Part shown: piece after piece, positions 1-64,000 of the stretch
Position numbering within the stretch: position 1 is the stretch's first letter
Layout of the letters: every line of letters starts with the position of its first letter
NCBI RefSeq assembly: GCF_009730915.1
Contig: NC_052489.1
Location: 1,860,001-1,924,000, forward strand
Source of the DNA: Dioscorea cayenensis subsp. rotundata
Taxonomy: Eukaryota; Streptophyta; Magnoliopsida; Dioscoreales; Dioscoreaceae
Reading direction: 5' to 3'
DNA length: 64,000 nucleotides
Translations under genes and position numbers: made by a program
Notes under the pieces: generated by a model
What the model was told of the DNA's origin: nothing
Database searches by the model: none
The model's input: the letters and a program-made list of their open reading frames with translations, nothing else

Positions 1-126
1 CAAAGGCCACTACTCCTTGAACAGATCGTTCATCTCCTCCAAGGCCGGAGCCTCGGGAGTCTCCCCGGCTCGGGGACCCAAAAACTCCAAACTGCGACAG
101 ACGCGAGACATGGAGTCCTCCGAGCT

Positions 127-3100
127 TCACCGCCCACTAGCCGAAGCTGCAGAGAACCCGATTGCAAAAAGCAAACGGTCAATCTTCAAAATCACAGCAA
201 AACAGGGCAACACATTGACATTAAAAATACAATCATTTCTAATAAGCCAAATGTTCCACACAATAGCTTTCACCACCAAATCACACATCTCCCGTAACTG
301 GGAACACACTGTGAGACGCCACGAACCCCAAATTCTGGACATCTCCTCCGGGGGATCCGGAATCTGTAACAAGTTAGTAAAATATGTCCAAATAGGTCTG
401 ACGAAAGGGCATTGAAGGAATAAATGATCCACAGTCTCGATTCCAGCGTGACAGAGCACGCAAGTGGCCGTTGGCAACCTATTACACCGACGCTTCTCCA
501 GATTTTCCAACGTCAAAACTTTGTTCTTCCACACCAGCCAATTAAGAAGAAGAATCTTCTTAGGGCAACCACCTCTCCAGAAGAATTTCTCCACCGGGCA
601 ACGGAGGCCACCATCCTGCATAAAGTTGTAGAAGGATTTAACTGTAAACGCCCCATTGCCCGTAAGCTTCCACCTAAATGTGGGAAGCCCCTCACTAGCT
701 TCAAATTGCAAGCAACACCGAAGCGCCGGCAGACAAGAAATCACACCCTTCCAGAAAAAAGATATACGACCCGGGCATCTAGGATATAACTCCTGACGAG
801 ACAAGTTATAGTTGAATTGGATGACCTCCGCACCACCCCCCCATCTAAAATCCATAAGGAATTTCCACCACCACTTCCCAAGCAGCGCCTGATTGAATGT
901 CTTCAGGTCTAGAATCCCCCACCCACCTGCACATGAGGCCTGCAAAGGTTCTTCCAACACACGAGTGTGCAAGTAGGCTGCTCAATATCAGGACCCGACC
1001 ACAAAAAATCTCTCCTGATCCCATCAATTTTTTTAGAAACCCACATAGGCAGTCGAAACATCGACATCCAATAGGTCGGCAGCGCAGTTAACACAGAATT
1101 AATCAGCGTAAGATGACCCCCAAACGACAAAAATCACCTTTTCCAAGAAGAGAGACGGTTTCTCACTTTCAGAATAATTCCCTCCCAATCTTGACGGCGA
1201 GGTCTCCTACCCGCCACCGGGATACCCAAGTAATTTACCGGTAAAAGCCCCGTTTTGCAATTCAAGGTTTTGGCCGCCCCTTCCTCCGGAAGCACTCCCC
1301 ACTTACAAGAGTAGAGGCAAGTTTTGTCAAAATTCGTAGCTAGTCCCAACATACCTTCAAACACGAAGAGGATAAGCTTCACAATCCTAAGGTCTTCCAA
1401 CCCCCGTCGTAGTCATAACCAAGAGATCATCCGCGTAGTGCAGGTTGCACTATCTACCCGTATCCCCAATCGGAACTCCCACAAGAATTCCAGAGCGCAT
1501 GGCATTAGAGAACATAACACTCAGGACATCCGCAACAAACACAAAGAGCAGTGGAGACAGCGGGTCACCTTGTCGGAGTCCCCTCTTATACCTGACGTAT
1601 CCATTGGGAGAGCCATTAATTAAGATATTAGCCTTCGAGGAATCTAAAATGCTCTTAATCCATCCTCTCCATTTAGAGCCAAACCCCCGAGCTTCCAAAA
1701 GTTCAAGTAAAAACTCCCAATCCACTGTATCAAAATCCTTTGCAAAATCCACTTTTAGGATGTGCCCCTTTAGTCGCCTCTGACTGATGCCGAATAATAG
1801 CTCCTCCGCCGTGACGATGTTATCAAGAGTACATCTATCTTTAATAAACGCCGAATGATCCGCTGCAACACTCTTTGGGATTAGCGCAATACTCGCCCAG
1901 TTAATTCTTTCCAAGTTAGCCTTTCCCTCGATGAAATCTTGGCACATTGACATAATGTTGATGTTCACAACATCCCAGAACTGCTTGAAGAAAAAAATCG
2001 GGAACCCATCTGGTCCCGGGGCTTTGTCGCCACCGAGCACAAAAACCGCAGTTTCAATTTCCTCAAGCGTAAACGGCCGTTCTAAGTGCAATAAGTTCAC
2101 CGGAGCCTCAAACTCCAGTAACTTATGCAGATCCACCTTGAAACGATCGCACCGGCTACTACCAAAAAGAGCTTGGAAATTTCCAATGAACACCTTACCA
2201 ATCTCCTTAGGGTCAGCCAAGTCCCGACCCTCGTGCCGTAAGCAAAGGATAGCATTCTTATTCTTCCGGCCATTTGCCACTGCATGGAAATATTTAGTGT
2301 TTTCATCACCATGTTTCAGCCACTGCAATCGCGATCTTTGTTTCCAGTAAATCTCCTCTTGCTTACGAATGATCTCCAGCATCTCCAACAAAACATGTTC
2401 CTGTTGCCGTTCTTGGACTGATAGCCGACTGGACTCCTTCCTAATGTCAAATCTTTCTAACTGATCCAGAAGGTCCAATTTCTTGAGCTTGATCGAACCA
2501 AAGTTGATCTTAGCCCAGTGCCTGAGACGCTCCCTGACATTAGCAAGCTTCTTAGCATGATGAAAGCCCCACACCCTCTCAGATCCAACTCCCCCCACCA
2601 ATTAATCACCAAATCCCTAAAACCATCAACCGAAGACCACACTAGCTCAAAGCGGAAGGGTCTTTGAAATGCTGATGATGACCAACCTCCAGTCGAATAG
2701 GCACATGATCAGAACCCACTCTTGGTAAACTCTTCTGGTAAAGTTTGGGGAATTTTAAAATCCAGCTGCTATTGACCAAAAAACGGTCCAACCACACCCA
2801 AATTGGATTCTCCTGTCCATTAGTCCATGTAAATCTTTTGCCCACAGAGGGGGGTTCCCATAAACCTAGGTTATGCATCAGCTCCTGAGCAGAACGACTA
2901 TCCGATAAACATGGAGCCCCAGATAATTTATCATCCCTCGAGAAAATCGCGTTAAAATCACCACATAAAACCCAAGGAAAGTGTGGGAGCAAGTTAATCT
3001 CTCGTAGCTCCTCCCAGAATGCGTTCTTAAAATTCCGAACAGTTGGGTCGTACACCGATGTACAGCGCCAACTAAAATTGTCCACCTTGGAGGAGAAAAT

Positions 3101-3387
3101 CACAGTTAAGCTAAAATCCCCTAACTTCTCAACATGGCCCGCCCAGAGCACACCATTCCAACTTATGATGATACCTCCCGCAGAACCCTCGTTGGAACAA
3201 AAGCAAACTGGTCTAATCGATAACCCCCAATTTCACGCCACATAGAATTAGAAATCACACCCAATTTAGACTCTTGCAAACAACAAATATCAGCAAAATG
3301 CAAATTCAAAAAATCCTTCACTAGAAACCGTTTCGCCGGCCTCCCCAGGCCCCTAACATTCCAATTCACAATATTCATTAACAACAC
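127..3387 (-). pseudogene. LINE ORF2 (endonuclease, reverse transcriptase, zf-RVT)
   Basis: The product would be an AP-type endonuclease (about 3387-2645), reverse transcriptase (about 2601-1134) and a zinc-binding RVT domain (about 972-127). Landmarks are CLQESK and CGDFNAIF in the endonuclease, FAKDFDTVDW, GLRQGDPLSP and HYADDLLV in the polymerase, and CVLCHAGIETVDHLFLQCP with WNIWLIRNDCIF in the C-terminal domain. The pieces occupy at least three minus frames with stops between them, so this copy cannot make full-length protein as given. It may still have been mobilised in trans. The first residue MNIVNWNVRGL, just downstream of the ORF1 stop, fits a family start. Confidence 0.88.
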
Positions 3388-5516
3388 TTAGATTACGCGG
3401 TCCTCCGAGGAGGAACCCGCCGGCCACTGCACTGGGGGAACTCGTGATTTTTCCATCAAACGAACATGAGCAATACAATCAGGAGCAGATACACCAAAAT
3501 GAATACCACAAGCCATACAATAACTAGAAATTTGTTCATCAGACCAATCATCAATTAAAATATGCGCAGGATTGTAGGTCATACCTGCTGAAGACTCTCC
3601 TCGCACAATTTTCTTCTTGGATGAGACCGGAGGCTCCGTAACAAATCCCGCGTCCTCATTGAATCTTGAAGAAGGTTTCTTGGGCCTCGCACTTCTCCTA
3701 GTCCCATGAGGCAGGTCTGAAGTGGTACCCTCAGTGTTACCCGGCCAGTCTGGTAAGAGAGCCTTCAGCTTCTTCTCAAAATCAGAACTGGAATCGTCTG
3801 ATTCAGCAACAACTTCTGGGGAGGACAAGCTTCCACTACCTAACCCATTATCCTCCTCAGCACCCATTTCCACAGTCCGAGTACCACTCCTATTGATCTC
3901 AATCTCCACACGTGCCACCATAGCCCACAAACCCGCTAAATACTTCCACTCATATCCCTCCGGTGGGAGTAGATTTGGCAGATCAGGAATAGTGATCTCA
4001 TTGGAGGAAGGGACAGACAAATTGAGACCCACCCCCGTATGCGAGTCAAGTGCATGAGAGCCATCCATCATCTCATGAATAGAGACCGAATCCTTCTCCA
4101 AACATGCAACTGGGTCCATAGAAACCTGACTTGAAAAATGGTCCGAAATCTGATCAGACGCCGGCCCAGCACCAAAGCCCAAAGTACATTTTGAACTCAG
4201 GCCCAACTCCCGATCCCCAGCTTCCACATCACAAATAAGCATAGGGTCCACAAAGTCTACAAGCTAGCCGAACCCACATTGGGCCCATTCACCTCAGCTT
4301 CCAAAGGGTCTAAATCACACCTGCAAATATCAACCTGACGCGTGTCCTTCTCACGAGAGTCCGCCACCTTAACGTTCGCGAACCCAGCTTTCGAGATAGG
4401 ATTTCCTTTCTCCGTACGTTGTACCTGCACAGCAGCTGGCCGGGCGCGCCATCTCTCGACACGAATGCACCTCGAGCCACCCCTCTGAGCACCGTCCTGT
4501 CGTTCCACGGGAGACCGAGCACCCTTAGAACCATCAAGTCTTCTCCACCGGTTTGTGGAAACATCGGATCCTCGCCCGGAGATCCATTCCATCCCACCGG
4601 AGCGGGAGCGAGGCTCAACCGGCGCCACCGTCTCCACTACATGGGAGCAGCGCTCAACCATTATCTCCGGCGACTGCTGCATAATGGCTCCCCCCTCGGC
4701 CTGCACCATAGAGACGCCAGACAAGGTTGGCGGATGAGCACGTCCCTTCCTCTTCACAGTCTCCTCCATCACCATCTCCCTAATGGAAATCCTACCGTCT
4801 AACCGACCAGAAGCCGCCTCCGATCCCGACCCCGGCAAAGCATATCTACCCAATTCTCTACTAAACACAGGAATCACTCCACGCTCCGCCGTGATGATGA
4901 CCATATACTTACGCATACCCAGACAGACCTCCACCTCCATTGGCAGCGAAACTCCAGCTCGACGTCTCCCCAGCACCGAAATGAAATTTTTATGGGTTTG
5001 TGTCGCATTTGACAAAGCCACCAGGTCCCCCGCTGGTCGGAGCACCTCCGCAACCACATTCCACGACCACCCATGCAGAGGAAGATTCCACAAGTGCAGC
5101 CACATCCCCTCCCCTGAGGCCCTACCCTCTGCGCCTAGCTCCGCCGACCATGGGGCCAAATTCAGCTCACAAGGTCCATCCTTTGTAGCGACCTTGAAGG
5201 TACCTCGCTTACACACCTCCTTCACCTCCTCTCTACTCGCCAACGGAATAATGAAGTTACATTCGTTCAATGGCATTATGGGGCCAGCAAGACCAACGTT
5301 AAAGAACGACGGAGCGATCTCTAAGACACTGGTGTCATTAACATGGCCCCGGACAATAGATAAGATTACCACCTTCGCCAAGTCCTCCCGAGCGGCAGCA
5401 ATCTCTGGCATGAGCTGCAGCGACACAAAAACTTTACTAGTCGTTGAGCGGTCTCGAACTTCGCCAGGCTTCTCCGAAGTATTCCTCTCAACTGACCTCT
5501 CTACCCCACCAGCCAC
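3388..5516 (-). pseudogene. LINE ORF1 (gag-like, DUF4283-type)
   Basis: The first part (5516-4257, 419 codons) has a region near residues 30-215 resembling the DUF4283 nucleic-acid-binding domain of plant L1 ORF1 proteins (for example MWLHLWNLPLHGWSWNVV). A basic, Arg-rich tail follows. The second part (4251-3388, 287 codons) lies in another frame. It is acidic, with a basic patch RRSARPKKPSSRF and a C-terminal Cys/His cluster (YCMACGIHFGVSAPDCIAHV). The two parts probably form one ORF1 interrupted by a frame change near 4255, but two overlapping reading units cannot be ruled out. The stop at 3388 is followed at once by the start of the endonuclease in the same frame. The role inferred from the family is RNA binding in the retrotransposition particle. 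Confidence 0.7.
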
Positions 5517-5855
5517 AGCACCCGCATAGCTCGTAGAACCCTCCGAGCGAGGCGTTTTTGATCGACGCGTGCGATCGTTCTGGTGAGGTGCGTCTCAAGT
5601 CGACTACGCACTGGCAGCGGATGACCCACCCGGCATGCACGGAGACAAACCACTTGGTGTCGACACTCAGCCGTCTTGTGCGAGGTTCAGAAACAGCGTC
5701 CACACGTGGCTTCGTTAGGAAAGCGAGGCCGCTTGGAGCCCGTTAGTTTCTGTCCTCCACTCTGGGCTTCAAGAACCCCCTTCCCCAGGCCCGCGCGCTT
5801 CTTCACAGCTGACCACTTGTGCAAACGTTTTCTCAGGCCCAGAAGTTTAATTAGA

Positions 5856-6266
5856 GAACCAACAATATGAATCAATCTTCTTACCATATTAATTTATATC
5901 TGCAGGCTGCAACCCATGCATTTGTTAATGAAAAATTCATGATAAAAAAAGTGGTTAATAGTGGTGAATACAAGGGAAAATGGAATGAACTGCGAAGTCC
6001 TAAATCCTGAAGCGTTTAAGTTTCTCAAAAAATTGCTTGTCTGACTTTCTAAAAGAAAACAAGACCGTAATTCACATGCTCCGCATATTTGATGTTTAGG
6101 GGTGCATTATTCCACGACTCAATTATTAGTATCATTTAATGAGGATTATAAAAAATCTAATTTTTAAAAAATAGCAGCATATATATGGGAATAGATACCT
6201 AGCTAATTTGACAATTGCTTGCATATATGGCCATGCATGGTTGGACAAAGACCTGAATGTAACTGT

Positions 6267-6304
<38 letters not shown>

Positions 6305-6409
6305 TGATGCAGTGTTTCAATTAATGATCTTGTTGAATAATCTACATGAAACACACACACACACATATATATATGTTTATGTGTATCCTTCTAAATCCAA
6401 TGCTATATA
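5856..6409. other. Intergenic, AT-rich, with (TA)n microsatellite
   Basis: I see no gene here. A TA microsatellite lies at about 6270-6301 and a short CA tract at about 6350-6364. The change from GC-rich LINE sequence to AT-rich DNA occurs at the left border. Confidence 0.6.
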
Positions 6410-6787
6410 CTCCCTCCTTATGTTCCTTTTTATTTGTCACATTTACTTAATTCATACTGATATATACTCCCTCTTTATGTTTCTTTTTATTTGTCACATT
6501 TACTTAATTCATACTGATTAAAAAAAATTTATTAAAATTAGTTAGTTACCTAAATTCTATAAAAAAATTCATTACTTTTTTAAAATTACCCTTATTTAAA
6601 ACCTTACTAGTGAATTGTATAATTTAATGTTAGTTGATTGTGATTTATTGAAAATTGTATAAATACATTAAATTAAAGGGTAAATTTAGAATAAAAAATT
6701 ATTTAATATTACACAATTTCTAATGTGACAAGTAAAAAAGAAGAGAGCAGAGCTCCAAAATGTGACAACTAAAAAAGAACGAGGGAG
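6410..6787. mobile_element. Stowaway/Mariner-like MITE with duplicated termini
   Basis: The element starts CTCCCTCCTTATG and ends AAGAACGAGGGAG, an inverted pair flanked by TA on both sides (6408-6409 and 6788-6789), the target signature of Tc1/Mariner MITEs. The first 52 bp or so are repeated directly at 6467-6519 (period 57 bp). The right end also carries two tandem near-copies of the motif TGTGACAA. The interior is AT-rich and noncoding. Confidence 0.8.
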
Positions 6788-6816
6788 TATAAAAGACGCA
6801 ATGGTGTAGCTCTTTA

Positions 6817-7110
6817 CTCCCTCCGTTCCAAAATACATGTCATTTAAAAAAAATTATTCTAAAATAGTTATCATTTTACAATATCAAGGCAATATTTATT
6901 CTTTTTTTTTTTCAATTTTACCCATCTTCAATTTCCAAAGTTATATAAATGAAAAGAGTAATACTTATAGTCCCAAGAAAAATACATAGTTTCAAGAGAG
7001 GGATAGTTCAGTAATTTGGTTATTTTTTATATTAAAATTTTGATAATTTAATGTTATTCTTAATTCTTGTGCAATATCTTTAAACGACATATATTTAAAA
7101 ACGGAGGGAG
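6817..7110. mobile_element. Stowaway/Mariner-like MITE
   Basis: This 294-bp element begins CTCCCTCCGTTCC and ends AAAACGGAGGGAG, inverted at the two ends and flanked by TA (6815-6816, 7111-7112). The subterminal ATGTCATTT pairs with AAACGACAT at the other end. It is AT-rich and noncoding. It sits only about 30 bp from the MITE at 6410 but belongs to a different subfamily by interior sequence. Confidence 0.85.
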
Positions 7111-7112
7111 TA

Positions 7113-7926
7113 ATTAACAACGTATGTATTGACCATCATTGTTTGAGCTCACTGAGATTTTCTGATTTGCGGAGAGCTTGATCAATAACAATTAATGGAG
7201 ATATCTGAAGAAGAGACGAATTAATTAAAAATAATATTAAAGAATTCAACTAAAAAGTAAAGATTAATATTTTATTATTATTATATATATATATATTGTA
7301 TAAGAAACTAATAATTCATCCTCAGTATAAACATATATATATATATATATATTATAAGTATAAAAAGAATAATTAGAATATTTTCCAAACACCTTGAGAA
7401 TTTACTTCTTCTTTCTTCCTCTTATCTCTTCTTCTTTTCTATATCTCCAAATATACAAATGAGAGGGGTATTTATAGGCTTAATTTGATCCGACAGTCCA
7501 AAATACCCTGATAGGTGTAGTAACAGTGATGGCACCTTGCTACAGTAGCACATTGTCGGTTGCTACAGTAACAACTACAAAGTTGTTACAGTATTACTGA
7601 CTTCTACAATATTATTACTATGGTAGGCATCCATTTATAATATTCATAACAATATATATATATTATAACTTTCTCTATTTTCTTAAATTTGAATTCTTCT
7701 AGTTTTTAAAATATTTAATAATGTAACCAAAGGAAAACTGAAAGTTCTTCCGTAGTTAAATTATATACTTAAAAACCATGACCTTGATTTATGTCATCTG
7801 ACGAATTAATATATAGCTTGTAAAAATCCAAGTAACTCCACCTAATTTTAAATTAATGTGAATAAATCATTAAGTTTAATGAATGTTTAATAAACCACTA
7901 ATTTAATATAAAAGAAAAGATAATAC
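7113..7926. other. Intergenic; possible eroded LTR-like promoter block
   Basis: No gene is visible. The stretch 7380-7625 read on the minus strand has CCTATAAATACCCC and repeated CTACAGTA-like words, a combination often seen in plant LTR promoters. I could not define ends or target duplications, so this is only a hint. TA microsatellites occur at about 7285-7297 and 7332-7350. Confidence 0.25.
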
Positions 7927-8564
7927 TATTGGGTATTGGGCTCCCTTCCTATGTGGAGAAAAACCCAAATGGTCCAAGCCCATTAGGGTTCACTTTATTA
8001 AGTGTTTTCCATCATATTAGGTTTAAAAGAGAGTGAAAAAAATCTGGAGAGATAGCAGCAACAAAAATAAAAATGGCAGATTTTCGCATGGTTCGGATTT
8101 GACAGGGGCAGCAACTTCAAGCTGGTGTTTGGAGGGTCAAACGATGTCCGATTGAGCTGAAATTTTGTGGGCACGTTCGGGACTTGCAAACCTTGATTTC
8201 CACCAGACGGTTTGTGATTTGTCTTCTCCTAACTCGAGATATGAGGGTCAGAACAGAAGCTACAGAATATTGCTTTTGTTTCCAATATAGCTTGTTTTAG
8301 CTATTGTTTTGGTCAAGTTGTATTATTCTGATTTATGCTCGTTCTTGAGACTCTCTTGTACCCTAAATTTGATCATAGTGGAGCTTAGCTTGGTCAAGAT
8401 TGACCTGTGGTTTTTCGCCCTTGATTTAAGGGTTTTCCACATAAAAATTTGGTATCTTGTGTGATTGCAATTTTGCTCTGTTTAGGTTGCTCTCCTTCAT
8501 CTAACAAATTTGGGGATTGTTTATTTGTTTTCAATCTATTAAGATGGTTGCTTAATTCCCATCA
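7927..8564. mobile_element. Solo LTR, probably Ty1/Copia type (fossil)
   Basis: The 638-bp block starts TATTGGG and ends CCCATCA, a degenerate short inverted pair of the TG...CA kind. It is flanked by the 5-bp direct repeat AATAC (7922-7926 and 8565-8569). Composition and wording differ from the surrounding AT-rich DNA, and there is no internal domain, primer-binding site or protein coding on either side. This is the usual product of LTR-LTR recombination. It is an old, inert relic. The family assignment rests on general appearance only. Confidence 0.65.
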
Positions 8565-9181
8565 AATACAAGACTAACCATCTGTGGAAAACAAAACAAA
8601 AAAGAAAGTACAAAAGACTTAACAACTACTCCAATGATAAGTTGGGAAAATGCGTGTTGCCCAAGTAAACATTATTTGGACAAAATCGTACTGACCCAAA
8701 ATATATATTAAAATTTGTGTGTCATAATGCAAGGGACAATTTCAGTACTGTTTATATTCAAATAAAAAGGGCACTTGTCGTCTATTATTCAAAAAAAAAA
8801 TGCAAGGGACAATTATCTATGACATTTATGATATCCATTAATTTTGTTGTGTTGCATTTTTAAAAAAAAAAAATTAATTCAAAGAAAGGTTTCAAATAAA
8901 GTTAATGCTTTAATGGATGTGATTTATTTATTTTTAAAAAAAATAAATAAATAAAGTTAATGCTTTAATGGATGTGATTTATTTATTTTTAAAAAATACC
9001 ACAATAAAAAGGGTTAATTTCTTGTGTCTTTTGCAAAAAATTTATTTCAATTATTTAATCAGAAATAGTCACAACACATGCATGATGCAACGCATCACAA
9101 AAATACAAAAACAGGTATATATAGCTCTTATAAAGTATACATGCCCACGCACATGCATGGCAACAGTAGCATCATCTCTAG
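8565..9181. repeat. Intergenic with a 55-bp tandem duplication
   Basis: No gene is visible. About 44 bp beginning AAAGTTAATGCTTTAATGG at 8898 recur at 8953, separated by an AT-rich joint, so the unit is duplicated with a 55-bp period. The word ATGCAAGGGACAATT also occurs twice (about 8728 and 8800). Confidence 0.7.
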
Positions 9182-10088
9182 TTAGTCATCCTTGGTAAGA
9201 AGACAGACTTGGAAACCGCCTTCTTTCCTCTTCTCAACAGTAAATGGTCTGTAAGTTCCGAGTATCAAATCCCATGAGGAAGAAGGGCTGTGAGAAGTTG
9301 TACTTTTGCCCTTTATGAGTTGGTGGTGAGTATCATGAAAAGCACAGTTATTAGGAAAGAAACCCTGGAGTGGATTCCAAGGGAAATACAGACCAGAGTG
9401 CACATCAAGTTCTTGATGATGGCGAAGGGTAGAAGTAGATGCTGGTTCTGACAGTCATGCCACTCACAACGAATGCAAGGGCACTTCCCATTGTGTCCAA
9501 AACCAGTCCATCCAAAAGACTGCCATATTGAGCTCCATAGACGTAGGGTACTACGAGTGCATGGTGAGCTGAATGCGTGTGTTTGTATAGGAACTTGTTC
9601 TCGTGCATGTAACGGTGCCCAAAGTACTGCACGGTGTCTATCATAGCCATGCCAATCACAAATTGAACTGCTATACGTGGCAGGGAGTGTTGTACCGTTA
9701 TTGCTTCTCCTTTCTCTTCCCAAACCTGCGTGTGCACATACATGATCAACATATGTAAGTGATCAATATATCCCAAGAGTACTACATATACTTAGATTTA
9801 TGTAGGAAATTATTATATTTATGAAAAAAAAATACATCAAGTTTATAAATATATAATAATCACCTTGGTTACTATGCAAACGGTGAGGATTTGGAGAGCT
9901 TGATGGGTGAGGACTCCTTTGATCACTTTGGATCTGGAGACAGTGTTCTTCTCCTCTTCTTCTCCTATTGGGTGTAGACGATAGTTCACACAGTGTTGTG
10001 CCAGAAATTCATAGAAGAACGAGAACACCCAGTACACAATAACCGGCACCACTGCACTCAACAGCTCATCTGATATCTCCATGCCCAT
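9182..10088 (-). pseudogene. Sphinganine C4-monooxygenase-like (SBH-type fatty acid hydroxylase), frame-broken
   Basis: In plants this ER membrane di-iron enzyme hydroxylates C4 of sphinganine to give phytosphingosine. Exon 1 (10088-9864) starts MGMEISDELL with a membrane segment at about residues 11-30. A 138-bp intron follows, then exon 2 (9725-9182). The three histidine boxes are visible: HRYMH, HSAHH and HDTHH. Downstream of TSIYFYP the reading continues in other frames (FAIIKN, then DVHSGLYF, then KYNFSQPFF, then WDLILGTYRPF). This implies about four single-base losses in the last 300 bases. The family order is otherwise kept to the C-terminal GGF motif. Either the copy is decaying or the assembly has base errors. 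The start was chosen because it precedes the conserved N-terminal helix and lies about 135 bp below a TATA box. Confidence 0.85.
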
Positions 10089-10220
10089 TTTCTTATATAT
10101 ATTTTGATCAAGCTCAAATATATGTGTGTATATATATATCAATATAGATCAATATCTAGCCACAGTAGTTCAGGAAGAAGAGATGAAGTAAATTGAAGAG
10201 AGGCGTGGGAGATGGTATCT

Positions 10221-10230
10221 CTATTTATAG
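10221..10230 (-). promoter_or_regulatory. TATA box of the hydroxylase-like gene
   Basis: The minus strand reads CTATAAATAG here, about 135 bp upstream of the ATG. That allows a transcript start near 10195 and a leader of roughly 105 bases. Confidence 0.6.
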
Positions 10231-10514
10231 AAAGTTATTCTGTGAGAAAGTCTCAAGCATGCAAAGTCTAAACTAATCTTTTCCTTTACACCCATGGTCC
10301 AAGTCCATTTTGGTTTGCCACCAAGCTTGTGTAGGTATTAAAATACAATTTCCACATTGGTTGAATGCTCGGTTGGTAAAGGATACATTTTTTCGTTTTC
10401 CATGCAAAAACACGCCCTATCAAAGAAGGTATTAATTTATTCATAAACCATCACAAATCTCTTCTTCTTCTTCTTTCCAAGTGACATAAAAAGAAGAAGA
10501 AGAAAGAAAAGACT
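10231..10514. other. Upstream region of the hydroxylase-like gene
   Basis: I see no gene. An AAGAAG-rich tract and its CTTCTT counterpart lie around 10458-10508, forming an imperfect inverted repeat. Confidence 0.5.
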
Positions 10515-10973
10515 ATGTTAACTCTGTGACCAAGGCATTTCATGGGCTGAAGCTATCACTGGCTCGTGATATTGTCGAAGTATGTTTTAGCTACTGCAAC
10601 GGTGACGACAAACGGACGTGAATGTGAAGATTGTTTTGCGTAACGAACTTTCTCACTGAAACAACTGCTATGAGAGACCGTCTCACGCCTGCTCGGTTGC
10701 CATCTCTTCTTCCTGGTTTCTGACTGAATGACCCGGTATACGCACGCCTTGACTGACTTGATCAAGCTATGAAATGGGCGTAAGGTGTCGAATGAGCTGA
10801 CCGGACTGCAGTGGTCCGTTTCACTGGGTGTTCGACCTTCTTCTGTAATTTCTGGCGCTGGGCTCGTCTGTAGAAGAAAGGCCCTCGAATCGAAATCAAG
10901 GGAATCTCACCGCTCACCGTTTGCAGGTGACAATGCTGTTATAAACGATCTTTCATAAGCTACTGTCAATTTG
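10515..10973. other. Compositionally distinct block beside the gap (organelle DNA or repeat?)
   Basis: This 459-bp stretch is near 48% GC by eye and lacks the A/T runs of its neighbours. Short reading frames on both strands show no recognisable protein. It abuts the N block directly. The texture recalls plant mitochondrial noncoding DNA, but I cannot confirm that. Confidence 0.4.
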
Positions 10974-11973
10974 NNNNNNNNNNNNNNNNNNNNNNNNNNN
11001 NNNNNNNNNNNNNNNNNNNNNNNNNNNNNNNNNNNNNNNNNNNNNNNNNNNNNNNNNNNNNNNNNNNNNNNNNNNNNNNNNNNNNNNNNNNNNNNNNNNN
11101 NNNNNNNNNNNNNNNNNNNNNNNNNNNNNNNNNNNNNNNNNNNNNNNNNNNNNNNNNNNNNNNNNNNNNNNNNNNNNNNNNNNNNNNNNNNNNNNNNNNN
11201 NNNNNNNNNNNNNNNNNNNNNNNNNNNNNNNNNNNNNNNNNNNNNNNNNNNNNNNNNNNNNNNNNNNNNNNNNNNNNNNNNNNNNNNNNNNNNNNNNNNN
11301 NNNNNNNNNNNNNNNNNNNNNNNNNNNNNNNNNNNNNNNNNNNNNNNNNNNNNNNNNNNNNNNNNNNNNNNNNNNNNNNNNNNNNNNNNNNNNNNNNNNN
11401 NNNNNNNNNNNNNNNNNNNNNNNNNNNNNNNNNNNNNNNNNNNNNNNNNNNNNNNNNNNNNNNNNNNNNNNNNNNNNNNNNNNNNNNNNNNNNNNNNNNN
11501 NNNNNNNNNNNNNNNNNNNNNNNNNNNNNNNNNNNNNNNNNNNNNNNNNNNNNNNNNNNNNNNNNNNNNNNNNNNNNNNNNNNNNNNNNNNNNNNNNNNN
11601 NNNNNNNNNNNNNNNNNNNNNNNNNNNNNNNNNNNNNNNNNNNNNNNNNNNNNNNNNNNNNNNNNNNNNNNNNNNNNNNNNNNNNNNNNNNNNNNNNNNN
11701 NNNNNNNNNNNNNNNNNNNNNNNNNNNNNNNNNNNNNNNNNNNNNNNNNNNNNNNNNNNNNNNNNNNNNNNNNNNNNNNNNNNNNNNNNNNNNNNNNNNN
11801 NNNNNNNNNNNNNNNNNNNNNNNNNNNNNNNNNNNNNNNNNNNNNNNNNNNNNNNNNNNNNNNNNNNNNNNNNNNNNNNNNNNNNNNNNNNNNNNNNNNN
11901 NNNNNNNNNNNNNNNNNNNNNNNNNNNNNNNNNNNNNNNNNNNNNNNNNNNNNNNNNNNNNNNNNNNNNNNNN
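10974..11973. other. Assembly gap of 1000 N
   Basis: Exactly 1,000 undetermined bases, a conventional placeholder, so the real distance between the flanks is unknown. Confidence 1.
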
Positions 11974-14364
11974 TGTGATTTTAATTAAAAAAATAAAAAT
12001 AAAATTTAAAAATACAATAATTAAAAAAATCTACATCATTAGATTAAAAAATATTAATAAAAACAAAATTTGGATTAAAAAACACATTATAGATATTGAC
12101 AGTAGACGGTAATCACGGGAAAATTTAATAAACAAATTAAGACATCTAAAAAATAAACTAAGGAAAAAATAATTAATAATCAGAAAATATACCATAGAAC
12201 ATATTAAAAATATGGGTTTTATGAATTAATAAAAAAATATTGTACTCTGATAATAAATATTAATACATGATGTATTATTGACATGACCCTTTCAAAGTCA
12301 ACAGAGTGACAGATAGATATTGATGTTACAAGTTAGTTAAGCAAGCTACTTCTTAATTAGACCACCATGATACAATTAACATGTGTCCTAATATATTTTT
12401 ATAAATGAAATAATTTTATTCCATTGTTATTTTGAAATTTTTATATCCTTGTAATTTGAGTTGGTCATACCAAATCCTTGAGAAAGACATGACTATATAA
12501 CAAAGATAATTGAAGGTTAATTTACTTGCAAAACTTCAAGTGTTTATATTTAAGTCTCTAGTAAAAAATTCATGGTATACCATGCAATCAATGACCAGAA
12601 TCTTACTATTTATCTGCATGAAAGACAACAATTAATGTCATTTTCTTTTAGAAATCCAAATTCAAACGTGTTATACCGAGTGTTAGTTTCTTCCTTTTTT
12701 TCCCATAGAGTGGAATATTTAAGTTTGATAAGTATTTGTAGGATGGAAAATATGGTAACCAAAAAGGAACAATCGAAACTTTGAATATAGTTTGGCATGT
12801 TCATATACATATACTTATCATGTTCAAAGTTCAATGCTAGAAATCCTCTGGTCTAAGTCTAAGAGGGAAGTATTCCAAATTAAAGATTATTAAAATGGTT
12901 ATTTAGATATTTACCAAAGCTTTTGACGGTCAACTTTTACACAAATTCAATATTAGACTTCGTCTTCATTAACTTTTAATAAAATTAGTCAATAACTAAT
13001 AACTTTGATCATAAAGACCGCTACATTTTTATATAAAAAAAACTTTAAATAAAATTATAATAAAAAATAAAGCTTTATCATTATTAACCATTTTTATTAA
13101 ATAATAAATTACATAATAAAAAAATTTAAAACAGTGGCACCCGTACTAGAAAAAAATAAAACTCATTGGAGGATAACTCAAAGTTATTCGTAAGTGCATA
13201 AAAAATATGCTATTTAAGCAAATATATGATGGAGAATAAATAATTATTTAATATGTTAAGTTACTTGACTCGATAAACAAACTATATCTTAGAAAAATAA
13301 AAATAAAATTATTGACTTTTTGCGATGTTTTTTTAATTTTTAATTAACATAAATAAGTTTATCTATTACGTATATCTTTCTCATTAAATGTGAGAACATG
13401 CATATATTTATATTCTTTTCTAAATTCAAAGTCTTAAATTTTTTTCAAAAAGTCTTAAATTGACATCCTAGTCAAAATCACAAAAAAGAAAAATAAATAG
13501 AATTTTACTCTAATAATGATCAGAGACTTCTTGGCCATATGATATTTGAATGTTTCAGCAAGAACAAGTTCATGCATAACTGTTGGTTAGTACATATTTG
13601 ACTAGAGTAAGTCTAAAGAGTTAGTGCATATATGAATGCCCAATGCATTTACTTATATATGGATTTTTAAATTCTTACGTATATGCATTTACTTACATAT
13701 TTGTTTCATTGGAAAATCATTTGTTTTTGTTAACAATAAATATTTAGCACAAAAGTCATGTAGTTGGAATAAGTTTAATTTTTAAATTATACATATTAAC
13801 TTCACACTCAAAACTATTATCATTGCTACAAGATATTTTTTAAGTGTTTGAATAATATATTACTTGTTGAAAGTTCTGCATATGCTTGATATGGGTAAAT
13901 ATGAAGAATGATGTACCATAAACTATTTTAGTCCAATGTTTGATTTACGTGTAAAAACGAAAAATTACATTATTTGATTTACAAATGAGTTTATATATAT
14001 AGTACTCCACAAGAAATTGCTTGAGCATAGCACAAATTGCTAAAAACTTTATTTTACCATAACTATAATACAACTTTTTAACCACACTACAATATAATTA
14101 AAAGACAATTATATTTTTTATTAAAATAAAAAATTACATCATCTAATAGGTGATGACAGCCAAATAAAAAAATTTCAAAAATTTTTAAAAAATATTAATT
14201 AATGTATTTTAAAAATTAAAAAATATACAATTATTTCTTTAAGTAATGACTATTAAAAATGGGGGAAAAAATTCAAAATATTGATGAATTTTTTCCCAAC
14301 AACGCAGAACTATCTCTTCCTATGTTTTGATATAGTACAATAATGGATGCAATATCATCACTGT
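11974..14364. other. AT-rich intergenic DNA
   Basis: I find no gene, clear transposon end or structured RNA in these 2.4 kb. Both strands are full of stops and A/T runs. Confidence 0.6.
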
Positions 14365-14438
14365 TCCATTGTCGTCTAGTCCGGTTAGGATACCTGGCTT
14401 TCACCCAGGCGACCCGGGTTCAAATCCCGGCAATGGAA
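14365..14438 (+). tRNA. tRNA-Glu (anticodon TTC)
   Basis: The acceptor arms TCCATTG (14365-14371) and CAATGGA (14431-14437) pair fully, with discriminator A at 14438. The anticodon stem CCTGG/CCAGG encloses the loop CTTTCAC with anticodon TTC at 14400-14402. The A box (TCTAGTCCGGTTAGGATA) and B box (GGTTCAAATCC) of RNA polymerase III promoters are present. A run of T at about 14458-14465 would terminate transcription. It lies alone and looks functional. Confidence 0.97.
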
Positions 14439-14799
14439 AGATATCTCTCATTTTCCATTTTTTTTACTGTACGAACTCATGAAATTACACTTCTTAATTA
14501 TTAATTGTTTATTTATTTATTTTATTGAGCAATCTTTAAGCCCCTGCTTTTCTTCATACATTACCTCAATTATTATTCATAAGGCTCCAACAAGTTTGAA
14601 ATGAAATTACAAGAACAACTGAAAATTTTCCACAGTTTTCTCAACATGTCTTGACTGAAGGCCAAAGAAGAAAAAAAAAAATGAAATCATGACCAAGGAA
14701 CAGATTAAAATAAAATAAAAAATAACAAGAAGAAGAACAAAAATTCAAAACTCGAACAAGCCGGGTAGCTTGCTTGCTATTAGTCATTCACTCAAGTTT
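14439..14799. other. Spacer between tRNA-Glu and KASIII 3' end
   Basis: It contains the tRNA terminator T-run and presumably the KASIII 3' UTR on the minus strand. I see no further gene. Confidence 0.5.
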
Positions 14800-17700
14800 T
14801 CATCCCCACCGAATGATGGCTGAACCCCATGAAAGTCCGGCCCCGAAACCAGCAGTGGCGATGGTGTTGCCGGGCTTCACCTTCCCTCCTCGAACAGCCT
14901 CGTCCAATGCCAATGGGATTGATGCAGCACTGGTGTTACCATAATTGGCCAGATTCGATACTACCTTGTCCGATGGGATCTGTAACCGAGTCGCTACAGC
15001 ATCTATGATTCGTTGATTCGCCTACAAAATGTTTCATGTATTATTCTACTTAAATCCATGATTCTTGCTGACATTTTCTATGCAGTTAACGAAATAGAAG
15101 CATAACTACCTGATGAAGTAGCAACCAATCTATACTGGAACTAGTAAGGCCGGCGTCTTCTAGAGCAGCTTCAATAGACTGTGGAACACAGCGAACAGCG
15201 AAGCGGAATACCTCCTTGCCATTCATTTGGATGCAAGAGTAGGATGATTTCTTCGGAGAAAATACTGGTGTGCCATTCATATTTGATGTTATCTTGGTTT
15301 CGTCATCCTTGGCGACTGCGTGTAGGTGTCTGAAACAGAGCCAAAAGGTAATTTGCCGAATAAAATATTGAGCCTGAGTCCAAATACATGAGTTTCATGA
15401 GTTTGAGTTTCTCACCTTTGGCCTTGGCCATCGCTATGTAAATCAAACCCAAGCATGCCATCTTCATCACCACTACAGGCCTGTATAAAAATTGTATTCA
15501 GAGGGAGTGTTTTCATCACAAGTTAGAGCTTTTATTTTTAACAATCACAATGGTTTGGCATTACTTTCAATTTACATGCCAGAGAAAGGTGCAGTAAGGA
15601 TGGTTTGGCATTACTTTCAATATACTTATACCATAGGTCACTCATTCGGGACAAACTTCGACAGTGCAAACTATCACCCACCCAATCATGGTCATTTAAC
15701 AATCAATAAATTGACAGTTACTATACCAATCGCCAGATAACTCGTGAATTAAAGTAAACAATGACGGAAACAACAAAACAACACAGCCAATAGTGAGGTA
15801 TAAATAACTAAACAAAAATTTCAAAAGCAACAATTATGCATACCAGCAATAGGAAGCTATTACCTGAACTAATACAGCACCAGCCGCATCACCAAAGAGA
15901 ATGCATGTACCTCTGTCTGTCCAATCCACATACCTTGAGAGTGCATCAGCGCCAATCACTAAAATATTCCGATAGCCACCTCCTGTATATAGGGAAGAAT
16001 TCTATGAATTCATAGTTATGCTGAAAAATGGAATCGTAAATGGGAAATCAATATATATAGGTTACCCTTGATGAAGCGAGTAGCTGTAATTAGGCCTATA
16101 ACAAAACCACTACATGCAGCCGTAACGTCAAAAGCCCAAGCATTTTTGCACCCTAAATCCCTTTGAACCTAAACACGTGCAAAACAAATCAAGAACCTGT
16201 CATGGATAACAAGCCTAAAAAAGCGAGAATGTTTCTTCCTCTTTAGTCATTGAAAATTCCCGAGAACTAAAGAAGAAAAACATTGTAACAACTATGATAC
16301 AAGCACTGAATGTTTCACTCTAGAGGTACTGCAAAGAAACATTAGATCATACACATTTGATCAATTCAGAGGGAAGCTAATATGCTAATGTGCACTGTTG
16401 GCTTAACTTATATCAAGCCGATATAACTTCAAGGTATCATACATGAAAAATGTATTCTAGAGCATACCCGGGCACCTCCTCCAAAAAGATCATCTGGGGT
16501 GGATGTGCACATAATAACAAGGTCGACATCATCTGTCTCAACTTGAGCCATGTCAAGTGCTCCCTTAGCTGCATCTACGGCCAGCCCATTCAAAGTTTCA
16601 TTCCCTGTAACAATAAATATGCTAACATATACGTGCAGATATATTGCAACATTAAGACAACACACCCAATGGAGAGCCTTAAACACATCACATGGGGCTT
16701 CTTACAAGCTCTCGGAAAAATTATACCAATACTGGGCTAATTTCTAGCTGCGAAGAGCTAAAGAGTAAACTGCAGGTTTATAGAAATTTTTATGCTTCAT
16801 TTGTGCCACTTTACACCATCAAGACGGAATGCAACATGTCATCTTCTTGGCCAGCACATTTCTAGAATACTTTTCTTGTATATGTATCTAGAGATCCAGA
16901 AATGTTAAGGCTTGAGTTCCCTCCACCAAATTGTTTAACGGGATGTTCAGTGAAAAAGGCAATTGCAAAAGGAATTATAAGCTAGTCTCAGCACTTAAAA
17001 AGTTCTAATACTTCACTTCATCAAAATTTAAAAGTAAATGACATAGATCTCCTACGTAATTGGAGCAGGGACATAGTTGAAAAATAGTACCTGAAAGAAC
17101 TCGTCGACTACGTATGCCTGTGCGAACTGAAATCCATTCATCTGAAGTCTCAACAATTTGCGCAAGGTCATCATTAGAAACAAGAAGCTTTGGCACAGCA
17201 GACCCACATCCAACTAGCTTAGAACCCATGCCAACAAGCCTATAAATTCCATATCAAATTTACTCATTCTAACCAATATATTAAGATATCATGTGTCCTG
17301 CTCCTTGGAGGAAAACAATAAAAGATAAAAGAAACACAAACACTTTCCAAATGTATGTATCTTTTCTCGAATCATTAGCAAAAAATTATTTTTATCATAT
17401 CTGCTTATCAAATAACAAGTTGCAAAGAATTAGCCAAAAATTCATAGAAGCAGAAGAGCCTAGCCATCAGGAATTCAACAATTCTAGAATCTAGACACGT
17501 CGTAACTAAGCATACAATTCACAGAAGCACAAGATATCAAAAACACAGTCAAATATTTACAGAATTCATGCCTCAAATCCTCCACTTTATCTTTTCAGAC
17601 AAAACAAGAACATACGTGAAAGGATAAATTTCAACGGAAGAACATTTCAAGGAAATCACAAATGAGAATGAATTAAACTAAATATGGCAAACAAGAAGTG

Positions 17701-18061
17701 CAAAATTTAAGAAACAATCAAACTCAAACCAGTCCAGCGGCACCTTACAAAACTCAAAATTTCCACAACAACAACAACAACAATAATCAGCAAAGAAAAT
17801 GCAGACTAATAGACAAACAAAAGCACACAAAATGCACAAAGAACCCCAAAAAAAGCAGCACCTTGGGAGCCGGGCCTTCGAGTGGGCAGCCCCCAACACC
17901 GTTCCCTCCACACCACTCTCCACAGCACAGCATCTTATCACAGCCCTCGCCGGATTCCACTCAATAGAGAAAAATCCGGATCTGGAGAAGCGAAAAGGAG
18001 CCAACTTTCTCGGCCTACAGCATCGAGGAGGGTGGTAAACGAGCCCGGAAGCGCTAGCCAT
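14800..18061 (-). CDS. KASIII: 3-oxoacyl-[ACP] synthase III, plastidial (KASIII/FabH)
   Basis: KASIII condenses acetyl-CoA with malonyl-ACP to start fatty acid synthesis in the plastid. Eight exons join in frame: 18061-17862, 17239-17091, 16604-16468, 16168-16066, 15982-15864, 15480-15416, 15329-15110 and 15021-14800. Together they are 1215 nt, 404 aa, the usual plant length. Residues 1 to about 60 are Ser/Arg/Ala-rich and poor in acidic residues, as in a chloroplast transit peptide. The mature part starts near [15 protein letters not shown]. The catalytic triad is Cys181 (TAACSGF), His330 (WLLLHQANQR) and Asn360 (LANYGNTSA). The glycine-rich C-terminal motif [15 protein letters not shown] is complete. 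All introns are GT-AG. No damage is seen, unlike several neighbours. Confidence 0.96.
15550..15621. repeat. Intronic 22-bp direct repeat
   Basis: The 22 bp starting ATGGTTTGGCATTAC occur at 15550-15571 and again at 15600-15621 (50-bp period) inside KASIII intron 5. It looks like a small local duplication. Confidence 0.8.
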
Positions 18062-18658
18062 AGAGATCAATAGATGGATAGAGAACGAAAAAGGTGCGAT
18101 ATTTAGTAGATCATAGCTGAATAGAAGTGAAAAACAAGGAGTATTAAGAAGGAAGAAGAGCGATGAGATTGAGACTTTGCTCGAGCTCCTCGAAATCTCC
18201 GCAATGGGATCGATGATACCGAAATTGAGGCGTGGAAGACATCACTCCATCTTTTTTTGTTTCTCTTTAGGCAAAACAATAAATATATATATATATATTT
18301 ATATATTCTAATTTTCACTTTTTTTATATATTTTTTTATTCATTTAATTTGTGAAAAATCATTTTTATTTTTTAATTCATTTACTGGAATAAATTTGATT
18401 GAAACAAACAGAACATAGAGAACCTGTAAAAGAAAACTTCCTAAGAAATCACTGGTGAGTTTCATAAATTTTGAGTGGCCAATTCTGCAATTGAATGGTC
18501 AAAGAACAGTGTTTACAACATTAGAATTACACAAGCTGAATAGTTTCTGTTAAGTATACAAGCATTATCTAAGAAGGAAGTAAGGATCGAAGTTTTCGGA
18601 CGATGCTGAGAAATCGTCGAGAATGTTCTCATGTGTTTTGATCACCAAAAAGTACAGG
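18062..18658. promoter_or_regulatory. KASIII upstream region / THADA 3' flank
   Basis: No coding region is visible. The stretch holds the KASIII leader and promoter on the minus strand, a TA microsatellite at about 18281-18300 and the THADA 3' UTR. No clear TATA box stands out. Confidence 0.4.
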
Positions 18659-21600
18659 TTAAAGATCAGAGGATTTTCGAAGATATGGCCGAATAATTCT
18701 TCTCAGTTCTGTAATTTTCGATAGATATTGTTCTTCTGGTGAATGGCAGCAGTTGGATAGATTCTTTGCGAGAACATAAAGGCCGAGTAAATTCGCATAT
18801 AGTGATGTAAATGTGTCCTTATGGTTACCTACGCCACCAATCCAGTCAGTCCTCTCGGCTTCGGAATAGTTGCGCGCAAATGATAATAACTGGTTTATGA
18901 GCTTCAGTCTCCACTGCTGCAAGAACATATCGAAATTGCTGCCTTCTGCCAAAGAATTGGAATTCAATAATTTCTCGAGCTGGACACAACATATTTGGCA
19001 TATCAGCAACTTCTCTTCATGATGGTTATCAATCTCTTTGTCGAAGATCTGGCGAACAAGATCCCCACAGGAGTTCACTGAATGAGCAGAGTCAAAAACC
19101 CGCATCAACAGGAAATTCGAGTACTTCAGCCAGTGGCCAAAAATAGATGATAAAAACTCAAAGCTTGATTCGATCACTTTTGCCACTTGACTAGCTACAC
19201 TGTCACCGCAATGGCTTCCGTTCGATCCCTTGGATTTTGCTATGCATGTCTGAACATTCTTGGCAAGCCTTTCTCGAAGCACAAAATCCTCATCCTCCAA
19301 CAGTTGGATACAAGTGAACCACATATCAAGTATCCTGCAACCGTAGAGATTCACCAAATCTGACACTTTAAATGGGGAACTCACATTTTCAGTATCAAAA
19401 ACATGTGGCTCTTCATCGAGAATTTGGTTGTTAGACACTAAGGAGGCAACTAAATAGGCTTCTTCAAGCAACCCAGATGCTATTATCGATTCTGCTGCTG
19501 CCTTCCTCATGTTCACGGGCTCTGCTGGCAGGCTGCGTTGTTTAACCACGGTAACGAATACTTCAATACATTTATAGACTACAAGAATGTTTGCTGGCTC
19601 CACCTCTCTGCTGTTATCAGAAACTAACACTCCATTCAGCAATGCAGCGAATTGCTTAACACATACTCCCATGCAGCACAGAAGGATCTCCCTCGTCTTC
19701 ATTCGCTTCACAGTGCTGTTCAAATAGACCAATCTGTTCCAGAAGCAAGAGACAGACTCAAAATCATATGCAGTCTTTTGGCAATCCAAAGTTGTAGATT
19801 TTCTCAAACTGGAGTATATTCCATGAGAAAACAATCTTCAGACAATAATAAAGACATTTAGGGTTTTCTTCAACATCCAAACGCTTCATTACTGTTGATT
19901 GAAGATGGTTCTCAGCCCAGATGTGGTAAATATCATTCGCAGAGTCAGGTTTCAAGCATTGCACCAGGTGAAAAAGTTTTTTCAGAATTGCAATTCTGAC
20001 TTCATAGGCAGCATCAGAAAGGCAGAGCATCACTTGCTCCTGAAGGCTGGAAACAGAGATCTCATTCATCAGCATGTCAGATACGGAAGGAAGGGGTTGA
20101 GAACATCTTTGAAAGTTGAACCGTTCTTCAAGGTCCTCCGTATTACCTCCAAATCTGCAGGAGAAATACGATGAAACTGCTTGTCTCCGTAGGTCATCTT
20201 TAGTTGGATCATGCCAAGCAAGGGCAGGAGATATTTCCATGACCAAGTATTCAGCTGATAACTCGAGCAACAATTTTCTGATGGCAGTAGTATGTTGGCT
20301 ACCAGCATACAACCTTGCAATCCCAAGCATTTTATCCAAAACACATAGATACGAAGTGTTTAGAGTAGGACAAGGGCATGTTTTCATACTACCAATCCAT
20401 GCACACTTCAAGAGAACCTGTATCAAATCACCAATAATCTGATCTTTTTTTGAGTTATCAGGTAAATTTTTGCAGTTGATATCAAGAAGCGAAAATAACT
20501 GCAAGAGAACTCCATGAATTGAGTTGAAAGAAATGCGGCGAGAAGCTTCTGTTTCATGTCCATTCATCAGATTTTCCCCATATGGCAAACAATAAACTAT
20601 CTCACTAAAAACAGAGGGCAATTTCTCATTAGATACCAAACCAGTCAAAGCCCTTGATGCCAGGACCCGAACTCTTAAATTGCTTTGGGTTGCACACCTC
20701 TGGATGTAAGGCATCAATAAAAATGGATCCAATGCATCTTCTGTTTCAGAACTGATAAGAGAAGGCTTGAGCCTAGACAAAAGAATCAGAATGGGGCACA
20801 AGCTAGGGTGGATGGCTTTTGCTATGCGAGATTCAACACGCCTGGAGTGCCCGTCCCCGAGCAGCTCAGTGGCAATCTTCAATTCACTTAACAGAAAAGG
20901 ATGTAGAGCTGGATACCTGGAAGACACAGTTCAATGAGTTTGTTAATGAGCTTGGATAAAACCGCTCCACAGTGTGCCATTACCCAAAATGTTCAAGGCA
21001 AGCAAGTGTTTCTTCTCATGTTTAATGATAATAATAGCAAATTTGATCACATGCCGAAACATAGACAACGCTAAATGCAACTACTCGAGACAAACAATTG
21101 GGAGAAAATTACCGATGGAAGAATTCTAGTCCAGTCAAAGCACGTCGTGCAGATTCACGTTTTTGTACATTAAGGAAACCAATCATGCGGCGAACTAGAG
21201 CAGTATAGGCAAGACAAGCACTGTTTCGGATCTCCCAGTAGGGGGAAGAGAACGCACTTATTGAAATGATCAAAGCTTCGGCACAGAAACCTGATGTATC
21301 AGTTGCTAAATTTGTATCATTGAAAGCGGCCCTAAGAACATTGAAGGCGTGTACAGTAGGCACCACACCCTCATCCCGGCTCTTTGAGGATTTGCAGCTC
21401 ACATCCACCTCTTTATTTATATTCTCTGATGGTATTCCATCAAGATTTGGCATGTAGTCTTCAAGAAGCACTGTACCATCCTGCTTACCATCTTCAGATT
21501 TGGGGCACATCGATGCATTTGCGACATTTATGAGGAACCCCATTGCCCATGGAAGCAGTTTCTTTGGTGTCCCTTCTGGCTCTGACAGGAAAAAAGCAAT

Positions 21601-24600
21601 AAAAGCAGCAGGTATTCCTGCACTCCTCCTCAACAAATCATCTACAGTCTGCCCCTTTGCAATTGTCCTCTCCATCAACTGTTCCATCCAAGATTCTGTC
21701 ATCTTGCAAAGCCTAACAAAAAGAAAATTACCATCAGTTCCACAAAGTAGCGTGAAGACCATTCCAGAAATTTTCTTGTGTAAGCAAAAGAATGAACTTG
21801 TTTTCAAGAAATATCAAAAAATAGAAAGAAAGAAATCGTCTCATGAAATATTGTTGCTATGCAGCCAATATTCATCACAAGGCGGTTGCAGAACTATAGA
21901 CTTGGAAATAAAATGCACCTTGGATCATTAGAGCAGAGCAGACGATTGCAAAGAGCAGTGAAGCCTGCTCTCGTTTTATCAATCGCACCATTATGCTTCA
22001 TTTTTAGAAGGACCTGGAGAAAATGGTTCCCCATGATCTCCAATTGTTTCAAATCAAGTATTGCATCAGGTGAAGAAATCATATGTATTGCATCCCCGTT
22101 GCTGTGATAAAAATCAGAGTTCAATTTATCCGACTGGGAGCAGCTTGGCAGTGGAATTTTTCTAATGATAGTCCCTAGAAGAAGACTGACCTGAAATCCA
22201 AACGAGTATGTCAATCTGTATGAAATAATTAATAGGAAAATGATAAGAACATAAGCATCATCAATGGCATTGTTTCAATGCAGCTCACTATAATAAATGC
22301 AGAGCTAAATACATAATAATAGACAAGCAAACAGACACAGGCTGCATCAGATAGAAAAAAAGGGTTATGGAAACTTATACATGATCATAATAACAATCAT
22401 AAAAGAAAATAGAAGCTTATAAAAGGGGTTCAAGAGAGGTAGAGAGCCATTAACAAAAAAAAAAGCTAGAATACTAAATTAGCTCATGATTTTTTGTGAT
22501 AACATCCAGTAGTGACTTCAAATATTTGCTTCTCTAATATGAAAATTAAAGATAATGGAAAATATCATTCATCAAACTTAGCACAACTGTTATGCAATGA
22601 ATTAAAAAAAGAGAAAGAAACAAGATAAAAGGAACAAAAAAATAATCAGCCAATTGAGTCCCACTAAAAAGACAAAAAGGAATGATGAATGCAAACAACT
22701 ATAATACCTCCTTCATAGCAAGCCAACAGCCAACCATAACAACTTGTTCTGCTGGTCTGACAGCATCCTCTGTTTTTGAAACTACATCTGCTAGCTCTGA
22801 CAGTGATTCAGGTCCATCCATTTCCACTGGAACTTCTGAAAGAAAACAGTCGTCCTCAACCATATCATCCATGTCATAAGGGATTGACAAAGCATCTGCA
22901 GAAACAACCCAAAGGGCTAATGATGTTATTCGCATAACTAGCTCAAGAAGCTCCTCTAATAGACACCTCATCTCAGAGCCACTTGACAGGACAATCTCCG
23001 AGTTCCAATCCAATTCCTCAAAAGTATATCTGAGTGTGAGCAGTACTCCATGAACGAAGCTGTTTCTACATGCTTCAGAAAGATCTTTCTCACCCGCCTC
23101 AACCACAGCACACAACCACTGAATAAGTGATGAAATATATTCTACGACAGGAGCCCGAGTTCCAACATGTTGTAGCTCTCCATTTGTTAGTTTCTGCTCA
23201 GCATTCAAGCAAAATTTGTCAGATACCCCAACTTGCCATCCAAGTTCCATTACATATTTCCTAAGTATAAGGCGGAAGGTCAAGGCACCAGCATCACTTT
23301 CTCTAACACGTGGACTGCATACCAATTTCTTTGCCCATCTTATTAATTCAATCAATGAATCCTGAGAGGAAATTCCAGGCAGAGGGGTTGGAAAGCATAA
23401 GAGAATGCGAAAAGAGCTTTCTCTTAATCTATCCCAACTATCAATTATGGATCCTACAAGTAACAATGTAGAATCTGCTGAAGTAAACTCTTCCTTATAA
23501 GGATAGAGACAGTGATTACCTTGAGACGGAGGGCTCGGCGGCCACACGTCCATCATTATAAGAATAAGCTCCATGGCCATGGTTTTCCTCTCATAGGGTG
23601 CAGAAGGATAACAAGAGTAGAAGAGGAAGCAACTCAGCCACTTCATAAAATGAAAAAGGCTCTCCGCCCGACATCTGGTGGCATCAGCATGACCATCTTC
23701 ATCACCATTACAAGACTCGACAGGCTGCCATGAACCTTGCTTCACCTGTCTCTCCAATGCTGTCCGGACTCTAGAGAAGAACTTCCTGAACAGGCTTGTC
23801 CACTTCATCTGGAAAGCTGTTGAAGAGCAGCGCATATTCAATGGCACTGCTCTTTTCATCAAGTTGAGCTCCAAAGAAGATGGAAGACTAGCTGTCTTGG
23901 GATTCAGAAACAGAGATTCAGCAGCATCTATGCGAAGACTGTCATCAGCATGTGTCAATGCTAACACCAACCACTCAACAGGAAGTCTAACATTAACCGC
24001 CTTCACACACACGACAGCAAAGTGATGAGCTATATCCTTTTGCAATGAAGACTCTAGGTCTAAATCAATGTCGCCATCAGTAAGAGCAAGTGAGCGAGAA
24101 ACTTTAAGTAAAGAAACAAGCGCAGCTACACGCTGGTCGGTGTTCAGATCTGCATCAAACTTGTTTTCTTCTCTATTAGGCCCAACTGAAATAAAGCCAA
24201 GCATTGAGAATATGCTATCGATATCAACATTGAGGACAACAGGAAGAGCATAAGTGTTCAAGTTAGTTCGAAGTTTTGAATTGCCAGAAACCAGACCATG
24301 CAGTATAGGAGGCAAGCACAGCCCTCTAAATGATTCATACCCATTTTCAATACCATCAAGGCTCCAGCATTCATCACGCAAGCACTCAAGGAAGCATTTC
24401 AAAAATGATGTGGCAGAACAACAAACATCATCGTCTAAATAAGCATAGGCTGTCTCAAAAGGTAGCTTATTGTTCAATTCCAGAAGAGACTTTGCACCCA
24501 AGCGTTTGGTGAGAGAAGCCAAAGGAATATACCTGCCCTTGCAACGGGGCCCTAGCTTTAGAAGATCGGCAGCAATCTTGCACAGGAACAACTTAAACCT

Positions 24601-25936
24601 CTCAGGAGCCTCCCTTGAATATAGAGATGACTTGACATCCAACAAAAGATCAAGGATGAGATGTACTTGCTTGACCGTCTGACTCAATGGATCCTCAAGA
24701 TTATTCCAAATAATTCTTAGCATGCGGTTCGACATTTCTTCAGGAATGGCATCATAATCCCCTGAAAAATCAGCAAGTTCTGCCAATATCGATGTCTTTA
24801 TCTGCTGCAAACAAATCTGTGTCACAGTAAGTGCATGGAAATTAAAATGACTGTCAATTGGATGCTCGCAATACTTGCATAGCTCCGGCAGAATCCCATC
24901 ATACAAAATAGTCCATGAAGAGCCATTATTCAACCCAACAATCCGCGCATTAAGGATAGTCCTCGGAACAGCAGTCAGTATCCCTCTCAACAAGCAGAGC
25001 CTGCTCAAAACAGATAAATCCTTAATCTCCAAATACAGATCACCATCAGGCATCACCTTCTTCACACCCAAATCCCCATTTCCTACACCACCATCACAAA
25101 CACCAAACAACCCTCTTGAAATGAAACCGCGGAGTTCCTCATGGCTCATACAAGCCTGCACCGCCGCACAAAAGCTCACACCAGAAGCTACCAAGCAATC
25201 CCTCGAAAACGCACCAGAAGACTTCAAAACACTCAAAATAGTCTTCACAACGCTCTGAAAAACGCTCTGGTCCTCCTCCAACTCCATAAACTTTGAAGGA
25301 TACCTTTTGAAGCAGGTAATATAAACACGACATTGCCTCCTGGCACTGCTCCATGACCGCAGGGGAAGGCCGAGATCCTTCATTAATGTCTGAAATCAAG
25401 CTAGACAATCCCGTAGCCACATCCAAAGCTACTAATTCAGCGCAATCCCTCAACGCATCGCTTAAAACTCCCAACTTTGGATATCCCATCAACGACAACG
25501 CAGCCCGGGACACCAAAAACCGCTTTTTCCCACTTCTCCCCACGGCGCCATGTTTCCGGCACAACGAAAGGAGGCAACTTTGGATCAAAGGATGCGACTT
25601 TCTCGCCTTGGCAAGCGAGGAGATCAAAGTCCGGTGGAGCGGAAGCGAGTTCTCGAGGAAGAGGATCTCTAGGTAAAGGCGAACGGCGGCAGCAGGAGGC
25701 TCAGGTGCTGCAGCTGCAAGGAGACGGGCGAATGACGCGGCGAGGTCCTTCGCGGCGGAGATTTGGGAGTAGGTGGAGGTCAAAGAGATCAAATTTCTCA
25801 AATTGGAGGAGAAATCGGAGACGGCGAGCTCGTCCGTAGAGATTAGGTCTAGAGTTTCGATGAAGGATTGGGGGAAAACAATGGAGGTGTAGGTGTAACG
25901 ATGGCGGTGTTGCAAAGCTCGCCATTTCGCGGACAT
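18659..25936 (-). CDS. THADA / Trm732-like tRNA methyltransferase regulator (DUF2428), two frame breaks
   Basis: THADA proteins are long HEAT/ARM-repeat scaffolds. Yeast Trm732 partners the Trm7 methyltransferase for 2'-O-methylation of tRNA position 32. Four exons are supported: 25936-22708, 22190-21919, 21712-21113 and 20916-18659, about 6.36 kb or 2118 aa, normal for the plant family. The start MSAKWRALQHRHRY is the first ATG. The DUF2428 core is recognised by EIRNSACLAYTALVRRMIG and FFHRYPALHPFLLSELK, split across exons 3 and 4. The frame changes at two A4 runs: 25305-25308 (LLQ then RYPSKF) and 19799-19802 (LQFEK then STTLDCQKT). In each case three A instead of four would keep the conserved reading. 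All splice sites are intact, so the gene is likely real and the breaks may be sequencing errors. Confidence 0.9.
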
Positions 25937-26619
25937 TCTCTTGGATTTGATTGTTCGGATTTCAGGAATTTGCTGAGTTTAAGAAAAATCAAGAAAAAAT
26001 CATGATAAAAGAGAACAAAGATTTGGAATTAGGGTTTCAACTGGGGATGATGTGAGAAATCTTTTCTCAAATCGTTCCTCTCTTTGTTAAGTGTTAACTC
26101 CACTTCCCGCGAGAATGAGAGGAAGGCAAGAGACGAGGTTTATAGTTAGGGTTTAGCCTTAACTTCTAAGTACAGCAAAAATGACAAAATTACCCCTCTT
26201 CTATGAAGAAAATTAATTTTAGTTTTTAATAATCAGGAAGTCGAGCACTTGAACAAATATAAAATTAATAATACACCAACAAATGTATCTTCATTTTGTG
26301 TAGGTTTTGGGGTTTAACTTCAGATTTTTCTGAAATAAACGCATTACTACAAAAAGAACTAAATATCAATAAAGTTAAGAGACGAGTGTGATATATGTTC
26401 TTTTATATTTTTTAAGTAAAACCCTTTAGAGTGAAAGAAGATTGATTGTTAATCAAGATATATAGTTAAATAAAATATGCATTACAATAAATCAAAAAAA
26501 ATATTAGTCAATAAAATTAAAATTTTTATTTTAATAAAGAATTAAAAGAGAATTGCATTATTTAAAACAGTACCTCAATTTTCCAATTTTCAAATCAAAT
26601 TTTAATTTATAGAAAATAT
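25937..26619. promoter_or_regulatory. THADA upstream region
   Basis: It holds the presumed THADA leader (to about 26150, moderately GC-rich) and then AT-rich DNA. No other gene is visible. With the DUF616 gene starting at 27083 on the opposite strand, the two genes are divergent. Confidence 0.4.
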
Positions 26620-26876
26620 ATATGTTTTTTATTTGTCCCATTTTATAATCCTTTTTAATTTTATTCATTTAGAAAACTTATAAAACATGAAATACTAATT
26701 TCTTAAAATTTATTTTTCATATTTAATATATTTTTATAACTTCTAATAAATCACATTTGATTTAACTGTATATTTTATTAAATTATATTTTAAATAAAGA
26801 TAATTTTAATAAAATTAATATATATTTTTTAAGATTTTAGATTACTAACTAATTTTAATAAATTGGACTGAGGAAG
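26620..26876 (-). mobile_element. Degenerate MITE related to the one at 6410
   Basis: On the minus strand it begins CTTCCTCAGTCC after a TA and shares interior words with the element at 6410: TTTATTAAAATTAGTTAGT, then GTGATTTATT, then TATTAAAT. The far end keeps TTTTTATTTGTCCCA, matching the TTTTTATTTGTCACA terminus, but its outermost bases are lost. The left border is approximate. Confidence 0.55.
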
Positions 26877-27082
26877 TATTAGTTAGAAAATTCAAGGGCA
26901 ATTTGGTCTATTCACTCCAACTAACAAAATAAGGATCTCGGCCATTTGGATCTGCGTGTTCTTCCACTTCGCGCTTCGAATCGTCTCCAAATTTCAATGA
27001 TTTTCTTGGTTTTTTACCCAAAGTTTCAATCTTTTCCAGAGATCAGCGATTGGTAGAGAGGGATTTGCGAAGAGATGCCACA

Positions 27083-30000
27083 ATGGCTCGCTTCAAGCAT
27101 GAGATCGAACTCCCTCGCTTTCGCAGGGCGAGGGCGCTGGGACGAGGATGGAAATGGCGGTGCTCGCTCTGGATTTTCTCATTCTCGATGTTGCTATTCA
27201 TATGCTTCTCTTTTTTCGTCGCTAAGTTCTTCTTTCACGGTGAGCTCTTGTTTTACATGCTTCTTGAGTCCTTTCTTTATAAATCACTGATTGATATCGG
27301 TTTTAATTCGTAACTTCTTAGTTGGGAGTGTTGATTTGATGGAAATAAGAGGGAATATTAGCTGAATGAATGGCGGTGGCTGTTTAAATTTAGTTTGATT
27401 TTCTAGTAGGATACATCTGAGGATATGAAATGCTGTTCTTTGTTGGTAGGTCTTTTAAATCTACTCAGAAAGTGCTGATTTTTGAAGTAAGAATTTGATT
27501 GGGAACTCTAATTAATTCCATTGATTGTATAAATTTAGCTTGATTCTGATAGAAAAAAAATTTAGCATATGCAAATATTGTTTCTTGTTGACAGGTCTTT
27601 TAAATTCTCTCACAAAGTGCCAATTTTTGAAGTGACAATTTGGTTAGGAACCCTATGAAAGAAGCTCTTTTGCCTTTCTTGTATAAGTTTTGATTAGATC
27701 ATTCCATGAAATGAGAAGGAATTTTTATTGCGTTGGTTATGTCATTTTGATGAAATTTGATACTTTTACTCACTTGTGTCGAAATTTTATGTAGGTTCAC
27801 TCCAAGGGCAGGTTGGCAAAGAATTTTTCATGAGAGGAAACTTGAATGGTGAACAGAGAAACGAGTGATGTGTACTTGGCTGACAAAGTAAATATGCCTT
27901 CCCAAGTTAAAGGTACTTTAGCAGAGATAAGAAGATTGTTTATCAACCTTAGGATATTTGTTCTTTTACTTGCAAGATAATAGATTATATATCTTATAGA
28001 TGTTGATGGTAGCACCTCAATGAATGGTCAACAAAATAGATCTGAATTGGAGAGCTCAAGACCACCTAAACGAAAGTCACACAAAAATTGTAAGAGTTTT
28101 GTTCCCTTAATGGACCAACATAATTGGTCTTTTGAGATTTCAACATCTATGATAAAATTCTTTACTGGTCATTTTTATGATTGATCTTCCAGACAGTCCA
28201 TGTCAAATCGAGTTAACAGAGTCAATTGGTGATCTTCTGGAACCAGAGAATTACATGAACTTTACAAAGTTTACACTTGAATATGTTGCAAAAGAGGGAA
28301 AATTTAGTGAGGATGATAGCTTTGTACCAAAATTTGGTGGTCATCAAACTCTTGAAGAGAGGGAAGCGTCATTTCACGCAACTGACCAAACGATACATTG
28401 TGGTTTCGTCAAAGGACCAACTGAGCATCCCAGCTCTGGTTTTGATTTGGATGAGCAAGATAAGGATTACCTGTCTGCTTGTCATGTGGCGGTGTCATCA
28501 TGCATTTTTGGAAGTTCGGACTATTTGAGAAGACCTGCAAGCAAGAAGGTATATTGTTCTTCAAATCCAACTACACTGTAAGCTTTGATCATTTGTTTTG
28601 GGAGATCTTCATGTGCCTTTACTCCACAAATCCCACATTCAGATAGTATTCTATCTCATTGGACATATATTATTAAGTTGGTTTTAAAAAGCGGAGATTA
28701 GGGTATAACTTTGTTGTCTGATATCAAAGAGGTTTCTTTTAAGTGCATGCAATACATATGTGGAAATGGTTATGGAAATCTATATCTCGTGAGCAATTAA
28801 GTGGGCTTTCTCCTTGAATTCTGACCTTAGCCAGCTTGATTTATACAATCATCTCAAGAGAAGGTAGCTTTGGGTAATTTGCCTATTACTGATAGAAACC
28901 TTGCACCTGTAGTTCTGGGTTTTTCAAAGGAATATACCCGGTCATGGACCATAGACCATAGATTTGAATATTCAATGCTGTATCATTAAGCCTACTGCCA
29001 TACTATATACCATTAGAAATATTTTCGCATGTTTTGTATGAGTAATAAGTATCACTAGCTCATACTTTTCACAGATTGGCACATATTCTAAGAAGAATGT
29101 ATGCTTCGTCATGTTCCTGGATGAGCTAACGCTGAAAACACTTTCTTCAGAAGGACAAGTTCCTGACAATCAGGGATACATTGGCTTGTGGAGAATTGTC
29201 AAAGTGAAAAACTTACCGTACACGGACATGCGGAGAACTGGAAAAGTGCCAAAATTTTTAGCACACAGACTCTTTCCATCAGCAAGGTACTGTAAACTAG
29301 TTTTTCATAATAAATTAATTTAACCTGATAGAACCCTGTGGGTTGTCCTTAAAAAGCTAGCTATGGTCAATTTTATCTTATCAATGACGACTATTACTAA
29401 TAAGACCTAGGAGTTGTTGTTAACATCATGCTCTTCCCATGATTGATGATTCATTGCGAGATCACAAATGGCACGCATGCAATATTTCTTCATTCTTATT
29501 TGGTGGACCTTGTGAATTCTTATAGGTATTCAATCTGGATTGACAGCAAAATGAGATTAAATGCTGACCCACTTCTCATCATTGAATATTTTTTGTGGAG
29601 AAAGAGGTCAGAGTATTCTATTTCAAATCATTATGATAGACATTGTGTCTGGGAGGAAGTTCTCCAAAACAAGCGCTTGAATAAGTACAACCATACAGCC
29701 ATTGATGAACAGTTTCTGTTCTATCAGTCTGATGGCCTTACAAAGTTCAATAAATCTGATATGAATAGTCCTCTTCCAAGTTGTAAGTGCCATTCTTATT
29801 TTATGGTTGAATACACTTGCAGTTTTCTCCTTTTTGTTTTCCTTCGATTGATCTCATTCATTTTTTACCCTTGCAGTTGTGCCTGAAGGTTCATTTATTG
29901 TGCGTGCTCACACGCCCATGTCAAATTTGTTTTCCTGCTTATGGTTTAATGAAGTCGACCGCTTCACTTCACGAGATCAGTTGAGTTTCGCATACACTTT

Positions 30001-30426
30001 TCTGAAGCTGAAGAGAATGAACCCTGGAAAACCATTTTTCCTTAACATGTTTAAGGTAAGCAACAATCCACCTGATAAAGATTGCTCACATACTTCAAAA
30101 TTCCAAAATCAGAATACTTATTGGAACATTATAACATCCATTACTTACAATCTACATACAAAAACTAGTATTTGTTCTCTCTTACATGTGCATCATTAAG
30201 TTCACTATCTTGCAGTGATACTCCTTTTATCAATGCTACTGAACTCAATGGGAAAATTTATACATATGAACCTCTGCTAATTCATTATCACTTATCAAAC
30301 AGTGTAGTTGAATCGCGTATTTCTTGCTTATTTTAATGTTTATTTTTTAAAATCCAGGATTGTGAGCGAAGAGCCATGACGAAATTATTCCATCATAGAG
30401 CAGAAGTCCAGCAGCTGCATCCCTGA
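27083..30426 (+). CDS. DUF616 protein, TOD1/MUCI70-like (putative Golgi glycosyltransferase)
   Basis: Eight exons join in frame: 27083-27239, 27795-27848, 28000-28089, 28193-28548, 29075-29286, 29526-29782, 29877-30055 and 30358-30426. They total 1374 nt, 457 aa, close to the short DUF616 proteins. The start ATG gives MARFKHEIEL, a basic cytosolic end, then one membrane anchor at about residues 28-51, as in type II Golgi proteins. The DUF616 domain starts near residue 100 (NYSPCQIELTESIGDLLEP). It has CFVMFLDELTL, WRIVKVKNLPY and the signature IWIDSKMRLNADPLL near residues 293-307, followed by WRKRSEYSISNHYDR. Arabidopsis relatives are MUCI70, a probable hexosyltransferase in mucilage, and TOD1, reported as an alkaline ceramidase affecting turgor. 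The substrate of this copy cannot be told. Confidence 0.92.
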
Positions 30427-31159
30427 GAGCATATTTAACTCTTGAAACTTGTGTGCACATACATCCTCCAGTTCAAGAAGTCTTGTGTTTTTAAACCCAA
30501 AACTCTTGTACCAGAGTCCAGTTTAGAAGCTGTGTGATTGAGAGGACAATGAATGCCCCCTGTGATTCTATCCAGAGAACGCCAAACCCACAAGCAATAC
30601 TATAATTTTGAGGTTTCCAATTTGTATACACCATTCAAACTTAAGGACTTATTCCTGATTCAAATTGTATCATTTGTTGAGAATCAATAGTAATTTTTCA
30701 GTGATAGAATTCAACTTTGTGGTTTATCATTGTGTAGTCTTGAAATCAATAGTAGCTAAAAAAGGGTAAATAAACAACAGTGAAAACCCACAGATGAAAT
30801 GCACTTCCCCCCGGGTGGTCAAAGAGAGGCAAAAACAATTCCCTTCCAATTCACCACCACCAGTCATGGAATGAATAGCACAAATGGAAAGTAAATTCAA
30901 ATTTGTACAGTCTCTTTTCCGGGTTTAATCCAACCACCACCCCTCCCATCTTCAGGTATTACAATCAGTCTAAACTCATCTCACGCACTCCACACTTATC
31001 CACAGTTCGATCTGAAAGAGACAACAGAAAAACGAATTGGGTGACCGAATTAAAGTAGAGAGTAACTATAAACATGACAGCATTCAAATAACTTACCAAC
31101 TGAACCGCACAACACACAATCAGAAGGCCTCTGCACCATGGAGGCGATGCATCTGAGAT
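30427..31159. other. Convergent 3' region between DUF616 gene and CUL3
   Basis: It holds the 3' UTRs of the two tail-to-tail genes. No other coding or repeat feature is visible. The two 3' UTRs together probably fill most of these 733 bases. Confidence 0.5.
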
Positions 31160-34100
31160 TCAGGCAAGGTACCGATACAACTTCCGGTCAGTCTTATCAC
31201 GCTCCAAGAACTCACGCTCGATAAGTGACTCGATTCGTTTCTTAATCACAACAGGATTTGGCAGGAACCGAGATTGTAGCTGTTTTGTTACCTCAGCCAC
31301 AATGTTATTATGATCTAAAACCCGTCTGGATTTCATAATTCTCACAATGGCAGCCTCAATTTGAGGTTTCCGGTCTTCCTCTACTCTCTGGCGAGTCTCA
31401 AGCTTCTCTGGCTCTGATTCCTTCTGTGCCACAACCGTACCTATTTTAACCTTGAAGAACTTGCTAGTGAATTTGTCATTGAAGTAGAAAGCATCATCTT
31501 CACCAATATCTTTACTCATGGGTTCCTTGCGAAGAACATTTTTAGCCTTGACACAAGCAAGGGATTGAAGGCATCTCTTCAGGTCTGCTGATGGTATCTC
31601 AGTAGCCTCTTCAATTTCTTTATAATTCAGGCAATCAGATGAATTAAAGAGCATGAGGATACACATCTGATAAGTTGAGACATTAAGTTCATGCTTCTGG
31701 CCTTTTCCAAAGATTGCTTTAAGGTCTGCTGTCCCCATATTTGTCTGCCATGACAACCTTCTCCCAGTGTGTGTTCCAAGATAAAATGCTCTGAACCTTT
31801 CACATACACTAAGAATTTCAGCTGGCAAGTTGCAAGGGGCACTAGGTTGTGCAGGCCAGGACCCAGTTGTTAAGACTTGGACAGCAAGGGTTGGACTCTC
31901 ACCAGAATCAAAAGATTGGCTGGCATAGAAGCCTTGCATGGTATCCTGAGAGGTCTTCATATCTGTAAACATGCCTTCTAACTTAGAAGTGAACTGATAG
32001 CCACATTCTGTCTTTAGTTTCACAATCATACTTCTCTCTGCATCATCAGAGACTGTCTTACCAGAAAGCAGGCGTTTGGCCAAGTGTTGCTTGTAATATT
32101 TTTCAAACACATCCTTCTCTTGCAGGTATCTGAATAACATCATCACTTTGTCCAAGACAGTTTCTACATCCTCTTCACTGACCCCTTTCAGGCCTTTCCG
32201 GAGCTTATCATCAACATACAAGGATATGAACTCAGGAGACCTATTGTTCAGATTGATGAAGTACTCAAATGAAGAGTTTAATGCATTTTGGAATGTTTTG
32301 TCATTATTAAATGCAGTTGTAATGATCTTATCAAATTTGTATCTAACATCTAATAGATGCTGAACGAAATCCACAGGATCCTTCAATTTGTCCACATCAG
32401 TTACTAACTGCCTTCCAGTTTCTCGAAGATGAGCAGTCATAACCTCTCTAATCGTTGAGAGTCCTTCAGGGACTCTGTGGAATAAGTTGTACATTCTGCT
32501 CAAGTCATCATACTTATCATCCATAAGCATATTCACAAGACCAGAGTTTTCCATGTGGACCAACCTCTGCATGTGGTTATCAATCATCTCCTTCTCAACG
32601 ACGTAAGTTATTTTAGTTTCACTTTTAGCATCTAAGTACTGTGAAACCCTCTCTATTTCCTCATTAAGCCTTCTCTCAGCTTTCTTAAGGTACTCACCAC
32701 AATCACAATTATCAATGAACTGCTGAGACTCAACTCTGTAAAAATCAGCTGAGACCTCAAGAAAATGCTTCTCAAAATTATCTTGGTACACACAAGATCC
32801 CAAATCCACCAGCATCTTTGTTATATTCCTCATTAATCCACGGTTTATAACTTCTCCAGTCCTCTCTCTGTGAATAAGGTCAAGGAGTGTGTTTTGTAAC
32901 CGGGTCTGTATTTTGCTGCAGTGGATGATATTGTCCCTCCAGAGATTCAGTCCAAGTTCATGAACAGGTGTCTTATGATTAATAGGAACAAAGGTTCTAT
33001 CCATGTACATCAATATATCTCGGATCATCTGCAAAGCCTTGTTGTGATCCCCCCATCGTCGGTTCAGTTCCTCAAGAAACAGTCCACCCTGTGCAGACTC
33101 TACAGATTTACACATTTCTTTTAGGTGCAATGTCATCGTGGTCACAAGACCAAGATACAGCTTTTCTCCATATTTGTGCAACACCATATTGTAAGCGTTC
33201 CTATAGTCATAAAAGAAGCTGAGAATAAATGAATGCAAACTAAAAACACATAAAAAACAGGATCATGAGACATGGAAATCTTCAATGTGAGAAGAAAAAC
33301 AATGGACCAGTTTTTATCTCTGGTTTATAATCAGTATCACTGCAAAGGCAACCAAATATAATATCATGGTCAAGTATTTAAGTCATTAAATCAAAATGTG
33401 CTAATGACTTGGATTATTATATTTGAAATTACAGTGTTGCCACCTTTTGGGCACATCCAAACCTAGTTACTATTTTCTTTTGTGGATGAAAATTCAAAGA
33501 TAACAACAAACCATATCTTATCATAAACAACTAGAGATAATTCATAAAAACATGGCTGAAAATAGCTAATAAAGCAGTCAGAAGGTATGGAAATAGAGGC
33601 ATAAATGTTTGCATATACACGTGGAACATCACATTTTCTAGGTGTTACCAGCCCTCAATCTACTCTCTTTTTTTTTTTAACATTATCTCATGTTTTTTTT
33701 GTATCTTCACAAGCTCCATAAGAATCCCTGCAACCAAACTTCCAATAATTGATATTCCAACCTCCTCTTACAAGATTTAATCATTTAAATAAATACATAT
33801 AATTGTTAATTTTTAAAAATTATTACTATTAATAAATACCAATCATTAATTAGAAAAGCAAATTTAAAATCTTAAAGTTTTTAAAGTCAATTCCCTCTAT
33901 TCTTATCTTTCTATCTTTTAAGTTTGATTTTTCTTTATCTTTATCATCTTCTTAATCCTTCTCGATTTTGCTAATTTTCATGATTCATGTGTCCACATAT
34001 AAACAAACATTCACACACATGCCCGCGCGCACCCAGACACATACATATATGACCACATGTCTAGTTTTCACTAACTTCACATCTAATTCGCAATGCCATA

Positions 34101-35631
34101 TCCACGCCAAAGCAACAAAACTTATGTGCCATAAGCATAGAGATAGAATTCAATTGCTTGAGTAATGACTATGCTTAACCTAATACAAATTGTACTTTGT
34201 GATAAAAATAAGATTATAGTGTATGAGAATTAAAAAGTAAACAACTCTTTCTTCAGGGTTATACAGGAATAAAACAAGTTTCCACATAGTGTAGCAACAA
34301 TTGTGCAGTGTGACCATGAAACACAAAAAATTTAAGAGTCTTGGCAGGTGCAAGCAAAGTTTTAAAAAATGTTTCAAGTATTGTCTTACAAAATTGCATA
34401 ATTATCTATGGTCCATTAGTGAGTTTGAGCTGCAGCCCATTGTGCAAGCTCAAAACATCATAACAACACTCACACTGATAAGAAATACTATGACTGACAC
34501 TGATAAACCCAAACAAATTTAATGTACCATAAATAAGCCAATGTAACAACCGCTAGAGACATTACAGTAGCTAGGAAGGTCAACAAAATATGAAGCTAAA
34601 ACTTTGAACAACTCCAAATGCCATCACGGGAATAAAGTATTTAATAAATATAAATTTGGTTTATGCTCTACATTACAGTCTCAGAAATTATTTACCTACA
34701 AATGAGAAGGCTTTATCTTTCAGGGAATAAAGTATCTAATAAATATAAATTTGGTCCATGCTCTACATTGCTCTGCAGGTGTAACATGTATGGTTCAATT
34801 ATGAACAAATCCAAATGCCATCACGGGAAGAAAGAAATTAACCATATGGCGTACAATCCAACACCAAGTTTCCTCAAAATGGAATCAAAATCCGTATCAG
34901 AGCACTTCAAATATAAAAAAAAAAATAAAAATAAAAGCAAACCTAATTCTACAATTAAAACTATAGGAGCAAAAGCACTTATACACTTGCAAAATCCAAA
35001 CTCATTGCTTTGTTGTTAAGCTCCAGGAACACAACACACACAATCTTGTTCTCAGTTCTCGTGATCAAAGACAACAATCAAATCCAACAGATTGAGAATA
35101 ACATAAGAGTTTACTCCAACACTCAGAAAAGATTGGACTTTATAACCTAAATGATCGAACTATGCATTTTTTTTCTTCAGCACAACAACAAATTGACAAC
35201 AAATGTGTGCATACTAAAAGTAACTGCATCAACCGAACAATGTCAGGATAGAAAACCAGATTCAATTCAGCTAACTATCATGTCCCAAAATTCAGCTAAA
35301 AAGAAAGATGCTCCTCAATCAAACCATCCAAGCAAGAAATTCATGGATATAATTCACTATATAAAAAAACCCATTAAATTCCACGAATAAAAAGAACAAA
35401 TTAACCATAAAAAAAAACACAGATTTCCTTGCTAATTTTCAAGAAATCATGAAGCCGTTGAAGATCAAACCTATAAAGCTCCTCGAATGAGAGGCCACTA
35501 GCGTTATGATTGTAGATCTCATGGATAGCATGCTCAAGGACCCTCCACGTCTTATCAGCATACTTTGGGTCGACCTCCACCCGGTGCTTGAACGCCTCGA
35601 TCTTGAAGTTCCGCTTCTTCTGTGCGCTCAT
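31160..35631 (-). CDS. CUL3: Cullin-3, scaffold of BTB-type E3 ubiquitin ligases
   Basis: CUL3 joins BTB-domain substrate receptors to RBX1 in nuclear and cytosolic ubiquitin ligases. Two exons, 35631-35471 and 33200-31160, join in frame (ELYR then NAYN) to 733 aa, matching Arabidopsis CUL3A in length and two-exon layout. The N-terminal cullin repeats begin with MSAQKKRNFKIEAFKHRVEVD. The cullin homology region includes KYYKQHLAKRLLSGKT, which contacts RBX1. The C-terminal NEDD8 domain has the acceptor lysine at about residue 677 in IVRIMKSRRVLDHNNI, and the protein ends LYRYLA as expected. The 2.27-kb intron carries local duplications. The leader has telomere-like repeats. No damage is seen. 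Confidence 0.97.
34603..34832. repeat. Nested duplications in CUL3 intron 1
   Basis: A 47-bp word starting GGGAATAAAGTAT occurs at 34628-34674 and 34723-34769. A second word, CCAAATGCCATCACGGGA, occurs at about 34615 and 34811, in the order A-B-B-A. It looks like stepwise local duplication with no coding meaning. Confidence 0.75.
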
Positions 35632-35715
35632 CCTCCTCGCCGCAAACCTCCGTCGAATCCCACTCCCCGGTCACCGGAAAATCAGATCAATGGCAAAACG
35701 TAGACGAAGAAACGA

Positions 35716-35840
35716 ATCAGGGTTAGGGTTAGGGTTAGGGTTTTCGAAGAAGAAGAAGACGAAGAAAGGGCTCGAAAAATGAACGAATAATTCAGACTTG
35801 ATTAGGGTTAGGGTTTGGGTTTGGGTTTGGGTTTGGGTTT
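35716..35840 (-). promoter_or_regulatory. Telo-box / telomere-like repeats in the CUL3 leader
   Basis: The plus strand has GGGTTAGGGTTAGGGTTAGG (about 35722-35741), then AGGGTTAGGG followed by four GGGTTT units (about 35804-35840). Read with the gene they give AAACCCTAA telo boxes, common in promoters and leaders of plant growth and translation genes, where Telomere Repeat Binding and PURalpha-type proteins act. Confidence 0.7.
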
Positions 35841-36331
35841 TCTTGAACCACTCAACACTCAAAACAATGAATCATAGCCGTTGGATTATTATTGTTCTGC
35901 CTCAAGATAAGCATAAAACTTTGATGAGATTTAATGAGTTTAATATTAATTGAGGTTTTTTGTCTGGTTTTATGTCTAATGATTATTACATTAATGATTT
36001 TTTTTTCTCTTTTTGGAAATATTAATAAATAGAAGAACCAATGTTTTTTCCACACATTTTTCATTTTTTTCTAAAAATTTTAAATTATTAAATATGAGTA
36101 AAAATTATATGTGATCATTATTTTTTATAATGAAAATAAAATGGATATGATAGTACATTTCCCAATCGAGAATGTTTTATTTAGCATGTGTGATGTGTAA
36201 TTTGTTTATGAATATGCTTCATTGTGATATTTTGTATAAATTTATGATCAAAGTTGCATGTTTTTTTTTACATTAATAATAATTATATATATATATGTAT
36301 CAATTCACATCATACCACAACTTTTAATTAT
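35841..36331. other. CUL3 upstream flank, AT-rich
   Basis: No coding region is visible. The last 11 bases (36321-36331, CTTTTAATTAT) are the left target duplication of the next element. Confidence 0.5.
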
Positions 36332-36676
36332 GGGTAAACCTAAATGGTCTCTTATTTTTTTTTGGTGTATTTCTATTTTGATTACCTAACTTTAAAAAAT
36401 TATAATTTGGTCTCTTATTTTTAATTTTTATTACGATTTGGTGAGCCTACGCATTCACCGTCAACGACAATCACATATGGCATATGTCAAATCAAATACT
36501 AGCTCTGAGCAAAGATATACCACGTAGTATGTCATATGTGATCACCGTTAATATCGAATAATTGGATGATCAAATCGTAATAAAAACTTAAGATAAGAGA
36601 CAATTATAATTTTTTAAAACTGGATGATCGAAATAAAAACACAAAAAAAAAATAGATGACCATTTGGGTAGTTTAT
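36332..36676. mobile_element. Mutator-like MITE with long terminal inverted repeats
   Basis: The 345-bp element is flanked by the perfect 11-bp direct repeat CTTTTAATTAT (36321-36331, 36677-36687). Its ends pair over more than 100 bp: AAATGGTCTCTTATTTT at the left against the complement of the right-hand AAATAGATGACCATTT, and further in TTTTTATTACGATTTGGT against its counterpart. Long inverted repeats with a 9-11-bp target duplication are the mark of Mutator-like elements. No transposase is present. Confidence 0.88.
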
Positions 36677-36687
36677 CTTTTAATTAT

Positions 36688-37779
36688 AATATCTCAATCA
36701 CGTATTACGAGAGAATCAAACCCTCAACTTCATCAAGTACGAGGACTGAAATATCTTATCACTCAATTATTCTAATGCTAAATTTTTTTTATTGTGTTTG
36801 ACAAATGCAATAAATGCATATGTATATATAATATGCTCCCACCTAACAGACATACAGGGATTAAGTTGCAAGTTTGTAAGTTGCTACTACATGGACTCTT
36901 TGCACCACTATAGTAAATGCATTTTGAATCCGGGTAATAAAATTTCTGTAAATTAATCCTTATTTAATAAGCCCAGTACCACTAGACTAAAGATATTTTG
37001 TGACTAAATATAATTTTAATTCAGTAAATCTATCTCTATGCATTTTGATTGATTTATTTAATTATTGATTTGGATCTTAACTTGTTAAGGGAGAAGAAAA
37101 TCATGGCAAATAAATATTTTCTTCCAATCATGTCCACGTTTTTGTTCATAAAATCTTCAAATTCCACCATGTTTCCACTACCCTAATTTCATCAAATGGC
37201 TTCATCTTATGAAAAAATATATATTATTATCATTATTTTAAATAATATAATTGTATATATTCATCTAGATCGTGTTGATTTTGAAATAATTTTTTCAAAA
37301 ACATAATATTTTTAAAATAAATAAAAGTATTTCAATGTATAATTTCTATTAAATAGTCTCAAGTCAATCAAATATATATATAATTTTTATTGTATGTGGT
37401 GTGTGTTCTGATTATACTTTTCTTCTTTTTTGAGGGTTGTTTACTTCGTTTTCTATTTTAATTATATGAAAAAAAAACTGGTGATACTACTTATATGATT
37501 ATTTAAATTATGAGAAATGTTCTAGTAGATAAATTGTTGTGGCAGAGGAATTGAGCTTATAAATCTAATCCCATTATTAATGCAATAAATGGTACTGGGG
37601 CTCTATTTTATTGTACGGTTTTGTTTAGAAAATTTAGACAATCACATCTACGAAGCATTGGGCCACATTCCTAATTGAATTCATGTCAACCATAATAAAA
37701 TGAACTTTGAATTTATTTTAAAATATTTTAAACTTTATTATGATGAAATGATTTTAATAATTGTGTTACATGAAGACCG
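36688..37779. other. AT-rich intergenic DNA
   Basis: No gene, repeat with defined ends or RNA recognised. Confidence 0.5.
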
Positions 37780-38121
37780 TTATTTTGCCTTGCTCATATT
37801 AAAACTAAACGTGTGAAAGTTTTTCACAACTTTACCTTCTTTTGTAAAGTTATTACTTTTCCACATGCCAAACGGCCCATTAAATACAATGGAATCATAG
37901 CTAGGACAGACATAGTCAGGTGGATCAATAGAGTGAATTGTGAATCCACCATGTACAACTGAATACCGTAAAACCATGTAATAGAAGTTCATTGATATCT
38001 TCTTTTTATAAAACAAATCGACTGAAGGGGTGATCTTTATCGTATCATCTAGACTCGGTTCTGCTTCTCCTTTTTTTTTACTAATACTGTTGAGTTCTTC
38101 TCCAATTACTTTTCTAGACAT
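37780..38121 (-). CDS. Unrecognised 113-codon ORF, doubtful
   Basis: A single open frame starts at ATG (MSRKVIGEELNSIS) and ends NFHTFSFNMSKAK. It has a Lys-rich N-terminal third and a central stretch RYSVVHGGFTIHSIDPPDY. I do not recognise a family. There is no clear TATA box or splice context, and its neighbours are AT-rich noncoding DNA. It could be a fragment of an old gene or chance. The length is greater than most random frames in this composition, which is the only reason for listing it. Confidence 0.2.
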   Translation of the reverse strand: MSRKVIGEELNSISKKKGEAEPSLDDTIKITPSVDLFYKKKISMNFYYMVLRYSVVHGGFTIHSIDPPDYVCPSYDSIVFNGPFGMWKSNNFTKEGKVVKNFHTFSFNMSKAK

Positions 38122-38752
38122 AATGAAAAAAGAGAGGAGATTCTCAAATTAAAAAAAATGATTCAATTACTTCGAAAGAATTGAACAAGGAGCATTTTCT
38201 TCTTGGTCCACGTTTTTTTTTTCCTAATTTTTTTTTACTTTCTATATAAATTTGTATTTTTTTTTTAATTATCATTAAATATTTTTGTAAAATTTTTTTG
38301 CCCAACTGAGAAAGTGGAGAAAAATGAAGGGAAGGGAAGGCAATTATAAATGATTTACCAAAGGAACAGTATTTAATTAAGTGATGTCTGCATATACAAT
38401 ATTATTATTATGATGATGATGATGATGTTGATGATGTTGATGATGCTAAAACCTGTAATGAGACCCCTCCAAATGTCTAATGGTATTTCTTTCAGTTAAC
38501 AGGCAGTCTAACTGCAAAGCTTTTGCAGAAATGACACCAAAGAAATTGCAGCTTTTCTTTGCTCTTCCCAAATGATGCTAAACTGAACTAGTCCTATAGA
38601 CTGAAACTTTAGCACCATTTCCTACAAAGCCTGTCATTCATGTCAAGGACTAACAGTAAAAAAACACAATAACAGTAATTGTTCCATCCATTTATGTATA
38701 TATATGCCATTCAATCATAACACAGTAAATAATTGAATGCGATTTTTTAACG
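38122..38752. other. Intergenic with a GAT microsatellite
   Basis: A (GAT)n tract with GTT variants occupies about 38411-38446. No other feature is seen. Confidence 0.6.
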
Positions 38753-38947
38753 ATGATCATCGATACTCAAATGTGCATGATGAAAGTCTGTGATAAGTTG
38801 TTGTTGTTGGTGTTGTTGTCGGCCTCACCGGCCGTGTTCTCACTATCAATGCCATATGCAAGTGTTGTAGGTTCGATTATTCGTGGGCCCGAACTCATCC
38901 AAATTATTCCTATAGACCGAGAGGCCAATGTGATCGATCCACCAGGT
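38753..38947 (+). CDS. Candidate first exon of a small secreted protein
   Basis: From the in-frame ATG at 38777 the frame reads MMKVCDKLLLLVLLSASPAV followed by FSLSMPYASV, a good signal peptide with a likely cut after the FS or LS step. It then runs to IPIDREANVIDPP, where CCACCAG is followed by GTTTTT, a possible splice donor at about 38944-38946. No second exon could be recognised. A TA-rich TATA-like stretch lies 60 bp upstream. The family is unknown. It may be a secreted peptide precursor or chance. Confidence 0.25.
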
Positions 38948-39076
38948 TTTTCTTTGCATATGTTTTCAAAATATTATGTATATATATATGTGTTTGATAT
39001 ACGAACATTGACTATATATGGAACATCATTGGTGTACGTTTTCGACATAAGTGTAAGATTCCTTAGGATCGATTAG

Positions 39077-40160
39077 ATTAGGCTTGTGGTCCCTATTTTG
39101 GGCCTTTGTCTAATAGGGGCCCAATGGGCCCATTAGAAGAGATGCAAGCACATGTAGCATATCTTGCTTGTCTTTTAGGATTTGGTCACCTCATGTGAGC
39201 ACAACCGTTAATTTTTTTTTTTATTATTTCTAAAAAAAATACAATAAATCACATTATATACTTTAACTCGGTATATTTACTACTAATATTTCACATAAAG
39301 TATATATATATACAATTAGTTGGCAAAATTATTACTTAAAAGATTAATTTTTTTAAAAAAAATTATTTGTAGTTGGAAATTAGGAATAAAATGATGGTAG
39401 GAATAAATGAAACAAAACATATTAATGATTTTTTTTTTCTTTTTTCTATATTTGTTTGCTTGTAATTTTTCTTTGATTCAAGTGTCAATCCAAGCACATG
39501 CATTGATTCAGCTTTTGTGCCAATTGGGCCACTCTGGTGTTAAAAGAGGGTTCCATCATTCTCTCTGCCACCCTTTTGGGTGACTAAGCTTGACTCTCTC
39601 TTTCACTCCATTACATTTATTCTTATTTATTTATTTATTTTATTATTTATTTAAAACTAGATGAAAAAAAAAGAATATACGGTGTTTTTCGACCACAAAT
39701 TTTTAGCTCGGTGGTTGGTTGTTCCTTTGTTGAAATTTATTTTCATATATATTGGTTTACATTTTTTATTTCTGAATCAGTAAAAGTTGTTTTTATCTAT
39801 TGTCATAATTTTGTTTTAAATTTTTATTCACCAAAAAATTAATTTATTATGCATATTTATTTGTTTTTAAATAAATAGTTTTTTTTTCTTCTAAAAAATT
39901 GAAAAACGAAAGGTATTGTTTTCGGCCACAAATTTTTAAGCTCGTGGTTGGTAATATCGCCATAAAATTTTCTAATATCTTATAAATTAATCAATTCTAT
40001 GTGGTTAATAATTAAGAGTTCATTCAAGTTTATTCAAAGTCCATAAAACACATGCGTCCCATTATTTTTTTGAAATTTAAATCGCCAATAAGTGATATTT
40101 TTTAAACTTACAAGGTTGATTTCACAAAATTTATCAAACAGAAGCCGGTTTAGAAAAGCA
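39077..40160. other. AT-rich intergenic DNA with a local direct repeat
   Basis: About 40 bp around CCACAAATTTTTAGCTCG (39680-39720) recur slightly changed at 39912-39952, about 232 bp away. Around 39112-39140 there is GGGGCCCAATGGGCCCATTA, an imperfect palindrome. No gene is visible. Confidence 0.55.
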
Positions 40161-40170
40161 TGGGCCCCCA

Positions 40171-40309
40171 TGACGTCAGCCCTAGTGTATGAAAAGGGCC
40201 CCACTTTCTTTTCTCTCTATCTATCTCTATCTGTTAGTTTTCCCGGTGTTCGCTGACGTCAGCCCTAGGGATCCAGACGGGAAGATTCCAACTGTCTGCT
40301 GACGTGGCA
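40171..40309 (+). promoter_or_regulatory. Cluster of bZIP motifs (TGACGTCA x2, TGACGTGGCA)
   Basis: TGACGTCAGCCCTAG occurs at 40171 and again at 40254. TGACGTGGCA is at 40300-40309. TGACGTCA is the palindromic C-box/CRE site of plant bZIP factors, and TGACGTGG is the C/G hybrid also bound by stress bZIPs. The block is much less AT-rich than its surroundings, like an active promoter. Confidence 0.55.
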
Positions 40310-40634
40310 TTTTTCCCGCAGCCATGTCTTAACGGGTCGGGTTTAAATTCTCAAGCTTCTCAAAAGTTCATTGTATATATATATAATATAAATTTTCTAA
40401 AAATAATTGTGGTATTATTTATTTATTTATTTATATTTTAAAAATAAATAAAAGTAAAAAAAAGAAAGAAAAAATTCAAACATTAGCTTTGCATAAAGGT
40501 ATGGAATAAAAGATAGTTCCAGGGTGTTTCATGCAATAATTCATATCCCATCATTTTATGGGATTTTATTATTCTTGCAAAAAATTAATAATTGATTTGT
40601 TGAATAAATAAATAATATTATTTAAAAAAAAAAA

Positions 40635-40650
40635 TAGTGGTTGTATAAAT
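40635..40650 (+). promoter_or_regulatory. TATA box with no recognised downstream protein gene
   Basis: GTTGTATAAATAGCAG is a textbook plant TATA box some 330 bp after the bZIP-motif cluster. The transcript would start near 40670. The first ATG after it opens only a dozen codons, so any product would be noncoding or a tiny peptide. Confidence 0.4.
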
Positions 40651-40699
40651 AGCAGTGTCGGCATGACTAGCTTTTCAGCAACAGGAGACAAGATTATGA

Positions 40700-43600
40700 T
40701 ACACAGACTATTATTCACCAATCCTTTTCTTTCTTAATATGTTGAAAAATAAGGGATGATTTTGAAAAAAAAAAATTCTTGGAAATTTCCTTTATTTTAA
40801 TTATTTTTAGAAAATGATTATTTGGTAATTTTGAATGACACTTTTTTTAATAATTTTATGTAGAAAATTTTTAATTTCTTTTAAAAAAGATATTTTTGTC
40901 AAAGATTAGTAATTATAAGATAATATAGAATTAGTATTCAAATTAAATTAGTGTTATTTTTTTAAGTAGTGACTTTTAAAATATTTGTGACGTCTTTATT
41001 ATATATATAAAAAAATCATATTTTATAAAAAGAGGTCGGTTTAAGTCATAGAGGTTTGAGTTATTTTAGCCGACTATAGTTTGGAGTTTAAATTTTTGTG
41101 TATGTAAAAAAATAGCAGTTGATAAAAGTTTATTATTTTATAGGGCTCTCAGTATCTTTTCTAGACTAGTTTAAAACCTGTGATTCTTAAAAACCCGGTG
41201 ATTTAGACTCTAGAGAACAAATAAATAAATAAATCAACTAATTTAACTATAAATTTTACACCTAACTAAACTAGAACAAAAGTTTTACTGTTTAAAGTAA
41301 TTTTCCAGATTTTTTATTAATCTATAATTTACCCTCAAATTTTTTTTAATCAAAGTGGTATTACATATTTAAATAAATGTAATGATTTGGATTGAATTAA
41401 ATATCAAACAACTATTCATGTTGCCTCTCAATGTCTTGAATTAATTAGTGATGTTGATGAAGGTTTTGTCCTTAAAACATTACTTTTTAAGTTCAATTAT
41501 TTTTGTAATTAAAAAAATAAAAATTAAGACAGCACTATGAACTATGAAGTACCATTTGTGATTAAACAATGGTTGCATCATTGTTGTGTTAGTTCTCTCA
41601 ATCATTTGTTCTTGGGAAAACATACCATCACTAATCACTTGTTTATTCTCATTAATTTTTTTAAATTGAACAAATTAAAATTATTAATCAAGTTTATTAT
41701 TCTTCAATATCAATGCAATCTTTAAAGTCATGTTGGAAACTTCTTTAGTTTTGGCTCTCTCGTGTCTTGCCTTAACTTGGTTGTACATTCAAACACATCT
41801 CTCTCTCTAACAATCTCTCTCAACCTTCAATTCTCTCTAGCCTCTCTATCTCTCTAATTACTCCTTTCTTTAATTGTTATTTTTTTTTAATAAATCATTA
41901 AACCTCAGAGAAAATAATAACTTTGATAGCATATTAACAATAAAAGGAATATAAAGTATATTAATATAATAATATGATAATGAAATAATATCTTAGGTAT
42001 ATATCAATATATTATTAAAAAATGTTCACATATATTAATTAGTATGCATATGTCAAAGCTAGTTGGTTTTCCTTTGAGAATGATCTTTGTGAATTTAAGA
42101 GTGATAATTTAATTTAATTTATTTTATTTCATAAGCTTGAGTGTTCTTGTCATTGCATTTATCATTTTAGGTTCAAGAATTTGAGTGATAATATTTATTT
42201 ATGTGGAACTCCAGAGAACCGGTATAAAGAGATTTCATTATTTTTGCAGGTGGTTTGTTTTTTATTTCTTATTTTTTTTTAGATTTTTTTCCTTCATAGT
42301 TTTCACATTTACAGCTCTTCAACTTTTATGAGGTCTTTTGAAGTTTTTTTTTTTTTTTAAAAGTCTATTGTTGCATCTACTACGCAACTATATGAAAGAA
42401 CAAACATTGAACAGAGGACGCATCATGCATGCACATTTTATGTCACAATTAAATAAAACGAAGATAACACGGAGCATTTAAAGACAAACTCAAATAGGCT
42501 TTTGTACATCGACTTATGCACACTATTAACAGAAGATAATTCTCAACTATAAATAGTTTGAAGATATAATTCACTATTAACAAACATAAGTTACGTATAG
42601 CTCTCTATTTCTTATCACTTTGAATTTTTCTATAAAGGAGGTTTTTTTTTTTTATGAAAACAATAATTTAAAGGTTGACATTGACTAAAGCTAAAATACG
42701 ACCATAAAATAACGAAATACAAGAGAGGGTGCTCACATGTATCATGTCACAACTAGATATGCCAAAAATGTTATATAAAAGAGAACATCCACTTATATTA
42801 GATTAAAACTATATTAAAACAATAATATACATACAAATACATGGGACTCATGTACAAGAGCTAGTAATAAAGACTACTCTAATATATTAACAATATATGT
42901 ATGTATTTATGTTTGTATAAATGTATATATAATATGTATGTATAGATATCTTGTTGTAGTTGTTCACCATTCCCCACTCAACCACAAAATTTGGTTCATG
43001 TCCCCCTTAATAGCTTCAACAAATGACAGAACCCTTATAAAGAGAGGGTCAGAATCACATGAGCCCACTTAAAAGAATTTAAAAAGAAAGAAGATTACCA
43101 ACCTCTTTTATCACTTCTTTACTTATCTCAAACTAAAGGAAATGAACAGTCATGCCTTTGACAACTAACAATGTTTCTTCTTTTATCTCCTCTTTCTTAG
43201 TGTTCCAAGTGTTTTCTTTTCCATTCCTTTTTTATATAAAGTCACAAACATTCTTTCTTTTCAAACATCTCACCTTGTGTTTTTATCATTAGATATTTTT
43301 ATATGCCCAAGTGATCATAACTTAAGTGTTCTTATTTTTTGGCTAATACTATAATAATTAGATAAGGAGAATTAATGGCATGTGTTTAGTTATGGTTTGA
43401 CATTTATGCCCATCTATATATTTGCACACTATCTTGTTCCCTCTCATTCAAGCATATCAAATGTGTACCCCAAGCCCAATCAACATACATCTCCATGTTA
43501 TACATTTAATAGTACGCTAACAATTCACTTATTTATTTTTTCACTATCATTAAAATAAACTAGGTTAAATGATTAAAAATGAAAAGACTTTTTTTTTTGA

Positions 43601-44060
43601 GATGAATTATGGATCAGCTGAGTCAGTGGTATACATAAGAGTGAAGTTAATACCTCAACACACCATGCATGATTGTCAAAAATAGATAAAGGACACAAAT
43701 AATCTATGCACGAGAAGTCGGCTATCCAGTACCAATTGATCTCTATGGATACCTTTCTCTTGATATATTTGATTTCTATTCTTAAGAACTTCATTGGTAA
43801 TATATTTGAAGTTTGATGGAAGGTCATAAAAGCATAACTACATAAAATGATACTATGTAACACATCACAATTATAAACTATCTATCATGAATGACTTTCA
43901 TATACAAATGCTAAACACAGTGACATTCATACTTTAACCCAAACCCTAACCCTAGATGCAATGGCATCTGTGCAAGAGAAATAACATGGGGATCTCAACC
44001 ATGGTTTTGAGAGAGAGGAGATGGGAAGTAAAGGAGAGAGAGAGAAAGAATGATTACTAG
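40700..44060. other. Gene-poor AT-rich region
   Basis: No protein gene, RNA gene or transposon end is recognised. Pyrimidine-rich CTCTCT tracts lie at about 41800-41870 and near 44150-44180. A telo-box-like AAACCCTAACCC is at about 43943. Confidence 0.5.
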
Positions 44061-44067
44061 GGCAATA

Positions 44068-44139
44068 GTGGGACCCATATCACCATCTTTTCTTTGCAGA
44101 CCCTCCCAATATTTTTTGACTTGCTAGTGTGGGACCCAA
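44068..44139 (+). promoter_or_regulatory. Two class I TCP binding motifs upstream of the TCP gene
   Basis: GTGGGACCCAT (44068-44078) and GTGGGACCCAA (44129-44139) match the class I TCP consensus GTGGGNCCCAC over its core. They lie 410-485 bp upstream of the TCP start codon, suggesting autoregulation or regulation by sister TCPs. A CACGTG G-box is at 44230-44235. Confidence 0.6.
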
Positions 44140-44337
44140 CACTCCCTTCTCTCTTTCTTTCTCTCTTCTCTCTTCCTCTTTCCTCTGAGGCCACCACTGT
44201 CTTTATGGATTGAATGATAAAGAGCACCGCACGTGGAGTCTGAGCCAAGTGACTGCCCAACCACATTAAAATCCAAAACAATTTTTTTAAACCGAAATAA
44301 ATCAAATAAATAAATCACAAAATTAACCATCCCTTCT

Positions 44338-44345
44338 TATAAATA
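44338..44345 (+). promoter_or_regulatory. TATA box of the TCP gene
   Basis: TATAAATA lies 213 bp upstream of the ATG and is followed by a pyrimidine-rich leader, a typical plant core promoter. Confidence 0.55.
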
Positions 44346-44550
44346 AATAAAAATAAAAAAACCCTTAATAATATAATTCCTACTCATTCCATACATCCCC
44401 ACTCAATTGTATTTGTTCCTTCAAGCTTTCCATCTCCTCTTCCTCCTCCAGTTTCCCATCCATCTTCTTCTTCTTGATCAAAATCACAACTATCATATTC
44501 TAATTAAACTTTTACCTTGCCATGGTCTGATCAAAACAAAAACAAATAAA

Positions 44551-45714
44551 ATGGATCACCGAGATATCAGCGGCGGCAACTCTAGTGGTAACAACGGAGG
44601 CAGGTGGAGGTGGAGGTGGAGCTTGTCGGAGACCCAACTTCCCTCTCCAACTTCTTGAAAAGAAAGAAGATGATCCATGCTCTACTTCCACCTTCCCTTC
44701 TCTCGCAATCTCCACCACTCCTCCTCAAGATCTCTCCACCACCCCTTCCACCTCCACCGACCCCCCTAAGAAACCTCCTCCCAAGCGATCATCCACCAAA
44801 GACCGCCACACTAAAGTCGACGGCCGTGGCCGTCGCATTCGCATGCCTGCCTTATGGGCAGCCCGTGTTTTCCAACTCACTCGTGAGCTCGGCCACAAAT
44901 CCGATGGCGAAACAATCGAATGGCTCCTCCAACAAGCCGAACCTGCCGTCATCGCTGCCACCGGCACTGGCACAATCCCTGCCAACTTCACCTCTCTCAA
45001 CATCTCCATGCGTAGCTCAGGTTCTTCCATTTCTGCTCCCCATCATCTTCGCGGCGGCGCCGGTTACTTCTCCCATCAAAACTTTATGTACTCCTCATTA
45101 CCTTACTCAACCTTTACGGCAATCTATGACTGATTCTCCAGCTCCCATCATCTTCTATGCTTAACTTCAACACTGATACTGACAATACTAGTGCTCGTAA
45201 ACGCCGATGGCCTGAACAAGATATGATCATCATCATCATCATCATCAACATCAACAGTCAATTCAGCAGCAACAACAACAGCAGCAAATGGCAAGTAGTA
45301 GCAGTGGACATGGGCAGGTCCCCACAACACTATGGATGGTCACAAACCCTGGGAATCAAATTTCAGGTGGTGATTCATCTTGGCCTTTTCCATCCTTATC
45401 TGGGGCTGCCACCACTGCAGCAATGTTTAGAGGTTCAATGTCAAGTGGTTTGCATTTCATGAATTTTCCGGCACCGATGACTTTGATGCCTAGCCAACAA
45501 CTAGGGTTAGGTACCGGGCACTGTCGGCGCAGGAGAGGCCGGGCACTTGAGCATGCTTGCGGCACTCAACGCTTATCGACCTTTTGGTACAGGAGGTGGA
45601 ACTGGAGGTGCTAGTGGCGATCCGACAGGATCACGGCAACTGCAGCAACAAGGTGGTGGTGGTGGTGGTGGTGGAGGAGATCGTCATGATACAATGAGTG
45701 CCAGTGACTCTTAG
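44551..45714 (+). pseudogene. Class I (PCF-type) TCP transcription factor, frame-broken
   Basis: TCP factors bind GTGGGNCCCAC-like sites and promote cell proliferation and growth. The gene is intronless, as is usual. The start [15 protein letters not shown] is in one frame. The TCP domain ([17 protein letters not shown] onward, about 44800-44960) and [19 protein letters not shown] are in a second. A later stretch SMLNFNTDTDNTSARKRR, then a His/Gln-rich part ending QVPTTLWMVTNPGNQ and GLHFMNFPAPM, then HLSMLAALNAYRPF through to a stop at 45712, lie in further frames. At least four shifts are needed, mostly beside simple repeats (GGA, CAT, CAA, GGT). All parts keep the TCP14/TCP15/TCP8-like order. 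The usually conserved Cys of MPALCAARVF is Trp here. Either a decayed copy or poor base accuracy in repeats explains this. Confidence 0.88.
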
Positions 45715-46425
45715 CTTATATATATATATATATATAGATAGATAGATATATTTATATCTTCTCAAATCCATGCATGAGTTTGAGTTTCATCACTTCATTT
45801 CTTTTTAGGGTTTCTGAGATATAGTTTCCAATGAGTTGGGAATTTGATTGAGTCTGCTAGCTTTTCTTTCTTTGTTTTTTGAGCTATTGTGATGAGAGAG
45901 AGTGAGTGAGTGAGTGAGTCCTTGAATTCATGAAAGTGTTATCATACAATGATCATATTTCCATTATACTTTCCTTCTTTCAACCTCGATCTCCATGAAC
46001 TTTGGAAATGCTTAATAAACCCTAGCAATCTAAAACCTATCTCTTATATACCTCCTGCAGCCCCCATTGAACAATATTGTTTGACAAGAACCTGTACTAC
46101 CATCCATCCATATATTGTACCACCTTTTACCCCTCTTATATATATATATATATAAAAAGAGTATGTGTATTTGACTCAGATTCAAATTAAGTTTTGAATG
46201 AAAATGGAAATGGAGGGGATGGGGGGGCCAAATGAAGATAAACAGCATGGTTGAGCTGTCGGTTGTTTTGTTCCCATATTAGAGCTGTCACATGTTAATG
46301 TCATGGTGGTATTGAGGAAGCACCAAAGGGTCTCTTATGTGTTGTACACCACATATAGGCTTATCCTTTTAGTCTTGTCATGGTTTTTCTTTCACAAAAA
46401 CAATATGCTGTGTGTGTATCAGTGT

Positions 46426-46457
<32 letters not shown>

Positions 46458-47271
46458 TAGCATGGCCTTCATCCTTTGCCATCACTCCTTTGTCTCTTAA
46501 CTCATTCCCCCCTTTTCCTTCTGTTTGCTTTCTGGGAAACCACAACATCATCATCAACTCTCTCTCAACCCTTCTTCATCTTCTCCTTCATTCTTTCTAC
46601 TCTATTTTAGTAATACTCTTCATCAATTCAGTTAATGTTTATTGCTAGTGATCATGAAATGGCAAGAGTTTTTGTTTCAACTTAATTTCAAGATTGAATG
46701 CATGCATGTAAGTTAAGTTATTCAATGGGTGGCTGCATTTGATGTATGATTTTCAGAAACATTATTCATTCACCCAAAGTTCATATAAAAGTCTTTATTT
46801 TGTTGGTCTTTTTACAAGGCTGGATAATATGAGACATTGTATGTTGAAGTTAAACTGGTGGGATGAAGTACAACCAAGAAAAGGAAATCTTAGATAAAGA
46901 TTGTTTTCTAAGTCTCTATGTCTTTTGTCTAATTAAAAATATACCACATCTTATCATGTAATTTCTTATATATTTTTTTTTCAAATAATATATATATAAA
47001 TACAAATACAGCCAATGGACAAAAGAAGATAAAAGTCAAAAAAAAAAATATATATATATATAGATGTAGCCAATGGATATTTGACACGTCATAAAAATAA
47101 ATATACTGTCAGATTTTGTACAAACTTAGTCAAAGTCAACTCCAATCCCAAGAAAGCCCAAAAATTTCGGTTACTTAACTGTAAGTTCAAAGAACCCCCT
47201 AAAAAAGTTTGAATTTATGAATTAGTCCTTTCATTTCAAAGAACAACTTCAACTTTAACTTCAAATCGAAA
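45715..47271. other. TCP 3' region and intergenic DNA with microsatellites
   Basis: TA repeats lie at about 45717-45735 and 46137-46154. A TG then GA repeat occupies 46424-46458. No gene is recognised. Confidence 0.55.
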
Positions 47272-49859
47272 ATGGCGAACTTTCTCAAACCCCTCGCGGT
47301 TCCAATCTGGATCTTTTCCTCTATTTATCTTCTTCTTCTCCTTCGGATTCGCAGTGAATTGCTCCAATCCGGGTAATCGTCTCCTCAAATTCTTCAATTC
47401 ATTTTTTCAGATGGTTTTTTTTTTCCCATTTTTACGGATTTTTTTTGGGGGCATTTTAGGTTTCAATGTCATGAGTTTTGATCTCAGATAAGGGATGGAG
47501 AAATCTCAGTTTATGTTTTTCTCTGATCTCTTTGATTTAAGAGAAGGAGTTGTGAAATCGAAGCTCAAGGTGTGAGATTTTATTTTTATTTTATTTTGGT
47601 TATTTTAATGGTGTTTTGCTTAAAATTAGGCTTCGGAGCCGCCATTTATGGCCAATGTGCTTTGAATGGAGTGTTTAAATTTATGAATGTTTAATGGGAA
47701 TGCATTTATTTGTTGGATATAATGATAATGTTGGATAAAGTTTGTTTTTTTTTAATCAATTTTTTTCACTTTTGGTTGCTTTTAGGATTCTGCATTCCAG
47801 CAAACTTGCATTAATTTATTGACATCCCATTGAAATTTCACTAATGTTTCAGTGCAGGGATGTTGTAAAAGAGGTCTTACATCCCTATTTTTTGTTGATA
47901 AAGGTGACACCTTTTCTTTGACCTAGTTGCTTCTTCTTCTCATTTTTTGGCTTTCCTATCTTTTGGAGTCTTTGATTATATTTAGCATAATATATAATTT
48001 CTAAAACATTTTGTTGAATTTCATAGTAATCAACTCAAGCACATGAGATGCCTTAGAAACAAACCTTGTGTGTGTGTGTGTGTGTGTGTGATTATTTGGT
48101 TTCAGTATTAATCTTGTTTAATGCCTCTCATTAATGCCTCTCATTATTTTGCTTCAGTTAGTGCAAATAAATTAAGGTCTTTTGTATAGTCTTTGGCCAT
48201 CCTGTCATTTAAGCAGGATGTGATGATACTAAGATCATGATGCCTCCTTTCTCTTTAGATTTTAAGAGCCTTTGTTTCACAAACAGTAATTTTTCTAGAT
48301 AGAGTAGAACTAAAACCAACTGTTATGCTACTACTTTGTTGGCAGGTTCATCTTAATAACTTCTTTGTTCTCCTGCTTCAGAAAGACATGATTTTGTTAG
48401 TTTCTCTTTGTGCTCTTGAAGTGTTCCTGATTGAAATAATTCCCAACCTTATGTCCTATTTTGAGGAAAGAAATCAGAGATGCCCAGTCTTTCCTTTGCA
48501 GCTTGCCCTTACATTAAACTACCTGATACCATCTTAGACAATGTTTTAGTGGAGTAAATGCTTGAACACTCTACCTACATGAAGTTCTTCATGATCAAAC
48601 AACAAATTCACTTCAACTTATTGTACTTATTTATCAGTTTATAGTTGTTTCTTAATTAACAATGATTTATGACAAGCTTGAGATGACTGTTAATATATCT
48701 TCGTTGAGTATTGACTCTGTTAGAACTCTCACATTTATGGTCCCTCCATATTCCCTGTGACCTCTGGTACAGATCATATGGCAGTTGGAAAAAGCCGAAG
48801 AAAGCGCTTCCATGCGCACCAAAAAATCTTGTAAAACAGCATGTCTTTGACTAATTTCCTAATAACCGATGAGCATGGTGGTTCTATGTGCATGGATTCT
48901 TATGACCTTCAAATAAAATTCACCTGATTCATCACACCTTTGTCAACTTTGTCTTCCATGCTTATAAATGAACAAAGATAACATCTCTCCTTTTCCCAAT
49001 TCTCCATAGTCCAAGTCCACATCTCCTTTACATTGTTGAGCTGTCATTTTCGTACTCTGTTTTCCTTGTCTTTTTTTTTTTTCCCCCTTTTTTCTTACGG
49101 TTAAAGGTTCTCTGTTCTGATGCCTTCTTTGTTTCTATGATACAGTATGACTACTGATTCTTTATACCATTGGACGAGTTATTCCTTTTTTTTATGCAAA
49201 TTCTCTTTTGGTTTCTACTTGGAAGAATGCAAATGTTTGGTAGATTTTGTTAGCATGTTGGAAGATATGTACCAAGTCTGGATTAATTTGGCAAACTGCT
49301 TTAGTGGTTATGTCCTACAAGATTCTTATGAAGGTGAAAAGTTGGATTTTGGCATTGTCCTAATTTACTGCATTCTGGCATCCACAATGCACACACACAC
49401 ACACACACAATCTTTAGTTAAAACCATTCAGTCAGCAGAATCAGTTATCATTTTTTTTATAACATAAACCTTTAGAAACATTTATTGTTTGTGTTGTCAA
49501 AAAGATCCATTAGTTTGTAGTTTTCCTTCTATTACTATTCCTTATAATGCCGATAAATGGATTGAATATATTTGAGTTCTATTTCCTGCTGTGCTTTTAG
49601 TTCGAATTGCATTTTTTGCTTCTCCAATGAAATCTGTTACTTATATACAGTGAGTGTGTGAAACATTGTACTGCCATTTCTCTTAAACACTGCAGTTTTA
49701 TTCTTGTTAGTATTTTATATCTGCATTTCAATTTTCTATGTTAATATTCTTGAATTCTTGGGAGATTCCTTAATTGTTTATGGTGCTTGCAGGAGTTTGG
49801 GCAAATTGGGAGCTTGTTATATAGTTCGGAAAAAGATTGTTCTCATTGTTAAATTGTGA
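47272..49859 (+). CDS. Candidate 55-aa membrane protein, two exons
   Basis: Exon 1 (47272-47372) starts MANFLKPLAVPIWIFSSIYL and ends at a GG|GTAATC donor. A 2.4-kb intron is followed by a good acceptor (pyrimidine-rich, TTGCAG) and exon 2 (49793-49859), reading SLGKLGACYIVRKKIVLIVK to a stop. The join gives 168 nt, 55 aa. Residues 10-26 form a clear membrane helix, followed by a basic cytosolic-like half with a second short hydrophobic end. I do not recognise the family. The intron contains other open frames (48325, 49147) that I regard as chance. The CG-bearing, less AT-rich texture of exon 1 and its leader supports a real gene start. Confidence 0.4.
48069..48090. repeat. (TG)n microsatellite
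   Basis: About eleven TG units inside the intron of the small membrane protein candidate. A (CA)n tract of similar size lies at 49389-49409. Confidence 0.85.
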
Positions 49860-51132
49860 ATTTGTGATTATGATGAGAAACTAAAATCCATTGACGGCAT
49901 TGCATTGAATTATTGATTTTTGGATGGATTCCATTACTAAAGTGTTCCCCTTTGTTTGTTTGCTATTTTAATTTTTACTTGTGAAACGCCTGTGTAACCT
50001 TAAAATTTCTATAATTAATATTTGCACATAAATATCCTTTTATGTGTTTACCCATGTAAAATCTCCAACATTGCACATGCCTATCAATTAAACATTGCTT
50101 ATTTCACTAATTCCATTTAAGTTCAATTTATTGTATCAAAGGTCTAAATATGATAATTATATAAAATAAAATAAAATTTAAAATGCCAAAAACATCCACC
50201 TCTTGATCTATTGGCACTAAATCCTCTGCATAAGGTGTTCGTGTCTTTACCAAATAGAATGAATTCAAATCTCTGCTCAACAGGATGAGGGCAGACGACG
50301 AGCGTGAGTTTAACCTCAACTCAAATATATGAGGGACACAATTGTGTTAGATATTAATTGTACATTTATGCACCTCCTTCACACTTGTCCTATCGATATT
50401 TTATATATATATAAAAAATCCTATAGATAATTAATAATAAAAAAAAAATCATGTGAAATGCTAAACATTATGTATGTGAAACAGTAACTAGTTCGTTATA
50501 TGCATAAATAATGTAAAAGATATTTCACCTATATTATCTCTATTGTTATTAAGTCACAATGAGTAGTTACTTCACTATTAATTTTTAAGGATATATGAAG
50601 GCGAAAATTTCACAAGGTTATACAAATATTGTGAAAGTGAATACAAAAGACACGTGGCGGAAGGTGAGGTGGGGAGTACAAGAATTGAAACAGGAGAATT
50701 GATCTTCATCTTTTTCCTCCCAAAATCCAATTTTTTTTATTTTTTATTTGCATTAATTGATTGAATGTTTTGGTTATGGACTCTTTCTTATGCTTATTTT
50801 ATTATCTTACTTGTATTTGAAGTTTTTTTTTTTTTGGTGATGTTTTTGGTTAGGATTTCAAGGTTTAGAGTATTGATTTAGAGTTGCTTATGGTTAGTAT
50901 TTGAATTTAAGTTTCATTTTACTTTTCCTATTTGTGAATTTTTATTTGGGTTTTAGAAGTTAGATCATGTTGCTAAGAATGGTATTCTTATTCTTATTAA
51001 CCCAAACATTTTTATTTTTATTTTATTTGTTTTATGAATTGATGAATGATTGCAATTTTTGTGTTAGGGCTTCTTAAAAGGAATGTTATGCTTGATGGTT
51101 GTACACAAGTTTCCATTGTTGCAGATCTTGAA
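49860..51132. other. Intergenic and presumed promoter/leader of the bHLH relic
   Basis: ACACGTGGCGG at about 50651 is a G-box-like motif. The stretch 50690-51124 is T-rich and ends in TTGTTGCAG, which could be a leader intron ending just before the bHLH start codon. No other gene is visible. Confidence 0.35.
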
Positions 51133-52109
51133 ATGGTAGCTGAGACAATTGTTATGGAGGATGAAAAACTAGTTGGTGGGTCAGAAATTTTACATTTTAA
51201 ATGCCTTTTTAATTAGAGTTTTCATCACAATGAACTTATTTACTTAAATCACTTAATTTAAAACTTATTACAGAGATGGGATTGTCACTTTCGCAATGGC
51301 CGAATAGTCAAGCATTTGATTTCAATGCAGATGATTGAGGGTTTAACTCTTTTCTAATATGTGATTGAGATGTAAATAAAATGTGTATGTGCAGTGACTT
51401 ATCCATATTAATTATAGCTGGTCTAACTATTCTAATAAGAAAAATTATGAAAGAAAGGTTACGAAAATAATACAAAAGGCCGAGAGGGAAAAGCTAAAGC
51501 ATGGTCACCAGAATGAGCTCTTTCTTGAGTTCAGTCAAGCTCAAGGTAATTCATTTTACTGCTATTTTAAGAGCATTAGATGTTTTGATCAATTTCATTG
51601 ACAACAACAAGCCTTTCAGGTATTATTTTCCTTGGAATTATGATTATCAAGAACATAGTTGCTTCAAAATGTTATTTCTTAGGTAATTTGTGTGTTTTTT
51701 TATGGATATGTATCACATTTAAAATATATCTTTAAGATATGCATTTTGTATGTTGTATTTCTGATGGGTTTCGTGGAAAGTTTTTCTTGCTGAACATGGT
51801 GAAGTCATCTCGCTTAGTTTCAAAATCAAGCTATTCTCTGGTTTTTCTCTATCACAGTCTGACACGTGTTTTTTAACCACAACATAAAAAAAATAACAAT
51901 ATACATGTCAAATGATGATAGTAGAGAACAGATTGGTTTTGAAACCATGTGAGATGATGTATTTCAAAGACCATCCCGAGTAGAATAATGGTGAAATTTG
52001 TATCTTGGGCGATCCTACTCGGGTCTTTGCCAGGTCTACTTGCACTCAAAAAGAAAATGCTACTTTGTCAGTCGAATCTCAATATGTATGTTGATTCTAT
52101 CGCGCAGAT

Positions 52110-52349
52110 ATATATTTTTTTGGGAAGAGGAGCGGGACGAACCCACTAGAGACCCAGGGGACGCGCATGCCTCGGTGGAACAAGTGGGGGACGTGGTGCG
52201 CTCACGTGCGCCTGGAACCACCCATACACAACCACTATTCACAACTCCTGAAATGTCGCTTAGCTCGAGCGAAAATCGAACTCTCACCACTCGGTGAGGA
52301 GCTCTATCGACGATCCGGGTGTCATGGGAATAGGGCCGAAGGTTGTTGG
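52110..52349 (-). mobile_element. tRNA-derived SINE, copy 1
   Basis: On the minus strand it carries a polymerase III B-box-like GAGTTCGATTTTC (about 52273-52284) and ends GGTCTCTAGTGGGTTCGTCC, then CGCTCCTCTTCCC and a short A-rich tail. It is flanked by the direct repeat TCTATCGCGCAGAT (52096-52109) and TCTATCACGCAGAT (52350-52363), one mismatch. About 240 bp. It matches the copy at 52956. Confidence 0.85.
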
Positions 52350-52363
52350 TCTATCACGCAGAT

Positions 52364-52614
52364 TTTCCTCATGGTTTGCAAGTTGGTAACTCAGTTATAG
52401 ATGCAATCTTGTTATTGAAACCAGGAAATGATGCATGATTGATTTCTTCAGCCAAAAAAAACAAAATTTTTGATATTCATGGTTGATGATTGTAATTACT
52501 CACTTAAATACTAGATGGGACTTAAATACTTTCTCGTCTGTTCTTGCTCTGCGTTTGATATTTTTCGCATTAAGAATCCATATCAATCAACTTTAATTGG
52601 TGCGTTGTGAACAG
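52364..52614. other. Remaining intron of the bHLH relic
   Basis: Nothing else recognised. It ends in an AG at 52613-52614. Confidence 0.3.
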
Positions 52615-52955
52615 ATTCCGCCGGAGAAAAACAAGCTCAAAGATGAGCAAAAGAGCAATGGAAGTTGATATCGCTATGACTACACGCCGAGCTTTCTCAG
52701 ATGTTATTGTTACAGTCCAATCTAGTTTCACAAAACAAATCTTGATCAACCAACTCTCTTGGTTCCTCTTCCGCCGGAGCTCTAACCTAATCATATCAAG
52801 TTACAAGCAATACTGAAACCTAATTCTTCTATTTAGGTCCAGAGAGCACAAGATATCCGATCTCCATCCAAGATATCTGCAAAGTGCCGCCAATTCTGGT
52901 GGAACGATAGACAACACCAAAGACAACAACTCCAACAGCAAAGGCAATGAATTGC

Positions 52956-53189
52956 GCCAGACGACCCGTCAGATTAGCATTTGTCGAGTCGTAGATAGAG
53001 CTCTCACCCGAGTGGTGAGAGTTCGATTCCGATTGAGAGCGTTTACGGGAGTTGTGAATAGTGGTTGTGATACGGGTGATTTCGGTACCACGCGTGACAC
53101 TCGTCCCCTCACTGTTCGACGGGCGAGCATGCATCGCGTCCCCTGGGTCTCTAGTGGGTTCGCCCCGCTCCTCTTTCCCAAAAAAAAAA
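52956..53189 (+). mobile_element. tRNA-derived SINE, copy 2 (inverted to copy 1)
   Basis: It has the B-box-like GAGTTCGATTCC (53019-53030). It also has the shared 3' body CCCTGGGTCTCTAGTGGGTT and an A10 tail. It is flanked by GCAATGAATTGC (52944-52955) and GCAATGGATTGC (53190-53201), a 12-bp target duplication with one mismatch. Body sequence is clearly the same family as copy 1 with scattered differences. Confidence 0.88.
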
Positions 53190-53201
53190 GCAATGGATTG
53201 C

Positions 53202-53565
53202 TTGTTATCAACATATTGACAGAACGCTCTTGTTTCGAGTGAATATCGATAGTAATTGTGATACATACAGAATACTTGTATGAAACTCCAGTCTGACAAC
53301 AATTGACAACAATTGACAACAAAAAGCTTTCACTTTCACTAAAAATTGCTGAAGACTCTTTAAGTTCTAGATCCGATGACAACTCTCAGTGTATAGTGTC
53401 CCATAATTAGATTGTGATTTAAGTAGGAAAAACAAAAACTATGGAACATCCCCAGAGATGGTGAATAAAATGGTGAGCTGGGAACAAGCAACCAAACTTT
53501 TTATCATTGATCTTGAAAAAAATAAAAAAAGGAAAAAGAAGAAGTTGAAGAAGAATCCTCTGGTT
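53202..53565. other. 3' flank of AP2 gene A
   Basis: It contains two and a half copies of ACAACAATTGAC (about 53296-53323) and the probable 3' UTR of the minus-strand AP2 gene. No gene is visible. Confidence 0.5.
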
Positions 53566-56327
53566 TCATGTCTCCTGTTTGCAGGTATCATCTAATCGTT
53601 TCAGAGTTCCTCCCTCGTAGTAGTTACTAATATCAAAATTTGTCACTGCGTGAGCTCCTCGCAGTTCAATGGCTGCGATATCATAAGCTTCGGCAGCTTC
53701 TTCTTCCGTGTCTAATCACCAAAGTTTAGTCCAGAAGATATCACAACTGTTTATGCAATTACATCGAAAAGTGTAAGACCAAATGATGGAGAATAATGCT
53801 TACCAAAGGTTCCGAGGTAGATGTCTTTAGCGTCCCGGCTTTCACCAACCCGACCTATCCTTGCTTGCCATTTCCCATCTTTCCGCCTTCTGGAAGGGAA
53901 AACAGAAAAAAATTAGATGAGAAGTGAACCATAGGTGGATAATAAGCATGGAATGTGTTTTGGTTTCAGTACGCACCTCGTCACACCTCTGTACATTGAT
54001 GCTCCTCGTGAGAAGCAACTACTTTGCCTGCCATAGGAATGTACAAGAAAACGATGCTTTGTTCAAGATATTCAAAGAGTAATAGAGCAGTTTTGCATGG
54101 AGAAATAAATAAATATATATATATATATATACCTCCGAACATAGGCAACAAATTCCTCATGGGACATTTTCGTCATTATCTCCATTTCTTTCTCATATTC
54201 TGAGATCTGTAGGTCAAGCCAAAAGAAAAAGTGAATCTCACAATCTACCTATAAAAGACAAGAATAATAAAAGAAAGGCATGGTCTACTTCAGAATCTCA
54301 CAGGGAAGTTTAGTTTTCCATTTGGCCCTGGACCGAAGTATTTAAGAGCTGCCAGGTCATGCGACCTTGCTGCCTGTTCCTCAGACTCATAACTACCTAC
54401 ATGCATTTCAAATTTGGCTCACATAATAAAATAAGAATGGCACCAAATCATAGTCAAAAAATATTCTCACCTAAGTACACTGGAGTGCCATCGTCAATAA
54501 TATATAGGCAGCACGAAATCCCACCATCAGGCAAGTCCCAGGATCAAAAGACAGAAGAACTGGGGTCAGAAGAAAGGCCACACATGAAATTTAAGGACAT
54601 AATATAAGTAAATACACAAGTATGAACAGACATGAACCCTCTGATATAGGCCACCTTGCCACAGGCTGAAACAAAATGCCTCATTTGTTATATGAAATAT
54701 CAAACTTACTCAAAGGTTAGGAAAGCTGCTTGTTTTCCATTTAAAGCAAGAATTTGAAAGCCACTCATGCGAAAAGCTATAATTTTAAGAACATAAAATG
54801 GCACATCTTTCTTGAAATGCATCTTGAAAATTTCTAAAGAGTCCAAGAGCAACTTAAATATTACTGTTAATTTGCCATTTGACTAGAAAACCTAAGGATC
54901 AAGTACTTCAGTAATTGATGTATAGTAAACTAAGGACATTACACTAACTATAACTGCAACAATGCACATGCATGGTATTAATACAATAAACAACCCACAG
55001 TACTGAAAAAATTCAATAAGGTCGAATGATCCACGGGGACATCAACACTTGACAGGATGGAAACTAGAGGCAAAAATCCCTTTTTGCTTATTCTGATAAA
55101 GCCTTCACTGCACAACACAACCCACTTTACTCTAAACACAATCAGCACATATTAAATATGCCACAAAAAGAACACTTTCTAGCGATCCATATCCCAAAAG
55201 AATTCTTTCAGAGAACTTCCGCGAGTATTGCTAAACTATTGAACTCAATTGGGCAGTACCATATATCTCATTTTTCCAAAATTCATGCTACACAACCCTG
55301 GATACAGAATGTTACAAAATAACAAAAAATAAAATCTTTCACAAAAATAAGATCATCATTCAAACAAAATTTGGGATCGCCATCTTTCCTCACATCTTGC
55401 ACGGTTGTCCTATATGCTAATCCAAAGCCACCAACCTCTTCATGGGTTTCACATATAGTGAAACCGCTCAGCTAGTCAGCTTATGTCAGTCCTTAAAGAG
55501 TTCTTCAGGAACACAATTGAGGGCAACAAATAAAGAGCAGCAATCCCTCAAATTCAACTGCTTCCAAAATTTTTTATAACCTGATGTAAAAGGCAGTTGC
55601 TATTTGGCAAACTAGTGATGATGCCTCAAAATTAAGACTTTCAAATTAAGACTACATACACTCAAGAACATCTATAAAACAACAACGATAATTCTTGTTG
55701 GAAAAAACATGAAACAAATAGTTACAAAGCATTCCATACCATGTTTGCCTTTTCTTTTCCTCCCTTCAACATGGCTAGTGTTATCCCAAAGATGCGCCTC
55801 AAATTTCCCACTCCATTTTAGCCTGCAAATAAGGAAATCAAACCAATCATTAACATTCTTATTATGACCATCAAAATCAAGCTATATTTTGAGTTATCTT
55901 CAAAAACTCACTTTGTCACTCCATGGTAGTTAGACGAACGCGGAGCAGCATACTTCTTCATGGCTGCCGCCACTAAAGTTCCAACCTTTCTTTCCTCCTT
56001 CTTCTCGGGCACTATCAGTCCAGGTCTACACTCACCGGAATTCTTCTCTGGAGCCTCTTCCAAGGCATTCGATTTATTCTCACCGGCGATATCATCCACC
56101 AAAACAGCGTCCCAGGCTTCGGCTTCATGAGATTTCGAAGCTTCTTCACTGGGCTCTTGGGTAAGCTTCTCAGATGGCGTTTCCAAGACGAAGTCCCCGG
56201 CGTCCTTCTCTGCGGCGACGGTGGCTTCGGATCCGTCGTCGTCGTTCAAGGAAGGCAAGACTGGCTTCGGATTAAGATTTCCCAAGGGATTTGGAACCTC
56301 CATTGGATCTGGGAAATTCTCGGTCAT
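53566..56327 (-). CDS. Divergent double-AP2 transcription factor, gene A
   Basis: Eight exons join in frame: 56327-55912, 55822-55740, 54479-54471 (9-nt micro-exon, VYLG), 54396-54302, 54206-54133, 54027-53977, 53889-53804 and 53711-53566. They total 960 nt, 319 aa. The start is [13 protein letters not shown]. Residues 1-130 are acidic and unstructured. The first AP2 repeat is at about 134-200 ([20 protein letters not shown], with the ANT-lineage insertion) and the linker at 202-226. The second repeat is at about 236-296 ([20 protein letters not shown]), with a three-residue insertion before IYLGTF. The first repeat has His and Lys where YRGVTR is normal. It lies 1.4 kb from its paralogue, gene B, in the same direction. 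The function is unknown, as a DNA-binding regulator. Rice SMOS1-type imperfect AP2 factors are a possible relative that I could not check. Confidence 0.93.
54471..54479 (-). other. 9-nt micro-exon of AP2 gene A
   Basis: CCAG|TGTACTTAG|GTGAG on the minus strand. With the flanking G it encodes VYLG, the micro-exon typical of AP2-family genes. The phase matches both neighbours. Confidence 0.93.
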
Positions 56328-57697
56328 TGCTCCAAAACCCTCAATTGCTCTTTCTTTTTCGAATAACAACAATTCCACTAATCAAACTTCGAAAAATCTC
56401 CCCCAAAGAAATCAAACACCAAACAAAATGTCAAAATCAGGAAAAAAAGAGGGGCAAAATCTAAAGGAAAAGAACCGATCCCAAAAGGCAAAGGAAAAAA
56501 AAAAACACTACTTTCAAGAAAATTTCAACGAAAAATTTGCAAGTACTAAAGGAATCAAAGAGAAAAGATTGAAATTCAGCGAAATTCAAGGACTCAGCAA
56601 TGTTGATTTGGATCTTGATCAGAAGAAAGGAAAACCCTAGAAACGAGGGGGGTTTTGATCGTGATCCAAGAGACAAAGGGAACCCGGAGGATGGGGACTC
56701 GTCGGTGAGGTTACCGAACGGTGACGAGATCCCTCAAAATTAGAGTCTAGAGTCTAGAGTCTAGTGAAACCATGTCCAGGTTTTGAAACGCGCGTGCCTC
56801 TATCACATCACGCTTGCCACCTTGCCCAATTACCGTATTCCACGTGTACTATTCGGATCTCGCAGAAGAAAACAATGAAATTATTCTCATCATTTTCTAT
56901 TTTCTTATTTTCATTTTTTCCTCATAAAAAAACAATTATATATAATAATTTCTTATAAATATTTTTAATAATTGGTGGACGAACCCTTGTTCACAAACTG
57001 ACAAAATATCTAAGTATGAAAACAGACTTACAACCCAATTTTTTTATCGAAGAATAAAAATACACGTGTCTTTGCCACATTTGTCATATATATCTTTGTG
57101 TGTACAGTTGACAAAAAAATTTGTGATTGAAAAATCTAAAGAAAAATGGGTATATTAATAACATTAACAATAATATTCCAACAGGAATGACGATTGTAAT
57201 TGATTTGAGTTATATTCATAGATGATGCAATCTATATATATAAAAACAATTTATTTGTATAGAATTTTTATTTTTATTTTTATGTTCTAAGCTTTAACAA
57301 TTGATAAAAATAAATCAAGATTTTTTTATCTGTAAACTGTAAATAATTCACTTATATATATATATATATGTGGGTGTGTGTATGTGTGTAATTATTCAAT
57401 AGCGGATATGAAGATGGAAAAAAGGAACAAGAGAATCAAAATAAACAATCTCCCCCAAAGTAACCTCCAAAGAACAGCCTCTTTAATAAGGTTACATACA
57501 CAGAAGGGAGATCTCACTCAAGATAAAAACAAAGGAGATCTCATAGCTGTAAAAGTTAACCCCAATTCAGCCACCACTGGCCACATATCTCATCAAAATA
57601 AACAATGAATTCATTAACAAGTAAGTTATAGGGGGGTGCAAAATTCATGCTTCCATCTTCAGCTGCTGTGAAGTGTTATGTCACACATAGCTATGCA
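56328..57697. other. Region between the two AP2 genes
   Basis: It holds the gene A leader and promoter (56328 to about 56770, GC-richer) and the gene B 3' flank. TCTAGAG is repeated three times at about 56743-56764. A TA/TG tract lies at 57355-57389. The open frame at 56221-56640 (plus) is a shadow of the leader. Confidence 0.5.
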
Positions 57698-60600
57698 TCA
57701 CCTGTCAATTAGATCAGTGTAGTTACTGATGTCGAAGTTCGTTATCGCATTCAACCCCCGTAGTTTGATGAGGCCGATGTCGTAAGCTATCGCAGCTTCT
57801 TCTTCCGTATCTAGCATTATTATTTGATGATTATTGTTTAATGGAATGGCTGTTTAAACAAACTAACGATGGCTACAGAAAAGAGAACACTCACCAAAAG
57901 CTCCGAGGAAAATAGCTCTAGTGCCTGCAACTGAGCCTAGACGAGCTTGCCATTTCCCGTCTTTTCCTCTTCTACAGTATGGAAATAGCTAGATTAGCTC
58001 CAAATAAAGAACGTATCAGCTATAACAAAAGAAATGAAATGAAAGGGATTACCTTGTAACTCCTCGATACGAAGAAATTCCTCTTGAGAAACTTCTACTT
58101 CGCCTGCAACACAAAGATACTTGATCATAATGAGAAATGCAATCACTGAATCAAACCTGCATTTAATGTTCAAAAGTATGAATATACCTTCTAAGACATT
58201 GAATCCATTCATCCTGGGACATGCTTGTCATTTCCTCGAGTTCCTTCTCATATTCTGATATCTGCATAAGTGCCCCACAGTCACAACACCAAAAAAAAAT
58301 TGATATATTGAAAAATGGGACATTCATAAGTTCCTACAAGACAAGAATCAGGATATGGAAAAAGACTAACAGGAAAATTTAATTTGGTACTGGAGTTTGG
58401 ACCCCAGTATTTAAGGGCAGCAAGGTCATATGCTCTAGCTGCATCTTCCTCAGTGTCATAACCTCCTGCACGGGACACCGATGATAATTGTAAGCAACGT
58501 GTTTGCGTACCACAATAACAAGATGTGTGGAACATCAGTGGCAAACATTGACTTTACCTAGATAGACTGATGCATTGCGGCAGCAGGAACAGATGGCACA
58601 AAAGAAAAAAGATTAGTAAACAACAAATGCATTAAATGAAAACAAAATGACAAAACTTTGTACGCAAGAATTTTAGTTTTATCCTCAGCTTTGAGTCAAA
58701 AGGTTGTGGCCTTTAAATTCAATTCACTCGAAGAGGAAGTCATACTGGTTAAGTACAATCCAACTGGATGGACAAAGAAAATAGAATGACACAACTTATT
58801 CAAAAGTTAAAATAAAATCATTACTTTGTTGTTCGCTCAAATAGTGACAAACACAATCACTGCAATAGATATACTGATAACCAATTAATAGGGTGATAAT
58901 CAAGCTCAAGGACTATCAGATCAATAACGCTAAATACAGGAAAAGAGGAGATATAGGATCCCATATCACCATGACATATTTGGTAAAAAAAATCTAAGCA
59001 ATGAATGCTTAAGCACGTTTGCACAACTTTGTCTCAAGAGTCCATCTTCACCTAGAACAAGTATTGTGTATTAATTAAGAGTAATTTTACCAAGATAAAC
59101 AGTATGTAACTATCAACTGTATATTTTGAATCCATTGTTTAATTCATAGAGAAAATAATGGTTTAAAAGAAAACAAAGCAGATGGTGGACAAAGACAAAT
59201 AACAAAGAAGGAAATGATGCCCAGAACTACAGATGGCACAAAACAGTATGAATTTTGTGCATTAACTCTAGTATCAATAAACACATATACGAACTTATTA
59301 TACTTCCATGACACGTGCCCATAGAAGCTTTCAAAAACAGATAAACAAGAATGAAATGATTTTGTAATTACAAAATCAACATATTTCACAAAATTCATTA
59401 TTTGGTTAGAAAAGAAAAAATTAATGAACTTCCAACTGCTGACTTTGCCAACTTAGACTTTCTCGTTAATTGTCAAATAATATAACCTGAATTATACGCC
59501 TGCAATTTTAGCTTGACATAAGCATTGAAATAATCCAGTGAGAAACCAATGCATCCAGGGCATATTCATGCTTTTATTAGTAACAAGGATGATATAAGTA
59601 AACCTTCAATGTCCATAAAAATTACCAGATAATTCTTAACAATGAAGATGTACCTTGCTTTCCTTTACGCCTCCGGCTTTCTATGTTGATGGTGCCATCC
59701 CACAAATGAGCTTCAAATTTCCCACTCCACCGATGTCTGTAAGTAGTAAAGTCATTTATCAAATCATACTATACATCTCTAAAGACAGAAGCATCCACTA
59801 CCTTCAAAACTTCAGCTTTAACTGAAAAAACACAAAAGAATCTATAACAAAGTAGGTAAGCATTTTCTTCAGAACTCACTTAGTAACACCATGATAACTT
59901 GATGATCTCGGAACAGGTGCCTTCTTCGGAGCAACAATAGCAGAGTCATCACCAACCTTCTCCACTAAAGCTTTGTCCGCATCCTCGACCAATATTAAAT
60001 CCCCAGAAACCCCCAACAAAGCATTGTCCCTCTCAGTAATCCCCACAGAAACCATAGTCCCACTCTCAGCTAAAAAAGAACCGGCATTCATTCCAGAGCT
60101 CTCAATGGAAGCAATGGGCTCACCAAAGGCTACAAAAGAATCATCCTTCTTCTCATTGCTCTCAATGGCAAAAATTGCATCAATCTCAGCCACCAATGAA
60201 CCATCCTTCTCCCGTCCACTCTCGGAGACATTTATAGAACCATTAACAGCTTCTAAACAACCATTCTCCTCACCAGTCTTCTCAACAGCAACTAAAGCAT
60301 TAACAATACAGCCTCCATCATTTTCCAAGGACCCACCTTTCTTCTCCTTACTCTCAGAACAAATAATAAGAGAAGAACCAGCTTCCAAGGAAGCATCTTT
60401 CTTCTCATCACAAGCACTAATATCAAAAGCAATCATAGGATCACCATCAACTTCCAAGGAGCCAAATTTCTCAGTATCCGCGCAACTAGATGCAAAACCG
60501 GCAAAGTCCGGCATTGATGTTTCATCGACTGATTGATGGTAAGCGCCGGCAGCCACCAAGGAGCCATCGATCTCCTTTGAGTCGCCGGGAAGCTCAAATT

Positions 60601-60808
60601 CTTGAAGCTCCTCGGAGGAGGCCACCGGCGAACCCCGGCTCCGAATCTCTCCTCCTCTTTCTCACTAACAAAAACGATTAAATTCACCAAAAATAAATAA
60701 ATAATAAAGAAAAAAAATTCCACAAATACCAAAAAATCTATTTGAAACTAATGTTGATTTGATTCAAAGAAAAAACGAAGAAAATAGATTAAAGAACATA
60801 CCTTTCAT
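57698..60808 (-). CDS. Divergent double-AP2 transcription factor with repeat-built N-terminus, gene B
   Basis: Nine exons join in frame: 60808-60802, 60660-59880, 59736-59654, 58566-58558 (9-nt micro-exon), 58465-58371, 58261-58188, 58103-58053, 57971-57895 and 57810-57698. They total 1290 nt, 429 aa. The open frame of exon 2 has no usable ATG before residue 52. A seven-base coding first exon (ATGAAAG, donor GTATG) joins it in frame, giving [13 protein letters not shown], so I chose that start. Residues about 30-230 are acidic and made of degenerate 20-24-aa repeats. The AP2 repeats are at about 258-324 ([20 protein letters not shown]) and 360-416 ([20 protein letters not shown]). Exons of 83, 9, 95, 74 and 51 nt are identical in length to those of gene A, proving tandem duplication. 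The role is inferred as a nuclear DNA-binding regulator. Confidence 0.92.
58558..58566 (-). other. 9-nt micro-exon of AP2 gene B
   Basis: CAG|TCTATCTAG|GTAAAG on the minus strand, coding VYLG with flanking bases, in the same position and phase as in gene A. Confidence 0.92.
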
Positions 60809-61619
60809 AATCGAATCCAGCGTGTTTGCTTGAATTTCAACGCAAATCAAAAGATTTGGGATAATGAGAAGCGATTTAAGAGAAAGAATCGAAGGGAAAC
60901 CGGAGGGATTAGAGCACTAGGGCACGGGGAAGGAGACGCTGTTCTGATGAGGATTCTGACCGTAGATTTAAAGAAGATGCGTATCTCGATATGTTTGGTT
61001 TCCGTGATGCCTCAAGATTCGCGACTGATGGATGTGTGAGAATCTCAAGAAGTGGGAACCCTAGGGAGAGCATATCACGAGATGAGCCAGAGCTTAATTA
61101 AATAATTATTAAATCGAAATCCAAATTAAATATAGTAAATTATCGAATTTATATATATATCACGCTTTATTGAAGAAAAAAAAAACAACATAGAACAAAA
61201 AAAAATGCTGAACAAATATAAATTAATATAAAAATAATGACAACAACAACAAAAACATAAATTACAAAACTAAAACATTCACGAAAGTGGAAGAGACGAC
61301 AACAATAAAAATTAACACAAAATCAAACAAAAAAATAGAAAATATAAACAAATGTTATTTGGGTGACTGTGTCAAGGGGTCACTTGGAGAGCTACTCAGT
61401 CTTCAAAGTGCAAGAAGCAATCAAGACTTTTTTGATTGTTGGAAGTGACTCCCAGAGAATGGCCTTGTGGGACTCTTGGTAAATTTTGATTCAAAGTGCT
61501 TTAGATTTTATTTATTTGTATTAAATATTATTATTGTATTATTTTATATAATCAAAAGTTTTTATCAAATTATCAAAAAATCAAAAGTAAATTATTTTCG
61601 TAAAATTTAATAAAAAGAG
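60809..61619. other. AP2 gene B upstream region, AT-rich
   Basis: It contains the leader and promoter of gene B up to about 61070 and then AT-rich DNA. No further gene is recognised. No strong TATA box was found, although TA tracts lie near 61150. Confidence 0.4.
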
Positions 61620-62520
61620 CCTGACATTTTGGAAAATACAATTGGACATTTGATAAAAGGGGAATTTTCACAATTAAATCCTTCTATAAATTCCTAATAA
61701 ACAGTGGAATTCGCAGTCCTTTATATCCCTAAGTCTTGAAAATACGATGTCCAAGTAAAATCTCTTTGTTCTGTTGGTTAACGTGAGATGACAAAATTCT
61801 TACTCTTTCAAACCTCTTCAAAAAAGGTTTTAACACACAAGCTGCCACAGAAACTTATGTTCTTTGTCACAAAGATTCTGAAACAATGGAACACCTTTTC
61901 TTTAACTGCGAATTCTCGGAGCGCATATGGTCTTTCTTCAATCAATGCTTAAACCTTCATTCTTCTCCTCCAACTATTGCTTCAATTTGGACCACCTAGC
62001 TATCTTCTCAAAACACCCGGTTCCACATCCTCTAGGGACCTTGTCATAAGAGCTATCATGTGAAACATTTGGCTGGAACGGAATAATCGAAATTTCATGA
62101 TTTTCTGCAGCTATAGGGAATCAACAACCACTCTTAAACGAAGCATCTCAGAAGATAAAGTGAACTTTAACTTTATTAGTACTCGAGCTACGGATTGTCC
62201 TGGTGATAGATACCTCTACAATGCCAGACACCACTGCGGAACCTCAAGTTAGGGAGTGATTCACTTCCTATCTTTTAGTTAGCTGATGAAGACCTTTGAC
62301 ACCTTTTGGCGCTCTTGGTCTTTCAGCTATGGAGTTCTTTTCGCTTCTTTCGTTTTTGTTTGATCTACGATGACTTCCTGGGAAGTACATCACTACTGGT
62401 GATGACTTCCTAATACGCTTGGATCAAGGTAGTTCCTTTTTTCTCTTCTTTATTTTTCATTCTGTACTCGTTTCTGGTTTTTGAATAAAATTATAGTTTA
62501 TCTACTTATTTTTTTAAAAA
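61620..62520 (+). mobile_element. 3' fragment of an L1-type LINE
   Basis: Translated in pieces it matches the end of the LINE at 1-5855: FTIKSFYKFL, ILTLSNLFKKGF, YVLCHKDSETMEHLFFNC, IWSFFNQCL and IMWNIWLERNNRNF, the zinc-binding RVT domain. Several stops and shifts interrupt it. Only the last part of ORF2 and the 3' tail are present, as expected for 5'-truncated LINE insertions. It ends in a T/A-rich stretch near 62480-62520. It is older than the element at the left edge. Confidence 0.82.
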
Positions 62521-62985
62521 AAAGCCTACCATAGTCCATGAGCTATTCTCAAAAAATTCATCTCGATCTATTCATAAAAAAATTAAAAAAATTAGGCAGC
62601 TCCTTTTCATTAAAATATTATTTAAATATGGGCAAAAGATTTGGATATGGTTCTGAGTCTTTAAAATACACTTCCACCTTAAAAAGAAACATTAAAAAAT
62701 TACCACAAAATCAACAGCATGAAAAACCAGTACCACTTGATATTAGAACACAAGATGAACAAAAATAAGAGACTTGCATTGCATTTTAATGTCAGAAGTT
62801 CAGACAAGTGTTCTAACTGTCTCAATCAATGCATACATGAAAGAGAAGTAAAATGCAAATACAATTGCATTATTTGCATCTGCTCATTTTGGAAAATCAA
62901 GCAAATTAACAGAGCAAGTTAACGACTAAAGCACACTGATAAAGATGCTAACTTTAGGAGTTCAGTCATTTGGAGAAGTATATGT
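62521..62985. other. Spacer, EB1 3' flank
   Basis: No gene recognised. It is probably the EB1 3' UTR on the minus strand. Confidence 0.4.
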
Positions 62986-64000
62986 TCACTGAGTTTCCTC
63001 GGCTTCTGCATCATCTTCGACAGGATTGTCGAGAAGTTCTTGAGCTTCAGCTAGAGGAGAGTCTTGAGCATCAGCAGCATACAAAATCTTTCTAATGGCT
63101 TTAGTCATCTGTAAAGAGGATAGCCAATCAATAGCACTGTTCAAAATTATGATTGTTTGTGTTTAAACAATAAATTGCCATGTTTCCAATTAAATCATGA
63201 CAAAATTTGTAAAGCTTATTTTCCATAGCAAATGGAGTGTAGCTTAACAAACCATAAACCAACATTTCGAGAATTTCTAACCTGTGGCATCAGAAACCAT
63301 ACATGATAAATTTGCATCTATTTTCCTTGCAGGATTTGCCATTTCTACTGATAGAGCACTATAACAGGTTTTCTATTAACCATACATGACAATGGAGGGG
63401 TACAAAAAAATTTTATGTTACATGTGACCAATGAAAGCTCAGGTTTGGTACTGTACCTTACTATTATATATAGATCTGTTCTCTAACTTGAACACATCTG
63501 ATGATTTTCACTGGTACAGGTTAAATAAAGAGAGAACTACATACCGGCAGATGCTCAAGTTCAGGTCTTTGGCAAAGTATTTCAATATCCCGCAACTTTG
63601 CAAAGTAGAAGTCTCTTTCCTTCTCCATGTTATCAACAGAGAGCTTGAGATCTGCAATCTGCATTGAAACAACAATTGTTTATTTCTTTTCTTGTTAGTA
63701 TACTACACAAAGCAGGATACTGAAATAGATAGACGTGGATATTAGGATGAGATTAAATTATTGGGAATGCCAGATATTCAAACTTTTTTGAATTTGAGAT
63801 AAAGGTAAACGAATCAAGAATTTGTCAAAAGAGAGAATGGAACAGGGAATATCAATCCTGTTTGACCATCACTAAACAGTAAGATAAAAATATGTAAGAA
63901 AAATTGCAATATCACATACTAACAATTCACTCTCTTGAGTTTTAGTACCTTCTCAGATAATTCTTGAATCTGAGCCGCAGAATGCTCTGCATTTGTTACT
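62986..64000 (-). CDS. EB1: EB1-type microtubule plus-end binding protein, 3' end only
   Basis: EB1 proteins track growing microtubule ends through an N-terminal CH domain and dimerise through a C-terminal coiled coil. Three exons of the C-terminal half are seen: one running off the window edge to 63949 (TNAEHSAAQIQELSEK), then 63658-63545 (IADLKLSVDNMEKERDFYFA, then KLRDIEILCQRPELEHLP), then 63108-62986 (MTKAIRKILYAADAQDSPLA, acidic tail, stop). The middle exon holds the EB homology motif, with DFYFAKLRDIEILCQ forming the coiled coil and four-helix bundle. KAIRKILYAAD closes the domain. The acidic tail ends EAEETQ, unlike the EEY/F end of animals, as is usual in plants. Splice sites are intact. 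The N-terminal part lies beyond 64000. Confidence 0.93.

Follow-up and report, generated by a model that had tools for sequence, protein, structure and literature searches.

Divergent N-termini in a tandem pair of ANT-lineage double-AP2 genes of Dioscorea cayenensis subsp. rotundata

Two neighbouring genes in Dioscorea cayenensis subsp. rotundata, here called A and B, encode double-AP2 proteins with matching exon lengths and N-termini that appear unrelated. Does the pair record a tandem duplication after which the DNA-binding half was held while the acidic half was rebuilt, as a preliminary description proposed? We find divergence of the kind usual between paralogues, and one N-terminus that is of some mild interest.

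An exon skeleton common to the ANT lineage

Both genes lie on the minus strand of contig NC_052489.1 and give intact open models in the window, by which we mean the whole 64-kb stretch of DNA that was analysed. Gene A (56327–53566, 319 residues) has coding exons of 416 nt (55912–56327, the acidic N-terminus), 83 nt (55740–55822, AP2 repeat 1, including a PF00847 match), 9 nt (54471–54479, a micro-exon encoding VYL), 95 nt (54302–54396), 74 nt (54133–54206, the linker), 51 nt (53977–54027), 86 nt (53804–53889) and 146 nt with the stop codon (53566–53711). Gene B (60808–57698) has a candidate first exon of 7 nt (60802–60808), a long N-terminal exon of 781 nt (59880–60660), and then exons of 83 nt (59654–59736, AP2 repeat 1), 9 nt (58558–58566, again VYL), 95 nt (58371–58465), 74 nt (58188–58261), 51 nt (58053–58103), 77 nt (57895–57971, AP2 repeat 2) and 113 nt with the stop codon (57698–57810). 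It encodes 429 residues provided that the unproven 7-nt exon holds.

All introns in both models are GT-AG, and incoming phases are equal at each exon from the 83-nt exon onward. The 83/9/95/74/51 series was recovered in B with the A protein as query and in A with the B protein, which together with the exon models confirms the tandem pair with equal exons and phases. The next exon has 86 nt in A but 77 nt in B, because repeat 2 has gained three codons in A by insertion. The length of 77 nt recurs in a further copy located on contig C5, here called gene C. The A and B proteins each contain two PF00847 stretches, with whole-protein scores above the curated cut-off, and the C-terminal tails of A, B and C comprise 6–17 residues. 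As for the first exons, given earlier as 416 and 7+781 nt, those of 416 and 781 nt stand and the 7-nt exon is weak: a GT donor is present, the acceptor at 60660 is weak, and the open frame requires splicing directly after TTAGTGAG, with a competing AG 4 nt upstream. Without this exon, B would start at the first in-frame ATG of the 781-nt exon (MPDFAG).

A, B and C belong to the ANT-lineage AP2 subfamily, having two AP2 domains and the repeat insertions. Relative to one euAP2-type row from the same genome, repeat 1 carries a 10-residue insertion and repeat 2 one extra residue; according to the available text of PMC6361745, these insertions relative to euAP2 define the ANT lineage. The miR172 target site, a mark of euAP2 genes, had no match within the 64-kb window at up to three mismatches to the site pattern.

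We modelled 12 other ANT-lineage paralogues from the same genome, eight of euANT type and four of WRI type. The 83-nt exon occurs in all 12, the 9-nt exon stands separate in 10, and the 74- and 51-nt exons are separate in eight. Two WRI1-like genes fuse the latter into 125 nt, and two genes (L047 and L070) have the 51-nt exon next to one shortened to 59 or 56 nt, a possible aligner artefact. Because this structure is common to the ANT lineage, the skeleton is not a special mark of the A/B pair, as had been supposed. The 95-nt exon 4 is absent from all 12 genes, where it measures 89 nt (or 98 nt as 9+89). It is the sole exon-length mark of the pair, and gene C has it too.

Acidic N-termini and their repeats

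The N-termini of A and B are indeed acidic, with 20–21% D+E and net charges of −14 and −29. The region before the AP2 domains, which is long in euANT proteins, spans 132 residues in A, 256 in B (a value that depends on its start) and 179 in C. The statement that the N-termini of A and B do not align is correct for most of their length: the local score is 44 versus a shuffle mean of 36.8, and 70 of 500 shuffles do as well. It fails for the block adjoining AP2, where 20–25 residues align in A, B and C as KVG(T/D)...KK...PR(S/T)S.YHGVT (KVG...KK...PRSS at 55932–55988 in A and 59900–59959 in B, both on the minus strand). For A and C, the N-terminal score is 49 versus 30.7, a value that 6 of 500 shuffles reach. 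Once the last 25 residues are removed, neither comparison is significant (A–B, 195 of 500 shuffles as good; A–C, 275 of 500). The N-termini of B and C score 122 versus 44.7 ± 7.9, and 88 versus 43.3 without the last 25 residues; no shuffle in 500 does as well in either case.

The N-termini of B and C consist of degenerate acidic repeats of 20–24 residues, the unit being 20 residues in B and 24 in C. In B, self-comparison gives z 4.6 at offset 20 and z 3.3 at offset 40, where the 99% limit of the shuffle maximum is 3.64; the repeats occupy approximately 59978–60466 on the minus strand, with boundaries set by eye. The offset test against shuffles found no significant repeats in the A N-terminus. 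The B repeats are seen at the protein level and as weak 60/120-nt offsets. A DNA-level minisatellite in the long exon of B was rejected, with Tandem Repeats Finder returning only two short arrays (31 nt × 2.0 at 60004–60065 and 12 nt × 2.4 at 60260–60288). Capture of the first exon of A from another gene of the same genome was also rejected: a search with its N-terminus at E up to 1 gave a single match, itself. AlphaFold2, run on the B N-terminus with a three-row alignment, was uninformative about a fold (mean pLDDT 29), a result compatible with disorder.

Given that gene C, on another contig, shares the N-terminus of B, a rebuilding of the acidic half after the tandem duplication is unsupported for the A/B pair. 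If anything changed after the split, A lost the repeats, or B and C gained them.

Gene C, a duplicated block and the order of duplications

Gene C has the 95-nt exon 4 as well as the B-type N-terminus, and its surroundings resemble those of A and B. The order CUL3–TCP–AP2 is found with the same strands on contig C19 (A and B) and contig C5 (C). Part of the CUL3-like gene (31919–33199, minus strand) has an 88% protein match at C5:30482626, and part of the TCP gene (44762–45109, plus strand) a 92% match over 100 residues at C5:30502199. Beyond both TCP frames, five collinear stretches are similar between the contigs; a sixth, taken at first for conserved noncoding sequence, was rejected because it falls in the TCP reading frame of C5. 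The codon-model dS for CUL3 is 0.87 (0.73–1.03), and the available text of PMC9010478 gives a median of 0.869 for the delta genome duplication in D. alata. The age of the block duplication is near that of the published yam delta event. For TCP in the same block, the codon-model dS is 2.1 (1.09–7.75).

Phylogenetic rows were drawn from 18 of the 30 regions initially selected in the same genome, some partial. Fragmentary or non-double-AP2 rows (L051, L052, L058 and L062) were dropped from the trees, the second protein tree also omitted L054 and L066, and the tree from codon positions 1+2 further omitted L056, L070 and the WRI1 row. The clade A+B+C has 100/99 support in both protein trees, which bears out the close relationship of the tandem genes, and these three are its sole members among the matches listed in searches of the same genome. 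The four WRI rows form a 100/100 clade that excludes A, B and C, as expected for euANT members, and the attachment of A+B+C among euANT genes is not fixed. The AP2 halves look strongly constrained (A–B omega 0.064, with dS near saturation at 3.25, 1.89–12.2), in support of the claim that the DNA-binding half was held. Given this near-saturation, dating of the A–B split by dS was ruled out.

Within the clade, B+C has support of 94/92 and 95/94 in the two protein trees. Strict shared-derived sites, counted against 11 outgroup rows with L054, L056 and L066 left out, number 12 for B+C, four for A+B and none for A+C; three of the 12 (64, 130 and 134) adjoin indels. B is a longer branch than C in the protein tree, and a relative-rate comparison of the two (14 vs 8 unique changes) is not significant (p 0.29). 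In the protein trees A falls outside B+C, and the block that holds B and C is of genome-duplication age, so the A and B lineages probably existed before the genome duplication. A position of the two genes in separate old clades had been named beforehand as an outcome against the preliminary description, and to that extent this outcome is half borne out.

We regard it as likely that A and B arose by an old tandem duplication and split before the block duplication, retaining an inherited skeleton and a constrained AP2 module while the acidic N-terminus drifted. A rather unlikely alternative, nearest to the preliminary description, is that the tandem duplication came after the block duplication; A would then be a copy of B that arose on C19 only, evolved fast and lost the repeat N-terminus. 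The four derived residues common to A and B would fit this, as would the tests of an A+B grouping, which codon positions 1+2 do not reject (p 0.447, with B+C at only 62/31) and for which the protein AU test gives p 0.065. Also consistent with it is the lack of an AP2-like relic of A between TCP and C on C5 in spliced alignment and tblastn: spliced scores were 59.4 (minus strand) and 67.5 (plus strand, apparently TCP coding sequence) with one shuffled control at 60.3, and the best tblastn E was 0.45. However, the 12 derived sites and the 95/94 protein support for B+C, the repeat N-terminus common to B and C only, and an A–B dS well over the 0.87 of CUL3 all argue for the older split.

An array of at least three genes may also have preceded the block duplication, with C19 keeping A and B and C5 a different third member, so that B and C would not be true block partners. 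This is improbable. The B–C dS of 1.85 (1.31–4.26) exceeds that of CUL3 in the same block, so B and C may predate the block duplication or evolve faster. However, the difference between B–C and CUL3+TCP at fourfold sites (29/53 and 74/176) is not significant (p 0.12), the codon-model dS of TCP is likewise high, and the array would require one extra gene and more losses.

In the reading that we favour, an old split of A and B, both genes would belong to one divergent, motif-poor branch of double-AP2 factors on the ANT/PLETHORA side. A duplication within that branch most likely gave rise to the A and B lineages, and a later whole-genome (block) duplication would have copied the region. C19 would then have retained A and B, and C5 only the counterpart of B, gene C, the copy of A presumably having been lost. 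In this reading the skeleton is the one inherited with the family, strong purifying selection has held the double AP2 module, and the acidic N-terminus, probably disordered, has been free to drift. Its version in B and C is built from imperfect tandem acidic repeats.

A motif-poor branch beside the euANT genes

The euANT/PLT genes of the same genome (e.g., C18:20.69M, C2:0.51M and C3:18.18M) resemble A, B and C in their two AP2 repeats, the 10-residue insertion, the skeleton with the 9-nt VYL micro-exon and a similar linker. By contrast, A, B and C have an exon 4 that is two codons longer, and H replaces R in the YRGV of repeat 1 in all three (other rows: R in 13 of 14, K in one). We take this position to face DNA. 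Their euANT1 stretch is altered: of the ten positions of NSC[KR][KR]EGQ[TS]R, four agree in A, two in B and two in C in the alignment. Neither euANT2 (WLGFSLS), euANT3 (PKLEDFLG) nor euANT4 (TFGQR) was found before the domains of A, B and C, where the best identities are no better than chance (between 50 and 300 of 300 shuffles equal them), whereas TFGQR precedes AP2 in all eight modelled euANT-type genes (once as SFGQR). The available text of PMC6361745 states that euANT2–4 are not kept by all euANT proteins.

That text also describes Sobic.007G056700, a monocot euANT sequence that lacks the euANT motifs and whose 10-residue insertion in repeat 1 is divergent; by description, A, B and C are similar in both respects. 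In two rice genes named with it, repeat 1 is said to be reduced (33 and 38 residues; PMC6361745), whereas A and B show no such reduction. The closest published description is that of rice AP2/EREBP22, a lead that likewise goes by description: a divergent gene near euANT/PLT, lacking a close Arabidopsis relative and having a short C-terminal region, whose mutants have altered panicle branching, tillering and flowering time (PMC8302143). WRINKLED1/basalANT proteins also have a double AP2 with VYL, and the B core aligns over residues 1–173 with AtWRI1 (PDB 7wq5; E 1.7e-64), but the WRI-type rows form the separate WRI clade, and the two 74+51 fusions are in WRI1-like genes.

The acidic N-termini may serve for activation, and the pair may have split activation roles, as the preliminary description proposed. 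By analogy with rice AP2/EREBP22, the genes could conceivably help to regulate meristems or organs. A further reading, possible though doubtful, is that A, B and C form a distinct ANT-side branch that dropped the euANT N-terminal motifs, replaced them in B and C with expandable acidic repeats, and changed residues in the strands of both AP2 repeats that face DNA. In that case, the choice of targets and the strength of activation may both have shifted under an unchanged exon frame. Our understanding of the family is unchanged by these genes. Nonetheless, A and B neatly illustrate at one locus how a conserved DNA-binding module can sit next to an acidic region that varies freely, and the duplicated block, which can be dated, allows comparison. 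The three genes also flag a little-studied, motif-poor branch on the ANT side.

Gene models and the ANT-lineage exon skeleton

The window lies on contig C19 (NC_052489.1) of the 584 Mb assembly. We derived models for both AP2 genes from the sequence. Gene A (56327-53566, minus strand) encodes 319 residues in coding exons of 416, 83, 9, 95, 74, 51, 86 and 146 nt, and gene B (60808-57698, minus strand) encodes 429 residues in exons of 7, 781, 83, 9, 95, 74, 51, 77 and 113 nt. Every intron in both models is GT-AG, and a spliced protein-to-DNA aligner written for this analysis recovered the 83-, 9-, 95-, 74- and 51-nt exons in B with the A protein and in A with the B protein. The 7-nt first exon of B is weak, and its acceptor has a competing AG 4 nt upstream. 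The preliminary description gave the two genes one exon skeleton. The five exons do agree, with equal phases from the 83-nt exon onward, but the next exon is 86 nt in A and 77 nt in B.

This skeleton is inherited and is not special to the pair. We surveyed 12 other ANT-lineage genes of the same genome (8 euANT-type, 4 WRI-type) with the same aligner and found the pattern to be widespread. The 83-nt exon occurs in all 12, and the 9-nt VYL exon is separate in 10, the remaining two having 98 nt (9 + 89). Exons of 74 and 51 nt are separate in 8 of 12, fused to 125 nt in two WRI1-like genes, and represented by 51 nt beside a shortened 59 or 56 nt in two models. The only skeleton trait particular to the A/B/C branch (gene C, on contig C5, is described below) is the 95-nt fourth exon, which is 89 nt elsewhere in the survey. 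Earlier papers describe the 9-nt VYL micro-exon in the WRI1 genes of numerous plants and also, across land plants, micro-exons in AP2-subfamily genes (PMC6681275, PMC7714060, PMC3724841). The two paralogues with the fused 98-nt exon (L044 and L045), one WRI-type and one euANT-type, show apparent intron loss.

Directly downstream of gene A, at 52115-53185, lie inverted repeat arms of 51, 40 and 27 nt, with 88-94% complementarity and a spacing of 675-969 nt. They resemble a short mobile element present twice, in opposed orientation. On visual inspection of the listed frames, those open at 1450-5594 (minus strand) resemble a non-LTR retrotransposon, with reverse-transcriptase-like and endonuclease-like stretches.

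A third copy and the order of duplications

Among the matches listed in a genome search with both AP2 halves, and with the spliced aligner, we located gene C (C5:30515849-30513350; exons 557, 83, 9, 95, 74, 51 and 77 nt, then 131 nt coding). The CUL3-like and TCP neighbours on C19 have partners at C5:30482626 and C5:30502199, in the same order and on the same strands. In this duplicated block, counting gives CUL3 a dS of 0.83 and a codon model gives it 0.87 (0.73-1.03); the corresponding values for TCP are 0.87 and 2.1 (1.09-7.75). A median dS of 0.869 has been published for delta, a genome duplication of the yam D. alata (PMC9010478).

Genes A, B and C form a clade (100/99) in protein trees, in which B and C group together (94/92 or 95/94). 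In the protein AU test the A+B grouping has p 0.065 and the A+C grouping p 0.024. Strict shared-derived sites number 12 for B+C (three adjoining indels), 4 for A+B and 0 for A+C, and dS is 3.25 (1.89-12.2) for A-B and 1.85 (1.31-4.26) for B-C. Codon positions 1+2, however, leave the order open (B+C 62/31; A+B p 0.447). Weighing this against the other evidence, the best-supported order, although not settled, is that A split from B before the block duplication, and that the counterpart of A would then have been lost on C5.

Past both TCP frames, five short collinear stretches (74-88% identical; window 45926-48826, C5:30503563-30507999) are kept on both copies and may be conserved regulatory elements. 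The C19 TCP (window 44762-45700; C5:30502199-30503182) has a reading frame ending at 45133, and pieces of the C5 copy's C-terminal half are visible downstream in other frames. It appears frame-shifted in its second half, or there are small assembly errors there.

N-terminal regions

All three N-termini are acidic (D+E 20-21%). Those of A and B, earlier called unalignable, indeed show no significant local alignment (44 vs 36.8 for shuffles, 70/500 as good), but a block KVG...KK...PR(S/T)S.YHGVT lines up in A, B and C. B and C clearly align (122 vs 44.7, 0/500), even without the last 25 residues (88 vs 43.3, 0/500). The A-C alignment (49 vs 30.7, 6/500) is confined to the pre-AP2 stretch, since without it the score is 29 vs 29.7 (275/500). 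The B N-terminus has a period of 20 residues (z 4.6; 99% limit of the shuffle maximum 3.64) and that of C a period of 24 (z 5.6; limit 3.89). No significant period was found in A (best offset 28, z 2.8, inside the 95% limit of 3.23).

The likeness of B to C, clear in the shuffled local alignment, is too weak to stand out across the genome: a search with the B N-terminus found itself, a broken fragment on contig C2024, and gene C at only E 0.45. The fragment (L075, G000:C2024:115771-116114) is a lone piece of the gene B repeat exon (window 60134-60475; 294/343 aligned columns identical, 27 gaps), interrupted by stops and a 23-nt gap. The surrounding 4.5 kb contain no AP2 match, and the piece has the look of a captured fragment or pseudogene remnant.

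Placement in the family

The A/B/C branch belongs to the ANT side: in the protein tree it falls outside the WRI clade (100/100). The eight euANT-type genes modelled in this genome all have TFGQR (7/8) or SFGQR (1/8) before AP2. By contrast, the euANT1 stretch is altered in the A/B/C branch, and the euANT2-4 motifs are absent from all three genes. In YRGV of repeat 1, R is replaced by H in A, B and C (3/3), while the 14 other rows have R (13/14) or K (1/14). In ERF-type AP2 domains, the arginine of YRGV contacts DNA. As described in the literature, rice AP2/EREBP22 (PMC8302143) and Sobic.007G056700 (PMC6361745) would fit this branch. Elsewhere in the genome, two euANT-type genes at C3:18.18M (L055) and C3:18.23M (L056), oppositely oriented and ~43 kb apart, have identical AP2 core codons; either the duplication is very recent or the assembly is in error there.

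A and B are genuine old tandem paralogues in which the DNA-binding half is conserved and the acidic N-termini are divergent. Such a combination is ordinary for the double-AP2 family. What is newly added is the third copy, the repeat-built N-terminus common to B and C, and a probable age.
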